Source of the DNA: Haloferula rosea
GTDB lineage: Bacteria > Verrucomicrobiota > Verrucomicrobiia > Verrucomicrobiales > Akkermansiaceae
Direction of reading: 5' to 3'
Length of the DNA stretch: 64,000 nt
Assembly: GCF_016595525.1 (NCBI RefSeq)
Contig: NZ_JAENII010000003.1
Span: 186,001 to 250,000 of the forward strand
Shown here: in pieces, positions 1 to 64,000 of the stretch
How positions within the stretch are numbered: position 1 is the first letter of the stretch
Layout of the letters: each line of letters opens with the position of its first letter
Position numbers and translations under genes: made by a program
Notes under the pieces: model-generated
What the model saw: only the letters and a program-made list of their open reading frames with translations
Databases searched by the model: none
Told to the model about the DNA's origin: nothing

Positions 1-81
1 ATGCCGAAAATTCGTGCCATGATACTCGGTGGTGAGCGGGATTCCGCCGCGCTCAGATGCCGACACGTCGTCGATCACCAT
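1..81 (-). CDS. possible 5' end of a gene cut by the window edge
   Basis: From an ATG at 79-81 the minus strand stays open for 27 codons to the window edge, beginning MVIDDVSASERGGIPLTT. A plausible promoter lies upstream on that strand (TTGTCA, 16 bases, TAAACA, around 95-125), and the gene would be divergent from the MoxR operon. The plus strand is also open across this stretch, so the call rests on layout and a promoter guess only. No family is recognised. Confidence 0.3.
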   Translation of the reverse strand, partial: MVIDDVSASERGGIPLTTEYHGTNFRH

Positions 82-274
82 AGCGGAGCGGGCGGGCTGT
101 TTAGCAGAGGCGGAGGGTCTGACAAGTGGGAAATCGCAATTTTCCCGCGAAATTACCGGATTCCCCCATCCGGGCTCTGAAATCCTCCTTTTCGCGAAAA
201 AACCCGCTGTCCTCGCGACTCGACAAAACGAAGCCTGATCCTAGCTTCGCTGCAAAGCTGAATCCTAGCCACTC

Positions 275-1324
<1,050 letters not shown>

Positions 1325-1382
1325 TCGACATTGGCCCGCCATCGGCCGGGTTTCCCGACCGAAGGTCATCCACTACCACCTG

Positions 1383-2273
1383 ATGAACTACGATTTCCTC
1401 GATTCCGACCTGCTCTCGCGACTCGGCGCCCTGCCCGTGGAGTCGCGCATGCCCATGGTCGGCAACGTGGCCGGCAAACACCGGTCTCCGCATCGAGGCT
1501 CCTCGGTGGAATTCGCCGAATACCGGAAATACGTGCCCGGTGACGACACCCGCCGCCTCGACTGGAAGGCCTTCGCGCGGTCGGACCGGTTCTACATCAA
1601 GGAATTCGAAGCCGACACCAACCTACGTGCCTACTTCGTGGTCGACGCATCGGGCTCGATGAACTTCGCCGGCGAAGGCGAATCCAAAGTCGAGTACGCC
1701 CGCCGGATCGCCGCCTCCCTCTCCTACCTCCTGGTCAACCAGGGCGATGCCGCCGGACTTTCGCTGTGCACGGAAAAGCTGCACCTCGAGGTCCCGCCCA
1801 GCCGGCGCGCCGCCCACCTGCAGCGGATCTTCGAGACCCTCAAGGACCTCAAACCGGAAGGTGAGACCGGACTCGTCCCGGCGCTCCACCAGATCGCGGA
1901 GAAGATCGGCCAGCGTGCCTTTGTCGTGATCCTTTCCGATCTCTTCACGGATACCGACGAACTGGCGGACGCCCTCCAGCACCTCCGCTACCGGAAGCAC
2001 GACATCTCGGTCTTCCACTTGATGGACCCGCAGGAGATCAAGTTCGACTTCGAGCGCCCTCACCGCTTCGTCGACCTCGAGGATGGTACGGCACTCGTCG
2101 TAGAACCCTCGCTCGTCGCCGAGGAATACCAGACCGCCCTCGGTGAGTTCATGACCAAGGTCCGCGACAAGTGCCACGACGCCAACGCCGACTACCAACT
2201 CGTCCCCACCGACACCCCCTTGGAGCCCCTGCTGCGCGAATTCCTCACCGCCAGGCTACCCAAAGGAAAATGA
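1383..2273 (+). CDS. DUF58 / VWA-like protein of the MoxR operon
   Basis: A 296-residue DUF58 protein. The family signature (YVPGDDTRRLDWKAFARS) is at about residues 50-67 and a VWA-like metal-binding motif DASGSM is at 88-93. No signal peptide or membrane segment is visible, so it is probably cytoplasmic or peripheral at the membrane. It sits 58 bases after the MoxR ATPase, its expected partner. In other bacteria MoxR and DUF58 proteins work together in envelope integrity or assembly of metal-dependent complexes; the exact role here is inferred from context only. Confidence 0.93.
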   Translation: MNYDFLDSDLLSRLGALPVESRMPMVGNVAGKHRSPHRGSSVEFAEYRKYVPGDDTRRLDWKAFARSDRFYIKEFEADTNLRAYFVVDASGSMNFAGEGESKVEYARRIAASLSYLLVNQGDAAGLSLCTEKLHLEVPPSRRAAHLQRIFETLKDLKPEGETGLVPALHQIAEKIGQRAFVVILSDLFTDTDELADALQHLRYRKHDISVFHLMDPQEIKFDFERPHRFVDLEDGTALVVEPSLVAEEYQTALGEFMTKVRDKCHDANADYQLVPTDTPLEPLLREFLTARLPKGK

Positions 2274-2278
2274 TGCCC

Positions 2279-2310
2279 TTCGAATTCCGAATGCCAAAGT
2301 TTCAATGCCA
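2279..2310 (+). repeat. left arm of an imperfect inverted repeat around the four-helix-bundle gene
   Basis: Reads TTCGAATTCCGAATGCC and then a second AATGCCAA. The core ATTCCGAA-TGCCAA recurs in reverse complement at 2702-2731, just after the enclosed gene, with a one-base insertion. The arm sits between the DUF58 stop and the next start, so the pair brackets exactly the inserted gene. Confidence 0.6.
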
Positions 2311-2324
2311 ACACTGAGAGAGTC

Positions 2325-2693
2325 ATGGCTGAGTCCAACCCACCTTTCGAACTCGAGGAACGGACTTTCCAGTTCGCCCTTCGAGTTCGCCAATGCGTCA
2401 ATGGCCATCCGTGGAGCAAGTCGCAATGGAAGGATCTGGATCAAGTTCTGCGATCCTCGGGATCCGTGGCTGCGAACTATTCAGAAGCCAACAATGCCTT
2501 CTCAAAAAAGGACTTTGCCCACCGCATCGGCGTGGCAAAGAAGGAAGCTGGCGAATCGAAGCTGTGGCTCCGACTGCTCGGCTGCACTTCCACGGCTGAA
2601 GACGCAAAAGACGAACTCAGGTCCCTTTACCAAGAAGCTGACGAACTCGTCCGCATCTTCTCAAAAATCCACAAATCATCCTCCGGAGGCTGA
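2325..2693 (+). CDS. four-helix-bundle protein (23S rRNA IVP / Avd-like family)
   Basis: A 122-residue, mostly helical protein of the four-helix-bundle family (TIGR02436-like, often annotated as S23 ribosomal protein). Recognisable family segments are FELEERTFQFALRVRQ near the N-terminus, a central SGSVAANYSEANNAFSKKDF and a C-terminal helix ending in a KIHKSS tail. The central serine/alanine-rich turn followed by a helix with AKKEAGESKLWLRLL is typical. The gene lies between DUF58 and BatA in an operon that normally lacks it, is flanked by imperfect inverted repeats, and is visibly less GC-rich than its neighbours, which suggests acquisition. Its molecular function is unknown; the fold is shared with the Avd accessory protein of diversity-generating retroelements, but no reverse transcriptase is present in the window. 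Confidence 0.85.
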   Translation: MAESNPPFELEERTFQFALRVRQCVNGHPWSKSQWKDLDQVLRSSGSVAANYSEANNAFSKKDFAHRIGVAKKEAGESKLWLRLLGCTSTAEDAKDELRSLYQEADELVRIFSKIHKSSSGG

Positions 2694-2701
2694 GCAAGTT
2701 T

Positions 2702-2731
2702 GGGCATTGGCACTTCGGAATTTGGCATTTC
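2702..2731 (-). repeat. right arm of the imperfect inverted repeat
   Basis: Read on the minus strand this gives AAATGCCAAATTCCGAAGTG then CCAATGCCC, matching the arm at 2279-2310 in its ATTCCGAA(G)TGCCAA core. It begins 8 bases after the stop of the four-helix-bundle gene and ends about 30 bases before the BatA-like start. Confidence 0.6.
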
Positions 2732-2762
2732 TTCAGTAGTTTTGACCTTCCTTCAATCAACC

Positions 2763-4736
2763 ATGCTCTGGGGGCTGTTCGCCGCCAGCATCCCGGTGAT
2801 CATCCACCTGCTGAACCGGCGACGCCATCGCACGGTGAAGTGGGCGGCCATGCAGTTCCTGCTGAAGGCCACTCGTGAATCACGCGGCAAGAAACGCCTG
2901 CGCCACATCCTCATCCTCACTTGCCGGGCCCTCGGCATCGCCGCCCTCGTGACGGCCGCCGCCCTGCCGGTCGTGAGTTCGTTCCTCGGACTGGGTGCCG
3001 GCAAGCCGGATCTCATCGTTCTCGTATTCGACCGCTCGGCCAGCATGGAGGGCAACCCGGCCAGCGGCAGCATCCCGCGCCGCGAGCTCGGATTGCAACG
3101 GGTCGTCAGCGCCTTGTCCGAAATGGACGGCAGCCGCGTCGTGCTGATGGATAGCGCCTCCGGTACACCTCAGGACCTGCCCTCCCCCGGCGTGATCGCC
3201 GAGTTGTCCGCCACCGCGGCCACCGACACCGCCGCCGACCTGCCCGGGCTGCTGAATGCCACAGCCGAATTCCTCGCCGCCACGCCGGCCAAAGCCGAAG
3301 TCTGGGTGGTGTCCGACCTGCAAGCTTCCAACTGGTCGCCCGACGACGATCGCTGGACCAGCATTCAGGCCGCCTTCAGCAACCTTTCCCAACCACCCCA
3401 ACTCCGCATCCTCGCACTCGGTGGGGATGATGCGGCCAACCAGTCGATCCGCATCCTCGCCTCGCGGCGCTCCGGGGACCGACTGCTGCTCGATCTGGAA
3501 GTCACCCGCAGTGGCGATGCCACCAACCCTCTGAACCTCCAAGTCACCACCCAACTCAATGGAGCGAGCAATACGGACCCGATGACCATCGACGGTCAGC
3601 AATTCCGCTTCCAGAAATCGCTGGTGCTGGGTGACGAGGATGAATCCGGCTTCGGATGGGTATCCATCCCCGGCGACGGCAACCTGCGCGACAACGTGGC
3701 CTACTTCGCCTACGGACCCGCCCGCCCGCTGAAGTCCCTCGTCGTCAGCCCTGGCGGCGAATCCGCCGACTACCTGATGCTCGCCGCCGCTCCGGACCCA
3801 TCCGGCATCCAGACGGTCGAGCGCATCGACGCCGCGGCATTCCCGTCGACCGATCAAAGCGGCATCGCCAGTATCTTTTGGGCCGCCCCACTGCCCGAAG
3901 GACCAAGCGCCGTCGAGCTCACCCGCTTCCTCGAGAACGGAGGACACGTGGTCTTCTTCCCACCTCTGGCCGACTCGGAATCTTCCTTCCTCGAAATCAA
4001 TTGGTCTCCGATCACCCGCGCGGCTCAAGAGCAATTCTTCATCCTCGACAGCTGGGACCGGAAGGACGGATTGCTCCGCGACGGCATCGACGGCACGCCA
4101 CTCTCCGGCGAACGCCTCCGCGCCATCCAGCGCCGGATCCCCGTCGGTGAGGCCTCCATTCTCAGTCGCTGGGACGATGCCGAGCCCTTCATGGTGCGGC
4201 GGGTGATCGGGCGGGGCACGGCGTGGTTCGTGGGCTCCACTCCTGATTACAAATGGTCGAACCTTGGCGACGCCGACGTCCTTCTACCCATCGTCCAGCG
4301 CGCGCTGGCAGCTGGGGCTGAACGTTTCGACTCCGGCTTCCTCGCTGAGCTCGGAAGCCCGGAGGCCGGCGGCGAACTCACCCAATCCCGCGAACGACTG
4401 GATGCCTACGTCACCAACACCAATGCGGATCCGGAGTTCGTGGCGGGCGTGTATCGACTCGATGACCGGACCATTGCCCTCAACCGCCCCGCCGAAGAAG
4501 ACCTCTCAGGAGTGCTCGGTAGCGAGGCCCTGGACCGCATCCTCGAAGGCACCCGCTACTCGCTCTTCGAAGACACCAGCAGTTCCGCCCGCGAAAGCAT
4601 CTCGCGAGGCGTCTGGCGCAGTTTCCTGATTGCGATGCTCTTCTTCTTGCTTGCCGAAGCGCTGCTTTGCCTGCCGAAGCGCCAGCCTCCCACCTTTCAC
4701 GCCACACCAGGCGCCGCGTCACCCACCGCCCGCTGA
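2763..4736 (+). CDS. BatA-type membrane protein with VWA domain
   Basis: About 657 residues from the ATG at 2763. I prefer this start over an upstream TTG because it yields the canonical BatA N-terminus (MLWGLFAASIPVIIHLLNRR), a membrane segment followed by a basic loop. A second segment around residues 55-80 leads into a VWA domain with the metal-site motif DRSASM at about residue 100. A final hydrophobic segment (FLIAMLFFLLAEALL) is close to the C-terminus. The bulk should therefore lie in the periplasm between two membrane anchors. It follows the MoxR-DUF58 pair and is the likely target of that chaperone. Its cargo or interaction partner is not evident from sequence. Confidence 0.9.
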   Translation: MLWGLFAASIPVIIHLLNRRRHRTVKWAAMQFLLKATRESRGKKRLRHILILTCRALGIAALVTAAALPVVSSFLGLGAGKPDLIVLVFDRSASMEGNPASGSIPRRELGLQRVVSALSEMDGSRVVLMDSASGTPQDLPSPGVIAELSATAATDTAADLPGLLNATAEFLAATPAKAEVWVVSDLQASNWSPDDDRWTSIQAAFSNLSQPPQLRILALGGDDAANQSIRILASRRSGDRLLLDLEVTRSGDATNPLNLQVTTQLNGASNTDPMTIDGQQFRFQKSLVLGDEDESGFGWVSIPGDGNLRDNVAYFAYGPARPLKSLVVSPGGESADYLMLAAAPDPSGIQTVERIDAAAFPSTDQSGIASIFWAAPLPEGPSAVELTRFLENGGHVVFFPPLADSESSFLEINWSPITRAAQEQFFILDSWDRKDGLLRDGIDGTPLSGERLRAIQRRIPVGEASILSRWDDAEPFMVRRVIGRGTAWFVGSTPDYKWSNLGDADVLLPIVQRALAAGAERFDSGFLAELGSPEAGGELTQSRERLDAYVTNTNADPEFVAGVYRLDDRTIALNRPAEEDLSGVLGSEALDRILEGTRYSLFEDTSSSARESISRGVWRSFLIAMLFFLLAEALLCLPKRQPPTFHATPGAASPTAR

Positions 4737-4774
4737 AACGCCCCGCCGCCTGACTGCCACTCACCTCCACTCCC

Positions 4775-6997
4775 TTGTCTTTCTCCATCCAGAACCTGCA
4801 CTTCTCGCCCACTCCCCTCACCCTCGGGATCGGGCTGATCACGCTGATCGCCGTCGCGGCACTCTGCCTGCTTGCCTGGCACCGCAGCGTCCACCGCGGA
4901 CGCACAGGCGCCCTGGAAGCTCTGCGCTTCCTGATCACCCTGATCGTGGTCCTTCTTCTGTGGAAACCCGAGTGGCGCACGGTCCTCAACCCCGAAAGCA
5001 TGCCACGCGTCGCCATTCTGACCGACGCCTCGGGATCGATGACCACCATCGATGCCGAGCTCCCGCTGACACTCAGCCCCACTCAGGAAATCGTCTCACG
5101 CAGCGAGTGGGTGGAGCAGATCAACAATGACGATCTCGAGGCCTCCCTGCGTGCCGATGGAAGCAACGAGCTCATCCAACGGAACATCGCCGCACCCCCG
5201 AAGGACGAAGGAGAACTCGCCGGCACGGATCTCACCCAACCCATCACCGAACTCCTCGAAACCGAGGGCAACCTGCGCGCGGTCGTCCTCTTCTCCGATG
5301 GCGATTTCAACCTCGGCCAACCGCCGGTGGTCGGCGCCCAGAAACTGCTGCAGCGCGGCGTGCCGCTCTTCACCATCCCCGTCGGCAGTAGCAAGCGCCT
5401 TCCCGACCTCGACCTCCTTTCCGTCACGGCTCCCACTTACGGCATCGTCGGGGAAAACGTGCAGATCCCCTTTTCCGTGCGCTCGTCCCTCGAACGCGAA
5501 GTCCGCACGGTCGTCCGAATCCGCGATGAGAATGGCGTCGAGCGCACCAAGGAGCTCACCCTGCCACCCGGTGAGATCACCTACGACTCCATCCTCTGGA
5601 AGATCGAAAGCGAGGGCTCGAACACCCTCGAGCTCTCCATCCCCTTCGCCGATGGCGAGAGGATCGATTCGAACAACATGCGCAAGTTCACCCTGTCCGG
5701 TCGACCCGAGTCGATCAAGGTGCTGGTGATCGACTCCCTGCCCCGCTGGGAGTACCGCTACCTGCGCAACGCCCTGTCCCGCGACCCGGGCGTCGAGCTC
5801 TCCTGCCTCCTGTTCCACCCCAGCCTCGGAATGGGCGACGGGCCGGACTACATCGAGGAGTTTCCCGAGAAACCGGAAGATCTCGCCCAGTACGACGTCA
5901 TCATGCTTGGCGATGTCGGTGTCGGAGGTGGCCAACTCACCACCGACCAATGCGCGATGATCGCAGGACTGGTCGAGAACCAGGCCAGCGGCGTCGTCTT
6001 CCTCCCCGGACCGAAGGGCCACCAGCGCAGCCTGCTGGAAACCGAACTCGGTCCCCTGATCCCCGTCACGCTCGATCCGGACCAGCCCAATGGCATCGTC
6101 GACCCGATCGCCTCGCCACTCGAGCTCACCGGCGAGGGCAGGGGCTCGCTGCTCACCCTGCTTGCCGATACCGAAGAGGCCAATCCCGACGTCTGGCGCT
6201 CGCTGCCCGGATTCTACTGGCACTCCGCCGCACTCAAGGCCAAGGGCGGCACCGAAGTGCTCGCCGTGCATTCGAACCGCCGCACCAACTTCGGCCCCAC
6301 CCCCATCATCGTCACCTCGGCCGCAGGGAATGGCAAAGTCCTCTACATGGGCATCGACTCCGCGTGGCGCTGGCGGCGCGGCGTTGAAGACAAATACCAC
6401 TACCGCTTCTGGGGGCAGGTCGCCCGCTGGATGTCCTACCAGCGGAACATGGCGGCCGGCCAACGCATCCGACTCTACTTTACGCCCGAACGCCCCGTTC
6501 CCGGCGACACGGTCACCCTCAACGCCAATGCATTCGATCCCAACGGGGCCCCACTCGAGGAAGGGCAGGTCCTGATCGATGCCACCCTGCCCGATGGCCG
6601 CGTCGAGCAACTGGCCCTTGAGCAGAATGACACCGGCTGGGGAGCCTTCAGTGGACGCCTCCGCATCACCCAACCGGGCGAATGGAAACTCGCTGCCCGC
6701 ATCGCAGGAGACGAGTCGGAGCCGGTGCAGACCAAGCTCCTTGCCCAGGGCGTGGAACTCGAAAAGGTCGGCCAACCCGCCAAACCCGGAGTCCTCGAGG
6801 AAATGGCACGCATCGCCCGCGGCCGCATGATCGAACCATCGCAGCTCGCCGACCTGGTCCGGGAAGTCCAGGCCTTGCCCGACCCGAAACCCATCGAGAA
6901 CCGGGTCTCCCTCTGGTCCCACTGGCTGACCCTGACCCTCGTCATCCTGCTGCTTTCCGTATTCTGGATCGGCCGGAAACTGAACGGAACCTTCTGA
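4775..6997 (+). CDS. large VWA / glutamine-amidotransferase-like membrane protein
   Basis: A 740-residue protein starting at a TTG 38 bases after the BatA-like gene. Two N-terminal membrane segments (about residues 15-35 and 48-64) precede a VWA-like domain with a metal-site motif DASGSM and the downstream strand AVVLFSDGDFN. A central class-I amidotransferase-like region (YDVIMLGDVGVGG ... VVFLPGPKG) follows, as in related Planctomycete and Verrucomicrobial proteins; no convincing catalytic Cys-His-Glu triad is seen, so this domain is probably structural. A C-terminal membrane segment precedes a short basic tail. It completes the MoxR-DUF58-BatA-VWA operon. Start-codon choice is uncertain because no clear ribosome-binding site is visible. 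Confidence 0.88.
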   Translation: MSFSIQNLHFSPTPLTLGIGLITLIAVAALCLLAWHRSVHRGRTGALEALRFLITLIVVLLLWKPEWRTVLNPESMPRVAILTDASGSMTTIDAELPLTLSPTQEIVSRSEWVEQINNDDLEASLRADGSNELIQRNIAAPPKDEGELAGTDLTQPITELLETEGNLRAVVLFSDGDFNLGQPPVVGAQKLLQRGVPLFTIPVGSSKRLPDLDLLSVTAPTYGIVGENVQIPFSVRSSLEREVRTVVRIRDENGVERTKELTLPPGEITYDSILWKIESEGSNTLELSIPFADGERIDSNNMRKFTLSGRPESIKVLVIDSLPRWEYRYLRNALSRDPGVELSCLLFHPSLGMGDGPDYIEEFPEKPEDLAQYDVIMLGDVGVGGGQLTTDQCAMIAGLVENQASGVVFLPGPKGHQRSLLETELGPLIPVTLDPDQPNGIVDPIASPLELTGEGRGSLLTLLADTEEANPDVWRSLPGFYWHSAALKAKGGTEVLAVHSNRRTNFGPTPIIVTSAAGNGKVLYMGIDSAWRWRRGVEDKYHYRFWGQVARWMSYQRNMAAGQRIRLYFTPERPVPGDTVTLNANAFDPNGAPLEEGQVLIDATLPDGRVEQLALEQNDTGWGAFSGRLRITQPGEWKLAARIAGDESEPVQTKLLAQGVELEKVGQPAKPGVLEEMARIARGRMIEPSQLADLVREVQALPDPKPIENRVSLWSHWLTLTLVILLLSVFWIGRKLNGTF

Positions 6998-7081
6998 GCG
7001 AAGCTCGGCTGAACCCGGCCCAGCGTTTGCCCCCGTGCGCGCGGGATTGAAAACTCACGATTCCTCGTGCATGGTCCCTCC

Positions 7082-8209
7082 GTGCTTCGATTCATCCTCG
7101 CCATTTCCCTCACCGCATCCTGCTTCGCCGAGTCGCCCCCACCGGTCGATGATGGCGTGCAGGTGTCCGTGCTGGGCTACCACGATTTTTCGGAAAGCGA
7201 CGAGGAAACCCAGATGAAGATCCGGACCTCGAAGTTCCGGCTCCAGATGGAAACCCTCCGCGAGCTTGGCCTTGAAGTCATCTCCATGGCCGACTTCCAG
7301 GCTTGGAAGCGCGGTGAGAAAAGCATTCCCGAACGAAGCGTCGTCATCACCATCGATGACGGCTGGAAATCGGTCTACACCGAGGCCTTTCCCGTGCTGA
7401 AGGAGTTCGGCTATCCCTTCACCCTCTTCCTCTACAAGAACTACGTCGACGGCGGTGGGAAGGCACTGACCACCCCGATGATCGAGGAAATGATCAAGCA
7501 TGGCGCCACCATCGGCAGCCACTCCGTCAGCCACCCCTACCCCGGAACCGTCAAAAACTCCCGCGCCCAAGGCCCCGACGCCTACGACGAGTTCCTTCGC
7601 AACGAGATGGGAGAATCCAAGAGATTCCTCGAAGCCAAGTTTGGCGATGCCGTCACCACCTACGCCTACCCCGGCGGCTTCCACACCCAGGAAATGCACC
7701 CTCTTGCCGAAGAGTTCGGCTACCAGCACCTGTTCACCGTGCTGCCGGGAAAAGTGAAGCGCCACAGCCCGGATGCCACCCTGCCCCGCTACATCATCCT
7801 CGGCACCCACGACCCCATCTTCGAGCTCGCCACCCAGTTCACCGGCGCGCTCACCTCCTCCAGCAGCGACCCGACCAAACCACCCGCCACCGTGCCATTC
7901 CCCGTCAGTCCGGATTCCGGGGCCATCATCGAGGACCGGCTCCCCGTGATCTCGGTCGACCTGTCAGACGCCGGCGCCATCGATCCGGAATCACTGGTGA
8001 TGAAGGTCTCAGGCTTCGGCAAGGTCCCCGCCGCCTGGAACCCCGACGACCAGATGCTCCGCTGGAAGACCAATCGCAAGCTCCGCCTGCCCCACTATCA
8101 GGTGCAGGTGACCTGGAAGGACGACCAGGGCGAAGCCCCCGAAAAGCCGCTGCGCTGGAATTTCCAGATCGACCCGGAGGCCGCCTACGTGCCCAAGGTC
8201 ATCGACTGA
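7082..8209 (+). CDS. secreted polysaccharide deacetylase (CE4)
   Basis: A carbohydrate esterase family 4 protein of about 375 residues. The N-terminus LRFILAISLTASCFA is a signal peptide, so it acts outside the cytoplasm. The NodB-type motifs are present: TIDDGW (catalytic and metal-binding aspartates), GSHSVSHP (the His-x3-His metal pair) and a later YPGG segment. It should remove N- or O-acetyl groups from a cell-wall or surface polysaccharide. The C-terminal third, after about residue 250, is a separate beta-rich region without recognised function. Two in-frame GTG starts (7067 and 7082) are possible; the later one gives the cleaner signal peptide. It follows the VWA operon by about 85 bases and may have its own promoter. 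Confidence 0.9.
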   Translation: MLRFILAISLTASCFAESPPPVDDGVQVSVLGYHDFSESDEETQMKIRTSKFRLQMETLRELGLEVISMADFQAWKRGEKSIPERSVVITIDDGWKSVYTEAFPVLKEFGYPFTLFLYKNYVDGGGKALTTPMIEEMIKHGATIGSHSVSHPYPGTVKNSRAQGPDAYDEFLRNEMGESKRFLEAKFGDAVTTYAYPGGFHTQEMHPLAEEFGYQHLFTVLPGKVKRHSPDATLPRYIILGTHDPIFELATQFTGALTSSSSDPTKPPATVPFPVSPDSGAIIEDRLPVISVDLSDAGAIDPESLVMKVSGFGKVPAAWNPDDQMLRWKTNRKLRLPHYQVQVTWKDDQGEAPEKPLRWNFQIDPEAAYVPKVID

Positions 8210-8326
8210 GCTGCATACCCCCGAATCCGCGCGCATTTCCGCTTTGCGCCATCGGTCACTTGGCGGTTCACTCTCCCCGCTGCCGGTTCATCGGCTCGCC
8301 GCACCCCTTTCCCGCCCACATCCACC

Positions 8327-9826
8327 ATGTTCTCCGCTCTTTCCGACTCTCTCGACAAAACCTTCCGCAACCTCCGTGGCGTCGGAAAAATTTCCGAGAA
8401 GAACATCACCGATGCCCTTCGCGAGATCCGGCTCGCACTGCTCGAAGCCGACGTGGAATTCAGCGTCGCCAAGACCTTCATCGAGCACGTCAAGGAACAG
8501 GCGATGGGCGCCGAGGTGCTCAAGTCGATCAAGCCCGGCGAACAGATCGTCAAGATCTTCCACGACGAACTCGCCGCCCTGCTTGGTGACGATCAGGTGC
8601 CCCTCAATCTGGAAGGCACCGCGCGCATCCTCATGTGCGGCCTGAATGGTGCCGGTAAAACCACCACCTCCGGCAAACTCGCCAATCGGCTCAAGCGCGA
8701 AGGCCGCAAGCCACTGCTCATCGCCTGCGACCTCTACCGCCCGGCCGCCATCGATCAGCTGGCCACCGTCGCAGGACAGATCGACGTCCCCGTCTACACC
8801 CCGGATGCCTCGGAGAAGGATGTCGTCAAGGTCGCCAAGGACGCCCTCGCCTGGGCAGATTCCCAGGATGGCGACGTCCTCATCTTCGACACCGCCGGCC
8901 GCCAGGAAATCGATGACGTGCTGGTCGCCGAACTCAAGCGCCTGCACGACTTCGTCCAACCGCAGGAAACCCTGCTCATCGCCGATGCCGCCACCGGTCA
9001 GGGTGCCGTCTCGGTCGCTCGCCACTTCGATGAAGCCGTCGGCATCACCGGCATCATCCTGACCAAGCTCGATGGCGACGCCCGGGGTGGCGCCGCCCTT
9101 TCGATGCGTGCCGTCACCGGCAAGCCGATCAAATACGCCGGTGAAGGCGAGAAACTCGACCAGCTGTTCGAGTTCCACCCCGACCGCATGGCCGACCGAA
9201 TCCTCGGCATGGGCGACGTCGTCGGCATGGTCGAGCAGGTCGCCACTCAGATCGACGAGAAGGACGCCATGAAGTCGATGGAGCGCATGGCCTCCGGCAA
9301 GTTCGACTTCTACGACTTCCTCGATCAGATGAAGATGATCGGCAAGCTCGGCGACATGAAGGGCTTGATGTCGATGCTGCCGGGCTTCAACAAGATCAAG
9401 AAGCAACTTCCTGATGCTGCATTCGACCCGAAACGCCTCAAACGTACGGAAGCCATCGTACTTTCGATGACTCCCGACGAACGTCGACGCCCGGAAATCA
9501 TCAAGGGATCCCGCAGGAAGCGGATCGCCGCCGGATCCGGCTCCACACTGGTCGACGTGAATCGCCTGCTGAAGCAGTTCGGCGACATGCGCAAGATGAT
9601 GCGCTCCCCGAAGAAGATGCAGAAAATGATGGGCGGCATGGGCATGCCCGGAATGGGTGGCGGCGCAGGTGGATTCCCCGGCATGGGCGGCGGAGGCGCC
9701 GGCATGCCCGACATGAGCGAACTCGGCGACATCGACAGCCTCCTCAAAGGCATGGGCGGTGGTGGTGGTGGTGGTGGCGGAGCCAAAGGCCGTGGCAGCA
9801 AGGGCAAGAAGAAGCGTCGCCGTTGA
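8327..9826 (+). CDS. ffh: signal recognition particle protein Ffh
   Basis: The 499-residue SRP54 GTPase that binds signal sequences of nascent membrane proteins together with 4.5S RNA and docks with FtsY. The N domain covers about residues 1-95; the G domain has GLNGAGKTTT at 105-114, DTAGRQEID and TKLDGDARGG. The methionine-rich M domain starts near 325 and includes the RNA-binding segment around GSRRKRIAAGSG. The tail after about residue 430 is unusual: a long run of Gly and Met (repeated GMGG-type units and nine consecutive glycines) ending in a basic KGKKKRRR stretch, making the protein longer than the roughly 450 residues usual for Ffh. Confidence 0.98.
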   Translation: MFSALSDSLDKTFRNLRGVGKISEKNITDALREIRLALLEADVEFSVAKTFIEHVKEQAMGAEVLKSIKPGEQIVKIFHDELAALLGDDQVPLNLEGTARILMCGLNGAGKTTTSGKLANRLKREGRKPLLIACDLYRPAAIDQLATVAGQIDVPVYTPDASEKDVVKVAKDALAWADSQDGDVLIFDTAGRQEIDDVLVAELKRLHDFVQPQETLLIADAATGQGAVSVARHFDEAVGITGIILTKLDGDARGGAALSMRAVTGKPIKYAGEGEKLDQLFEFHPDRMADRILGMGDVVGMVEQVATQIDEKDAMKSMERMASGKFDFYDFLDQMKMIGKLGDMKGLMSMLPGFNKIKKQLPDAAFDPKRLKRTEAIVLSMTPDERRRPEIIKGSRRKRIAAGSGSTLVDVNRLLKQFGDMRKMMRSPKKMQKMMGGMGMPGMGGGAGGFPGMGGGGAGMPDMSELGDIDSLLKGMGGGGGGGGGAKGRGSKGKKKRRR

Positions 9827-9876
9827 TCCCCCGGGGGACGACTGGGAAACACCCGACCCGAAGACCCGGCCGAGCC

Positions 9877-10173
9877 TCACCGCAGCCGACCCGGCCGCAG
9901 CGTCATACCGCGTATCACGCACGCCCATCCCAGCAGATGCCCGAGTCCGCAGTAGACCCGCTTGGTCATGTTGAACGGTTCGTCGAAGTAGCACATGGTC
10001 ACAATCACGCCATGCGAGGCGCGGACGGCCGCCGCGCGATCGCGCTCCAATTGCTCCCAGTAGCCCATGCCGAGCCACCCCGCTGACAGCAGGATCAAGG
10101 CAAACCCCACGACAACCAGCCCCCTCTTACGGTTGCGGAGTTTCCACGCTGCCACCAGATCGCGTGCATCCAT
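9877..10173 (-). CDS. small membrane protein, unknown
   Basis: A 98-residue protein with a basic N-terminus, one clear membrane segment (GLVVVGFALILLSAGWLGMGYW, in two parts about residues 18-40) and a weaker hydrophobic stretch near 76-88. No family recognised. It lies downstream of the Imm21-like and NlpC/P60-like genes on the same strand, separated by about 60 bases, and could be the last gene of that unit. Its 3' end faces the ffh 3' end. ATG start and codon pattern support a real gene, but no function can be given. Confidence 0.55.
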   Translation of the reverse strand: MDARDLVAAWKLRNRKRGLVVVGFALILLSAGWLGMGYWEQLERDRAAAVRASHGVIVTMCYFDEPFNMTKRVYCGLGHLLGWACVIRGMTLRPGRLR

Positions 10174-10235
10174 TCCTCCTCTCTATCAGACTCAAGCGCC
10201 CGAGCGCAATCCGGAGTGCGGATGGTGAGCAGTCT

Positions 10236-10787
10236 TCACTCGGCCGGAACCTCCAACGATGACGTCCGGCGAAGTCGAACGATCAACGCCTCGTTGTCGT
10301 CATCTTCAGCCAAACAGGCATCGACCTGATAGTCTCCGGGTTCGAGTCTCTCTACAATCTTTGCCTCTCCATCACCTGGCCGCCCCAACGCATCCATGAT
10401 CGTCACGGAGGAAGATCGAATGCGGAGGACGCAAGATTCATCCCATACCTCCCTCGCCGCGACGGTTTCAGCAAAGCGAATAAGATCCTCCTCGGACTCG
10501 GCTGCCACCCACTGAACCACCAGTCCTCCATCGAACAGGCTCCTCCAGAGCAAGTCACTTGGCTCATCGGAAATCCGCAGCACCTCGGAGCCTTCGAAAT
10601 CAAACCTCTCAATGAGGCTCCCTCCTTTACAGACCCTCCCGTAGAGCCCTCGCTTAGGATCAGGATCCGGGCCAATTCCACGGACCCAGTCATTCATCCT
10701 ATCGTCCTGAACCAGCACGTAAGGCCCACCTAAACTCGATGCACTATTCACTTCGAGAGAAGCTACAAACCTCGTTCTCCCCTCCAA
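10236..10787 (-). CDS. Imm21-like immunity-family protein
   Basis: A roughly 183-residue cytoplasmic protein with the order of motifs I associate with the Imm21 (polymorphic-toxin immunity) family: SLGGPYVLVQ near the N-terminus, a GLYGRVC segment, EVLRISDEPSDLLW, then GLVVQWVAAESEEDLI, and a C-terminal DALGRPGD ... LEPGDYQVDACL. Imm21 proteins are predicted to neutralise toxins in contact-dependent or polymorphic systems. The start is uncertain: TTG at 10787 or GTG at 10751. An ATG at 10824, ten bases past the stop of the upstream gene, opens a different frame that ends after ten codons, so an N-terminal frameshift cannot be excluded. It follows an NlpC/P60-like lipoprotein gene. Confidence 0.6.
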   Translation of the reverse strand: MEGRTRFVASLEVNSASSLGGPYVLVQDDRMNDWVRGIGPDPDPKRGLYGRVCKGGSLIERFDFEGSEVLRISDEPSDLLWRSLFDGGLVVQWVAAESEEDLIRFAETVAAREVWDESCVLRIRSSSVTIMDALGRPGDGEAKIVERLEPGDYQVDACLAEDDDNEALIVRLRRTSSLEVPAE

Positions 10788-10833
10788 GCCCTCAGGTAGG
10801 ATCGCAGAAAATTCTTCTTCTCATACCTGGCGT

Positions 10834-11580
10834 CTACCCGCCCTCCCTGACTTCACCAAAACTCATTACGACCTGCTTCGGGGTCACGACATCGAGTCGA
10901 CCGCCCCGATGCACTGCATCGAGTTCATACCCCGCGTAGTGCAGCGCCGCGATCACCAGGGTCGCGCAGCTGTAGCGGTTGCCGATTTCCTCCCTGCTTT
11001 CAGGCCGCCAGGGTGAGTTCTTCAAGCCGAGGACTCCCGCATAGTCGTAGGCCTTCTTCGGGTTGGATGCCGTTTCGACCACACGCTGCACGAACTCCTT
11101 GAGCCGCTCCTGATCCACCGTCCCCGATGGCGGCCGGAAGACGTTCCAGGATTTGCCCTCAAGATAGTCCAACCCCGCGTCCACATTCGCCGCCTGACCC
11201 ATCGCGAGTTGCAGCAGGCGGAGCTCACCCGACTGACCCGGCGCCTCGACCACCAGCGCGAGGTGACCGTATTGAAACAACTCGTAGGGAACCTTCTGGA
11301 TCACGCCTCGGCGAAGATACGAGAGGGCATCGTCATGACTCATCCAGAATGCGACCACGTCCCCCGCCTGGAGCTCATCCGCGGCCACCTCCACCCTCTC
11401 CATCCGAGCCTGTGCGCCCAGATGGGAAACCGGCGAAGATTCCAAAAACGAAAACGGCACGCGCCCACGGTGGATGCCGTCACCACCACACGACACCGTC
11501 GCCCAGAGCGTCATGAATCCTGCCACCAAAAGCCCTCGCTCCCGGCACCACTTCGCGATCCTTCTTCGCATTTCCATCAT
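10834..11580 (-). CDS. YiiX/NlpC-P60-like cysteine peptidase lipoprotein
   Basis: About 248 residues. A basic, hydrophobic N-terminus ends in ATVSCGG, a plausible though imperfect lipobox, so it is probably exported and lipid-anchored. The body resembles permuted NlpC/P60 proteins of the YiiX/YebB type: LQAGDVVAFWMS near the start, then GHLALVVE (candidate catalytic His) and late NRYSCATLVIAALHYAG (candidate catalytic Cys). Such enzymes cleave peptide or amide bonds in murein or modify lipids or proteins; the substrate here is unknown. It is the first gene of a minus-strand unit with the Imm21-like gene 47 bases downstream. A GTG at 11610 is an alternative start. Confidence 0.68.
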   Translation of the reverse strand: MMEMRRRIAKWCRERGLLVAGFMTLWATVSCGGDGIHRGRVPFSFLESSPVSHLGAQARMERVEVAADELQAGDVVAFWMSHDDALSYLRRGVIQKVPYELFQYGHLALVVEAPGQSGELRLLQLAMGQAANVDAGLDYLEGKSWNVFRPPSGTVDQERLKEFVQRVVETASNPKKAYDYAGVLGLKNSPWRPESREEIGNRYSCATLVIAALHYAGYELDAVHRGGRLDVVTPKQVVMSFGEVREGG

Positions 11581-11698
11581 GCGGAAATACCACGCCCGGC
11601 CCCATTTCACCGAATCGAAGAACCCTCACGAAACATCGATCATATTGATACTTTGAATCTGGATTGATGTTTCCCTTCGAGGGCGTGAGCCTTCCGCG

Positions 11699-12271
11699 GT
11701 GCTGATCGTCTTCCACAAACCTTACGGGGTGCTCTGCCAGTTCACCCAGGACCAGCCCGGCCAGCGGACCCTCGCGGACTTCGGCTTCCCCAAGAACGTT
11801 TGGCCAATCGGACGTCTCGACATGGATTCCGAGGGACTTCTGTTGTTTTCCGATGAGAAAGCCCTCGTCGACCGACTCCTCAATCCCCGCGCGAAACAAC
11901 CGAAAACCTACCTCGCCCAGGTCGAGGGCATCCCCGATTCGAAGGCACTCACCAAACTGTCGGACGGCACGCTCCACATCAAGGGGCATCGATGCCGGCC
12001 GGCACGCGCCCATCTCCCGGACCCCCAGCCAGCCATCCCGCCACGCGATCCACCCATCCGTGTCCGGGCCAGCATCCCGGACCGCTGGATCACCCTCACC
12101 CTCACGGAAGGCAAGAACCGGCAGGTGCGACGCATGACCGCCGCCGTCGGCCACCCAACCTTGCGCCTGATCCGCATCGCCATCGGCGATCTCGAGCTCG
12201 GTGAACTTGAATCCGGAGTGTGGCAGGAAGCAGACGCCACCCAACGGCAGCAGCTCGGGCTCAGAGTTTGA
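11699..12271 (+). CDS. RluE/RsuA-family 23S rRNA pseudouridine synthase
   Basis: A 190-residue pseudouridine synthase of the RsuA/RluB/E/F group, GTG start. The opening FHKPYGVLCQFT and the catalytic motif GRLDMDSEGLLLFS (nucleophilic Asp in GRLD) near residues 38-51 are diagnostic, as is the C-terminal GKNRQVRRMTAAVGHPTLRLIR. It lacks the N-terminal S4 RNA-binding domain, which matches the short RluE form. It should isomerise a uridine in 23S rRNA. The 3' end overlaps that of the convergent NUDIX gene by 11 bases. Confidence 0.88.
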   Translation: MLIVFHKPYGVLCQFTQDQPGQRTLADFGFPKNVWPIGRLDMDSEGLLLFSDEKALVDRLLNPRAKQPKTYLAQVEGIPDSKALTKLSDGTLHIKGHRCRPARAHLPDPQPAIPPRDPPIRVRASIPDRWITLTLTEGKNRQVRRMTAAVGHPTLRLIRIAIGDLELGELESGVWQEADATQRQQLGLRV

Positions 12272-12725
12272 CCCCGAAGAAATCCTCCATGACCTGGCGG
12301 TAGACCTCACGCTTGAAGGTCGGGAGCCACTTCAGATCAAAATCCTTCGGATCGATCCACTTGTAGTTCTCGAACTCCGGCGGGTCCTGATCCACATCCA
12401 CCTCCGGCGCGCTCTTCCGCACCCGGCACAGGTAGTAAACCTGTTCCTGCCCATGGCATCCATGCTTGCGGGCCTTCTTCGCCCGCACCTCTTCAGGATA
12501 AAGGTAGCGGTAGCCTTCCTTCGAAGACACGATCTCATAGTGCTTCGGCTTGAGCCCGATCTCTTCCCTCACCTCACGGAAAAGGGCCTCCTTGAAGGAC
12601 TCTCCTGCATCCACACCACCCTGGGGAAACTGCCAAGCACCCGGATTCTTCCAGCGTTCACAAATCAGAAGCTGGCCGTCCGCGCGAGTCATCAGAGCAG
12701 CGACATTCGGTCGAAATCGAACCAC
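12261..12725 (-). CDS. rppH: NUDIX hydrolase, RppH-like RNA pyrophosphohydrolase
   Basis: A NUDIX hydrolase whose Nudix box (GGVDAGESFKEALFREVREE, then IGL) fits the GX5EX7REUXEEXGU pattern. The short N-terminus FRPNVAALM and the late YKWIDPKDFD ... FKREVYRQVMEDF segment resemble RppH and plant diadenosine hydrolases, so removal of pyrophosphate from mRNA 5' ends or hydrolysis of Ap(n)A are the likely activities. I chose the GTG at 12725 because it gives a family-like N-terminus; a TTG at 12761 adds twelve residues. Convergent with the pseudouridine synthase gene, overlapping it by 11 bases. Confidence 0.85.
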   Translation of the reverse strand: MVRFRPNVAALMTRADGQLLICERWKNPGAWQFPQGGVDAGESFKEALFREVREEIGLKPKHYEIVSSKEGYRYLYPEEVRAKKARKHGCHGQEQVYYLCRVRKSAPEVDVDQDPPEFENYKWIDPKDFDLKWLPTFKREVYRQVMEDFFGVKL

Positions 12726-12822
12726 GAAGCTGATCTGACCCTCCCCGCCCCGCAATCTCAATACTTAAGTTTGCCTAAATACCGAAATCTCTAGCTGGCA
12801 ATCGACGTTCTCCTGTTATCCT

Positions 12823-13377
12823 ATGACTACCATGAAACGATTTCTTGTCGCCCTGCCCGCCCTCGTGATCGCCCTGTCGATCCCAAGCATCACTCCGATC
12901 TCCGCGCAGAATGCCAACAACAACGAGGAAGAGGAAACCCGAGCCAAGGAGAGCGAAGGCCCCCGCCGCTTCTGGCAGGCCAGCATTCCCGGAGGCCACT
13001 ACATGGTGGCCCTGGATCGCATCAGCAACATCAGCATGCATGAGTATGTCCTCGACGGAAACCTCGTCGTCAACGAGGTGACCATCGACACCGTCGGCCG
13101 TGCCATCGCACGCTTTTACTACATCGAGCCTCTGTCCGATTCGATGGGGCGCAGCGAGATCACCCGCACCGTCGACAAGGGCCGGGAGCTCATCGAGCGA
13201 GCCGGACAACGGGTCGGCACCGACGCCCACAACATGGCGCAGAAGAACTACCCCACCACCACCCACGCCGGCATGGTCGAATACCGCATCCTCGATCTCC
13301 GCGATCTGGACGCCCTCTACGACAGCTTGAGAAAGGCATGGGAAAGCGGCAAAGGCCGCAAGCTGACGATCAAGTGA
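12823..13377 (+). CDS. exported protein, unknown
   Basis: A 184-residue protein with a signal peptide (basic MTTMKRF, hydrophobic core to about residue 28, cleavage near ISAQ). After an acidic stretch (NNEEEETRAKESEG) comes a compact mixed alpha/beta region with FYYIEPLSDS and a basic helix near the C-terminus. No family recognised; the layout resembles conserved hypothetical proteins of Verrucomicrobia. Probably periplasmic. Two ATG codons (12823 and 12832) are possible. It is transcribed divergently from the NUDIX gene, with a roughly 60-base AT-rich gap that must hold both promoters. Confidence 0.8.
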   Translation: MTTMKRFLVALPALVIALSIPSITPISAQNANNNEEEETRAKESEGPRRFWQASIPGGHYMVALDRISNISMHEYVLDGNLVVNEVTIDTVGRAIARFYYIEPLSDSMGRSEITRTVDKGRELIERAGQRVGTDAHNMAQKNYPTTTHAGMVEYRILDLRDLDALYDSLRKAWESGKGRKLTIK

Positions 13378-13420
13378 TTCCCCCCGTCACCCACAAGCTC
13401 CACGGACCGCCACCAGCGAT

Positions 13421-13795
13421 TTGAAAGCGAGCTCGATCCTGACCTGGCTCGGAATCGCCGTCGCGAGCATCAGCCACCTTCTCGTCGGTGCCGCCATTTC
13501 GTCGACCGGCAAGATCATCGTCCGCCTCTATGCCGATCTGCAGGAAGTGGAGCTTCCATGGATCTCGGCGCGACTGATCCCTTACGCCGAAAGCGGGCTG
13601 TCGCTGGGAACCGGAGCCTTGCTGGCCGTCCTCACCGCCACACTTCTGGGTTTACTCAACCTCAAGGAGAAGCTTCGGCACTTCCTGCCCATCGCCCTTG
13701 CTCTTTCAATGGTCGTTGCGGTTGTTCACCTCGCCGCTTGCTGGTTCGCCACGAGCCTGCCGCTTTTGAAAATCACAACCGAGATCACCCCTTAG
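13421..13795 (+). CDS. small multi-pass membrane protein, unknown
   Basis: A 124-residue protein from a TTG codon with three membrane segments: about residues 6-28, 58-80 and 88-112. Charged residues between segments 2 and 3 (NLKEKLRH) indicate a cytoplasmic loop. No family recognised. It follows the exported protein at 12823 by 43 bases and might be co-transcribed. Support comes from the consistent hydrophobic pattern and GC-rich third positions; the start codon is uncertain. Confidence 0.6.
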   Translation: MKASSILTWLGIAVASISHLLVGAAISSTGKIIVRLYADLQEVELPWISARLIPYAESGLSLGTGALLAVLTATLLGLLNLKEKLRHFLPIALALSMVVAVVHLAACWFATSLPLLKITTEITP

Positions 13796-13821
13796 GACGG
13801 CCTCTCAGCTGCGGCTCACAT

Positions 13822-15504
13822 CTAGTTCGGCTCCGTATCTTCCGCATCTTCCGGAGTCCCCGCCTCATCCTCGACGGGGGCCTGCTTGTCGGGTGCGGGA
13901 GGGTCCTGCGGGCGTGGGTCTCCACGCAGCACATCGAGCAAGCCACCCACACCCCGGACCACTTCGTCCGCCTGCCGGATCACCCCTTCGGCTTCTTCCA
14001 GCGTGTTGCCATCACCGTCGAGCAGTGATTTCCCCTGATCAAGCAGGCTGCTTCCCTGGTTGATCAGGCCTTCCTCGCCCGACAGCATTTCAGCCACATC
14101 GGCACTCATGGCCTGCTCGGTGAACCGTAGTACTTTCTCACCGGTCTCGGGAAGGATTTCAAACATCCGCATGCCCGCCGCAGCGATGAGCCGGTTCGTC
14201 AGATCCTCCTTGGGATCGTCCAGCGTCCCGGTGACATGGAGGGACGTCCAGAGAAGTCCACGCTCACCCGGGAGGAACACCTTGGTCTCCGCACCGGGAA
14301 TCCTGGCCAAGGTCCCCGGTGTCAGGCCGACCTGGAACCTGCCGTCGATGGTTTCGTCCTCTTCAATGGTCAACCGCCCCTCGACCTGAATCAAGCCCTC
14401 GGCACCGATCGCGATGTCGGTGAGAACGATGCGTCCGTCTTCCCATGAGTAGCTGAGTGTTGCCTCGCTGAGCACGAGACGTCGGAATCTCGGGTTGCCG
14501 CCGTAGGCGCCGAGCGAATCCAGCACCGGCAAACCCGTCAGGACACCGTCGGCAAACTGCAGGTCCCCGTCGACCACCAGGCCATGACCGCGGTCCGCCA
14601 CGGTGAAGTCGCTCGTCATCCGGCCCTCGACCCGCTGCTTCCAGTCGGGAGGGAGGACTTCGTTGGCCATGACATCGCGCAAGGTTCCATCGAAGGAGAA
14701 ACCGCTGCCTTCGATCGAAGCCTCTCCGGCAAGCGAGAGCACTCCCCGTTCATACGCACGAAAATCGGCTTCGGTGAGAAAGACCGATCCGTCCTGGTAG
14801 CGGAGCTTGGCCATCTTCAACTCCAGCGGCGGCAGGAATTCCCACGGAAAGGTGATGACCCCTCCTTCACCCAAGGCCCGGTAGCTTCCCTGCATCTGGT
14901 CCGGCACCACTTCCCAGCGTGTCCCTGAAAACTCGATGGGTCCCGCCTCGAGACCGAGTTTGACAGCGGACTGATCCACCTTGAGCTCGGTCAATTCGAT
15001 CTGATTCGGAACAAAGCGGTCGTACCACGGCTTCTGCTTGGGGCCGGCCACACTGGGAGGCGCAATCACCTCGTCCGGCAACTGCGGTGCCTCGGACGCA
15101 TCACCCCGCAGGTCAAACTCGAGGTCAATCTGGTTCACCCGGGCATTGCGAAGTTCGACCACCCGTTCGCGGACCCGTCCCAGTCCGATGTCGATCGACA
15201 GTCCTTGTGCATCCACGGCACGCATCACGCCCGGTCCGGTCGCCGAAAACGACGGACAATCCACCACCGTCCCATCCCAGCGGAAGGCTCCGAAGTCGGC
15301 CTTGGCGTTCATCGATTTGCCAGCCTGGGTCGACAGCATCGCCCGGAAATCCTCACCGTGCAGCCATGCCTTGAGCCACAGATACCCGCCCAGCATCGCG
15401 ACGAGAGCCAGCACCATCACACCCGCGGTTCCCTTCAGCCACCACGACCCCGTTCCCCGTCTGCCTTTGCTGGCAGCCTTTTTCCGTCTAGCTCGGCGAC
15501 TCAT
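13822..15504 (-). CDS. AsmA-like protein of the inner membrane
   Basis: About 560 residues. A strongly basic N-terminus (MSRRARRKK) is followed by one membrane anchor near residues 25-48, after which a long beta-rich periplasmic body follows. The C-terminal half shows AsmA-like features: GDLQFADGVLTGLPVLDSLG, a segment about leading IQVEGRLTI, and GTLDDPKEDLTNRLIAAAG before an acidic, proline-rich tail. AsmA-type proteins form bridge-like structures implicated in phospholipid movement to the outer membrane. I take the ATG at 15504 (15516 is also possible); the longer open frame to 15681 overlaps the divergent sufT gene and is unlikely. Confidence 0.8.
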   Translation of the reverse strand: MSRRARRKKAASKGRRGTGSWWLKGTAGVMVLALVAMLGGYLWLKAWLHGEDFRAMLSTQAGKSMNAKADFGAFRWDGTVVDCPSFSATGPGVMRAVDAQGLSIDIGLGRVRERVVELRNARVNQIDLEFDLRGDASEAPQLPDEVIAPPSVAGPKQKPWYDRFVPNQIELTELKVDQSAVKLGLEAGPIEFSGTRWEVVPDQMQGSYRALGEGGVITFPWEFLPPLELKMAKLRYQDGSVFLTEADFRAYERGVLSLAGEASIEGSGFSFDGTLRDVMANEVLPPDWKQRVEGRMTSDFTVADRGHGLVVDGDLQFADGVLTGLPVLDSLGAYGGNPRFRRLVLSEATLSYSWEDGRIVLTDIAIGAEGLIQVEGRLTIEEDETIDGRFQVGLTPGTLARIPGAETKVFLPGERGLLWTSLHVTGTLDDPKEDLTNRLIAAAGMRMFEILPETGEKVLRFTEQAMSADVAEMLSGEEGLINQGSSLLDQGKSLLDGDGNTLEEAEGVIRQADEVVRGVGGLLDVLRGDPRPQDPPAPDKQAPVEDEAGTPEDAEDTEPN

Positions 15505-15579
15505 ACGGGAAAGCATGCGTGAAATTCCCGCCTCCGCAAGCCACTTGCACCCGGGCTCTCCCTGCCTACACTGCCGCCC

Positions 15580-16125
15580 ATGCAAGAGGAGATTCCCCTT
15601 ACCCGCGAAGTCCAGGCCGTCCAGATCCCCAGCGGTGACGCTGTCACCCTGCCGGCAGGCACCCCCGTTTACATCACCCAACGTCTCGGCGGCACATTCA
15701 CCGTGGCGACCTCATCCGGTCTGGCCCGAATTTCCTCCCAAGATGCCGACGCACTCGGGGTGGATCTCGAAGCCGAGAAAGAGAAACAAGAGGAAGCCAA
15801 CGCCCTCAAGGACGCCCCCCTTGAGGATCAGGTCTGGGCCCAACTCAAAGGCGTCTACGACCCCGAGATTCCCGTCGATATCGTCAACCTTGGCCTCGTC
15901 TACGACTGCTCGATTGAAGAAGAGGACGGCAAGACCGTCGTCGGCATCAAGATGACCCTCACGGCTCCCGGATGCGGCATGGGCCCCGTCATTGCAGCCG
16001 ATGCCCAATCCAAGATCATGACCATCGAAGGCATCGATGACGCCAGGGTCGACCTGGTCTGGGACCCTGCGTGGAATCAGGACATGATTTCCGAAGAGGG
16101 AAAGATGAAGCTCGGCATGATCTGA
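15580..16125 (+). CDS. sufT: SufT-type Fe-S cluster assembly protein (DUF59)
   Basis: A 181-residue protein with an N-terminal region typical of SufT (REVQAVQIPSGDAVTLPAGT) and a C-terminal MIP18/DUF59 domain from about residue 85: VYDPEIPVDIVNLGLVYDC, then TLTAPGCGMGPVIAADA containing the conserved cysteine, and LVWDPAWNQDMISEE. SufT helps mature iron-sulphur proteins, most likely as an accessory carrier. No other suf gene is present in the window. ATG start with divergent AsmA-like gene upstream. Confidence 0.92.
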   Translation: MQEEIPLTREVQAVQIPSGDAVTLPAGTPVYITQRLGGTFTVATSSGLARISSQDADALGVDLEAEKEKQEEANALKDAPLEDQVWAQLKGVYDPEIPVDIVNLGLVYDCSIEEEDGKTVVGIKMTLTAPGCGMGPVIAADAQSKIMTIEGIDDARVDLVWDPAWNQDMISEEGKMKLGMI

Positions 16126-16135
16126 AGGAATTCCG

Positions 16136-16297
16136 ATGTCCGGCTCCCGGATCTTCACCGTTGTCGGCCTGGCCGGAATCTTCGCCTCGATGGGGTTGGC
16201 GATGGTCGGATCCTTTCTACCAGCGCTGATCCTCCTCGGTGTTCTCGTCCTCGCCGGGATCGGTATGGCGGTGGGAGCGTGGATTTCGAGGCGATAA
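16136..16297 (+). CDS. 53-residue membrane microprotein
   Basis: A short open frame (ATG, 53 codons, TAA) beginning 10 bases after the sufT stop. It encodes two adjacent hydrophobic segments (about residues 6-25 and 29-49) with only SGSR and a final SRR as polar ends. GC-rich third positions and position directly after sufT support translation. No family recognised; it could be co-transcribed with sufT. Confidence 0.5.
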   Translation: MSGSRIFTVVGLAGIFASMGLAMVGSFLPALILLGVLVLAGIGMAVGAWISRR

Positions 16298-16369
16298 CGC
16301 CAGCAGCCAGCACTTGCCCCCTACCACACCGACTGCTAAACGCGCCCCCACCCAAAAAACCAAATTTCC

Positions 16370-17686
16370 ATGAACATCACCATCATCGGCACCGGCTACG
16401 TCGGACTCACCAGTGGAACCTGCTTCGCCGAGGTCGGCCACACCGTCACCTGCGTCGACAACAACCCGGAAAAGATCGAAACCCTCCTCAACGGAGAAAT
16501 CCCGATCTTCGAACCCGGCTTGGCCGAACTGGTTCAGCAGAACGTCGCCGCAGGTCGCCTGAAATTCACGACCTCGACCGAGGAAGGCGTGGCGAATGGA
16601 GACGTCGTCTTCATCGCGGTCCCGACCCCACCCCAGCCGGATGGCTCGGTGGACCTCTCCTTCATTGAAAAGGTCGCCCGCGAAATCGCCCAGTGTCTCA
16701 CTCCCGAGATGGGCTACCGGGTGATCGTCGACAAATCCACCGTGCCGGTGAAAACCGGCGAGAAGGTCGCTCAGACCGTCCGCCGCTACGCCCAGGAAGG
16801 TGTCGAGTTCGGCGTGGTCTCGAATCCGGAGTTTCTCCGGGAAGGCTGCGCCGTCGACGACCTGCTGAACCCCGACCGCATCGTCATCGGCTCCAACGAC
16901 GACCAGGCACTCGCGATGATGCAGAAGCTCTACGAGCCCTTCGTCGCTCCGGTCCTCGTCACCGACATCAACTCGGCCGAGCTCATCAAACACGCCGCGA
17001 ACTCGTTCCTCGCGCTGAAAATTTCCTACATCAATGCCGTGGCCAACATCTGTGAAGCAGCTGGCGCCGATGTGGAGAAGGTCGCCGAAGGAATCGGCAC
17101 CGACAAGCGCATCGGTCGCGCATTCCTCAATGCCGGACTCGGCTACGGCGGTTCCTGCTTCCCGAAGGACATCAAGGCCTTCATCGCCATCTCCGAATCG
17201 ATCGGCCAACCCTTTGACCTGTTGAAAGAGGTCGAGCGCATCAATGCCGATCAACTCACCCGCTTCCTCGACAAGATCCGGGAAAAGCTCTGGGTCTTCC
17301 GCGACAAGAAGATCGCCCTGTGGGGACTGGCCTTCAAACAAAACACCGATGACGTCCGCGAATCCGTCGCACTGAAACTTGCTCAGGCGATGCTCGATGA
17401 GGGAGCAACGATCGTGGCGACCGACCCCCAGGCGATCGGTACCGCCCAGCGCTTCGGCAATCTCTCTGGCGACATCAGCTACACCGAGGACATGTACGAG
17501 GCACTCGACAATGCCGATGCCCTTGTCATCGCGACCGAGTGGCCGGTCTTCGCGACAGCCGACTTGAAGGAAGTTGCGAAGCGTCTGAGAACGCCGCTCG
17601 TCTTCGACGGCAGGAACCTCCTGGATCCGGAGGACACCCAGGCCGCGAAGCTCGAATACGAAGCCATCGGCCGCTCCGTAAGCTGA
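16370..17686 (+). CDS. ugd: UDP-glucose 6-dehydrogenase
   Basis: A 438-residue NAD-dependent enzyme that oxidises UDP-glucose to UDP-glucuronate for surface polysaccharides. It has the N-terminal Rossmann motif (IIGTGYVGLTSG), the substrate-binding SNPEFLREG, and the catalytic cysteine in GYGGSCFPKDIKAF near residue 260. The C-terminal UDP-binding domain carries LWGLAFKQNTDDVRES. Length is usual for the family. There is no polysaccharide gene cluster next to it, so it appears to be a stand-alone supply enzyme. Only 73 bases separate it from the microprotein upstream. Confidence 0.96.
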   Translation: MNITIIGTGYVGLTSGTCFAEVGHTVTCVDNNPEKIETLLNGEIPIFEPGLAELVQQNVAAGRLKFTTSTEEGVANGDVVFIAVPTPPQPDGSVDLSFIEKVAREIAQCLTPEMGYRVIVDKSTVPVKTGEKVAQTVRRYAQEGVEFGVVSNPEFLREGCAVDDLLNPDRIVIGSNDDQALAMMQKLYEPFVAPVLVTDINSAELIKHAANSFLALKISYINAVANICEAAGADVEKVAEGIGTDKRIGRAFLNAGLGYGGSCFPKDIKAFIAISESIGQPFDLLKEVERINADQLTRFLDKIREKLWVFRDKKIALWGLAFKQNTDDVRESVALKLAQAMLDEGATIVATDPQAIGTAQRFGNLSGDISYTEDMYEALDNADALVIATEWPVFATADLKEVAKRLRTPLVFDGRNLLDPEDTQAAKLEYEAIGRSVS

Positions 17687-17746
17687 CCTTCATTGCATTC
17701 CGGGATTGCGCCGCATTCCCGGAACATGCTCTCCTTCGCCAGCACC

Positions 17747-17896
17747 ATGAAATACCTTTTCGCACTCGCTATCGGCACCTTCTTCCTGGCTTCCTGCAAC
17801 ACCACGATCGGCCTCGGTCGCGACCTCCAGAAAGCCGGCGAAGGCCTTTCGAATACCGCGCAGAAAGCCAAGCCTTCCAACGATTCGTCGAACTGA
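17747..17896 (+). CDS. entericidin-like small lipoprotein
   Basis: A 49-residue protein with a lipoprotein signal (MKYLFALAIGTFFLASC; lipobox LASC) and a mature part NTTIGLGRDLQKAGEGLSNTA, the pattern of entericidin EcnA/EcnB proteins. These are tiny envelope lipoproteins with a possible role in a toxin/antidote pair or stress response; only one copy is seen here. I prefer the ATG at 17747; an ATG at 17726 would add seven residues before the signal. Confidence 0.8.
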   Translation: MKYLFALAIGTFFLASCNTTIGLGRDLQKAGEGLSNTAQKAKPSNDSSN

Positions 17897-17939
17897 AGCC
17901 TCGTCTTCACCCATCGCGCCGCAGGGCACCCCATCCAGC

Positions 17940-19160
17940 ATGAAGTCCCCTCGTCGCGCCGCCGTCTCGATCCTCCGTGCCTGGGCAAAAGGGCATGTCT
18001 ATGCTGACACGCTCATCGAGCGCCACGCATCGCGCAACGAACTCTCGACCGCCGACCGCGGTCTGCTCAATGCCATCGTCCTGGGCGTTCTCCGCAACCG
18101 GCGTCTGATTGACCACTGGATCAGCAAGCTCCGTCGGGGGAAGCTCGATCCCCAGACCCGGGACATCCTCCGGGTCGGTCTCTGCCAACTGCTGATCCTG
18201 CGTCTTCCCGACCACGCCGCCGTCTTTGAAACCGTCGAACTCGGCAAGGCACCGGCCCGCGGGTTGATCAATGCCGTCATGCGCCGGGCTGTCGCCCAGC
18301 GCAAGAAGCTGCTCGATCTCGACGAACTGCCGCCCGCCGTTGCGTTCTCCCATCCAGATTGGCTTTTCAACCGCTGGTCGAAGGCATTCGGCAAGGATCA
18401 AGCCATCGACCTGATGGCCTTCAACAACGCCCCTGCTCCCACCATCGCACGGGTGAATCCCCGGAGCCCGGAGCGGCCCGGGTTCGAACAGGATCCCGAC
18501 CTCCCTGACGACTACTTCGAAATCGAAGGCCGGGTCCCCACCGAGTTGCTGGCGAAAGGACAAATCTACATTCAAGACCCCGCCACCCGCCACAGCGTGG
18601 AGCTATTGGCGCCGAAACCCGGCGAGCGCATCCTCGATGCCTGCGCGGCTCCAGGCGGCAAGGCCTTCCTCATCGCCGCATTCCAAGGATCCGGCAAGGA
18701 CCTTGTCTGCACCGACTCCAACGAGAAACGACTCCCGCGCCTGAAGCAGAACCTCGAACGCCTCCACCTCGGTGAAGTGCAGACTTCCTGCCACGACTGG
18801 ACGAAGCCCGCCCCTGAGGCATGGCTCGGCTCCTTCGACGCCATCCTCCTCGATGTCCCCTGCTCGAATACCGGAGTATTCCGACGCCGTGTCGACGTCC
18901 GCTGGCGTCTGCAAGCGAGCGACATCACCGCCGTCACCCAGATCCAGCGTCAGATCCTGGCAAATGCCGCGCCCTGCCTGAAACCCGGCGGCCGCATCGT
19001 CTACTCCACCTGCTCGATCGAGCAGGAGGAAAATGAAGAAGTCGTGCAGGCCTTCCTCGCCGATTTCCCCGCATTCACGCTGGCCGGCACCGCCCAGGCA
19101 AAGCCCCAAACAGACGGCACCGACGGCGCCTTCGCCGCTTTGCTTGAAACTTCCGCCTGA
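17940..19160 (+). CDS. rsmB: 16S rRNA (cytosine-C5) methyltransferase RsmB family
   Basis: A 406-residue enzyme with an N-terminal NusB-like RNA-binding domain (about 1-130) and a NOL1/NOP2/Sun methyltransferase domain. SAM-binding motif DACAAPGGKA is near residue 235; the two cysteines of the m5C mechanism are in DVPCSNTGVFRRRVDVRW and YSTCSIEQEENEE. It probably methylates C967-equivalent of 16S rRNA using S-adenosylmethionine. Length and domain order match RsmB. Starts 43 bases after the entericidin-like gene, ATG. Confidence 0.93.
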   Translation: MKSPRRAAVSILRAWAKGHVYADTLIERHASRNELSTADRGLLNAIVLGVLRNRRLIDHWISKLRRGKLDPQTRDILRVGLCQLLILRLPDHAAVFETVELGKAPARGLINAVMRRAVAQRKKLLDLDELPPAVAFSHPDWLFNRWSKAFGKDQAIDLMAFNNAPAPTIARVNPRSPERPGFEQDPDLPDDYFEIEGRVPTELLAKGQIYIQDPATRHSVELLAPKPGERILDACAAPGGKAFLIAAFQGSGKDLVCTDSNEKRLPRLKQNLERLHLGEVQTSCHDWTKPAPEAWLGSFDAILLDVPCSNTGVFRRRVDVRWRLQASDITAVTQIQRQILANAAPCLKPGGRIVYSTCSIEQEENEEVVQAFLADFPAFTLAGTAQAKPQTDGTDGAFAALLETSA

Positions 19161-19179
19161 CCCCCCGACACTCCCGCCC

Positions 19180-19308
19180 ATGAAATCCTGCCTCGGCATG
19201 CTGATCGCCTTGCTCGTCCTCGTGCTCGTTCTCGGCTCGATTGGTGGGATCTACTACCTGAGCACCACTTCCGAGTTCGCTCGCAAGGAAGCTCCGGCCG
19301 GAGGTTGA
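19180..19308 (+). CDS. 42-residue membrane microprotein
   Basis: An ATG-started frame of 42 codons placed 19 bases after the rsmB stop. It encodes a basic start (MKSC), a single long membrane segment (LIALLVLVLVLGSIGGIYYL) and a short polar C-terminus. Probably co-transcribed with rsmB. No family is recognised. Confidence 0.5.
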   Translation: MKSCLGMLIALLVLVLVLGSIGGIYYLSTTSEFARKEAPAGG

Positions 19309-19482
19309 GGAGTCTCTCCGCGAAGGGTGACTCAACACGTCTGACGCCACCCCACTGGTCCAGCGGTCAGCCACATCACCCCACCGGGGTGGCAAGCTGA
19401 AGGCGCGAGGCGTCGGCGCCCACCTGTCGTCTCACCGGTCACCGAAGCATTGCTTGGGCTCCTTAATCCGCCTGCGCCATGA

Positions 19483-19851
19483 TCAGTGCTGGGGATAAAG
19501 TCGCACGACTCCATCGAACCCGACAAAGACAGATGGAATCGCCGCGGCAAGCCCGACCTTCTCGACCTGCATTTTCCGGAGCGTGGAAACGGCGGCGAAG
19601 GGAAACCAGACAACCGCCAGTGAACACCACGCCGACGTGAGCAGCCAATCCAGCGCTGCACCGGGGAGCATTCGCACATGGTACCCACAGAGGTGAAGGG
19701 AACTCGCGCCATCGATGAGATAGCGCCACTCCTCGGAATACAGGGACCACCAAGCCAGCATGGTCCCGAAACAAAACGCCCCAAACGCGGTCATGTGCTG
19801 CCCTGTTCTGGTGTTCGGTTCTACTACACCTTCCATCATGGAATCCTCCAT
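19483..19851 (-). CDS. small membrane protein, unknown
   Basis: About 122 residues with two probable membrane segments (AFGAFCFGTMLAWWSLY and WLLTSAWCSLAVVWFPFAAV) and a final hydrophobic strand. Cytoplasmic ends are short. No family recognised. The local sequence is less GC-rich than the neighbouring pnp and rsmB genes, so it may be a recent acquisition. The start is taken at the ATG 19851; a TTG at 19878 would add nine residues. It lies downstream of the pnp terminator on the same strand. Confidence 0.5.
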   Translation of the reverse strand: MEDSMMEGVVEPNTRTGQHMTAFGAFCFGTMLAWWSLYSEEWRYLIDGASSLHLCGYHVRMLPGAALDWLLTSAWCSLAVVWFPFAAVSTLRKMQVEKVGLAAAIPSVFVGFDGVVRLYPQH

Positions 19852-19931
19852 CGTCGGAAATCGACCGGTCAAACCCAAAGCTCTCCCATCGAGAATTCAT
19901 CATCCTCTTCTGGATCTTGGATACTACATCC

Positions 19932-19968
19932 AAAAAAAGGCCGTCACCCCCTGCGGAGTGACGGCCTT
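19932..19968 (-). terminator. rho-independent terminator of pnp
   Basis: An 11-base perfect stem (AAGGCCGTCAC paired with GTGACGGCCTT) with a ten-base loop, followed on the minus strand by seven T residues. It begins 23 bases past the pnp stop codon. Confidence 0.9.
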
Positions 19969-19991
19969 GTGAGTGTTCAGGGACGAACCGA

Positions 19992-22142
19992 TTACTCGGA
20001 GTCAGTCGGCTTGTCGGCTTCTTCAGCCTCTTCCGCCTTCTGGTCACGGAGATAAGCACGGCGGCTCATCTTCACGCGGCCTTTCTCATCCACACCAATG
20101 CACTTGGCGGTGATGTTCTCGCCCTTCTTGACCACGTCCTCGACCTTCTCGGTGCGTCCTTCCTGGAGCTCCGAGATGTGAACGAGACCGTCCTTGCCCG
20201 GAAGCACTTCCATGAAGGCACCGAAGTTGGTCACCGAAACGACCGGACCGGTGTAAACCGTGCCGACTTCGATTTCAGCGAAGATGCGATCGATGAGTTC
20301 CTTGGCGCGGTTGAGGCCTTCTTCCTTCGAAGCATAGATGTGCACGGTGCCATCGTCCTCGATGTTGATGTCAGCACCGGACTCAGCCTGGATGCCCTTG
20401 ATGTTCTTGCCGCCAGGGCCGATGAGCTCACCGATACGGTCAGCAGGGATCTTGACGGAGACGATGCGTGGAGCGTGTGGGCTCAGTTCCTGAGCTTCGG
20501 CCACCACTTCGTTCATCTTGGCGATCACCTTGGTGCGACCGTCCTTGGCCACGCGCACACCCTCTTCGAGGATGGAGAGTGGAAGACCGGGAAGCTTCAG
20601 GTCGAGCTGGAAGCCGGTCACACCGGCGTCGGTGCCACAAAGCTTGAAGTCCATGTCACCGTAGAAGTCTTCCGAACCGATGATGTCGAGGAGCACCTTG
20701 TGCGCCTTCATCGTACCGTCTTCGTTCCACTCGGTCACCAGGCCGGCGGAGATGCCACCGACAGGAGCCTTGAGTGGCACACCCGCTGCGAGCAGCGACA
20801 TGGTGCCGGCACAAACGGTCGCCATCGATGTGGAGCCATTCGACTCGGTCACTTCGGAGGAAACACGCATGGCGTATGGGAACACATCCTCGTCAGGGAT
20901 GACCGGAGCGATGGAACGCTCTGCGAGCGCACCGTGACCGATCTCACGACGGTTGATGCCACCCATGCGGCCGGTTTCACCGACGGAGAATGGAGGGAAG
21001 TTGTAGTGAAGGATGAAGCGCTTGTTGTCTTCACCACCGGCGTAGTTGTCGAAGTATTGCTTCTCGTCGGCCGGAGCCAGCGTGCAGATGCCCATGGCCT
21101 GGGTCTCTCCGCGAGCGAAGATCGCCGAACCGTGAACGCGTGGAAGGCAATCCTTCTCGGCGAACAGTTCACGGAGGTCACCGATCTGACGACCGTCCGC
21201 CCGGACGCCCTTCTCCATGATGGCGACGCGGAACGCCTTCTTCTGAATGTATTCGAAGACCTGCTCGATTTCGAAATCGGTCGTCTCAGGATACTTCTCC
21301 TTGATGGCCGCTTCCACTTCGTCGCGCAGGGCGCCGACCTTCTTGCCGCGCTCGACCTTCGACTTGGCGTAGATGGCGTCTTCGATGCGATCACCTGCGA
21401 TGGCGTAACCGACTTCGAGGAGTTCGTCCTTGGCGACCGTCACCTTGTATTCGCGCTTCTCCTTGCCAGCGAGCTTCACCAGTTCTTCCTGGGCTTCGAC
21501 CAGCTTGGTCACGCTCTCTTGGGCGAAGTGAAGTGCCTTGATGAACTCATCTTCAGGAAGTTCGTCGGCAGCACCTTCGATCATGATCACGTCCTGCTTG
21601 TTGCCGACGTAAACCAGGTCGAGGTCGCTTTCTTCCCGCTCATCGAAGGTCGGGTTGATCACGAACTCACCGTTGACGCGACCCACGCGCACGGCACCGA
21701 TCGGGCCTGCGAAAGGAATGTCGGAGATCGAAAGAGCGGCGGATGCGCCGTTCATTGCGAGAATGTCGGAATCGTTCACCTGATCCGCGGAAAGCAGCAG
21801 GGCGACGATCTGGGTGTCGTAAAGGTAGCCTTTCGGGAAAAGCGGACGCAGCGGACGGTCGGTCATCCGGCAGGTCAGGATTTCCTTTTCGGTCGGGCGA
21901 CCTTCGCGCTTGAAGTAACCACCGGGGAATTGACCGGCAGCGGATGCCTTCTCCTTGTATTCCACGGAAAGCGGGAACCAGGTCTGGCCATCGCGGATCT
22001 TGGTTTGGGAGACGGCGGTCACCAGGATCACGGTCTCGCCGCTGGTAACGACAACAGCGCCGTCGGCCAGTTTGGCAAGTTTGCCGGTTTCAAAGGTGAT
22101 CGGGTTCGAGCCAACCTGGCTCGTGATGGTATGGATGTTCAT
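19992..22142 (-). CDS. pnp: polyribonucleotide nucleotidyltransferase (PNPase)
   Basis: A 716-residue 3'-5' phosphorolytic exoribonuclease of the degradosome. Two RNase PH domains (second starting near residue 320, with [14 protein letters not shown] and the active-site region [13 protein letters not shown]), an all-alpha linker, then KH ([21 protein letters not shown]) and S1 RNA-binding domains ([22 protein letters not shown]). The C-terminus ends in an acidic tail. Full family length. It sits downstream of rpsO on the same strand, the common arrangement, and has its own terminator. A long antisense frame opposite it is a codon-bias shadow. Confidence 0.98.
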
Positions 22143-22276
22143 AGTCGTGTTGTTCTATCTTCACATGCCCTGCCCGTCGGGTCAGGGACTTGTCAGATCT
22201 CGGTCGTCTCCGGAAATTGGTTGGGAGACAAACCACGGATGAGCAGGAAAGCCTGCCCCACCGTATTCAAGCGAAA

Positions 22277-22301
22277 CGGCCACGGGGAAATCCCGTGGCC
22301 G
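22277..22301 (-). terminator. hairpin between rpsO and pnp
   Basis: A perfect ten-base GC-rich stem (CGGCCACGGG with CCCGTGGCCG) around a five-base loop, 16 bases after the rpsO stop. The following T stretch on the minus strand is weak (TTTCGCTTG), so partial termination or an RNA-processing site in the rpsO-pnp transcript are both possible. Confidence 0.65.
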
Positions 22302-22316
22302 CTTCGGAGAAAATGA

Positions 22317-22574
22317 TCAGCGTCGGAGTCCGAGGCCTTTGATGAGCTTCTGGTAGCGCTCTTCACTCACGCCTCTCGTGTAGTCGAGAAGCTTGCGTCG
22401 CTGGGCGACCAACTTCAGGAGGCCACGGCGGGACGAGGTGTCCTTCTTGTGTTTGCCGAGGTGCTCGGTCAGGTGGACAATGCGCTTCGTCAGAAGGGCA
22501 ACCTGGTAATCGGAGCTGCCGGTGTCGGTTTCGTGGACCTTGTAGTCCGCTGGATTGATGGTGCTTTCGCTCAT
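22317..22574 (-). CDS. rpsO: 30S ribosomal protein S15
   Basis: An 85-residue small-subunit ribosomal protein that binds 16S rRNA and helps assemble the platform with S6 and S18. Conserved blocks are [39 protein letters not shown] and the C-terminal [10 protein letters not shown]. It is a few residues shorter at the N-terminus side than the Escherichia coli protein but complete. It is followed on the same strand by pnp after a hairpin. Confidence 0.97.
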
Positions 22575-22913
22575 GTTGTTGTCTTGTTCAGTCCAGTCAC
22601 CTTGACCGGTCCGCCCTTGCTCGGGACGGCGGAGGAAAGCGGTTTCCCACCAATTTGCAAGGACAGAATCGCCTATCCGCGTGGATCCTCGGGATGAAAG
22701 TCGTTCCCAACGAGTCCGGACACCTGATCACTGCCGCCCTGAGTTCATACTCTCCACTTTCTGAACCTTCGCGCACCCCGATGCACGGTTGCTGCAAGCT
22801 CAAAGCTTGGCGCAGCTGCTCCCCGACTGGCGCAGATACTGCTTCCGCACACACTGATTTGGACGATTGCACCTCTTGACAACAAATCAGCCCTACTCCA
22901 ACCGTGCCCGCGA
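22575..22913. other. 339-base divergent intergenic region
   Basis: Lies between rpsO (leftward) and the PEP-CTERM gene (rightward) and should hold both promoters. A TTGACA at 22876-22881 is a candidate -35 box for the rightward gene, without a good -10. No open frame with convincing coding features, repeat or RNA gene was seen. Confidence 0.5.
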
Positions 22914-23618
22914 ATGGCTCACCAATCGAGATCACAGCTCCCCTCCAGCGCTCTTCTGACCATGGTCTTGGCCCTACTGCAGTCAGCAGCACTGCCTGCC
23001 GCCACTGCGACCATCTACAGCGAGTCTTTTGAGAATACGACCCTCACCGACCTGCCCAATCCGTATGTAGGTGGATGGTTCACTCCCCAGCTCCCATTTG
23101 AAAGCTGGGCCAACAGCTCGGAAGCAAGCATCACTCCCGTAGACACACTGGGTATCAACACAACCAGTGCCTACCGCGGCGCAGCTGTGGTTCTTGGGCC
23201 TGAGCTTTTCCTCGGCGCTGGCACCTACACCTTGACCTACGACATTCCGACCTACACGGGAGCAAGCAACAATTCTGCCTTCGTCAGTGTCTGGTCCGGA
23301 ACAGGCTATGACTTGTTCAACTCTCCGAATAGCCTCGTCGTTGACACGCTCTCCGGCCAGTTGCTGGCCAGTGGAAGCGCTTCATCCAGTCAGCTTGCCA
23401 GCCAAACCCATACATCGGGCGGAAATCAGCAAACTCTCTCCTTCGCCTACGATGGGTCCAGTTTGATTGCTCTGTTCTTTGGTGCGCAAACGACGGGATG
23501 GCCATTTCCATCGGTCGAGTTCGACAATATCACGGTCACCACAGAAGTGATTCCCGAGCCCAGTTCGCTGATGCTACTGGGCCTCTCCTGCCTTTTCCTG
23601 GTGAAGCGGAAGAGGTGA
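22914..23618 (+). CDS. PEP-CTERM exported protein
   Basis: A 234-residue surface protein. It has an N-terminal signal peptide (ALLTMVLALLQSAALPAATA, about residues 13-33), a serine/threonine-rich beta-type body and a C-terminal sorting signal VIPEPSSLMLLGLSCLFLVK followed by basic residues. PEP-CTERM proteins are cleaved and transferred by an exosortase (EpsH/XrtA), usually in EPS-producing Gram-negatives; no exosortase gene is in this window. The body has no enzyme motif and is less GC-rich than average here. It ends five bases before the 3' end of the convergent acyltransferase gene. Confidence 0.9.
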   Translation: MAHQSRSQLPSSALLTMVLALLQSAALPAATATIYSESFENTTLTDLPNPYVGGWFTPQLPFESWANSSEASITPVDTLGINTTSAYRGAAVVLGPELFLGAGTYTLTYDIPTYTGASNNSAFVSVWSGTGYDLFNSPNSLVVDTLSGQLLASGSASSSQLASQTHTSGGNQQTLSFAYDGSSLIALFFGAQTTGWPFPSVEFDNITVTTEVIPEPSSLMLLGLSCLFLVKRKR

Positions 23619-23623
23619 CGATG

Positions 23624-24880
23624 TCACCCAGTTTCTCCGCTTTGTCTGGAGACAAGCTCGGTGGAACATGCAGCGCCCGCCGGAACCTCGATCAATCGAC
23701 TGAGTCGCTCTTCCAGCAAAGACGTCAAGGCGCTCGCACCTCCCTTTCGGGGCAACTCACCCCGCTGCAGCATCTCGGAAATCGAAATCGGCTCGCCGGC
23801 CAGGATCCGGGCCGTCCGCGCGCTCGGATAAAGGGGGAAACCCAAAAGGTCCTCCTCCAGCTTCATGATCGTTTCGGCACGACGGTCCAGGGTCGGCTCA
23901 GCCAGGAGGTAATCCCCGATGTAGCTGTGCGCCTGCAGCGCTGCAAAGACCCGGTCAAGATCATCCAGCAGCAGGGTGCGCTCGTCTTCGCCCGGCGGAT
24001 GATCGACATCCAGCAGCCGCCGCCGGATCCGGTAACGCATCGCCCGGACCCGCTCCGGTGCGGTCCCGGCCGCTCCGTCACTCCCCATCCGCGCCTCAAC
24101 CATTTCCAGCAATTGGCCACAGAGAGACTCCAAGCGATCTTGAATGCCACCCGCCGCCACATTCACCTGAAATTCACTCTCCTTGAGCCCGAGCACCCCC
24201 TGCCCCAGCCGTAGAATCCGCTCATCCAGATCCATCTTCGGCTTCGGAGTCCACCCGATCCGGTCCTCCAAGCGCGTCAGTCGGTCCCGGAACGTCGCTT
24301 CCACCGAGGGGTCATGCAGGAAGCGCATGCCCACCGGGACCAGCCAAACCTGCCGCCCTTCGCTCACCCGCCCGCACGCCTTCATCCCGATCGATGCCAC
24401 CCCTTCATGGAGCGGATCCAGTCGCTCGTGGTGGTGATAGATCTCCCCTTCAGGATAAAGCACCAGCGGCTTGCCGGCGGCCAGAATGCTGAGCGCCATC
24501 TTGATCGCCGAGACGTCCGGCCCATCGCGATCGACGGAAAACACCCCCATCGACTGCAAGGCCCAACTGGCACGCTTGCTGACCTCGAACACCTCCCGTG
24601 CGGCCATGAAGTGGAACGGCAGTTCATACCGGCGTCCAATCTCCATCATCAGATGCGGGTCCGCATGATCCGCATGATTCGGGGCCAGCAGCATGGAATC
24701 CCCCGTGGCATCCAGCTCGCGGACCCGCTCGAAACCCTGCTCTTCGATCGCCGTCACCCGATATTTGCGCTCAAGCAACCAATGCCGGTTCAGCCACAAG
24801 GCCGGAGGACGAAACCAGTCCTTCGGCCGGGCAGGACGAAAGGTGTAGGGCAGGTCATTTCGCAATCGGCGCACCCCCAC
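23624..24880 (-). CDS. PlsC-type 1-acyl-glycerol-3-phosphate acyltransferase-like protein
   Basis: A 418-residue membrane-associated acyltransferase. The catalytic H-x4-D motif is in LLAPNHADHADPH near residue 65, followed by the second block SVDRDGPDVSAIK and the substrate block VLYPEGEIYHHHERLDP. Such enzymes acylate lysophosphatidate or related lipids at the inner membrane. The C-terminal half is longer than in PlsC and mostly helical, without recognised function. GTG start. A decayed copy of its first thirty codons lies at 26254-26346 beside the second metalloprotease gene. Confidence 0.88.
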   Translation of the reverse strand: MGVRRLRNDLPYTFRPARPKDWFRPPALWLNRHWLLERKYRVTAIEEQGFERVRELDATGDSMLLAPNHADHADPHLMMEIGRRYELPFHFMAAREVFEVSKRASWALQSMGVFSVDRDGPDVSAIKMALSILAAGKPLVLYPEGEIYHHHERLDPLHEGVASIGMKACGRVSEGRQVWLVPVGMRFLHDPSVEATFRDRLTRLEDRIGWTPKPKMDLDERILRLGQGVLGLKESEFQVNVAAGGIQDRLESLCGQLLEMVEARMGSDGAAGTAPERVRAMRYRIRRRLLDVDHPPGEDERTLLLDDLDRVFAALQAHSYIGDYLLAEPTLDRRAETIMKLEEDLLGFPLYPSARTARILAGEPISISEMLQRGELPRKGGASALTSLLEERLSRLIEVPAGAACSTELVSRQSGETG

Positions 24881-24985
24881 CTGTTAGCGGGGCCGGAACG
24901 AACGAGAAACTGAAAACTTGCCAGCAGAGAGGATGCATCCAACTTGCTACATCAATTGATATTCAGGGATTTCGAACTTGTCTCC
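24741..24985. repeat. copy A of a duplicated segment (acyltransferase 5' end plus shared upstream region)
   Basis: This stretch covers the first ~45 codons of the acyltransferase gene (minus strand) and the intergenic sequence before the first metalloprotease. It is repeated, with substitutions and small deletions, at 26241-26448. Shared blocks include GTCATTTCGCAATCGGCGCA, GGCCGGAACGAACG and CTGAAAACTTGCCAGC, and an ending ATTTCGAACTTGT. Confidence 0.85.
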
Positions 24986-25043
24986 GAATGGCGTGCGCGA
25001 ATACCTGAAGTTCCCTTCGAAAAACCAAACCGACGGATCCATC

Positions 25044-26225
25044 GTGCGCCTACCCATACTTCTCACCGGAGCCCTGACCCCATGGGTCGGAGCCATCAAT
25101 ATCGAGATCGACTATTCCTACGACACCAACGGATGGTTCAACCCAGCGGAAAGACGACTCGCCTTGGAGAAAGCCGCCGAATTCTACGAAAACCTCATCT
25201 CCGATACTCTCCTCCGTATCGACCCCAGCGAGTTCTCCCAAGCCAGTTGGACCGTCAGCGTCCGCAACCCCCAAACGGGAGGAACCGTGTCACTGACGAA
25301 TCCAGTGGTTCCCGAGGATACCATCATCGTCTTCGCCGGAGCCCGTGAGTTGGGAGGAAACGTCCGGGGACAGGGAGGCAATTCGGGCTACAGTGCAGGT
25401 GGTTTCAACTCTTGGTTTTCACGCATCAGGGCACGCGGCAACCCGGGTGCCGATGTGTCGCAGCCATCCCAAGCCACCGACTACGCGCCGTCCTTCGGCT
25501 TCGTGAGCTTTGACACTACAACCGATTTCAACTTCTCCCTCACTCAGAACCTCTCAGGAACCGATTTCATCCCGGTTGCACTCCACGAACTCGGTCACGT
25601 CCTTGGCATCGGCATAGCCGACTCGTGGGACAACCTGATCAGCGGATCGGTTTTTACAGGTCCCGCCTCGAATGAAGCAGCCGGAGGAAATCCAGCCGTC
25701 CAATCGGGAGGTGGACACTTCAATCAGTCCGTCAGCGACAAGCCGGCGTACGGTTCTTTCGGCACCCCACACGGCACGTCAGCTCCAGTCATGATGCGCC
25801 CCAGCCTCGAGAGCATCTCGGGGATTCTCACCGTGGCAAGCGACCTCGATCTGGCTGCCTTGGTCGATATCGGCTGGGAGGTCACTCCTCCCATCAATCC
25901 CTCATACCCTTCACTCGGGCCGACCTCGACCGAAATCACCTGGCCCAGTTCCAGCTTCCGCGACTATGTGATCGAGAAAACCACCGACCTCGACTTCGCC
26001 TCCCCCATCACCTATTCCGAGGACGGTGATGGCAGCGTCATCTCGTGGACGGACCCCAGTCCGACACCGGGTCGCGCCTTCTACCGTATCCAGAGCACAC
26101 CTGATGGTGCTCCCTCCGCGTTGGCCACCCCACTTCAGATGTCGACCGCTGCTGAAAAGGACGTCTACAGGACCATCGAAGTGGAACCGCGCTGGGTCGA
26201 AGGCTGTGGCTGTGACGGCCACTGA
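25044..26225 (+). CDS. secreted zinc metalloprotease, leishmanolysin/matrixin-like
   Basis: About 393 residues from the GTG at 25044, chosen because it gives a signal peptide (RLPILLTGALTPWVGA); an upstream TTG at 24978 adds an implausible polar N-terminus. The zinc motif HELGHVLGIG is at about residues 181-190 without a third His at the metzincin position; the third ligand may be in GGGHFN, and a Met-turn-like VMMRPSLE follows, which resembles M8-type proteins. A C-terminal region resembling fibronectin-type domains of Verrucomicrobial secreted proteins follows (YVIEKTTDLDFASPITYSED). It ends in VEGCGCDGH, a short cysteine motif. Probably exported; substrate unknown. Confidence 0.75.
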   Translation: MRLPILLTGALTPWVGAINIEIDYSYDTNGWFNPAERRLALEKAAEFYENLISDTLLRIDPSEFSQASWTVSVRNPQTGGTVSLTNPVVPEDTIIVFAGARELGGNVRGQGGNSGYSAGGFNSWFSRIRARGNPGADVSQPSQATDYAPSFGFVSFDTTTDFNFSLTQNLSGTDFIPVALHELGHVLGIGIADSWDNLISGSVFTGPASNEAAGGNPAVQSGGGHFNQSVSDKPAYGSFGTPHGTSAPVMMRPSLESISGILTVASDLDLAALVDIGWEVTPPINPSYPSLGPTSTEITWPSSSFRDYVIEKTTDLDFASPITYSEDGDGSVISWTDPSPTPGRAFYRIQSTPDGAPSALATPLQMSTAAEKDVYRTIEVEPRWVEGCGCDGH

Positions 26226-26240
26226 CGGCTGAAACGCCCT

Positions 26241-26448
26241 CCTTCGAATGCCGTCACCGGATATTGCACTGCCGCAACCGATGCTGGTTCGGCCGGACAG
26301 GACGGAAGGTGTAGCGCAGGTCATTTCGCAATCGGCGCACCCCCACCCGTTGGCGAGGCCGGAACGAACGCGAAGCTGAAAACTTGCCAGCGGCGAGGGT
26401 TCAGGACCATTCATGGCCCACCTTGACAATTAGGAATTTCGAACTTGT
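26241..26448. repeat. copy B of the duplicated segment
   Basis: Matches 24741-24985 with a 33-base deletion and scattered substitutions. It carries a degraded 5' end of the acyltransferase gene (minus strand) and, on its right side, the upstream region of the second metalloprotease (TTGACAATTAGGAATTTCGA). Confidence 0.85.
26254..26346 (-). pseudogene. remnant of acyltransferase gene 5' end
   Basis: On the minus strand, GTG at 26346 opens a frame that starts VGVRRLRNDLRYTFRP, against MGVRRLRNDLPYTFRP in the intact gene. After RPVRP eleven codons of the original (KDWFRPPALWL) are missing in frame, then NQHRLRQCNIR corresponds to NRHWLLERKYR, and a single-base deletion brings a TGA into frame after 30 codons. 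Clearly a non-functional duplicate. Confidence 0.85.
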
Positions 26449-26510
26449 TTTTTAAAAATTCCTCAACAGTCTGACTGAGCCCCCGGAAAACAGCTCCACC
26501 CAATCGATTC

Positions 26511-27755
26511 ATGCGCCCCATTGTTTTCCTGAGTGCCCTGATGGCCCACGCCCTTCCTGCTGCCCTGATCGTCAACGACGAGCAGACCATCACCCACCAA
26601 GTCAGGGTTCAGCCCATCGTCGTATCCGACTCGGATGGCACCAACACCGCGGTGTTCATGGGATCTCAAAGCACCGAGGATTACATCAAGGGACAGGTCT
26701 ACCGAGCGTGGGCCCAGGTGGGGATCCAGATCATTTGGGAAGACGAAGTGCCCTACTGGGACGATTTCACGAATTCAGGCAACCATGGATCGGGCACCCG
26801 CCCATCGGCAGACCTCTACGCGATCGTGCGAGATGATGACGACGCCCCCAAATCCAGCTCGGAAACGACGATCAACATGTTCTTCGTGAATTCTTGCCCG
26901 GCATTTGCTCAACTCTCAGAGTACCAGGTCGCTGGGTATGCTCGGATTGACCGCAATGGCACCTGTGTCACGATTGGATCCTCCCTCGTCCTGCCTCTCA
27001 ACTGGTCCGATGGGCCTGACTCCGCCAAAGACAGTATTGCCGCCGTCCTCGCCCACGAAATTGGCCATTGTCTCGGACTGAGCCACACCCTCAGCTTGGC
27101 CGACAACCTGATGTACAGCGGCGGTGGAGACCTCGACCCGGAATACCTCATCAGTGAGCAGCGAGGCACCGTTCTCACCGACAACACCGGGATCGATGGC
27201 TTCGACTTTGCGGCCAGCCTGAGCGTCGATCCTCCCCCCGTTGATCCGAATACCAACTACGGGGCCTGGGTCCTGGCCAACGAAGTTGTCGGCGGAGTGG
27301 ATGATGACGATGATGGCGACCGCCTGTCCAACGGGCTCGAATTCTTCTACAATCTTCCTCCCAAGGTGGCGTCATCACTCCCACCACCCACCGAGTCCCC
27401 GCAAGGTCTCATGTGGTCATTGGTCGCCAATCAGGATGCGATTGCCGATGGCTTCACCTGGTTTGCCGAGACCAGCACCGACCTCTCAAACTGGCTTCCT
27501 GCCGGCGGGGATGGAGGGCGCAGCGTCCGGGTGCTGGATTTCAGCAACTTCAATAAGATCCAATTTGCCCTCGCTCCGAACCAACCCGGCGTGTTCCTCC
27601 GTTTCGGTGTCACTCCGCCAGAGTCTTTACTCGGGGCCAGCAGTCAGTCCAGATCACGAAGCACAAGCTCTACCTTGCGGGTCGCCGACGATTCCCATGA
27701 GCATTGCTCCTCGGGATGCTGCCGCCCCAAGACCGTGCCGCTCGCCACGGAGTGA
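26511..27755 (+). CDS. secreted matrixin-like zinc metalloprotease
   Basis: A 414-residue protein with a signal peptide (RPIVFLSALMAHALPAA). The zinc motif HEIGHCLGLSH at about residues 182-192 is a full metzincin motif, and NLMYSGGGDLD near 199 supplies the Met-turn, so it should be a zinc endopeptidase of the M10/M12 type. A calcium-binding-like acidic loop (GVDDDDDGDRLSNGLEFF) and a beta-rich domain resembling other Verrucomicrobial secreted-protein modules follow. The C-terminus is cysteine-rich (HEHCSSGCCRP). It follows a sequence duplicated from upstream of the first metalloprotease, but the catalytic domains differ in type. Substrate unknown. Confidence 0.8.
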   Translation: MRPIVFLSALMAHALPAALIVNDEQTITHQVRVQPIVVSDSDGTNTAVFMGSQSTEDYIKGQVYRAWAQVGIQIIWEDEVPYWDDFTNSGNHGSGTRPSADLYAIVRDDDDAPKSSSETTINMFFVNSCPAFAQLSEYQVAGYARIDRNGTCVTIGSSLVLPLNWSDGPDSAKDSIAAVLAHEIGHCLGLSHTLSLADNLMYSGGGDLDPEYLISEQRGTVLTDNTGIDGFDFAASLSVDPPPVDPNTNYGAWVLANEVVGGVDDDDDGDRLSNGLEFFYNLPPKVASSLPPPTESPQGLMWSLVANQDAIADGFTWFAETSTDLSNWLPAGGDGGRSVRVLDFSNFNKIQFALAPNQPGVFLRFGVTPPESLLGASSQSRSRSTSSTLRVADDSHEHCSSGCCRPKTVPLATE

Positions 27756-27762
27756 GCGGATC

Positions 27763-28221
27763 CTACTGGCGGTTGAACCGCGCCACTTCGCGCTGCGCCT
27801 CGCGCAGCTCGACGCGTTTCTTGATGTCGTGGCGCTGGTCCGAGTGGGTCTTGCCCTTGCCCACACCGATTTCGACCTTCACGCGGCGCCCTTTCCAGTA
27901 CATCCGCAGACAGGGCAAAGTGGAGCCCTTGACCGACATCTCGTTGTCGAGCTTCAGGATCTCCTTCTTGTTCAGCAGCAGCCGCCGCGGCCGCTTGGAT
28001 TCATGCTGGAAGAACGCCCCGGCCGTTTCCCATGGCTGGATGTTGCAGCCATAGAGGAAGACCTGCCCCTTCTCGACGCGTGCGAACGCGTCGGAAATGT
28101 TCGCCTTGCCGGCGCGGACCGACTTCACCTCGGTCCCCTTGAGTTCCAATCCGGCTTCGTAGGTATCGCCGATATGGTAATCGCGACGAGCCTTCCGGTT
28201 GTTCGCGATTTCGTCACTCAT
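27763..28221 (-). CDS. smpB: SsrA-binding protein
   Basis: A 152-residue RNA-binding protein needed for trans-translation: it binds tmRNA and brings it to stalled ribosomes. Conserved blocks are NRKARRDYHIGDTYEAGLEL near the start, VKSVRAGKANISDAFARVEK, and the basic tail GKGKTHSDQRHDIKKRVELR. Length is normal. It follows rpoZ on the same strand after 41 bases, so the two are probably co-transcribed; it is convergent with the second metalloprotease, 7 bases away. tmRNA itself was not found here. Confidence 0.97.
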   Translation of the reverse strand: MSDEIANNRKARRDYHIGDTYEAGLELKGTEVKSVRAGKANISDAFARVEKGQVFLYGCNIQPWETAGAFFQHESKRPRRLLLNKKEILKLDNEMSVKGSTLPCLRMYWKGRRVKVEIGVGKGKTHSDQRHDIKKRVELREAQREVARFNRQ

Positions 28222-28262
28222 GGACTGTGGAAGGAGCTTCCGTCAGACGGAGCCGCCTCGCT

Positions 28263-28535
28263 TCACTGGTTGACGCCTTCGCCCACCAACTTGATCTTGC
28301 CTTCAATGATTTCCTGAAGGGCGATATCGGCCGCACCCATGCTGGGCACCGTCGGGATCAGTGGGGATCGCCCGCTGTTCAACTGACGGACACGCTTCGA
28401 GACCATGTTGATCAGAACCAGGGGATCGGTCACAACTTCAGATGCCTTCTCAACAAGATCGCTTTTCATGGGAGTGCCTGCAAACCGGGAATGGGGCTTC
28501 GGCTGCTCGATCGGAATGATGTTGTCGGAAGACAT
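28263..28535 (-). CDS. rpoZ: RNA polymerase omega subunit
   Basis: About 90 residues. The core region KSDLVEKASEVVTDPLVLIN followed by MVSKRVRQLNSGRSP and the segment ADIALQEIIEGKI is the omega fold, which helps assemble beta-prime in RNA polymerase. The ATG at 28535 is chosen; a downstream ATG at 28469 would also be in the family range. It is the first gene of an rpoZ-smpB unit. Confidence 0.85.
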   Translation of the reverse strand: MSSDNIIPIEQPKPHSRFAGTPMKSDLVEKASEVVTDPLVLINMVSKRVRQLNSGRSPLIPTVPSMGAADIALQEIIEGKIKLVGEGVNQ

Positions 28536-28671
28536 GCCGTGCCAGCCAGCCATCCACAGCCGGGACGCGCGAGAAAACAGAGATTCACCGGATTGACAAG
28601 AGAAATCCGGCATTCGACGGCCAAAACAGGCAAATTCTCCCCTCGCTCATCGATTCCTCAAACGGATCCGC

Positions 28672-29070
28672 TCACTTCGGCATCAGGTCGATCCCGAACG
28701 GCCGCAGAAGCACCACCGTCAGCCAGAAGAAGCCGATGGTGATGAGGCAATTGACGCCCAGAGCCGGCCAGAACCCCCAACCGTGGCGCAGCATCCACGG
28801 CAGAATCAGGAACATCGGCATCGTCGGAAGCACGAACCAGAACGTCGACTCCGCGTGATTGGCGATTCTGCCCGGCTGCTCCGGCCTTTCTGCCTGCATC
28901 CAGATCATCGCGATCAACGAGGTCAGTGGCAGGGCGATGAGCAGCGCCGAAAGCCGGTCACTGAACGCCTGGACCTTGGTCACCAGAAGGATGATCACGG
29001 CGGTGACCAGCACCTTCACCAGATCCTTCCCCGAAAACGAAAAAACTTCCTGCCATGGAATCTTGCTCAT
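28672..29070 (-). CDS. DUF3147 family membrane protein
   Basis: A 132-residue, four-helix membrane protein of the DUF3147 type: helix one includes LVKVLVTAVIILLVTKVQAF, followed by LSALLIALPLTSLIAMIWM, then an acidic loop AERPEQPGR, LPTMPMFLILPWMLR and LGVNCLITIGFFWLTVVLL. The domain name is known; function is not. It stands alone upstream of rpoZ, divergent from the lipoprotein gene at 29114. Confidence 0.8.
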   Translation of the reverse strand: MSKIPWQEVFSFSGKDLVKVLVTAVIILLVTKVQAFSDRLSALLIALPLTSLIAMIWMQAERPEQPGRIANHAESTFWFVLPTMPMFLILPWMLRHGWGFWPALGVNCLITIGFFWLTVVLLRPFGIDLMPK

Positions 29071-29113
29071 GCTGTGACTTGCGACACCTCAGAGCAACCG
29101 ATACTGGTGAGGC

Positions 29114-29935
29114 ATGCAAGCCCCTCCTTTCGCCGCCTTGGCGCTCGTCGCCCTGCTCACCGCCACATCCTGTGGACCCGCTCCCGCCTCCAGCGACGTC
29201 CAGCCCGCCGCCTCGAACCTCAGCGCCGCCCAGAAGCAGGCCATCGGCCGCAAGATCTGGCAGAACGAGTGCGGCGGAACCGTCGACGGCCTGACCACTT
29301 GGAACGTGGGCGAGGAATTCCCCTCGCTGGGGATCGGTCACTTCATCTGGTATCCTGCGGGATTCAATGGGCGCTTCAACGAGACCTGGCCCCAGTTCGT
29401 ATCCTTCGCCGGCAAGCAAGGCGTCAAACTGCCCGCCGTGGCCTACGCCAAGGACTGCCCATGGCAGACGAAAGCGCAGTTCCAGCAGCAGTTCCGCGGT
29501 GCCCAGATGAACGAACTCCGCACCTGGCTGTCACGCAATGTCGGCATCCAGACCGATTTCATCATCGCCAGGTCCCGGGCCGCCGTGCCGAAGACCATCG
29601 CGGCCGCGCCGGCCGCATCCCGTGCCCGGGTTAAGGCCAACTACGACAAGGTCGCCACCACCTCCAACGGAACCTACGCCCTGATCGACTACGTGAATTT
29701 CAAGGGTGACGGCACCAAGGCATCCGAACGCTACAACGGCCAGGGCTGGGGACTGCTTCAGGTTCTCGAAGGCATGAAGGATGTGCCGGCCGGCCAGGCC
29801 GCCGCCGCCGAATTCGCCGCATCCGCCAAACGCGCGCTCGACCGCCGCATTGCCAACTCACCCAAGGACCGGGGGGAATCCCGCTGGCGGGAAGGCTGGC
29901 ACAACCGCTGCAACACCTATGCGCGCCCGCTCTAA
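29114..29935 (+). CDS. lipoprotein, possible lysozyme-like fold
   Basis: A 273-residue lipoprotein with signal ALALVALLTATSCG. The mature part begins KQAIGRKIWQNECGGTVDGL followed by TTWNVGEEFPSLGIGHFIWYP, a strongly conserved-looking Glu/Gly/His pattern that recalls muramidase-like domains (a Glu preceding a SLGIGH segment). I recall this pattern as a conserved unnamed bacterial family but cannot name it. A later KDCPWQTKAQFQQQFRGAQM and a GQGWGLLQVLEGM segment follow. Likely periplasmic; enzymatic activity is not established. It is adjacent to the pqi operon, starting 21 bases before it. Confidence 0.6.
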   Translation: MQAPPFAALALVALLTATSCGPAPASSDVQPAASNLSAAQKQAIGRKIWQNECGGTVDGLTTWNVGEEFPSLGIGHFIWYPAGFNGRFNETWPQFVSFAGKQGVKLPAVAYAKDCPWQTKAQFQQQFRGAQMNELRTWLSRNVGIQTDFIIARSRAAVPKTIAAAPAASRARVKANYDKVATTSNGTYALIDYVNFKGDGTKASERYNGQGWGLLQVLEGMKDVPAGQAAAAEFAASAKRALDRRIANSPKDRGESRWREGWHNRCNTYARPL

Positions 29936-29956
29936 CGGCGGAGTGTCGTTCCCTGC

Positions 29957-30628
29957 ATGAAGCGGCACCACCATGGGCTCGCGTGGCCACGGGTCGACCC
30001 CGATGAAAAGGTCGCCTGCCATTTCTGCGATGCCATTCAGGACGCCCCCGCCCTTAAGGAGGGCGAGGCAGCCTATTGTGGTCACTGCGGCGAACTGCTC
30101 TACCAGAACCGACCGCGCTCGCTTTCCCGAGCGACGGGTTACGCCACGGCGGCCATCATCTTCACCATTCTGACCCACTGCTTCCCCTTCCTCAGCATGA
30201 AGGCAGCAGGCGCCTACACGGAACTGAGCCTCGTCGGCTCCTCCATCGCCCTCGCCAACGACGGCTATCCCTTCCTCGCATTCCTGAGCATCATTTTCAC
30301 CGTGATCGCACCGCTCGTCCTGACCGGAGGATTGCTCTACGTCTGCGGACCCCTGCAGTACGGGAAGGCACTGCCCGGCTCACTCGCCCTGACCCGCTGG
30401 ATCCAGCGCTCTGAACCCTGGTCCATGCTCGAAGTCTTCCTCCTGGGGTTCATTGTCTCGCTCCTGAAGCTCGGCCATCTCGCCGAACTCCAGTTCCACA
30501 TCGGCCTGTGGTCACTCGTCGCGCTCGTCATCTGCATCGCCGGTGCGATGGCTGGCATCGACCGACGCGAATTGTGGGACCGGCTCGAAATTGCCTACCG
30601 GAAGAACAACCCTCCCGCCACACGATGA
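29957..30628 (+). CDS. pqiA: PqiA-like membrane protein, first half
   Basis: A 223-residue protein corresponding to one half of Escherichia coli PqiA. It has a zinc-ribbon-like motif (CHFCDAIQ ... YCGHCGELL) near residues 20-50 and four membrane segments (for example GYATAAIIFTILTHCFPFL). PqiA works with PqiB and PqiC in lipid transport between inner and outer membranes. It overlaps the next gene by four bases (ATGA), so the two halves are made together. In E. coli the two halves are fused in one protein. Confidence 0.88.
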   Translation: MKRHHHGLAWPRVDPDEKVACHFCDAIQDAPALKEGEAAYCGHCGELLYQNRPRSLSRATGYATAAIIFTILTHCFPFLSMKAAGAYTELSLVGSSIALANDGYPFLAFLSIIFTVIAPLVLTGGLLYVCGPLQYGKALPGSLALTRWIQRSEPWSMLEVFLLGFIVSLLKLGHLAELQFHIGLWSLVALVICIAGAMAGIDRRELWDRLEIAYRKNNPPATR

Positions 30629-31260
30629 GTGCCGATGCTCCCACAGGCTTCGCCGCCGAGCAGGGTCTGGCCAGCTGCCATACCTGTGGACGGCTCAGTC
30701 CGGTCGCCAGCGGGCGCTGCCCCCGCTGTGACACACCACTGCATCTCAGGAAACCGGAGAGTCTGACCCGCACCTGGGCCCTTCTCGCGGCCGCCGTCCT
30801 CTTCTACATCCCGGCCATGGGCCTGCCCGTCATGCGTGTTTCCGGACTCGGCGGCGGGGAAGACAGTACGATCATGTCCGGCGTGATCACCTTCTGGCAA
30901 ATGGGGTCCTACCCGGTCGCCATCATCATTTTCACCGCCAGCGTGCTCATCCCCATCCTGAAAATCCTCGCCCTCATCTGGCTGTGCCTCGCAGCCGGAG
31001 GCAAGCTCGGCGGAAGCTCCCGCGCCCTTGCCACCACCTACCACATCACCGAGCTTGTCGGTCGGTGGTCGATGGTCGATGTGTTCGTCGTCGCCATTCT
31101 CGCTTGCCTCGTCAGACTCGGTTCGCTGATGACCATCACGCCCGGACCGGCCGCACTGTCATTCGCAGCCGTCGTCATCCTCACCATGTTTTCCGCCATG
31201 TCCTTCGATCCCCGATTGCTTTGGGACCAACGACGTCGCATGACCACCCCTGCCCCATGA
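30625..31260 (+). CDS. pqiA: PqiA-like membrane protein, second half
   Basis: About 211 residues from the ATG at 30625, which overlaps the first-half stop. It has a second zinc ribbon (CHTCGRLSPVASGRCPRC) and four membrane segments (including ALLAAAVLFYIPAMGLPVM and VDVFVVAILACLVRLGSL). With the preceding gene it makes up a complete PqiA. It overlaps the pqiB-like gene by ATGA as well, a fully coupled operon. Confidence 0.88.
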   Translation: MSADAPTGFAAEQGLASCHTCGRLSPVASGRCPRCDTPLHLRKPESLTRTWALLAAAVLFYIPAMGLPVMRVSGLGGGEDSTIMSGVITFWQMGSYPVAIIIFTASVLIPILKILALIWLCLAAGGKLGGSSRALATTYHITELVGRWSMVDVFVVAILACLVRLGSLMTITPGPAALSFAAVVILTMFSAMSFDPRLLWDQRRRMTTPAP

Positions 31261-32909
31261 GCCAAGACACCCCCAAAAAGACCACCCCGGTCGTCCGCCG
31301 TCGCCGACGACTCAGCTCGGTCTGGCTGATTCCTATCGTTGCCCTCGGCCTGGCGGGCTGGCTGGTCTGGAAAAACCAGATCGACAAGGGCGTGCTCGCC
31401 ACCATCACCTTCGAAACCGCCGAAGGCCTCGCCGCCGGCAAGACCGAAATCCGCTGCCGCTCCGTGCGGGTGGGCACCGTGGAGAAAGTCATCCTTGCCC
31501 CCGATCTCAAGGCCGTGGACGTCCAGGTCCGCATCGACCCCGCCTACGAGGAATTGCTGCGCTACGACACCCGGTTCTGGGTCGTCAGGCCACGGGTCTC
31601 CACCAGCGCCGTCTCCGGGCTTGGAACCCTGATCACCGGCGCCTACATCGAACTCGAACCCGGAGAAGGCCCGGCTGGCGCCAGTCTCTACACCGGTCTG
31701 GAAGAACCCCCCGTCACCAGCTCGAACGTTCCCGGTCTACGCCTCACCCTGATTTCCTCCACCGCCGGATCACTCAGCGTCGGAGCACCAATCTACTTTC
31801 GCGACTTCGCCGTCGGCAAGGTCGAGCGCCAGACCCTCTCGCTCGAAACCAAACAGATCAAATACAGTATCTACATCAGTGAGAAGTATGCGTCGCTGGT
31901 GAATTCCCGAACCCGCTTCTGGAATACCAGCGGCATCGATGTCACCGCCGGAGCCGACGGTTTCAAGTTCCGGACCCCATCGTTCCAGGCGATCGTCACC
32001 GGAGGGGCCTCCTTCTTCACCCCTGCGGACGCGAAGAATGCACCCGCGGTTCAGGACGGAGACACCTTCAAGCTCTTCGATGACGAGACCTCCGCTCGCG
32101 ACTCCGCCTTCGAGCCTGACCAGCAGATCCTCATGTTCTTCGACCAGTCGGTGCGCGGACTCAAGCGCGGAGCGCCGGTGGAATTCCGCGGCATCTCCCT
32201 CGGCCGCGTCATCGACATCTCCTTCAAGTACTCCGAGCCGGGCGATGCCCGGGTTCCAGTGCTCGCCGAGATCAGCGGCAAGAGCTTCGACCAGGCGACC
32301 TCCGTCGACGGCACCCCGGGGAAACTCGATCTCGCCGATGCCGTCCAGCGCGGATTGCGCGCCCGTCTTGCCACCGGCTCGCTGCTGACAGGCGCGCTCT
32401 ACATCGATTTGGACCTGCTACCCGACGCCCCACCGCAGACGATCTCACAAATGGATGGATACGACGTCATCCCCACGGTTTCCTCCGGCCTCGCCCAGCT
32501 CGAACTCAAGGTGAATGCCATCCTCGCCAAAATCGAGGCGCTCCCGCTGGAAGACACCCTGAACAGCTTTGGCAAGGCCGCCGATGAAGCGGCGCTGACC
32601 CTGGCCGAAGCCCGTGGCACACTCGACGAACTCGACAAGTCGCTCGGTGAATTCGAAAAACTCATCGCCGCCGACTCGACGCAGTCCCTCCCCGATGAGT
32701 TGAACCAGACTTTGGCCGAACTCAGAACCTCCATCGAATCCATCGGGCCATCCGGCGCGGTCCAGGGCGACCTCCGCCGCACCCTCGATGAGCTCCGTGC
32801 CGCTCTCCGTGCCTTCGAATCCCTGTCGACCACCATCGACGAAAAGCCCAACTCCCTGCTGTTCGGTCGTGAGTCATCCGGCGACCCCATTCCCCGCGCC
32901 CGGCGCTAA
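31257..32909 (+). CDS. pqiB: PqiB-like MCE lipid-transport protein
   Basis: About 550 residues from the ATG at 31257. One N-terminal membrane anchor (VWLIPIVALGLAGWLVW) is followed by three MCE domains: GLAAGKTEIRCRSVRVGTV, then ISSTAGSLSVGAPIYFRDF, then SVRGLKRGAPVEFRGISLG. A long C-terminal helical region with repeated leucine/alanine heptads (about residues 400-520) should form the needle-like bundle spanning the periplasm. It transfers lipids between membranes. Length and domain order equal E. coli PqiB. Confidence 0.95.
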   Translation: MSQDTPKKTTPVVRRRRRLSSVWLIPIVALGLAGWLVWKNQIDKGVLATITFETAEGLAAGKTEIRCRSVRVGTVEKVILAPDLKAVDVQVRIDPAYEELLRYDTRFWVVRPRVSTSAVSGLGTLITGAYIELEPGEGPAGASLYTGLEEPPVTSSNVPGLRLTLISSTAGSLSVGAPIYFRDFAVGKVERQTLSLETKQIKYSIYISEKYASLVNSRTRFWNTSGIDVTAGADGFKFRTPSFQAIVTGGASFFTPADAKNAPAVQDGDTFKLFDDETSARDSAFEPDQQILMFFDQSVRGLKRGAPVEFRGISLGRVIDISFKYSEPGDARVPVLAEISGKSFDQATSVDGTPGKLDLADAVQRGLRARLATGSLLTGALYIDLDLLPDAPPQTISQMDGYDVIPTVSSGLAQLELKVNAILAKIEALPLEDTLNSFGKAADEAALTLAEARGTLDELDKSLGEFEKLIAADSTQSLPDELNQTLAELRTSIESIGPSGAVQGDLRRTLDELRAALRAFESLSTTIDEKPNSLLFGRESSGDPIPRARR

Positions 32910-32948
32910 GGCATCTCCACTCCCTGCCACCCCTTGCTCGCTCACCAC

Positions 32949-33518
32949 ATGCCCCGACTCATCCTCTTCCTGAAGCTGGCCGCCATCGCTGCGATCGCGG
33001 CCCACCTGTCCTCCTGCGCACCAGCGAAAAGCTACTACCTTCTCACTCCGGAAGGCTCCGCCCCTGCCGGCGGTGGCATGGGCATCGGTGTCGGCCCCGT
33101 CGCCCTCGCCGCCTACCTCGATCGACCGAACCTCGTATTCCAGGAAGGCGCCAATCGCCTCGCCCTCGCCGAATCCCACCGCTGGGCCGGCGACCTCGAA
33201 GACAACATCGCCTCGGTCATCGCCACCAACCTCGGTCGACGCAAGAACACCGGCAACGTCCGCACCTACCCTTGGGGAGACGACAGCCAGCTCCGCTACC
33301 AGGTCAGCATCGATATCCGCCAGCTCCACGGCACCGCCAATGGCGATGCCTTCGTCGACGCCGCTTGGCGGGTCTACTCCCTGCCTGACCGGCGCATGAT
33401 CACCTCGAAATCGTGGTCCGGCACCGAACCGCTGCGGGCCGACGGATACGACGAGCTGGCCGCCGCCCAATCCCGGCTCCTTGCCAAGCTGTCGACCCGC
33501 ATTGCGGATTCCATGTAG
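32949..33518 (+). CDS. pqiC: PqiC-type lipoprotein
   Basis: A 189-residue lipoprotein. The signal LILFLKLAAIAAIAAHLSSC ends at a lipobox cysteine and the mature start PAKSYYLLTPEG is typical of PqiC/DUF330 proteins. A later DIRQLHGTANGDAFVDAAWR segment and an alternating beta pattern match. PqiC sits in the outer membrane and binds the tip of PqiB. It completes the pqiA-pqiA-pqiB-pqiC operon. I use the ATG at 32949 rather than 32934. Confidence 0.85.
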   Translation: MPRLILFLKLAAIAAIAAHLSSCAPAKSYYLLTPEGSAPAGGGMGIGVGPVALAAYLDRPNLVFQEGANRLALAESHRWAGDLEDNIASVIATNLGRRKNTGNVRTYPWGDDSQLRYQVSIDIRQLHGTANGDAFVDAAWRVYSLPDRRMITSKSWSGTEPLRADGYDELAAAQSRLLAKLSTRIADSM

Positions 33519-33665
33519 CCGCGATCCGCCCGCGTATCGAATGGCGGAAGACTCCATGATCGGACAGATCCGACTAACGGATTTCCCGCCGGCCAGCCCT
33601 GCAGCCACGCGCCGACAACTTCCAAAAGTCTTGCCAGACGGACCATCCGGCCCTACCTCCGCGCC

Positions 33666-34097
33666 ATGGCTCTCGAGACTACCCTCATCCTGTTCAAACC
33701 TGATGCCGTTTCCAAGGGCATCGTCGGCACCGTGCTTTCCCGCTACGAAAAGGAAGGCTTCAAGATTCGCGGCCTCAAGATGATGGCCCTCAGCGACGAA
33801 CTCCTTGCCGAGCACTACTCGCACATCGCCGACAAACCATTCTTCCCGGAAGTTCGCGGCTTCATGCAGGAGACTCCTGTGGTTGCCCTCGCTCTGGAAG
33901 GCGAAGACGTCATCAGCCGCGTCCGCGACCTGCTCGGCCCCACCGATTCCAAGGAAGCCGCCCCCGGCACCATCCGTGGTGACTTCGGCGACAAGGGTGG
34001 AGACGCCAAGATGCGCAACGTCTGCCACGCTTCCGACGGCGCAGACACCGCCACCGTCGAGCTCAAGCGCTTCTTCAACGAAGGCGAAATCGTCTGA
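33666..34097 (+). CDS. ndk: nucleoside diphosphate kinase
   Basis: A 143-residue enzyme that transfers the gamma-phosphate of ATP to nucleoside diphosphates. The start ALETTLILFKPDAVSKGIVG is canonical. The phosphohistidine is in RNVCHASDGADTATVEL near residue 121, with an acidic block before it (GDFGDKGGDAKMRN) a little longer than usual. Length is otherwise standard. It stands alone and is followed by a strong terminator. Confidence 0.97.
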   Translation: MALETTLILFKPDAVSKGIVGTVLSRYEKEGFKIRGLKMMALSDELLAEHYSHIADKPFFPEVRGFMQETPVVALALEGEDVISRVRDLLGPTDSKEAAPGTIRGDFGDKGGDAKMRNVCHASDGADTATVELKRFFNEGEIV

Positions 34098-34139
34098 TTC
34101 CCTCGCACCACGGCATCCAGCCGTTGGTCGACCTTTCCC

Positions 34140-34171
34140 AAGCGGTCTCTTCCTCACGGAAGAGGCCGCTT
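34140..34171. terminator. bidirectional terminator between ndk and the BASS transporter
   Basis: A 14-base stem (AAGCGGTCTCTTCC with GGAAGAGGCCGCTT, one G-T pair) around a four-base loop, followed by TTGG. It lies between two convergent genes, 42 bases after the ndk stop and 6 bases before the transporter stop. Confidence 0.75.
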
Positions 34172-34177
34172 TGGCGT

Positions 34178-35173
34178 TCAGGAGGCATCGCGATCCGCCT
34201 CACCCACATCGTCCGCCTCTGATCGCCGCGCATCCGACCCATCCCTGCCCCAGATCGCGGCAAGGATGCTTCCGATCAGGCAGTGATAGACCGCCGAGAT
34301 CGCGGCCGGCACCGGGGCCACCGCATATTGCGGAAAGTGCTCTTTCGCCAACGCCGCGCCCAGTCCGCTGTTCTGCATCCCGACCTCGATGGAGACAGTC
34401 CGGCGAAATGCCTCCGGCTTGCCCGCCAGCTTCATCAACACATAGCCCAGACCAAAGCCGGACAGGTGCAGCAACAGCACCGAGACAAACAACGGACCCG
34501 CCACGGCGGAAATCGACAGCCGATTCACGCCCACGATGTAGCCGACGATCAGCACAATGATCCACACGCTGAGCACCGGCCCGAGCGCTCCCACCCAGCG
34601 GCGAATCGGCTCCGGGTTCCTCATCCGGTCGAGCAGGGAATTGACTGCGATGCCTGCCACCAGCGGCAACAGCACGATCTGGATCATCGACTTGAACAGC
34701 CCCCAGGCGTCCACATTCAGGATGCTGCCCGCCAACCACTTCGTCAGCAGCGGGGTCATCACCACCGCCGTGAAAGTCGACGTCATCGTCATCAGCACAC
34801 TCAGCGGCACGTTGGCCCGCGCGAGATAGCACACCACATTCGACGCCGTGCCGCCCGGACAGCACGACACGAGAATCAACCCAATCGCCAAACCCGGCTC
34901 GAGCCCGAAGGTCGTCGCAAGCAACCACCCACTCGCAGGCATCACGGTGAACTGGGCCGCCACACCGATCAGCACGCAGACCGGGTGCCGGATCACCGAC
35001 TGGAAATCCTGCACCCGCAGCGTCAGCCCCATCCCCAGCATGATGACCCCCAGACCCGGCTTGATCAGCGGTCCCACCCACGCCCACTGGTCGGGAAAAA
35101 ACCACGCCCAGGCGCAGCCCAGCACCACCCACAGTGGAAAACCCACCGCGATCCATCGACAGATTCGAATCAC
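34178..35173 (-). CDS. bile acid:sodium symporter family (BASS) transporter
   Basis: A 331-residue membrane protein with about nine to ten segments. The BASS signature GLILVSCCPGGTASNVVCYL, with the following TMTSTFTAVVMTPLLTKWL, is diagnostic. The substrate is a sodium-coupled organic anion, unknown in this case. GTG start at 35173. A polar acidic tail (DARRSEADDVGEADRDAS) ends the protein. Another long open frame on the same strand is a codon shadow. Confidence 0.9.
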   Translation of the reverse strand: MIRICRWIAVGFPLWVVLGCAWAWFFPDQWAWVGPLIKPGLGVIMLGMGLTLRVQDFQSVIRHPVCVLIGVAAQFTVMPASGWLLATTFGLEPGLAIGLILVSCCPGGTASNVVCYLARANVPLSVLMTMTSTFTAVVMTPLLTKWLAGSILNVDAWGLFKSMIQIVLLPLVAGIAVNSLLDRMRNPEPIRRWVGALGPVLSVWIIVLIVGYIVGVNRLSISAVAGPLFVSVLLLHLSGFGLGYVLMKLAGKPEAFRRTVSIEVGMQNSGLGAALAKEHFPQYAVAPVPAAISAVYHCLIGSILAAIWGRDGSDARRSEADDVGEADRDAS

Positions 35174-35234
35174 TCCTCACAGAGGGCCCTTACCACGCAG
35201 ACCAATGCAAGCCCCCAATCTGTCGGTCACGGCA

Positions 35235-35801
35235 TCACGCCTTCCTCACCACGATCAAAAAGGGCGCCTGTTCGCGGGCCGGTTCACGGATCTCCAGCTC
35301 GAAGGCCCCCATCGGGCCTTCACGCCGAATCTGTTTCAGGCCCATCACCACCGTGTCCGCCTCCTCCGTTCCCCCGGGATGCCCGGTGTAGCACACCACC
35401 GTCATCACCCCGCCCGACTTCAGCGCAAACAGAGCCTGAACCACCGCCGTCGCCGTTTCAGCCACTTCCGTGATGATCTCGTGATCCCCGCCCGGCAGGT
35501 AACCGAGATTGAACATCACCGCCGTCACCGCATCCCGCCCGACCACTTCCAGCAGGCCACCGTGCGACTCGCAGCGCAGGTCCACCCGATCGGCAACCCC
35601 CGCCTGCTCCAGCCGCGCCCGAGTCGATTCGATCGCCTCCTGCTGCACGTCGAACGCAAACACCCTTCCCTCATCGCCCACCAGATTGGCGAGAAACAAG
35701 GTATCGTGACCATTGCCTGCCGTCGCATCCACCACCACATCCCCCTTCTCCACAATCTCAGTCACCACGCGGTGCGCGGCTGCGGTTGGTCTCTCACTCA
35801 T
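35235..35801 (-). CDS. YtqB/MnmM-like SAM-dependent methyltransferase
   Basis: A 188-residue class-I methyltransferase from the ATG at 35801. The SAM motif VVVDATAGNGHDTLFLANLV is near residues 22-41, followed by VFAFDVQQEAI and MFNLGYLPGGD. This order matches the YtqB family; YtqB-like enzymes have been assigned to methylation of 5-aminomethyl-2-thiouridine in tRNA (MnmM), and the older label is rRNA methylase. It is the upstream gene of the BASS transporter on the same strand. Confidence 0.85.
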   Translation of the reverse strand: MSERPTAAAHRVVTEIVEKGDVVVDATAGNGHDTLFLANLVGDEGRVFAFDVQQEAIESTRARLEQAGVADRVDLRCESHGGLLEVVGRDAVTAVMFNLGYLPGGDHEIITEVAETATAVVQALFALKSGGVMTVVCYTGHPGGTEEADTVVMGLKQIRREGPMGAFELEIREPAREQAPFLIVVRKA

Positions 35802-35906
35802 GACCCCCTCACCATCCGCATCCCGCTGATCCTGAACAACGAAAACTTGATCATGACAGCTTCGCACACTTGACCGAACCGCCTGCATTTAGCAGCGTCC
35901 GCCGCC

Positions 35907-35931
35907 TCAGGCCGAAAAACGGCCTGATTTT
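35907..35931 (+). promoter_or_regulatory. hairpin before ilvC, possible attenuator
   Basis: A perfect eight-base stem TCAGGCCG/CGGCCTGA with a five-A loop followed by four T residues, ending 22 bases before the ilvC ATG. It could terminate early transcription. No branched-chain-rich leader peptide was found upstream, so attenuation is only a possibility; an accidental stem-loop is not excluded. Confidence 0.4.
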
Positions 35932-35953
35932 CCAACCAAACTGACCATCCATC

Positions 35954-37000
35954 ATGGCCGCGAAAATCTACACGAACAAGGACGCGACCCTTGTCACCAT
36001 CAAGAAGAAGACCCTCGCCGTGATCGGCTTCGGTTCCCAAGGACACGCCCACGCCCTGAACCTCAAGGACAGCGGCATGAATGTCATCATCGGCCTCTAC
36101 GCCAAGTCCAAGTCGCGCGCCGTCGCCAAGAAGCTCGGCTTCAAGGTCATGGACACCGCTGACGCCGTGAAGGCAGCCGACGTCATCTTCGTCGCCGTTC
36201 CCGACACCAAGATCGCCGCGGTTTACGAAAAGGACATCGCTCCGTACCTCACCAAGGGCAAAACCCTCCTCTTCTCGCACGGCTTCGCCGTTCACTTCAA
36301 GACCATCACCACGCCTGACGACGTCAACGTGATCATGGTGGCTCCCAAGGGACCCGGTCACACCGTTCGTTCCCAGTTCGTCGACGGCAAGGGTGTTCCC
36401 GGCCTCATCGCCGTGCACAACGACGCCGATGGCAAGGCCAAGAAGATCGCCCTCGCATGGGCACGCGGCGTGGGCTGCACCCGTGCCGGTGTGTTCGAAA
36501 CCGACTTCAAGGAAGAGACCGTCACCGACCTCTTCGGTGAGCAGGTCGTTCTCTGCGGCGGTGCTTCCGCACTCGTCAAGGCAGGCTTCGAAACCCTCGT
36601 CGAAGCCGGCTACCAGCCTGAGATGGCCTACTTCGAGTGCCTTCACGAACTGAAGCTCATCGTCGACCTCATGAACGAGTCCGGCATCGCCGGCATGCGC
36701 TTCTCGATCTCCGAGACCGCCGAGTGGGGTGACGTGTCCGTCGGACCCAAGATCATCAACGAGTCGGTCAAGAACCGCATGCGCAAGCAACTCAAGGAGA
36801 TCGAATCCGGCAAGTTCGCCAAGCAGTGGATCGCCGAAGCCGACGGTGGCTGCAAGAACTTCAACAAGATCCGCAAGGAGGAAGCCAAGCACCAGATCGA
36901 GAAGGTCGGTGAGCGCCTCCGCTCGACCATGAGCTGGATCAAGCAGAAGAAGATGGCCAAGGGTGCTGCCCAGGCCAGCTACGTGTCTGCCTCCAAGTAA
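35954..37000 (+). CDS. ilvC: ketol-acid reductoisomerase
   Basis: A 348-residue class-I enzyme of valine/isoleucine synthesis. It isomerises and reduces acetolactate with NADPH. N-terminal Rossmann domain with [19 protein letters not shown], central [12 protein letters not shown] and [15 protein letters not shown], then the knotted helical domain with metal ligands in [16 protein letters not shown] and the late [11 protein letters not shown]. Length is normal. It is monocistronic, preceded by a hairpin and followed by a terminator. Confidence 0.97.
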
Positions 37001-37033
37001 GCAGAGCGGCTTTTCCAAGCCACGAATTCTTCC

Positions 37034-37065
37034 AAAGCCCGGTTCTCCTTGGGAGGCCGGGCTTT
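37034..37065 (+). terminator. terminator of ilvC
   Basis: Nine-base stem AAAGCCCGG with CCGGGCTTT, 14-base loop, followed by T residues (TTTTTCG). It lies 34 bases after the ilvC stop. Confidence 0.8.
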
Positions 37066-37215
37066 TTCGTACGATTCCTTCCAAAAAAAGCTCTCGATCC
37101 CATCAATTGGCGAAATATCCGGGCCAATACTGACGTTTGCAGCCAATTCCCGGCCTTGCCACCTGCCGTCGGGATCGTTAGACCACTCCACCCAAACCCA
37201 TTTAACCCAGAAATC

Positions 37216-38811
37216 ATGAGTCAGACCACCACTGCCGATGCCCCTATCGCTCCGAATGCCCAACGCCTCCTATGGGCCGGGTTTGTCGCCATTCTCGCTG
37301 CCGGTGTCGGCTTCGGTGTCCGCGGCGGCATCTTTGCCAACTGGGCCGCTGACTTTGGCTTCAGTGCCGCCCAACTCGGAGCCATCGGCGGAGCCGGATT
37401 CACCGGTTTCTGCTTCGGCATCATGGTCGGCGGGGTCGTGGTGGATAAGATCGGCTACGGCAAGCTGGTCGTAGGCGCCTTCCTCTTCCACGTCGTTTCC
37501 GCCTTCATTACCTTTGGAGCGACACCCGGTCAGGAAGCGGCCACCGCTTACCAGTTCCTGTGGTGGGGCATGTTCACATTTGCTTTGGCCAATGGTATCC
37601 TTGAGGCGGTCTCCAACCCACTGGTCGCGACCCTCTTCCCCTCCAACCGTACCCACTACCTGAATATCCTCCACGCCTCCTGGCCGCTGGGCATGGTGAT
37701 CGGCGGCGTCATCGGCTGGACCCTCGGTGGCGAAAACGGCTGGGGTTGGAAAGGCCAGCTCGCGCTCTACCTCGTGCCGACCCTCATCTACGGCATCATG
37801 TTCCTCGGCCAGAAGTTCCCCAAATCGGAAGCTTCCGAGAAAGGCCTCAAGCTGGGCGAAATGCTCAAGGACGTCGGCATCCTCGGCGGCGCCGTTGCCT
37901 GCTTCTTCATCTACCTCTTCTTCAAGGGCTTCCTTGCTCCCTTCTTTGAGTCGCCCACGGTTCCGACCGCCATCGCCGCCCTCATTGGTCTCGGTCTCCT
38001 CGGTGGTATCGCCGCCATGACCAAATTCTCCATGGGTCACTGGCTCATCGCCGTTCTTTTCGTGACCCACGCCCTCGTCGGCGCGGTTGAACTTGGAACC
38101 GACGGCTGGATCCAGAACATCACCGGAGCCATCCTCAGCCCGGAGCAAGGCAAGATCCTCTTTGTCTTCACCTCGTTGATGATGTTCCTGTTGCGCTTCT
38201 GTGCGCACTTCATCGAGACCAAGCTGGGTCTCAAGCCCATCGGCCTCCTCTTCGTCTGCTCGCTCTTCGCGGTGGCGGGTCTGAACTTCGTAGCAGCCGT
38301 CACGTCCTTTGGCCCTGCCCTTGGCGCGCTTTTGATCTACGCCTTCGGTAAGACCTTCTTCTGGCCCACAATGCTCGCCGTGGTTGGCGACCGTTTCCCG
38401 CGGACCGGCGCCATCGCGATGAGCCTCATGGGTGGCATCGGCATGATGTCCGCCGGACTCATCGGCTCGCCCGGCCTCGGTTACTTCAAGGACCGCTACG
38501 CGGCTGAAGAGCTCAAGCAAGCCGACAGTGCTCTCTATGAAGAGTGGCAGTCCACGGGGGATGCCAGCTCCTTCCTCGCCTTCGAGAAGGTTCAAGCCAT
38601 CGACCCCAAGCGTCTTGAAGAAGCCAAGGGCAAAGCTCCTGAGGAACGCTCAGCTGCCGAAACCACCGTGGTCGAAGCCGACATCCGCGGCAACCGCAGC
38701 ACGCTGAAAACCGACTCCCTGATCCCCGCTGCAATGGCAGTGATCTTCCTGCTCCTGATGTTCTACTTCAAGGCCATCGGCGGCTACAAGCCGGTGAAGA
38801 TCGAGGACTGA
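37216..38811 (+). CDS. MFS transporter of the sugar-uptake (FHS-like) type
   Basis: A 531-residue major facilitator protein with about 12 membrane segments from the ATG at 37216. Features include [19 protein letters not shown] in the first segment region, [20 protein letters not shown] and [17 protein letters not shown], with a hydrophilic insert near residues 425-475 and a final basic end. Glucose/fucose-type MFS transporters of this group are common in Verrucomicrobia and Planctomycetes, usually for sugars. Substrate not determinable. Own terminator downstream. Confidence 0.88.
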
Positions 38812-38837
38812 TCGGAAATTATTCGCTCACTTCCAAG

Positions 38838-38868
38838 GCGCGCTTCCTGAACGGGAAGCGCGCTTTTT
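38838..38868 (+). terminator. terminator of the MFS transporter gene
   Basis: Ten-base perfect stem GCGCGCTTCC/GGAAGCGCGC with a six-base loop and five T residues. It starts 27 bases after the stop codon. Confidence 0.85.
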
Positions 38869-38960
38869 CGTGTCGGACTTCCACGATTCGAAGCTCCTCT
38901 TGGAACTTCGCTTCGCGGTCCATCGCAGCTGTCGGAAGAAACCAGCAGCAGAAAGGCTCC

Positions 38961-39425
38961 TCAACCTTCGTCCGAAGGGAAAATCACGGCCAGCTTCTCG
39001 ATCCCGTTCTGACCGAATTCCTTCCACAAGACCTTCTCGGTCTCCGCCGTGCGCTTGCGACGTTCCTCCTCACTCAGCCGATTCCATGCCTCCAGCCCGA
39101 TCTCACGAATGAGACCCCGGTCGGCCAGCCGGATCACCAGTTCCTCCCAAAAGCTCTCGTTGCGGAACTCATCGTAGCATTCCTGAAAAAAGGTCTGCTC
39201 GTTCGGATCGATCTTCAACTGATAGCGGCGCTTCTCCTCGTCCCACTCGACGGCATCGCCCTGACCCGCGAGTTTTGCCTTCTCCAGCACCTTGCTTTCA
39301 ACCGCCTCATAGGCGCTCACCCCGGCATCGGAGCCCGGCTTGTGGTTCCACGACGCCACACTGGCGGCCAAGGTCACCATCTCGGCCAGAATCGCCAGCT
39401 CCTGTTCTGTAAAGCGCAGATGCAC
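38961..39425 (-). CDS. hypothetical cytoplasmic protein
   Basis: A helical, charged protein of about 154 residues. No family recognised. A segment FTEQELAILAEMVTLAASVA near the start and SEEERRKRTAETEKVLWKEF near the end are amphipathic helices. The GTG at 39425 is chosen because an upstream ATG at 39485 lies inside the stem of the clpB terminator, which would make it a poor translation start. It lies downstream of clpB on the same strand. Confidence 0.55.
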   Translation of the reverse strand: MHLRFTEQELAILAEMVTLAASVASWNHKPGSDAGVSAYEAVESKVLEKAKLAGQGDAVEWDEEKRRYQLKIDPNEQTFFQECYDEFRNESFWEELVIRLADRGLIREIGLEAWNRLSEEERRKRTAETEKVLWKEFGQNGIEKLAVIFPSDEG

Positions 39426-39481
39426 GCCGCCAAGGAACCACTCTGGATTCCCACGGACAAGCCACAACCCCCTGCAAATGA

Positions 39482-39518
39482 CCATGCCTGCCTGACCTCG
39501 TCGGCCAGACAGGCATGG
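39482..39518 (-). terminator. hairpin after clpB
   Basis: A 13-base stem CCATGCCTGCCTG with CAGACAGGCATGG (one G-T pair) with an 11-base loop, starting 7 bases after the clpB stop on the minus strand. The T tract that follows is weak. Confidence 0.65.
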
Positions 39519-39524
39519 AATCGA

Positions 39525-42101
39525 TCAGGCTTTCCGGAAAGCCACCTTGCCGCCTTCCAGGTAGGCCTCGATCACATCGCCATCGACGAACTTCCCGTCG
39601 AGCAACTCGAGGGACAACTCGTCCAGCAGATGCTTCTGGATCGCCCGCTTCAGAGGACGCGCGCCATACACCGGGTCATACCCCTGGTTGCCGACGAACT
39701 CCTTCGCATCCGGCGTCAAGGCCAGCCCCAGTCCCTGCTTCGCAAGGCGCTGACGGACCCGCTCGAGCTGATGCGACACGATGGTCGTGAGTTCTTCCCG
39801 GTTGAGCCGGTCGAAGATGATCGTCTCGTCCACCCGGTTGAGGAACTCGGGCCGGAAGTTCGCCCGCAGGGCCTCCATGACCTTCGCCTCACGTTGTTCG
39901 ACATTCTCCTCACCGAGGATGAACTGGGAACCAATGTTCGACGTCATGATCAGCACCGTGTTGCGGAAGTCGACCGTCCGGCCCTGGCCGTCGGTGATCC
40001 GACCGTCGTCCAGAACCTGAAGCAGCACGTTGAACACATCCGGGTGCGCCTTCTCGATCTCATCGAAGAGAACCACCGAGTACGGCTTCCGTCGTACGTG
40101 CTCCGACAACTGCCCGCCTTCGTCATAGCCGACGTAGCCGGGAGGCGCTCCGATCAGACGCGCCACGCTGTGTTTCTCCATGTACTCGGACATGTCGATG
40201 CGGACCATCGCCGACTCGTCGTCGAAGAGGAACTCCGCCAGCGCCTTGCTCAGCTCGGTCTTGCCCACACCGGTCGGCCCGAGGAAGAGGAACGAGCCGA
40301 TCGGCCGGTTCTCATCCTGCAGACCCGCCCGGGCGCGGCGGACCGCGTTCGACACGGCGTTCACCGCGGACTTCTGGCCCACGACGCGGTCGCCGAGCCG
40401 TTGTTCCATCTGCACGAGCTTCTCCTTCTCACCCTCCTGCAGGCGACTGACGGGAATGCCGGTCCACGATGAAACCACACGGGCCACATCCTCTTCCGTC
40501 ACCTCCTCCTTCAGCATGGCACCACTCTTCTGCAGCGCTGCCAAATCCTGCTGCGCGGCCTCGAGGGCCGACTCGGCGTCAGGAAGCTGCCCATAGGTGA
40601 TCTCGGAGGCACGACTCAGGTCGCCGATCCGTTTCGCCTGTTCGGCTTCGGTCTTCAGCGAGTCAATGATCCCCTGCTGCTCGCGCACCCGGTCAATGAC
40701 CTCCTTCTCATTGCGCCACTGCGCGGTGAGCCCGGCGGACTGCTCCTGCAGATTCGCCTGCTCTTCCCTCACCTTGGCAAGTCGGGCCTCGGACGCCTTG
40801 TCGCTCTCCTTCTCTAGGGCCTTCTTCTCCATCTCAAGTTGAAGGATCTGCCTCTCGAGCTCATCGATCTCGGTCGGCATCGAATCCAACTCGATCTTCA
40901 GACGGGAAGCAGCTTCATCCACCAGGTCCACCGCCTTGTCCGGCAGGAACCGGTCGGAGATGTAGCGGTCCGACATGGTGGCTGCCGCCACCAGGGCACC
41001 ATCCTGAATGCGCACCCCGTGGTGCACTTCATACCGCTCCTTCAAGCCCCGCAGAATCGCGATGCTGTCTTCCACCGACGGCTCTCCCACCATCACGGGC
41101 TGGAATCGCCGCTCCAAGGCCGCGTCCTTCTCCACGTGCTTGCGGTACTCGTCCAGGGTGGTCGCACCGATCGTGCGCAACTCGCCACGGGCGAGCTGGG
41201 GTTTGAGCAGGTTGGCCGCATCCACGGCGCCTTCGCTCGCTCCCGCCCCGACGATCGTATGCAGCTCGTCGATGAAGAGAACGATCTCTCCGTCGGACTC
41301 CGTGACTTCCTTCAGGAAAGCCTTCAGGCGATCCTCGAACTCACCACGGTACTTCGCCCCCGCAAGCATCCCGCCGATATCCAGCGAGATGATGCGCTTG
41401 CCCTTCATCGAGTCCGGCACATCCCCGGACACAATCCGCCGGGCCAGCCCCTCGACGATGGCGGTCTTGCCTACCCCAGGCTCACCGATGAGAACCGGGT
41501 TGTTCTTGGTCCGGCGCGAAAGCACCTGCAGCACCCGGCGGATCTCATGATCCCGGCCGATCACCGGGTCGATCTTGCCTTCCCGGGCCCGCTCGGTGAG
41601 ATCGGTGCCATACTTCTCGAGAGTCTGGTATTTCCCCTCCGGATTCTCATCCGTCACCTTCTGTGAACCACGGATCGCCGACAGCGCTTCCTTCGCCTTC
41701 GCTTCGTCCAGACCGGCTTCGCCAAGCAGCTTACCGACCGGTGAATCCGCCTTCAGCGAGCCGAGAAGGAAATGCTCAACCGACAGATACTCATCCCCCA
41801 TCGATTCGCGCACCTCATCCGCTGCCTCCAGCGTAGAGCGCAGCTCGTAGCTGAGCTGAGGTTGTGAGGATGCCCCTTCTTGCCGGGGCTCCTTTTCCAA
41901 TGCCGTCGCAACCGCAGCCTTCAGCCGGGTCACGTCAATGTCGGCACCTTGCAGAATCGGCACCGTAATGCCTCCCTCCTGTTGCAGCAGGGCAAGCATC
42001 ACGTGCACGCTCTTCAGCTCAGGATGCGACGACTTCGAAGCGAGCCGTTGGGCCGCCTGAAGCGCTTCCTGAAGCTTGGTTGTCATTTTGTCCAATCCCA
42101 T
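39525..42101 (-). CDS. clpB: ATP-dependent chaperone ClpB
   Basis: An 858-residue Hsp100 disaggregase. N domain (about 1-150), first AAA domain with Walker [14 protein letters not shown] near residue 206, a coiled-coil middle domain (about 400-540, [20 protein letters not shown]), and the second AAA domain with [16 protein letters not shown] near 606. It resolubilises aggregated proteins with DnaK. Length is normal; no mutated key residues noticed. Preceded by an AT-rich promoter region, which suggests inducible control. Confidence 0.97.
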
Positions 42102-42182
42102 AGATTTTCGTTGTTGTTGGTATTTGTAATCCTTTCCGCGGAAGGCATCCAGTCGCCTTCCATCAGTTTCTGCCCATTGGAC

Positions 42183-42188
42183 ATCATA
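42183..42188 (-). promoter_or_regulatory. candidate -10 box of clpB
   Basis: On the minus strand TATGAT lies within an AT-rich stretch about 80 bases before the clpB ATG, leaving a long leader. The -35 element is unclear (AAATAT at 17 bases). No CIRCE-type dyad was seen. The leader contains a 60-codon open frame that overlaps the clpB start in another frame. Confidence 0.4.
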
Positions 42189-42338
42189 GCAGCTACTTTA
42201 TTCAAATATTTTTGTGTCGTTTTTCTTCTATGGTTATCGAGGTCAGCGGACGAATTGATCAGCATTTCCTAACAATCTGGGCTCATTTTCGCGGAGCTCT
42301 CACTTGAAACGCGTTCATGAATCAGTCACCATCGGGAG

Positions 42339-43520
42339 ATGCGTGCTCTCTGTATCCTCCTCGATTCTGTTGGCTGTGGCCATGCTCCGGACGCCGTCAC
42401 CTTCGGCGACGAAGGTGCCGATACGCTGGGACACCTCTACGAGCGTATCCCCGGTTTCGAGCTCCCCACCCTGGCATCCCTCGGCCTGCACGAGGTGCTG
42501 CGCTCCCTCAATCCGGCCTCTCCTGCCTCGACGGTTCCCACTCACCCGAATGCCGGCTTCTGCCACCTCACCGAGCGCTCGGCGGGCAAGGACACCACCA
42601 CCGGCCACTGGGAGTTGATGGGCGCGGTGAACGACGAACCCTTCGCCACCTTCAAATCGTTCCCGGAAGAACTCGTGCGCGAATTGGAATGCCGCGGCCG
42701 CTGCCATTTTATCGGCAATGAAGCCGCCTCGGGCACGGAGATCATCCACCGACTCGGAGGCGAGCACTGCGCCAGCGGACGCCCCATCCTCTACACCAGC
42801 GCCGACTCCGTCCTCCAGATCGCCGCCCATGAGAACCCGGCCGTGTTCGGGCTCGACCGGCTCCTCGAGCTGTGCCGCACCTCCCGGGAACTGCTCGACG
42901 AGCGAGGCATCCGGATTGGCCGGGTCATCGCCCGCCCTTTCGTCGGTGGCACGCCGGAAACCTTCCAGCGCACATCCAACCGCCACGACTACTCGCTCAT
43001 GCCCCCACCCACGGTGCTGAATCGTCTCAGCGACGCCGGTGTGAAGACCATCGGCATCGGCAAAATTTCCGACATCTTTGCCGGCTCCGGCATCGATGAG
43101 AGCCATCCCACCCGATCCAATGCCGACGGCATGGCGACGATCGAGCGCATCTGGGACGAGCATGACGGCAGCCCGCAGTTCATCTTCGCCAACCTTGTCG
43201 ATTTTGACATGCTCTACGGCCACCGCCGGGACCCCGAGGGCTATGCCACCGCCTTGCACGAGTTCGATGCCTGGCTCTCCGGCTTCCTGCCGAAAGTCGG
43301 AGCCGACTTCCTCATGATCACCGCGGATCATGGCAACGACCCCTACTTCACCGGCACCGACCACACCCGCGAGCGGGTTCCCCTGCTTACCCTGAATGCC
43401 CCGGAGAACCCGACCACCTGCACCTTCCACGAAGTCGCCGATCTGCTGCGGGCCCATTTCCACGAAATCTATCACACATCGGCTTCCCAGACCGTGGCTG
43501 CAGGCTCGACACCCGCTTGA
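42339..43520 (+). CDS. deoB: phosphopentomutase
   Basis: A 393-residue enzyme that converts ribose-1-phosphate or deoxyribose-1-phosphate to the 5-phosphate, linking nucleoside breakdown to central metabolism. Alkaline-phosphatase-like fold: metal-binding ILLDSVGCGHAPDA at the start, GKDTTTGHWELMG with the phosphorylated threonine, and late FANLVDFDMLYGHRRD and TADHGNDPYFTGTDHTRE. Length equals the family norm. It is followed by deoA 19 bases later and a nuclease-like gene, forming a nucleoside-scavenging operon. Confidence 0.95.
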   Translation: MRALCILLDSVGCGHAPDAVTFGDEGADTLGHLYERIPGFELPTLASLGLHEVLRSLNPASPASTVPTHPNAGFCHLTERSAGKDTTTGHWELMGAVNDEPFATFKSFPEELVRELECRGRCHFIGNEAASGTEIIHRLGGEHCASGRPILYTSADSVLQIAAHENPAVFGLDRLLELCRTSRELLDERGIRIGRVIARPFVGGTPETFQRTSNRHDYSLMPPPTVLNRLSDAGVKTIGIGKISDIFAGSGIDESHPTRSNADGMATIERIWDEHDGSPQFIFANLVDFDMLYGHRRDPEGYATALHEFDAWLSGFLPKVGADFLMITADHGNDPYFTGTDHTRERVPLLTLNAPENPTTCTFHEVADLLRAHFHEIYHTSASQTVAAGSTPA

Positions 43521-43539
43521 AGGCTACCAACATGGCGGC

Positions 43540-44781
43540 ATGCTTCCCCACGTCCCCACCCTGATCGGGCGCAAACGCGATGGTGAGTCCCTCGCCAGCG
43601 GCGAGATCCGCGCACTCATCGAAGGCTACACCCAGGGCGAAGTCCCCGACTACCAGATGTCGGCCTTCGCCATGGCGGTCTATTTCAAGGGCATGAACGC
43701 CGTCGAGACCGCGGCACTCACACAGGCCATGCTCGAGAGCGGTGAAACCTTCACCCATCCCGCAGACCACCCGCCGGTGATCGACAAGCACTCCACCGGA
43801 GGCATCGGCGACAAGGTGTCCCTTCCCCTCGCCCCACTCCTCGCCTGCACCGGCGCCTGGGTCCCGATGGTCTCAGGCCGTGGACTCGGCATCACCGGCG
43901 GCACCCTGGACAAGCTCGAATCCATTCCCGGCTTCAAGGTCGGGCTTGGCCTCGAAGACGCCCAGCAGCAACTCGCCCGACTCGGAGTGGTCATGATGGG
44001 GCAGACCGCTTCCTTCTGCCCCGCCGACCGCAAGCTCTACTCACTGCGCGACGTCACCGGCACCGTCGCCTCCATCCCGCTCATCACCGCCTCCATCATG
44101 TCGAAGAAACTGGCGGAGTCGCTCGACCGACTCGTGCTCGACGTGAAATACGGCAGCGGTGCCTTCATGAAAACGAAGGAAGACGCCACGGCTCTGGCCG
44201 ACTCGATGATCGCGGTGGGCAAGGAAATGGGAGTCGATGTGCAAGCCTGCCTCAACCCCATGTCCGAACCCCTCGGGCGGGCCGTCGGCAATGCGCTCGA
44301 AGTCGCCGAAGCCATCGACTGCCTCAACGGAGCTGGCCCCGCCGACCTGCGCGAACTCGTCCTCGATCTCGCCGAAACCGTGACCTCCAAAAGCCGCAAG
44401 GAACTGGCACGCCTCCTCGATGACGGCACCGCACGAGCGAAATTCGATGAACTGGTCGCCGCCCAAGGAGGCTCACCCGCCGACCTGGAGAATCTAACAA
44501 CTATCCATACCGCCCCGCTCATCGAGGAAGTTCCCGCGCCCGACACCGGCACGATCACGACCGTGGATGCAGGTCTCATCGGCCAGGCCGCCCTGCAACT
44601 TGGTGCCGGCCGCGCCCGGGCCACCGACCCGGTCGATTTCTCCGTCGGCTTCGACCAGCTCGTGAAGTGCGGCGAATCCGTGCACCAGGGGAATCCGCTC
44701 TGCCGGATCCACGCGCGCACCCGGGTCGATTTCGAGATGGCCGAGGCACTCATTGACCAAGCCATCGTCATCGAGCCATGA
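43540..44781 (+). CDS. deoA: thymidine/pyrimidine-nucleoside phosphorylase
   Basis: A 413-residue phosphorylase that splits thymidine (and perhaps uridine) with phosphate to the base and (deoxy)ribose-1-phosphate. The signature VIDKHSTGGIGDKVSLPLAP is near residues 78-97, followed by SGRGLGITGGTLDKLESIPG, SIMSKKLAE and VKYGSGAFMK. The ATG at 43540 is chosen; the open frame continues upstream over deoB but is not family-like. It ends in TGA overlapping the next ATG, so the three genes are translated together. Confidence 0.94.
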   Translation: MLPHVPTLIGRKRDGESLASGEIRALIEGYTQGEVPDYQMSAFAMAVYFKGMNAVETAALTQAMLESGETFTHPADHPPVIDKHSTGGIGDKVSLPLAPLLACTGAWVPMVSGRGLGITGGTLDKLESIPGFKVGLGLEDAQQQLARLGVVMMGQTASFCPADRKLYSLRDVTGTVASIPLITASIMSKKLAESLDRLVLDVKYGSGAFMKTKEDATALADSMIAVGKEMGVDVQACLNPMSEPLGRAVGNALEVAEAIDCLNGAGPADLRELVLDLAETVTSKSRKELARLLDDGTARAKFDELVAAQGGSPADLENLTTIHTAPLIEEVPAPDTGTITTVDAGLIGQAALQLGAGRARATDPVDFSVGFDQLVKCGESVHQGNPLCRIHARTRVDFEMAEALIDQAIVIEP

Positions 44782-45584
44782 AACCATCCCCAGTCCGCCG
44801 CGCCATCGGCATCGTCCTCCTCGCCGGACTCATCGGCTTCTTCATCTGGAACCTCACCCGACCCAGAAGTTTCCCGCAGACGCCTCGAATGACCGAGGGC
44901 AAACAGGCCGCCGGCATCCGGGCCCTCCGCGAGTCCGCCGAGCGCGACGCCCGCTTGGTGAAGCAATTGATCGAGGAAGATCTGGGCAAACGGCGGTTCC
45001 ACTTTTCCACCGTGCTCAAGGCAAGCTCAGGCAAGCAGGTCATCAAGCTCGACCCCGACGACCCCGTCCACACTCTGCTCCTCGAGCGCCTCGACCATCA
45101 CCTCGCGACCATCACCGCCACGCTCAGCAAGGACGACTCACCCGCGCGATCCCACCGCCGCATCAACGAAGTCTCACGCCATTTCGAGGATGCCCTCATC
45201 ACCGCCCTCGATGCAGAAGACGACTGGGAGGCCGGCATCCCGGCAACCCGGGAAGGAAAGGCGCAGAGAAGCGGCTACCCCGACATCCGCGTGGTCCACC
45301 AACCCTCCTCGAAGGTATTCTACCTCGACCCGAAGCTGGTCGAAGAAACCTCATGGGACAGCAGCTTCCGTTCGTTCTACTTCGAGCCAAAGACCGAGAG
45401 CCTCAAGGTCAATGACCACGCGGTGCACCTGCTCGTCGGCATCGGCCACGATGGAAACAGCGGCGAATGGAAGTTCACCGAATGGAAGGTCGTCGACCTC
45501 GCATCCCTGCAACTCCGCCTGAAGCCGGAATTCCAAGCCTCGAACGCCGACCTCTATCCGAGCGAATCGGAAGAAGCCGAATGA
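44778..45584 (+). CDS. membrane-anchored protein with PD-(D/E)XK nuclease-like motif
   Basis: A 268-residue protein, ATG overlapping the deoA stop (ATGA). The N-terminus (KPSPVRRAIGIVLLAGLIGF) is a single membrane anchor, with the remainder probably in the periplasm. Residues 167-186 (YPD, 14 residues, then DPK) fit the PD-(D/E)XK nuclease pattern: Pro168-Asp169, Asp184 and Lys186, with a Glu in the preceding helix (Glu137). Nothing else is recognised. If the assignment holds, the enzyme could cleave DNA outside the cytoplasm and the deoA/deoB products would use the resulting deoxynucleosides. This is an inference from motif and operon only. Confidence 0.5.
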   Translation: MKPSPVRRAIGIVLLAGLIGFFIWNLTRPRSFPQTPRMTEGKQAAGIRALRESAERDARLVKQLIEEDLGKRRFHFSTVLKASSGKQVIKLDPDDPVHTLLLERLDHHLATITATLSKDDSPARSHRRINEVSRHFEDALITALDAEDDWEAGIPATREGKAQRSGYPDIRVVHQPSSKVFYLDPKLVEETSWDSSFRSFYFEPKTESLKVNDHAVHLLVGIGHDGNSGEWKFTEWKVVDLASLQLRLKPEFQASNADLYPSESEEAE

Positions 45585-45588
45585 GCCA

Positions 45589-46107
45589 TCACTTCTGCTC
45601 GAACTTCACCGCCGTTCCGTACGCGAACACTTCCGCACACCCCACCGCCTTGCCCTGGCCGTTGGAAATGGTCGAGGTCTCAATACGGCAGTTGATGAAC
45701 ATGTCCGCGTCCGGGCAGGCCTCCTTCATCCGCAGCAGCGCTTCACGCCGCCCTCTTGAGACCACCGAGGCATAGCTCTTCATCTCGCCTCCGAAAATCA
45801 TGCGGAACGACGACAGCCAGCGCTTGAAATAGTCGACCGAGACCACCACCGAGCCGACCGCGAGTTCGCTCGATGCCACCGACCGTTCGCCGGGAAGGTG
45901 CTTGCCGGTGAGAGCGACCCGACCTTGGGAGTGAATCTCCCGCTCGACGAGTTCACGCAGGTGCTTCCTTTCCACACTGCGCCCGATCAGCCACGTCAGC
46001 AGCAGCCCCCAGAACGGCATCGTGTAGAGCAGCAGCAGGACGATGTAGAACCATCCGTTCGCGTCCCCCAGATCAGTGGTTTGCGGAGAATCCATGGCAG
46101 GCATCAT
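45589..46107 (-). CDS. YbjQ-family protein with membrane anchor
   Basis: About 172 residues. A membrane segment near residues 19-42 (WFYIVLLLLYTMPFWGLLLT) precedes a YbjQ/DUF74 domain, which includes YFKRWLSSFRMIFGGEMKSY and a late CRIETSTISNGQGKAVGCAEVFAYGTAV. The YbjQ fold is a pentameric beta-barrel-like domain of unknown function. The gene starts (ATG at 46107) overlapping the stop of the preceding YbjQ gene by ATGA, so the two are coupled. It has a distinct membrane anchor that the first copy lacks. Confidence 0.85.
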   Translation of the reverse strand: MMPAMDSPQTTDLGDANGWFYIVLLLLYTMPFWGLLLTWLIGRSVERKHLRELVEREIHSQGRVALTGKHLPGERSVASSELAVGSVVVSVDYFKRWLSSFRMIFGGEMKSYASVVSRGRREALLRMKEACPDADMFINCRIETSTISNGQGKAVGCAEVFAYGTAVKFEQK

Positions 46108-46418
46108 TCACATTTCACCGCCGTCCCGTAGGCCAGCATCTCGGATGCCCCCTGCGTCACCGTGGTCGTTGTGAAGCGCACATTCACCACCGCATTCGCA
46201 CCCATCGACTGAGCCTGCTCGACCATCCTCTGCGTCGCCTGCTCGCGGGCCTCCATCATCAACTCGGTGTAGCCCTTGAGTTCCCCACCCACGAGGTTCT
46301 TCAAGCCGGCCATGAAATCCCGGCCCATGTGCTTCGCCCGGATCGTGCTCCCCTGCACCAATCCGAGGTGCTCCACGATGGTTTTGCCCGGAATGGTTTC
46401 GATATTCGTGATGGTCAT
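46104..46418 (-). CDS. YbjQ-family protein
   Basis: A 104-residue protein with the usual YbjQ/DUF74 layout: TITNIETIPGKTIVEHLGLV, GRDFMAGLKNLVGGELKGYT, and GANAVVNVRFTTTTVTQGAS with a final AYGTAVKCE. No signal peptide. Function of the family is not established. The longer upstream open frame is not used here; the ATG at 46418 is the canonical start. Paired with the anchored YbjQ gene downstream; divergent from the LolA-like gene. Confidence 0.9.
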   Translation of the reverse strand: MTITNIETIPGKTIVEHLGLVQGSTIRAKHMGRDFMAGLKNLVGGELKGYTELMMEAREQATQRMVEQAQSMGANAVVNVRFTTTTVTQGASEMLAYGTAVKCE

Positions 46419-46547
46419 GATGGTGTGGAAGGCGCTTCCTTCGCGACCATCCTCTCGGAGGAGCCCGACCATGAAAAGCCGATAAGCGCGCACCGCCCGA
46501 AATGGTTTCTTCTTGGCAAATCCACCCAAACACCACCGACTGAATCC

Positions 46548-47183
46548 ATGCGCCTGCTTCCCATCATCGTGGCCCTCGCCTGCTCCGTTCTCCACGCCGA
46601 AGTGGATACCGGCCCGATCGAAGCGTGGCTCGCCCGTCAGGCCGGCATCAAGACGCTTCAGGCCGACTTCATCCAAGAGCGCAAGCTGGCTGCCCTGAAA
46701 AAGCCCGTGAGCACCCCCGGAACCATGACCATGGTCAAGGGAGGAAGCATGCGCTGGGACCTTGGCCAACCCACCAAGACCACCGCCATCTCCGACGGCA
46801 CGACCATCCAATTGATCGACCTCGAGAAGAAACGCGCCCGCTCCATGGACGCCGACTCCTCCCGGGCCAGGGCCTTCACCCTGCTCGGCGACTCGGCCCT
46901 CAACGGTGGCATCGAAGGATTCACAAAAGTGTTCGAACTCATCGAGGCCAAGGAAACCAACGGGATCTATCAGGTGACCGCCCGCCCGCGCGATCGCTCG
47001 CTGCGAAAACAGATCCCGTGGGTATTCTTCGACATCGACCCGAAGCGCAAGGAACTCCGCGCCCTCGAAGTTCAGCTGGAAGACAAGTCACGCATCCGAA
47101 CCATCTTCACCAAGACCCGGTTCAACCAACCAGTCCCCAAGGACCGCTTCACCTTCGACCTGTCCGGATACCAGGTCCGTTAG
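46548..47183 (+). CDS. LolA-like outer-membrane lipoprotein carrier
   Basis: A 211-residue periplasmic protein from the ATG at 46548. Signal peptide RLLPIIVALACSVLHA. The mature part has the LolA pattern: IKTLQADFIQERKLAALKKP, then MVKGGSMRWDLGQPTKTTAI and later KELRALEVQLED. LolA proteins carry lipoproteins from the inner to the outer membrane in an unclosed beta barrel. No lolB or lolCDE is in the window. Identification is at family level; a specific substrate is not known. Confidence 0.85.
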   Translation: MRLLPIIVALACSVLHAEVDTGPIEAWLARQAGIKTLQADFIQERKLAALKKPVSTPGTMTMVKGGSMRWDLGQPTKTTAISDGTTIQLIDLEKKRARSMDADSSRARAFTLLGDSALNGGIEGFTKVFELIEAKETNGIYQVTARPRDRSLRKQIPWVFFDIDPKRKELRALEVQLEDKSRIRTIFTKTRFNQPVPKDRFTFDLSGYQVR

Positions 47184-47219
47184 CGCCACCCACAGGCAAT
47201 CCGGGAAATTGCCGCAGGT

Positions 47220-48029
47220 TCAGGGAGCCGTTGCGAATGGGTTGGCGGTCTGGCGTTGTCCGATCTCGTCAGGCATCCACGTCCAGGGATCGACCCCCTT
47301 CTCGCCGAATACAGCGAGACCGATCACGCCGACATTCCGGGCATCCCCATGGCGGCGGTTCGCGTAGGAACCCGCCACGCTGGAGAACTCGAACCGGGCC
47401 ACCCGGTCCCAACCGCTTCTCCACCCCCGGACCTCCAGCGTCTGTCCTGAAGGGATCACATAGCCGCGCTTCCTGAAGGCTGCCGGTTTCCCATCGATTA
47501 CATCCAATCCATCCGCACTGAGCACCACCTCCACCTGGCTCTTGCACCGGTTCTTCACGTAGATCGAGTAGGGAGCTCCCGCGGATCCAACCACGTAGCG
47601 CTGATCCCCCTTTCTACTAGGTGAATAGGACTTGTAGGACGGGAGGAAACCGACCCTTCCCTTGATCCCCCATTCCACCGTGCCCCCCGCGGCGGTCTGG
47701 AGCGCTCCGACTTTCGATCGATAGCCGGTCATCGCCTCGATGCCTGCTCGATCATTGTAGTAGATCACGTCGGTGCCGATGGGTTGCGATGCGGAGCGGA
47801 CGAAGGACTTGCGATGCCACTCATCCTTGATCTCTTTCCCGAATCCCGTCGCCAGACCCGGACGCTCCTCCGCCGCTCTCTCCGTGGGCTTGTCCGCGCT
47901 CCCCGCTCCCCGGGCCTCGAAAGGCTCGGTGTAACTCACAGGCACCGCACAACCGGCCAACCCAAGCACTCCAACCAGCAACACCCACCACCGGCCTTCC
48001 ATCGCCTCCTTGATCTCTTTCAATTTCAT
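47220..48029 (-). CDS. lipoprotein, unknown
   Basis: A 269-residue lipoprotein with signal VLLVGVLGLAGC (lipobox LAGC) and a mature part rich in Gly/Ala/Glu (GAGSADKPTERAAEERPG). The central part includes IYVKNRCKSQVEVVLSADGL and a conserved-looking C-terminal RVARFEFSSVAGSYANRRHG. No family recognised. It is divergent from the BlaI-type regulator, and one of the candidate operator dyads lies directly before its ATG, so it may be part of the same regulon. Confidence 0.7.
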   Translation of the reverse strand: MKLKEIKEAMEGRWWVLLVGVLGLAGCAVPVSYTEPFEARGAGSADKPTERAAEERPGLATGFGKEIKDEWHRKSFVRSASQPIGTDVIYYNDRAGIEAMTGYRSKVGALQTAAGGTVEWGIKGRVGFLPSYKSYSPSRKGDQRYVVGSAGAPYSIYVKNRCKSQVEVVLSADGLDVIDGKPAAFRKRGYVIPSGQTLEVRGWRSGWDRVARFEFSSVAGSYANRRHGDARNVGVIGLAVFGEKGVDPWTWMPDEIGQRQTANPFATAP

Positions 48030-48031
48030 GA

Positions 48032-48093
48032 TGCTGGAAAAACAGCACTTGACGATTCGGAGGTCAATCCGAAATGCTATTTTTTCAGCATTT
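48032..48093. promoter_or_regulatory. two TGCT-N8-AGCA dyads, candidate BlaI-type operators
   Basis: Site 1: TGCT at 48032-48035 and AGCA at 48044-48047. Site 2: AAATGCT at 48072-48078 and AGCATTT at 48087-48093, same spacing of eight bases. Centres are 43 bases apart, about four helical turns. A TTGACG (48049-48054) lies between as a possible -35 box. Site 1 begins two bases before the ATG of the minus-strand lipoprotein gene; site 2 lies before the regulator gene. Confidence 0.6.
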
Positions 48094-48120
48094 TAATTTG
48101 AAGCCCCAGCGGGAGCCCGT

Positions 48121-48513
48121 ATGGTGCCCGGCGTGAGCAAGTCGCCGAATCAGTCTTTGGCCCGCCGGGAGCGACAGGTGATGGACCTCCTATATCAGCT
48201 GGGGGAAGCGTCTGCGCAGGAATTGCAGGAGCGCCTGCCCGACCCTCCGAGTTACTCTGCCGTCCGTGCCCTGCTGGCCACCATGCACGAGAAGGGACTG
48301 GTCACCCACCGCAAGGAGTCCCGCAGGTATCTTTACAAACCGTCGGTCTCCGAGAAGACCGCGAAACGGTCAGCCCTGAACCAGCTGCTGAGCACCTTCT
48401 TCGAGGGTCGACCTGAGAAGCTGGTCGCTTCGCTGCTCGACCCGCGCGACCAGAACCTGAGCGACGAGGAAATCGCCAGTATTCGCAAGTTGATCAAGAA
48501 GCAGAACTCCTGA
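48121..48513 (+). CDS. BlaI/MecI/CopY-type repressor
   Basis: A 130-residue winged-helix repressor. The segment LARRERQVMDLLYQLGEASAQ, the recognition helix YSAVRALLATMHEKGLV and the wing around YLYKPSVSE match BlaI/MecI proteins, which bind as dimers to dyads and are cleaved by a partner protease. It is followed by an M56 peptidase gene 3 bases later, the standard pair. Two dyads upstream are plausible operators and imply autoregulation. Confidence 0.9.
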   Translation: MVPGVSKSPNQSLARRERQVMDLLYQLGEASAQELQERLPDPPSYSAVRALLATMHEKGLVTHRKESRRYLYKPSVSEKTAKRSALNQLLSTFFEGRPEKLVASLLDPRDQNLSDEEIASIRKLIKKQNS

Positions 48514-48516
48514 GCC

Positions 48517-49422
48517 ATGCACACCTCAGCCATTCTCTTTTCCATCATCGCTGCCGCCGTCGCATGGCTGGTGGGCCGTCGCGACACCGCCTTCGCACCG
48601 CGTCTGACCGCGGCGGCTCTCGCCTTGCTCCTCGCCACTCCAGTCCTCTCACTGCTCCCCAAATTCCACATTCTCCCCCCCGTCTCGGAGACCATGCCAG
48701 CCGAAGCGGCCGGCGGGCCCGACCTGTGGATGATTCTCTGGCTCACAGGCGTAGGCATCTGTGGCCTGCGCCTCACACTCGCCGGACTTCAGCTGGTGCG
48801 CTGGAGAAAAAGCTCCCGACCCGTCGAAACGCTTTCCCTCGGACAGCGGAGCATCGAGGTGAGGACCCGGGCCGGCTTGGCCGGACCCCACGCCTGCGGC
48901 ATCTTCCGCCCGCTGATTCTCCTTCCCGAAGAAAGCACCCACTGGCCCCACCGGGTTCGCAGGATGGTCATCGATCACGAACTGGCCCACCACCGTCGTC
49001 GCGACCCCCTCTGGCGCCTGATCGCAGAGGTCGCCTGTGCCATCCACTGGTTCAACCCGCTCGTCTGGTGGCTGGCCCGCCACCACGCGATCCAATCCGA
49101 GTTCGCCTGCGATGCCATGGTCGTCCTGAACGGAGCGCGCGCAGATCACTACGCGGAAGCCCTCTGCGACCTCGCCGTTCCGTCTCCTGCCATGACCCTC
49201 GCGCCATCGCTCAACCAAGCGTCCGGCCTCGAACAGCGGGTGGTGCGATTGATGGAACCCAGGACCCATTTCTCACCTTGGCTTGCCACCGGCCTCGCCG
49301 TGCTTGTCCTGTGCATCGGCACCGCCATGGTGTTGCTCCGGCCCATCCCGGGCGGGGAAACTCCCACGCCCACCGAGGTCCACCTTCGCCACACCGCCGA
49401 CCCCTTTCCGGCCAACCCATGA
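48517..49422 (+). CDS. M56-family membrane peptidase (BlaR1-like, no sensor domain)
   Basis: A 301-residue membrane protein with the zinc motif HELAHHRRRDPLWRLI near residue 158 and the following AIHWFNPLVWWLARHHAI, so it is an M56-type metalloprotease. Several membrane segments precede it and one lies near the C-terminus. Unlike classic BlaR1 (about 600 residues), it lacks the external penicillin-binding sensor domain; the signal it senses is unknown. It probably cleaves the preceding repressor. Paired with the BlaI gene. Confidence 0.88.
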   Translation: MHTSAILFSIIAAAVAWLVGRRDTAFAPRLTAAALALLLATPVLSLLPKFHILPPVSETMPAEAAGGPDLWMILWLTGVGICGLRLTLAGLQLVRWRKSSRPVETLSLGQRSIEVRTRAGLAGPHACGIFRPLILLPEESTHWPHRVRRMVIDHELAHHRRRDPLWRLIAEVACAIHWFNPLVWWLARHHAIQSEFACDAMVVLNGARADHYAEALCDLAVPSPAMTLAPSLNQASGLEQRVVRLMEPRTHFSPWLATGLAVLVLCIGTAMVLLRPIPGGETPTPTEVHLRHTADPFPANP

Positions 49423-49461
49423 ATGGTTGACCCAGGTCGGAAATCCCGGCGCGCTACGTAG

Positions 49462-50892
49462 TCAGGAAATCAGCTTCAACCAGAACACGATCAGCGGAGC
49501 AAGCGCACCGATGATCACCCCGGGAAGGATGAAGTCCTTGGTCGCAATCCGGCCGGTGCTGTAGGCGATCGCATTCGGAGGCGTCGAGATCGGCAGGCAC
49601 ATCGCACACGAGCAACCGACGGCGATCGAGATGATCACCAGGCGCGCATCCTCGACTCCCACCACACTGGCCCCCAGCGGAATCAACAGCGCGGCGGCCG
49701 CGGTGTTGCTCATCAGGTTCGAAAGCACCAATCCAACGAGCGCAAAGACCGCCGCAATCCCGATCGGAGGAAGGTTCGTGGGCACCTGACCGGCAAGCCA
49801 TTCCGCCAGCCCCGTCTCCTTGACGCCCACCCCGAGCGAAAGACCACCGGCGAGAAGCAACAGCACGTCCCATGGCAGCTCGCGCATGTCATTGGGCACC
49901 ATCACGCCGCTCACCGCCAGCACCACGATCGGCACGAATGAAACCACGGATGCCGGAAGGTTGAACATGCTGCCGCCCATCCACAGGGCCACCGTGATGG
50001 CAAACACGCCCATCACGATGAAACGGTGGCGCAGTTGGCGGTCATCTCCTCCCACCGCGGCATCCAGTTTGGCATCCCCCGCCGACTCACCGGAAATCCA
50101 CAGCTTCCAGATCAGGCCGTAGGCCAGCGCCCCGAGCGCCAGTGCGGGTGGAAGCGCCACGCCCATCCAGCCGACGAAGCTGAGCTTCGCCTCCTCCGGC
50201 AGCTGGCCGGCCGCAATGGCGTTCGGTGGCGTACCGATGATCTTACCGATACCACCGAGGTTGGCCGCCACCGCCACCGAAACAATCAGACCGCGCGCAA
50301 GTCGGCTGTCTTTGGGAAGCCCGGCGATCACAGGAGCCGTCACCGCCACCATCATGGCTGCCGTCGCCGTGTTCGACATGAACATGCTGAAAACAAAGGT
50401 GACCCCCATCACCCCGAGAACCAGCAGAGAAGGTCGCCCGACGAGCTTACCCAGGAACTTGCCGGCGAGCCATCGGTCCAGCTGCGTCTTCGAACACGCG
50501 TGCGCCAGCACGAAGCCCCCCAGGAACAACCACATGATGGATGACGACCAGGGTTCCACGAACATCAGCCACGCCTTCGTGTCCCCTTCCGCCGCGAATA
50601 CTCCCCCCGGTTGGCCGAGCACGGCAATCTGCAAACCGATCACCAGCAGGGCGACCGAGAACGCCGGCATGGCCTCGGATACCCAGAGTGCTGCTGCGAA
50701 CACCATGATCCCGAGCGATGCCTGACCGGCAGCACTAAGGTCATCGTACCAACCGAGACCCAACAGGCCCGGTCCCCAAACAACAAGTGCGGCCAAAAGG
50801 CCGCACCCAATCGTTTTCCTGATTCCTCGTCTCTCGCTTCGATCAAATGATCCTAGGATCCGGGCGGACTGTGCGCGGGTGTCAAGAGCCAT
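49462..50892 (-). CDS. DASS/SLC13-family anion:sodium transporter
   Basis: A 476-residue membrane protein with about 11-13 segments from the ATG at 50892. Two copies of the sodium- and substrate-binding motif are visible: SNTATAAMMVAVTAPVI with IIGTPPNAIAAGQ, and SNTAAAALLIPLGA with ISTPPNAIAYSTG. Substrates of the family are dicarboxylates, citrate or sulphate; which one is not clear. An upstream ATG/GTG extension to 50934 is less likely. No regulatory partner seen. Confidence 0.9.
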   Translation of the reverse strand: MALDTRAQSARILGSFDRSERRGIRKTIGCGLLAALVVWGPGLLGLGWYDDLSAAGQASLGIMVFAAALWVSEAMPAFSVALLVIGLQIAVLGQPGGVFAAEGDTKAWLMFVEPWSSSIMWLFLGGFVLAHACSKTQLDRWLAGKFLGKLVGRPSLLVLGVMGVTFVFSMFMSNTATAAMMVAVTAPVIAGLPKDSRLARGLIVSVAVAANLGGIGKIIGTPPNAIAAGQLPEEAKLSFVGWMGVALPPALALGALAYGLIWKLWISGESAGDAKLDAAVGGDDRQLRHRFIVMGVFAITVALWMGGSMFNLPASVVSFVPIVVLAVSGVMVPNDMRELPWDVLLLLAGGLSLGVGVKETGLAEWLAGQVPTNLPPIGIAAVFALVGLVLSNLMSNTAAAALLIPLGASVVGVEDARLVIISIAVGCSCAMCLPISTPPNAIAYSTGRIATKDFILPGVIIGALAPLIVFWLKLIS

Positions 50893-50961
50893 GCCGGGAA
50901 CATGATCGACCGGAGTTCCAGCAACAAGACGCAAGGATGTGCATCAATTGACGGAATGCCG

Positions 50962-51534
50962 TCAGGAATTGCGCATCGACCGCAACAAGTCCTCCACCAG
51001 CGCCGCCTCGTCCGGCCAGCCTCGCAACGCGAGGGCCTCGATGACCCTCGGCACCGACGGGATCACCAGATCCTCCATCTCAATCTGCCGGAGATCCCGC
51101 GGGAACAGGTCGGGATCAAGGATCGTTTCCCCAAGGTGAAAACAGGCCCACGCACGCCACGATCTCACCTCCGACCTGGCCCCACTCATCCGCGTCGCCA
51201 GATGCTGGAAATGCCTGACCGGGTTTCCAAGAAAAGCTCCATCAAGATCCCGACCAAGCATCCACACCAACGCCCGATACGGAGCTGGAAACTGCGTCAA
51301 TGCCACCTCATCGCCGATCAGATCCGCCGACCATGCCTTATTGAGTTGAAGAATCGCCTGTGCCGGTTTCCGCCCGACCCAGAGCGACTGCGCATACGCC
51401 AGAGCTGCCAGATAGAAGTCAGATCGACGGTCCTCGCGAAAGCGGACCATCGACGACGCCAGCAGAGGGCCGCGGTAAGCCGGCAAATGAGGGCACGGAG
51501 GGAACGATTCCCCGGCATTCGGGATGGAGGCCAT
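50962..51534 (-). CDS. hypothetical helical protein
   Basis: A 190-residue protein, ATG start, mostly alpha-helical with several Trp/Leu/Ala helices (YLAALAYAQSLWVGRKPAQA; ALALRGWPDEAALVEDLLRS). The pattern recalls TPR-like repeats but no clear repeat could be set out, so the name is not used. No family recognised. It lies upstream of the DASS gene on the same strand, and divergent to the PSD1 gene. Confidence 0.6.
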   Translation of the reverse strand: MASIPNAGESFPPCPHLPAYRGPLLASSMVRFREDRRSDFYLAALAYAQSLWVGRKPAQAILQLNKAWSADLIGDEVALTQFPAPYRALVWMLGRDLDGAFLGNPVRHFQHLATRMSGARSEVRSWRAWACFHLGETILDPDLFPRDLRQIEMEDLVIPSVPRVIEALALRGWPDEAALVEDLLRSMRNS

Positions 51535-51683
51535 TCAAACGCCATCCAAGTTCCCAAATTCAGGCTGGCAACCATGAAAGAGCCAGACGAGCGTCCGGGT
51601 AGTCTTCCCAGGCTGATAAATCACCTTTTCCGTCAATTTTCTGCCTTTTCCACCCTTCAATCTGCGATTTCATACCATTCCTC

Positions 51684-54600
51684 ATGAGACGACTCTCTTC
51701 CATCGGACTGGCTGCCGTGACCGTGCTGCTGAGCCAGTGCAACGAATCCGAGCCGATCGCAACGCTGGACAGTGCGACCCCCACCGCACCCGTGCCCGTC
51801 AGTGCGCCCGTGGAAGTCACCTTCAACGAGCACATCCAGCCGATCCTGTCGGAGTACTGCTACCATTGCCACGGTCCGGATGAAGGCACCCGCCTGCCCG
51901 AAGACGAGCCGCTTCGACTCGATCTGGCCGAGGGCGCGTTCGCACCCCGTGAGAACGGGAAACCCGTGATCATCAAGGGAGACGCCAAGGCGTCCCTGCT
52001 CGTCAAGCTGCTGCACTCCACGGACGAGGATACCGTCATGCCCCCTCCGGAGTCTCACAAGTCCCTCAATGCCGAGCAGATTGCGCTGCTCGAGGCATGG
52101 ATCGATCAAGGGGCCGAGTTCCAGGACCACTGGGCCTTCATCCCCGTCGAGCGCCCCGCCCTGCCGGAGCCCGACAGCGAGTGGTCCAAGCAACCCATCG
52201 ATCAATTCATCGAGGCCGAGCTGGCCGAGCACCAGCTCCAGCCCAACGACGACGAAGACCCGGCAAGGCTCTACCGCAGGCTCCACTTCGACCTCACCGG
52301 GCTACCGCCTTCGCCGGAAGACGTCACCGCCTTTGAAGCCGCGGCCGCTCAGGGGCTGCAACAAGCCACCGAAGCTGCCGCGGACCGCCTGCTCGCCACC
52401 ACCGCCAGTGCCGAGCACTTCGCCCGCCATTGGCTCGACGCCGCCCGCTATGCCGACACCCATGGCATCCACATCGACAACTACCGCGCCATCTGGCCCT
52501 ACCGCGACTGGGTCATCGAGGCCTTCAAACAGAACATGCCATGGGACCAGTTCACGATCGAGCAGATCGCCGGCGACATGCTGCCTGAACCAACCCTCGA
52601 CCAACTGGTCGCCACCGGCTTCCACCGCTGCCTGCCCACCACCGGAGAAGGCGGAGCCATCGCCGACGAATACCTCGCCATCTATGCGCAGGACCGCACC
52701 GACACCACCTCCGCCGTCTGGCTCGGCCTGACCATGGGGTGCGCCGCATGCCACGACCACAAGTTCGACCCGATCTCGATGAAGGACACCTACTCCTTCA
52801 ACGCCTTCTTCCGGAACACGCCGATGTCCGCGCTCGATCGCAACAACGCCGAGCACCCGCCCAACATCTTCGTCCCACTGCGCCAGGACCGCACCCGGAA
52901 CGAAGAGCTCAAGACCGAACTGGCGACCGCACAGAAGGAACTCAAGGACCGGAGGAAGGCGGCGACTTCCGATTTCGAGCGCTGGTCCGAGTCGGCCGTG
53001 ATCGAGGTCACGAACGAGATCGATTCCAGCTTGAGCGTCCACCTCCCGCTGAATGGCGACCCCGAAAACCTCGAATTGATCGTCGATGGAGAGTCCACGA
53101 GCAAGCCAGCCAAACTGGATCAGGTTGAAGCTCCGTTCGGACAAGCGAAACTCGTCAGCAACAAGGCGATCGAACTGGGTGACCATGCCTCGTTCTCCCG
53201 CTCCGACCAAATCACGTATGGCGGATTCATCCGCATCGAAGGAAAGCCCACCGGGGCAGTGATCGCCCGCATGGATCCCGGAAACAAGTTCCGTGGCTGG
53301 GACTTCTACCTCCAGAAAGGAGCTCCTGCAGGCCACGTCATCGATCAATGGCCCCACGCCGCCAGCAAGATCGCCGCCAACAAACCACTCGCCGAAGCCA
53401 AGTGGCATCACGTGATGATCACCTTCGATGGCACGAAGTCCGGGCATCAGGCGCAGGCCATCTACATCGATGGAAAGCGGGTGCCCGCCGGAGTTACGCC
53501 GAATACCGTAGGGGGAAACATCGAGACCGAGGTCCCACTCCGTCTCGGCTCCCGTCACAACAACGACTCGAAGCTCCAAGGAGGAAAGGTGGCTCTCCAG
53601 GATTTCCGCTTCTATCGCCGTCTCCTTCCCGAGAGTGAAATCGCGAGCCTCGCCAGTGGCACCATGCTCCAGACGGTCCTTGCCATTCCGGCAGCCCAAC
53701 GCAGTGACACCCAGAAGAAGGCGCTCTACGATTACTACCTGAATTCCATCGACGAACCGTCACGAGTCCTCCGCACCCGCATCAATGCCATCCAATCCGA
53801 ACAGGCGGAGATCAAGAAGCGAGGCTCCGTCTCGCTCATCATGCGCGAGAAGAACGAGGAACCATACGCCCATATCCTGAATCGCGGCGTCTATTCGGAC
53901 GTCGGCGAGAAGGTCACCCCGGAAACGCCGGCATCCCTCCCGCCGATGCCTGCCGATGCTCCACGCAACCGACTCGGCCTCGCACGGTGGTTGGTCGCCA
54001 AGGACAACCCGCTGACCGCACGGGTCACCATGAACCGCCTCTGGTATCAACTCTTCGGCACCGGCATCGTCGAGACTGTCGGCGACTTCGGCATCATGGG
54101 GGCCCGCCCGAGCCATCCAAGACTGCTCGATTGGCTCGCCAGCGAGTTCATGGATTCAGGGTGGGACTACCGCCACATGGTCAAGACCCTCGTCACCTCC
54201 CGAGCCTACCGCCAGTCCGCCCACGCCAGCCCGGACAAGCTCGAGATCGACCCGGCCAACCGCTTGGTTTCGCGCGGCCCACGCTACCGACTCGATGCCG
54301 AACAGATCCGCGACCTCGCGCTGGCAGGATCCGGGCTCCTCTCCGGGAAAGTCGGGGGACCTCCGGTCAAGCCCTACCAACCGGAAGGCATCTGGTCGGC
54401 CGTGGCCATGCCCCAATCGAACACCCGCAATTACAAGGCGGACACGGGCGAAGCCCTCTACCGCAGGTCCATCTACACCTTCTGGAAACGGACGGCACCC
54501 CATCCCGCCATGGAGATTCTCAATGCCCCGACCCGGGAGGTCACTTGCGTCCAGCGGGAGATGACGAACACCCCGCTTCAGGCCTTCGTCACCCTCAACG

Positions 54601-54911
54601 ATCCACAGTTCGTCGAGGCCTCGCGACACCTCGCCGAGCGCGCCATCCGCAGCCATCCCGAGTTCGACGCCCGCGCCGACTTCATCACCCAGCGTCTCCT
54701 CGCCAGAACCCTGGAGGACTCCGAACGGCCCTTCGTCCGGCAAACCCTCGACGCCGCCAACCAGAGCTTCAGCACCGATCCGGAAGCCGCCAAAGCACTC
54801 ATCTCCACCGGGGAAACCCAACCCGATGCCAATCTCGACCCTGCCGAACTGGCAGCATGGACGCTGGTCGCCAGCCAGATCCTCAACTTGGACGAAACCC
54901 TCAACAAGTAG
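51684..54911 (+). CDS. PSD1 and cytochrome-C-like domain protein with LamG insert (DUF1549/DUF1553)
   Basis: A 1075-residue exported protein. Near the start is a signal peptide ([19 protein letters not shown]), possibly a lipoprotein, then a planctomycete cytochrome-C-like domain with a haem motif CYHCH at 59-63 ([19 protein letters not shown]). DUF1549 follows (about 180-380, [30 protein letters not shown]), then an inserted LamG/concanavalin-like beta domain (about 440-660, [15 protein letters not shown]), then DUF1553 (about 770-1030, [20 protein letters not shown]). In Verrucomicrobia and Planctomycetes such proteins are tied to polysaccharide degradation in many clusters. Followed at once by a DUF1501 gene. 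Confidence 0.93.
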
Positions 54912-54922
54912 CATCCATTCCG

Positions 54923-56383
54923 ATGAACTCCCTTTTCGACTACAACTCCGCGATCAACCGGCGCCAGTTCTTCCGCAAGAACGGGACCGGACTCGGCATG
55001 GCCGCACTTGGTTCGCTTCTTGGCCGACAGGCATTCGGATCGAGTACCCCCACTCCGGACCTGGCATCACTCCAGCACTTCGCCCCCAAGGCCAAGCGGG
55101 CGATCTACATCTCCCTCATCGGAGCCCCATCGCAGCTCGACACCTTCGACTACAAGCCCGAGCTCAAGAAGCGCTTCAAGGAGGACCTCAAGGACTGGCT
55201 CGCCGACCAGGGCGAGCGCCTGACCGGCATGACCTCCGGACAGGCCGCATTCCCTCTCGCTCCCTCGATCTTCAAGTTCGAGCGGCACGGACAGTCCGGT
55301 GCCTACGTCTCCGAGCTCCTGCCGTGGACCGCCAAGATGGTCGATGATCTGTGCATCATCAAATCGATGCACACCGAGGCCATCAACCACGAACCCGCGA
55401 ACCAGCTGATCTACACCGGTTCCATGCAGTCGGGCAAAGCATCCATCGGCTCGTGGCTCTCCTACGGCCTCGGCAGCATGAATGAGGACCTCCCCACCTT
55501 CGTCGTCCTCCATGCCACCCACACCTCGCCCTACGCGAACGTCCAGGCCATCTCGGCAAGGCTCTGGGGATCCGGCTACCTCCCGGGCAAGCACGCCGGC
55601 GTGGCCTTCCGCTCCAAGGGCGATCCGGTCCTCTATCTGAAGGACAGCCCGGGCATCTCGCGCGATCTGCGCCGCTCGATGCTCGACGGTCTGAACGCGA
55701 TGAACCAGAAGACCTACGAAGCCGTGGGAGACCCGTCGATCCAGACGCGCATCCAGCAGTACGAAATGGCCTTCCGCATGCAGGCGAGCGTCCCCGAGCT
55801 CGCCGACTTCTCGGACGAACCCGAGCACATCCACACGCTCTACGGTGAAGATAGTAAGAATCGGGGCACCTTTGCGAACTCCGCGATGATGGCCCGCCGC
55901 CTGTTGGAGCGCGGCACCCGCTTCGTCCAGATCTTCCACCGCGGTTGGGACCAGCACGGCAACCTTCCCCGCGACCTACGCTCCCAATGCAAGGACGTCG
56001 ACCAGGGAGCCTACGGGTTGATCCAGGATCTCAAGCAACGCGGCATGCTCGAAGACACACTGGTCGTCTTCGGCGGTGAGTTCGGCCGGACGGTCTACTG
56101 CCAGGGAGGACTCAGCGAGACCAACTACGGCCGGGACCACCACCCCCGCTGCTTCTCCCTATGGATGGCCGGAGGCGGCATCAAGAGTGGTCAGGTCTAC
56201 GGCGAGACCGATGAGATGAGCTACAACATCGTGGAGAACCCGGTGCACATCCGCGACCTCCACGCGACCATGCTCCATCAGCTCGGTCTCGACCACCAAC
56301 GCCTCACCTACAAATTCCAGGGACTGGACCAGCGCCTCACCGGCGTGGAGCCCGCCAAGGTGGTGAAGGACATCATCGCCTAA
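54923..56383 (+). CDS. DUF1501 family exported protein
   Basis: A 486-residue protein starting at the ATG 54923, 11 bases after the PSD1 stop. The N-terminus [20 protein letters not shown] has a twin-arginine-like motif (RRQFF) so it may be exported by Tat. Family segments include [26 protein letters not shown]-type central blocks replaced by [20 protein letters not shown], then [16 protein letters not shown] and [17 protein letters not shown] near the end. Alkaline-phosphatase-like sulfatase fold is known for the family; function unclear. Always the partner of DUF1549/1553 proteins. Confidence 0.93.
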
Positions 56384-56510
56384 CAGACGTTCTGCCCACG
56401 GAATCCGGAACGGCAGTGCTTTCCGCTCACACCCGGTCGGTCTTCACCCCTGAAGCACCGCTACCCTCGACCAGCCCAATGGGGCAAGCCGGCCTCGGTT
56501 TCCGGCGTCC

Positions 56511-57335
56511 TCAGGGGACGATGAAGAACTTCCGCTCGGAGAGGTCGAAGCGGGGGTCGGCGACCAGCGTTCCACTGGGCACCCCCTTCACATCGACGAA
56601 GCGGTTGTTGTAGGGACTGCGGACGAAGCCATCCCAGTCGTTGACCCTCTCGGCCGTCGGGAAGTCGCCACTCAGATCGATGCCCGACAGATCGGAGCCA
56701 CCCCCCTGTTTCTTTTTCTTCCGCTCATCGAACCAGGTGACGATCGGCAACACATACTTCTCCTTCTCCGGCTCGGCCGCGGGGGCTTGAGCGACGGCTT
56801 CCTGCGGAGCCGGGGCCTCCTGGGCATCACCGGCCTGCTGGGATTGTTGCTTCTGCTTCTTCCGGTCATCCCACCACTGGCTGAAGGTACGACGCTGGTT
56901 TCCGCTTTCGGCGACCGGCTGCTGCGGAGCTTGGGCCGCAGGTTGGGGTGCCGATTCCGCGACTTGAGGTTCTGCGGCGGGTTGCTGCGACTCGCCGGCG
57001 GACTTCTTGGCCCTCCGCTCGGCCCACCATTCGGAGACCGTTTGACGGGATCCGGAGTCAGCCGGAGCAGTGGCCGGAGCCTCGGGCTGCGCGGCGGCCT
57101 CTGGGGCTGGCTGGGATGCCGGAGCCGGCTCCTCACCTCCACCCGCCCGCTTCTTCGCCCAGTATTCCTCGAACTCACGCTGAGTCTTGGCCGCGGCGGC
57201 AGCCGGGTCGTTGCTGCCCTCTGTTCCGGAAGATGACGGAACCATCCCGCCCGTGCCACAAGCGGCAAGAAGACCCCCGGCCACCAGACCGAGCGCGAGA
57301 CGTCCACCGCATTTCCAGATCAAAGAACAATTCAT
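56511..57335 (-). CDS. lipoprotein with four Trp/basic repeats
   Basis: A 274-residue lipoprotein (lipobox LAAC at 23-26). Its middle carries four copies of a short motif, about a hydrophobic residue, two variable, one or two aromatic (W/Y/F), then two variable and a basic run: FEEYWAKKRAG (55-65), VSEWWAERRAKK (100-111), FSQWWDDRKKQK (151-162) and IVTWFDERKKKK (198-209). They are separated by Pro/Ala/Gln/Glu linkers of about 35-40 residues. The C-terminus VRSPYNNRFVDVKGVPSGTL to RKFFIVP is a compact conserved-looking domain of Verrucomicrobial lipoproteins. Function unknown; the repeats may bind a polymer or nucleic acid. Confidence 0.75.
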   Translation of the reverse strand: MNCSLIWKCGGRLALGLVAGGLLAACGTGGMVPSSSGTEGSNDPAAAAAKTQREFEEYWAKKRAGGGEEPAPASQPAPEAAAQPEAPATAPADSGSRQTVSEWWAERRAKKSAGESQQPAAEPQVAESAPQPAAQAPQQPVAESGNQRRTFSQWWDDRKKQKQQSQQAGDAQEAPAPQEAVAQAPAAEPEKEKYVLPIVTWFDERKKKKQGGGSDLSGIDLSGDFPTAERVNDWDGFVRSPYNNRFVDVKGVPSGTLVADPRFDLSERKFFIVP

Positions 57336-57457
57336 GGTGCGCAGATCGAGTCCATTCTCCCCCGGATGATCAAGCATATTCCCCGACGTGCCTTGAATCC
57401 CGGATTCCCGGCTGGTCCCGACGCTGCCCTCGTGGCAATTTCCACAAGACCCTCACC

Positions 57458-58411
57458 ATGCTTCGTCCATTTCTCTCACTCGCCCTCATCGGCTCGAACT
57501 TCGCGGACACCATCGAGCGCCTCGATCCCGCTCTCGACGCGATCATTCCCCCAAACGCCGAAGTCGAAACCCTGTGCACCGGGCACGACTGGGCAGAAGG
57601 CCCCGTCTGGGATCAGCAAGGCCAGCGCCTGCTCTTCTCCGACGTCCCACGGAATACGATCTACCAATGGAAGGAGGGCATGGAGCAGGCTGAAGTCTGG
57701 ATGAAACCCTCGGGCTTCACCGGCATCGTCAAGAACCGCCGGGAACCCGGATCCAACGGTCTGGCCTTCGACTCGGCAGGACGCCTCGTCTTCTGCGAAC
57801 ATGGGGACCGCCGGGTCTCTATCCTCACTTGCCAGGGAGGAAAGCGGACGCTCGCCGATTCCTACCAAGGCAAACGCTTCAATTCCCCCAACGATCTGAC
57901 CTTCGCCAAAAATGGCGACATCTACTTCACGGATCCACCGTACGGGCTCCCCAGGAAGGACCAGAAGGCATTTCAGGAGCTCCCCTACTGCGGGGTATTC
58001 CGGCTCACTCCCGAGGGAAAAGTCACGCTCCTCGACCAATCGTTGGAACGCCCCAACGGCATCGCCCTTTCCCCCGATGAGACCCTTCTCTACGTCAACA
58101 ATTCGCACGGCCCCCGGCCCGTGATCACCGCCTTTCCGGTCAAGCCGGACCACACGCTCGACACCGGCCGCGTGTTCTTCGACATGAAAGGGCTCGATGG
58201 TCCGGGTTCGCCGGACGGGCTCAAGGTCGACCCGCAGGGCAACGTCTTCACGACCGGCCCGGACGGACTGCTCATCATCAACCCGGAGGGCAAGCTGATC
58301 GGACGCGTCCGCTGCGGCCGGGCCACCGCCAACGTCGCCTTCGGAGATGATGGCAGGTGCTTGTTCCTCACTTCCAAGGACCGCCTGCTGCGGATTCAGC
58401 TGAAGCCGTAG
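57458..58411 (+). CDS. SMP-30/gluconolactonase-type beta-propeller enzyme
   Basis: A 317-residue protein from the ATG at 57458, preceded by a signal peptide-like LRPFLSLALIGSNFA. Family motifs: AEGPVWDQQGQRLLFSDVPR near residues 46-65, RRVSILTCQGGKRTLADSYQ and FNSPNDLTFAKNGDIYFTDPPYG, then ERPNGIALSPDETLLYVNNS and PDGLKVDPQGNVFTTGPDG. It should be a calcium-dependent lactonase acting on a sugar lactone or related ester outside the cytoplasm. Followed by a terminator shared with fusA. Confidence 0.9.
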   Translation: MLRPFLSLALIGSNFADTIERLDPALDAIIPPNAEVETLCTGHDWAEGPVWDQQGQRLLFSDVPRNTIYQWKEGMEQAEVWMKPSGFTGIVKNRREPGSNGLAFDSAGRLVFCEHGDRRVSILTCQGGKRTLADSYQGKRFNSPNDLTFAKNGDIYFTDPPYGLPRKDQKAFQELPYCGVFRLTPEGKVTLLDQSLERPNGIALSPDETLLYVNNSHGPRPVITAFPVKPDHTLDTGRVFFDMKGLDGPGSPDGLKVDPQGNVFTTGPDGLLIINPEGKLIGRVRCGRATANVAFGDDGRCLFLTSKDRLLRIQLKP

Positions 58412-58457
58412 TCGCGGCGACGTCGGGCGCTCTCCTACCAGACCCAACGACCAAAGA

Positions 58458-58489
58458 AAAACCCGTCGCCCTTTCGGACGACGGGTTTT
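58458..58489. terminator. bidirectional terminator
   Basis: Eleven-base perfect stem AAAACCCGTCG/CGACGGGTTTT with a ten-base loop. Both sides give a T tract, so it serves the lactonase gene (plus) and fusA (minus). Confidence 0.9.
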
Positions 58490-58513
58490 GTGATTCTTCA
58501 ACGAGCGGTCGGC

Positions 58514-60637
<2,124 letters not shown>

Positions 60638-60783
60638 GGCGTCGGTAGTGGTTGATTTCGAAGCGATCAGCTCGCAGAGCCGCGAATTGCTATCCACCTC
60701 GACGGATTTGGCAACCCCGGACTCCGGAAAATGGGCCATTTTCGAGGAACATGCCGCTGCCACCCCCGGTGCAGCAAAGAAAT

Positions 60784-60819
60784 CAGCCGGAGATCCCCTT
60801 TGTGGAAGGGACGTCCGGC
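60784..60819 (-). terminator. hairpin after dps
   Basis: On the minus strand AGCCGGACGTCCC pairs with GGGATCTCCGGCT (two mismatched positions) around a ten-base loop and is followed by GATTTCTTT. It separates dps from fusA. Confidence 0.55.
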
Positions 60820-60890
60820 TGGCGATTTCGGACCGTCGGCGCGCAACGACACGCCGACCAACGGTCCACTCGGCGGGAGATTCCGCCTGC

Positions 60891-61343
60891 TCAGTTCCCG
60901 AGGAAGGAGCGGAGCATCCACAGAGTCTTCTCGTGCACCTGCGTGCGAGCAATCATCAGATCCTCGGACTCGTGGTCGGATGCCTCCGCCGCGGCGGCCC
61001 GCGCCTTGCCCAGGTCACCGACCAGCTTCTCATTGGCGCGGATCAGGTGGGCCACCATCTCCTCCGCGGGTGCATCCTCGGCAATCTCGGCGATGCCGGA
61101 CATCTTCGCCAGAGTCTCCAGACCTCCCGGCGCGAGGCTCCCCAGGGCCCGAATGCGCTCCGCGATCTCATCCGTCGCCACAAACAACTCGGTGTACTGA
61201 GCCTCGAAGGCATTGTGCAGGGTGAAGAAGGACGGACCACGCACGTTCCAGTGGCAGACATGGGTCAGGCCGATGATGGCATAGCAGTCGGCAACGACCT
61301 GGCGGAGGGCTTCTACAACGGGAGTCTTGTCTAGATTGCTCAT
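60891..61343 (-). CDS. dps: Dps-family ferritin-like DNA-binding protein
   Basis: A 150-residue Dps protein: [20 protein letters not shown], then [20 protein letters not shown] (ferroxidase-site histidines and acidic residues) and [20 protein letters not shown]. These proteins form twelve-subunit shells that oxidise and store iron and protect DNA during stress. Upstream of fusA, with a terminator between. The ATG at 61343 is chosen (the frame has an ATG two codons earlier). Confidence 0.93.
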
Positions 61344-61473
61344 TACCACCCTACGTCGAACGCATCCCCGGCCCTGTCAACCGATCGCTTGGTGGAAGCG
61401 ACCCCGGGAGCACTCCAACGACGCCCCCCTCACAGACTCCCCTTGCGTTGCCGAGCTACCCGGTGGCACGATC

Positions 61474-61878
61474 ATGCCCATGATCCAATCCGGCATCCTG
61501 AATCCCCACGTCCTCGATCTGGTCGCACGCATCCGCCACACCAACACCCTGGTGATCTCCGACTGGGCCTTCCCCTTCTGGCCCCAGATTGAAACCGTGG
61601 ACATCAGTCTAACGCATGGCATCCCCACCGTCCTCGATGTCCTCGATCTGCTGAAACAGAACTTCAAGATCGGCCAAATCTGGCAGGCCGAGGAGTTCAC
61701 CACCAACAACTCGGCGGAAACCATCGCACGCTTCGACAGCAGCTTCGCGGAAATCCCCGACATTGCCGTCGCTCGGCTGCCCCACATCGATTTCAAGAAG
61801 CAGGTCCCCCAGGCGATCGGACTCATCCGCACCGGCGACCCGACTCCCTACGGCAACATCATCCTCGAGTCCGCCTGA
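61474..61878 (+). CDS. RbsD/FucU-family sugar mutarotase
   Basis: A 134-residue protein from ATG 61474. PMIQSGILNPHVLDLVARIR followed by HTNTLVISDWAFPFWP is the RbsD/FucU pattern; such proteins interconvert pyranose anomers or forms of ribose or fucose. It starts a tightly packed operon: the stop TGA and the next ATG share one base. The sugar is not known. Confidence 0.88.
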   Translation: MPMIQSGILNPHVLDLVARIRHTNTLVISDWAFPFWPQIETVDISLTHGIPTVLDVLDLLKQNFKIGQIWQAEEFTTNNSAETIARFDSSFAEIPDIAVARLPHIDFKKQVPQAIGLIRTGDPTPYGNIILESA

Positions 61879-62690
61879 TGAAAACCGCCATCACCCTGAG
61901 CCGGGTCGAGGAAGCCGCTTCCGGCCCCTTCGTTTTTCATCAGGAACTGCCCGACGGCTTCGCCCGGGCGGCCCACCATGGCTACGACTCCGTCGAGCTG
62001 TTCCTCCCGGGACCCACCGCCGTGTCGGCTTCCGAAATCAAGACCCTCCAAGAGGAACACGGGCTCGGCATCGCCGCCGTTGGCACCGGTGCCGGACTTG
62101 TCAGACACGGGCTCTCGCTCACTGATCCGGATGCAGGCATTCGCCAAGCCGCCCTCCAGTTCATTCAGGAGATGGTTGAACTGGGCGGGAGTCTCAAGGC
62201 TCCAGCCATCCTCGGATCGATGCAGGGAAAATGGGGTGGCACAATCCGCCGCGAGCAGGCGCTCGATTGGCTCGCCGAGGCCTTGGCCACGATCGGTGAC
62301 ACCGCCTCCAAGCACGGCGTGCCCTTCATCTACGAACCCCTCAACCGCTACGAAACGAACCTGCTGAACCAGGTTGGGCAAGCTGCGGAGTGGATCACGG
62401 AGCTCGGACTCCAGAACATCGTCATCCTCGCCGACATGTTCCACATGAACATCGAGGAAACCGACATGGCCCGCGCCATCCAAAACGGTGGCGACCTCAT
62501 CGGCCACGTGCATTTCGCCGACTCGAATCGCCACGCCATGGGATTCGGTCACAGCCAGCCGCTTCCCGTGATCGAGGCCCTCAAGGCGATCGGCTACAAC
62601 GGCTACCTGTCCGCCGAGATCTTCCCCCTGCCCGATGCCGACCAGGCCGCGGCCCAGACGATTCAAACCATCCACACCCTCCTCTCATGA
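61878..62690 (+). CDS. TIM-barrel sugar isomerase/epimerase (hydroxypyruvate-isomerase-like)
   Basis: A 270-residue xylose-isomerase-like TIM-barrel protein. It has the patterns RAAHHGYDSVELFLPGP, VPFIYEPLNRYETNLLNQVG (metal-binding Glu in YEPLNR), NIVILADMFHMNIEETDMA and IGHVHFADSNRHAMGFGHSQ. Members isomerise or epimerise small sugars or hydroxypyruvate with a divalent metal. Overlaps the preceding RbsD gene by one base (TGATG) and the next gene by ATGA, so the three are coupled. Confidence 0.88.
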   Translation: MKTAITLSRVEEAASGPFVFHQELPDGFARAAHHGYDSVELFLPGPTAVSASEIKTLQEEHGLGIAAVGTGAGLVRHGLSLTDPDAGIRQAALQFIQEMVELGGSLKAPAILGSMQGKWGGTIRREQALDWLAEALATIGDTASKHGVPFIYEPLNRYETNLLNQVGQAAEWITELGLQNIVILADMFHMNIEETDMARAIQNGGDLIGHVHFADSNRHAMGFGHSQPLPVIEALKAIGYNGYLSAEIFPLPDADQAAAQTIQTIHTLLS

Positions 62691-63625
62691 ACACGCGCCC
62701 CTTGGGAAAATCCGGAATCCAGCTCCCCGTGCTTGGCTTCGGCGCCTCATCGCTGGGCCAGGAATTCCGGCAGGTCCGGCTCGATGAAGCCCTGGAGGCG
62801 GTCCACACCGCCCTCGATCTCGGGATCAACCTCATCGACACCTCGCCATTCTACGGTCGCGGCATGTCGGAGGTTCTGCTCGGCGTCGCCCTGCGCGATG
62901 TCCCCCGCGATACCTATCAGCTCTGCACCAAGCTCGGCCGCTACACCGACCGCCACTTCGATTTCTCCGCCCGCCGTGTCGAGGAGTCCGTCCACACCTC
63001 GCTCCAGAGGCTGGGCACCGACCATGTGGAAATCCTGCTCCTGCACGATGTCGAGTTCGTCCCGCTCCCGCAGATCTGGGAGGAAACCCTGCCCGCCGTG
63101 CTCAAGCTCAAGGAGCAAGGAAAGGTCCGCGCCGTCGGCTTCTCCTGCTACCCGATGAAGACCTTCCATACCGTCCTCGACCACGTCGCCGACGAGATCG
63201 ACTGCATCCTCTCCTACAACCGCTACACACTGCAGAACACCACTCTGGTCGACCAGTTGCTGCCCCGGTTGAAGGACAAGGGCCTCGGCGTGATGAATGC
63301 CGGACCCTTCTCGGCACGCCTGCTCACCCGCACCGGACCACCGGAGTGGGTGAAGGAACCGGATGATGTGAAACAAGCCGCCGTCGCCGCCACGAAGCTC
63401 TGCGACGAGCACGGCGTCGACATCGCCCAGCTCGCCCTCCAGTTCTCCTGCGCCCACCAAGACCTCGCCACCTGCATCGCCGGATCCGCAAATCCCGACA
63501 ATGTCCGCAAGTGGGCCGAATGGATCGATCAGCCGATCCCGGAAGACCTCCTGCGGGCCGTCCGCCTGATCTTTGAACCCGTCTTGAATCAAGGCCACCA
63601 GGAAGGGCTTCCCGAGAACAACTGA
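62687..63625 (+). CDS. aldo/keto reductase (galactose/fucose-dehydrogenase-like)
   Basis: A 312-residue NAD(P)-dependent oxidoreductase from the ATG at 62687, overlapping the previous stop (ATGA). The catalytic tetrad positions are visible: Asp and Tyr in LIDTSPFYGRGMSE, Lys in LCTKLGRY and His in EILLLHDVEF. The pattern is close to L-galactose dehydrogenase or L-fucose dehydrogenase-like AKRs. Together with the RbsD/FucU and TIM-barrel genes it suggests oxidation of a (deoxy)hexose. Exact substrate unknown. Confidence 0.9.
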   Translation: MNTRPLGKSGIQLPVLGFGASSLGQEFRQVRLDEALEAVHTALDLGINLIDTSPFYGRGMSEVLLGVALRDVPRDTYQLCTKLGRYTDRHFDFSARRVEESVHTSLQRLGTDHVEILLLHDVEFVPLPQIWEETLPAVLKLKEQGKVRAVGFSCYPMKTFHTVLDHVADEIDCILSYNRYTLQNTTLVDQLLPRLKDKGLGVMNAGPFSARLLTRTGPPEWVKEPDDVKQAAVAATKLCDEHGVDIAQLALQFSCAHQDLATCIAGSANPDNVRKWAEWIDQPIPEDLLRAVRLIFEPVLNQGHQEGLPENN

Positions 63626-63632
63626 CGCTCCC

Positions 63633-64000
63633 ATGTTCGGTCTGTTCAAGAAACCCACGAAGCCTCCACTCACATCCCCGGTGGTGGATCTCGCACGATT
63701 CAGCCTCGACGACCTGCGCATCGGGCAGCCGGTTCCCACCGACTCACCATACCACCCTCACTTCCTTCCCTCACCGGATGAACCCGGCGCCACCCGCTAC
63801 CACAATCCGCGATCCGGATTGGAGCTCACGACGAAGGATGGCGTGGTGGACAGCATCTTCCTCGCTCTGCGAAAATTCTCCGGACGCCTCGCCCGTGACG
63901 GCCAGCCTCTCGACATCCGGCATGAGAGCACCGAACTCGAAGTCGCGACCGAGTTCGGAGAACCCTACTGGAAGGATGTGTCCGACCCGCTTGAGGTCAT
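63633..64000 (+). CDS. unknown protein, 5' part, runs out of the window
   Basis: Starts with an ATG 7 bases after the aldo/keto reductase stop and stays open for the remaining 122 codons. It begins MFGLFKKPTKPPLTSPVVDL and has segments such as ATRYHNPRSGLELTTKDGVV and LARDGQPLDIRHESTELEVA. No signal peptide or membrane segment and no family recognised. Same strand and small gap suggest it belongs to the sugar-enzyme operon. Confidence 0.7.
   Translation, partial: MFGLFKKPTKPPLTSPVVDLARFSLDDLRIGQPVPTDSPYHPHFLPSPDEPGATRYHNPRSGLELTTKDGVVDSIFLALRKFSGRLARDGQPLDIRHESTELEVATEFGEPYWKDVSDPLEV

Follow-up and report, generated by a model that had tools for sequence, protein, structure and literature searches.

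The locus described here raises the question of what a predicted nuclease that resembles type II restriction enzymes and carries an export-type segment does in an operon of nucleoside catabolism. The gene lies in a 64,000-nucleotide stretch of Haloferula rosea DNA (the window), to which all coordinates refer. It occupies positions 44778–45584 of the plus strand, starts with ATG, and encodes a protein of 268 residues. It is preceded by deoB, encoding phosphopentomutase (42339–43520, plus strand; NCBIfam NF003766, E 9.4e-132, and TIGR01696 above cut-off), and deoA, encoding pyrimidine-nucleoside/thymidine phosphorylase (43540–44781, plus strand; NF004490, E 1.2e-153, and TIGR02644, E 1.5e-149, both above cut-off). 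The longest open reading frame of deoA begins at 43396, and the true start is likely the ATG at 43540, 19 nucleotides past the deoB stop, because homology begins there. The initial annotation had placed the nuclease gene third in a deoB-deoA operon; both upstream genes are confirmed by equivalog or subfamily models of NCBIfam, and the ATGA stop-start overlap that it had noted between deoA and the nuclease gene is present at 44778–44781 (plus strand). The divergent upstream neighbour clpB (39525–42101, minus strand; Pfam Clp_N, AAA_2, and ClpB_D2-small) lies outside the proposed function.

The nuclease domain spans approximately residues 73–260 (44994–45557), as judged from AlphaFold models and conservation. 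The PD-(D/E)XK pattern claimed for it, Glu137, Pro168-Asp169 and, after 14 residues, Asp184-x-Lys186, is found exactly as stated. Glu137 (codon 45186–45188), Pro168 and Asp169 (45279–45284), and Lys186 are invariant in all 63 aligned homologues, and position 184 is an aspartate in 58 and a glutamate in five of them (Asp184-Pro185-Lys186, 45327–45335; domain and codons are all on the plus strand). The other residues invariant in the 63-row alignment are Arg128, Asn130, Gly166, Tyr167, Phe200, Lys210, Lys249, Glu251, Asn256, and Tyr260. AlphaFold2 predicted the full-length protein from a 51-row alignment with a pLDDT of 94.7 and a pTM of 0.79; the model consists of an N-terminal helix (residues 5–27), a long helix (36–66), and the nuclease domain. 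The domain alone, predicted from 63 rows, reached a pLDDT of 93.6 and a pTM of 0.88. In the model, Glu137 is located within helix 129–145, Pro168-Asp169 immediately N-terminal of strand 170–174, and Asp184-Pro185-Lys186 in strand 179–189. The active site of EcoRV is formed by Glu45, Asp74, Asp90, and Lys92. The signature with an acidic residue in the upstream helix, the alpha-beta core, and the positioning of the motifs on adjacent strands in the model indicate that the protein belongs to the PD-(D/E)XK superfamily. By its predicted fold and active site the product looks like an EcoRV-class endonuclease, and it presumably cleaves DNA in a metal-dependent manner.

The top rows of a Foldseek search of the PDB were mostly restriction enzymes (EcoRV, SwaI, HincII, BglI, and SfiI), with E values of 2e-3 or worse and low TM-scores of 0.25–0.45 for the best rows. 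Since these E values exceed 1e-3 and the TM-scores are low, the fold assignment rests on the Z-scores of VIA realignments, the motif, and a PADLOC profile. SwaI was realigned with Z-scores of 10.8 (3.5 Å over 146 residues) and 10.7 (3.8 Å over 147), well above the 6.8 of the unrelated human Rep15, which EcoRV (8.6 and 8.5) exceeded by only about 1.7; HincII reached 7.8, BglI 6.6 and 6.5, SfiI 6.4 and 6.3, and archaeal Hjc resolvases 5.9. Sequence identity in the SwaI and EcoRV alignments is only 13–17%. The PADLOC REase_II model PDLC03511 matches all 63 members (E 7.2e-17 for the window domain), and also one of 14 control genomes, that of M. jannaschii. The PD-(D/E)XK assignment of the initial annotation was therefore right, and can be narrowed to an EcoRV-class family whose AlphaFold models resemble type II restriction enzymes. 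The window family is similar to SwaI, EcoRV, and HincII, and more distantly to BglI and SfiI, in its predicted core fold, in the helix glutamate, the PD and D/E-x-K motifs, and in the REase_II profile match. It differs from them in its N-terminal export or anchor segment, in having no methyltransferase found alongside, and in its linkage to nucleoside catabolism.

Of 97 related genomes, 50, including that of H. rosea, carry the nuclease gene according to a protein search that a 51-sequence profile confirmed. Sampling across the phylum gave matches in 23 of 387 genomes, of which 22 belong to the class of H. rosea; the remaining match, from another class, is weak and partial. The scan of genome contigs yielded one relative, L031. 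The homologue set used for counts of export signals and linkage contains 64 loci, and the alignment and tree contain the 63 other than L123 (genome G451), a homologue with a short, interrupted frame that may be a pseudogene. L120 (G163; 33 positions, E 3.3e-5) was left out of the set. L081 (G028; E 8.4e-4) was dropped, as it reads as a GDSL-type hydrolase and was not recovered by the profile.

Searches by sequence against Pfam, NCBIfam, and PHROGs yielded no consistent match for the family. Among 51 members, 14 Pfam families matched at E values of up to 0.1, none of them in more than two members and none an established nuclease family, extracellular nucleases included. One of these matches, of the window protein to Sua5 (E 0.06, under the cut-off), was obtained for one of the 51 members only and was rejected. 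Searched against the PDB by sequence, the window protein retrieved nothing and the profile a single irrelevant match (BST-2, E 0.89), and the BFVD fold search returned nothing with an E value below 1e-3. Periplasmic endonuclease I (EndA/Dns) has a beta-beta-alpha-metal fold. The window family is like EndA/Dns in its predicted role of an exported endonuclease and differs from it in active site and fold; none of the 51 members matches Endonuclease_1 of Pfam. Among the open-access papers retrieved, none describes an exported restriction-enzyme-like nuclease in its title or abstract opening, which is weak evidence of absence.

The membrane segment claimed for the N-terminus is borne out by hydropathy: the highest 14-residue Kyte-Doolittle mean of the window protein is 2.84, starting from residue 10, and the transmembrane or signal-anchor segment is predicted at approximately residues 9–27 (44802–44858, plus strand), in agreement with the model helix 5–27. 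The protein thus looks membrane-anchored. An export-type segment, defined as a 14-residue span with a mean Kyte-Doolittle value of at least 1.6 within the first 50 residues, is predicted in 60 of the 64 homologues; among flanking genes that fall into shared clusters the count is 47 of 183, and among called open reading frames longer than 200 residues it is 88 of 286. The exceptions are L065 (1.33), which has a signal-peptide-like stretch further in, L077 (1.34), probably with a wrong start, L121 (1.59), and L123 with its broken frame. Short signal peptides that look cleavable are seen in several relatives (L045, L052, and L056), and lipobox-like cysteines in others (L055, L061, L069, and L080). 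The membrane segment of the window protein is flanked by arginines on both sides, and its topology is therefore argued mainly from the relatives. These predictions speak against the cytoplasmic location of a restriction-modification enzyme and suggest that the nuclease domain faces the periplasm.

The lack of a methyltransferase in the flanks is a further distinction from restriction-modification. We scanned two genes on each side of the nuclease gene in the 51 loci other than the 13 distant ones, which gave 198 flanking genes by simple open reading frame calling. No methyltransferase-named model was found among the 198 genes in the complete PADLOC lists (E up to 1e-5), and none of the 198 proteins contains the N6/N4 motif [DNS]PP[YFW] or the C5 motif PC-x-[GPSA]-[FWY]-S. 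Judged by these sequences, no cognate methyltransferase is encoded in the scanned flanks, and a remote one is possible. An ordinary cytoplasmic restriction-modification system was rejected on the strength of the export signals and of the scanned flanks, in which no methyltransferase was found. A variant of it would be a restriction enzyme that faces the cytoplasm, with the N-terminal helix as a membrane tether and a methyltransferase encoded elsewhere protecting the chromosome. The fold and the PADLOC match agree with such an enzyme, as does the presence in the same genome of matches to three methyltransferase families on other contigs (C67, C5, C66, and C44, not C33). It is nevertheless highly improbable, given the 198 flanking genes without a methyltransferase match and the cleavable-looking signal peptides and lipoboxes of relatives such as L045, L052, L055, L061, and L080.

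The linkage to nucleoside catabolism extends beyond the window. We searched the window and 63 other loci, with fetched flanks of up to approximately 5 kb, for DeoA using tblastn. Thirteen of the 64 loci (the window, L032–L036, L038, L055, L069, L072, L080, L121, and L124), which belong to families f1, f2, f3, f10, and f51, have deoA upstream in the same orientation at a distance of at most 100 bp, and four more (L037 and L039–L041) have it 2.3–3.5 kb upstream. In L037, L039, and L041, a gene for a secreted PQQ/BamB-like beta-propeller protein is positioned between deoA and the nuclease gene. ATGA-type one-codon overlaps with deoA occur in six loci (the window, L032, L034, L035, L036, and L055). 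deoB precedes deoA also in L032–L035 and in L121, from a distant family, and L079 has deoB alone. The proposed association with deo genes thus holds for five families and is not general: deoA is found within 3.5 kb in 17 of the 64 loci and is absent from the fetched flanks of 47. On the nuclease tree, the deoA-linkage label changes eight times, at least six of them by well-supported branches, so this gene order arose or disappeared several times. Shuffled labels required 12.1 changes on average, and none of 500 shuffles had as few as eight.

Other genes recur beside the nuclease. In 11 loci (L031, L043, L048, L049, L053, L054, L056, L059, L060, L066, and L067), a gene for an MntR/DtxR-type metal regulator (Fe_dep_repress) follows 12–79 bp downstream in the same orientation. 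The gene next to the nuclease is there a regulator and not one for salvage, and the salvage reading leaves this placement unexplained; a link of the regulator to metal-dependent cleavage is possible. A divergent upstream clpB lies within about 0.1–0.45 kb in seven loci (L049, L053, L054, L066, L070, L074, and L075) and beyond deoB in others; in the window, deoB-deoA separates it from the nuclease gene. Four loci (L057, L062, L064, and L077) have a co-oriented transaldolase-family gene 70–107 bp upstream. In family f1 outside the genus of the window, the MntR/DtxR-type gene or transaldolase recur as neighbours instead of deo genes.

Co-occurrence across the 97 related genomes provides evidence independent of gene order. 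A deoA-type phosphorylase (TIGR02644) is encoded in 40 of the 50 genomes with the nuclease (absent from 10) compared with 21 of the 47 others, and the nucleoside transporter NupC (PF07662) in 37 of 50 (absent from 13) compared with 12 of 47. TrkH (PF02386), chosen as an unrelated control in the same sample, occurs in 40 of the 50 and in 25 of the 47 genomes, respectively. In Mantel-Haenszel tests stratified by family, the p values are 2.2e-5 for deoA, 9.7e-8 for NupC, and 0.47 for TrkH, and with additional stratification by three size classes 9.3e-4, 2.2e-6, and 0.66; genomes inside the strata are phylogenetically non-independent, and no species tree underlies these p values. The stratification matters, because TrkH was also associated with the nuclease before it (Fisher p 0.009). 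The co-occurrence with deo genes anticipated for a salvage module is thus seen both in the linked loci and over the 97 genomes, in a part of the family and not throughout it.

Given the computed conservation, predicted fold, export-type segment, methyltransferase-free flanks, deoA linkage, and phyletic co-occurrence, we consider it probable that these proteins form an exported, methyltransferase-free family of EcoRV-fold endonucleases that feeds deoxynucleoside salvage, not restriction-modification. A periplasmic nuclease of a DNA-as-nutrient module had been proposed from the window sequence, and this function is now well supported, though still an inference. None of the three findings that were to count against the proposal, an unrelated fold, loss of the motif residues among homologues, or absence of deo genes beside or along with the family elsewhere, was made; what is added is the restriction-enzyme lineage with export signals and without a partner methyltransferase found. 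The nuclease would cross the cytoplasmic membrane, remaining anchored in the case of the window protein and directed by a cleavable or lipoprotein signal in relatives, and would cut extracellular or periplasmic DNA. The products would be dephosphorylated further by phosphatases to nucleosides, which NupC would import for breakdown by DeoA, DeoB, and DeoC; the H. rosea genome encodes all three Deo enzymes, with one NupC and one DeoC-family match. Such a nuclease would never meet the chromosome and so would need no partner methyltransferase. We are close to evenly divided, leaning slightly against, on whether Verrucomicrobiota turned a type II restriction enzyme, possibly still sequence-specific, into an exported DNA-digesting enzyme that starts a nuclease-NupC-DeoA-DeoB-DeoC pathway. 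The translational coupling of the nuclease to a phosphorylase, even though the nuclease would work outside the cell and the phosphorylase within it, is part of this digestive-enzyme reading and is held with the same reserve, at just under an even chance.

The restriction-enzyme ancestry and the membrane or periplasmic placement would also suit a barrier that intercepts and destroys phage, plasmid, or transforming DNA crossing the periplasm. The neighbourhoods argue against such a barrier, which we regard as rather unlikely: among the Pfam families listed for flanking genes (the best 25 of 61 and the best 25 of 109), the commonest are metabolic or housekeeping (deoA, MntR/DtxR, ClpB, and transaldolase), and the PADLOC matches in the flanks, which include single matches to mad2, mad3, SspH, and others, read as scattered single genes or cross-matches of ClpB and HTH type. 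Moreover, the nuclease is linked to deoA and NupC, and no relatives were found in phages, plasmids, or viral contigs. The same localisation signals would serve an enzyme that remodels extracellular biofilm DNA or processes DNA for uptake instead of salvage, and other secreted nucleases, the Vibrio enzymes Dns and Xds, are reported to have such roles. The coupling to deoA and the co-occurrence with NupC, however, point to nucleosides and make this role unlikely. Finally, the deoA linkage could be incidental, with gene order due to chance and the enzyme acting on another substrate or in another role, such as RNA, damaged DNA, or envelope stress. Most loci lack deoA, and ClpB, MntR/DtxR, and transaldolase recur as neighbours in subclades; against this, linkage in five families with at least six well-supported changes was gained or kept repeatedly, and the phyletic association with deoA and NupC is independent of it. 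We therefore give an incidental linkage very little credence.

Salvage fed by the exported nuclease would fit the overall route known from sediment bacteria that feed on DNA, in which an exported nuclease is combined with nucleoside transport and intracellular catabolism (PMC8289736). The sections of that study considered here report extracellular nucleases, of unspecified family, in some Verrucomicrobiota metagenome-assembled genomes, suggest unknown enzymes as a possibility for a DNA-consuming lineage without known extracellular nucleases, and do not name the window family (PMC8289736). If the salvage role is correct, a restriction-enzyme fold has been reused for nutrition, which would explain how such an enzyme exists without a methyltransferase. 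It would also fill a gap in Verrucomicrobiota, which are abundant in soil and water, with an extracellular enzyme of DNA degradation that is at present unannotated. Defence-finding tools would call these genes type II restriction enzymes, as PADLOC does for 63 of 63 members, and defence surveys may thus count metabolic genes as immunity.

Downstream of the nuclease gene, the window contains two adjacent open reading frames with YbjQ-like C-termini (45589–46107 and 46104–46811, minus strand). The first matches Pfam YbjQ_1, and the second was assigned by eye.
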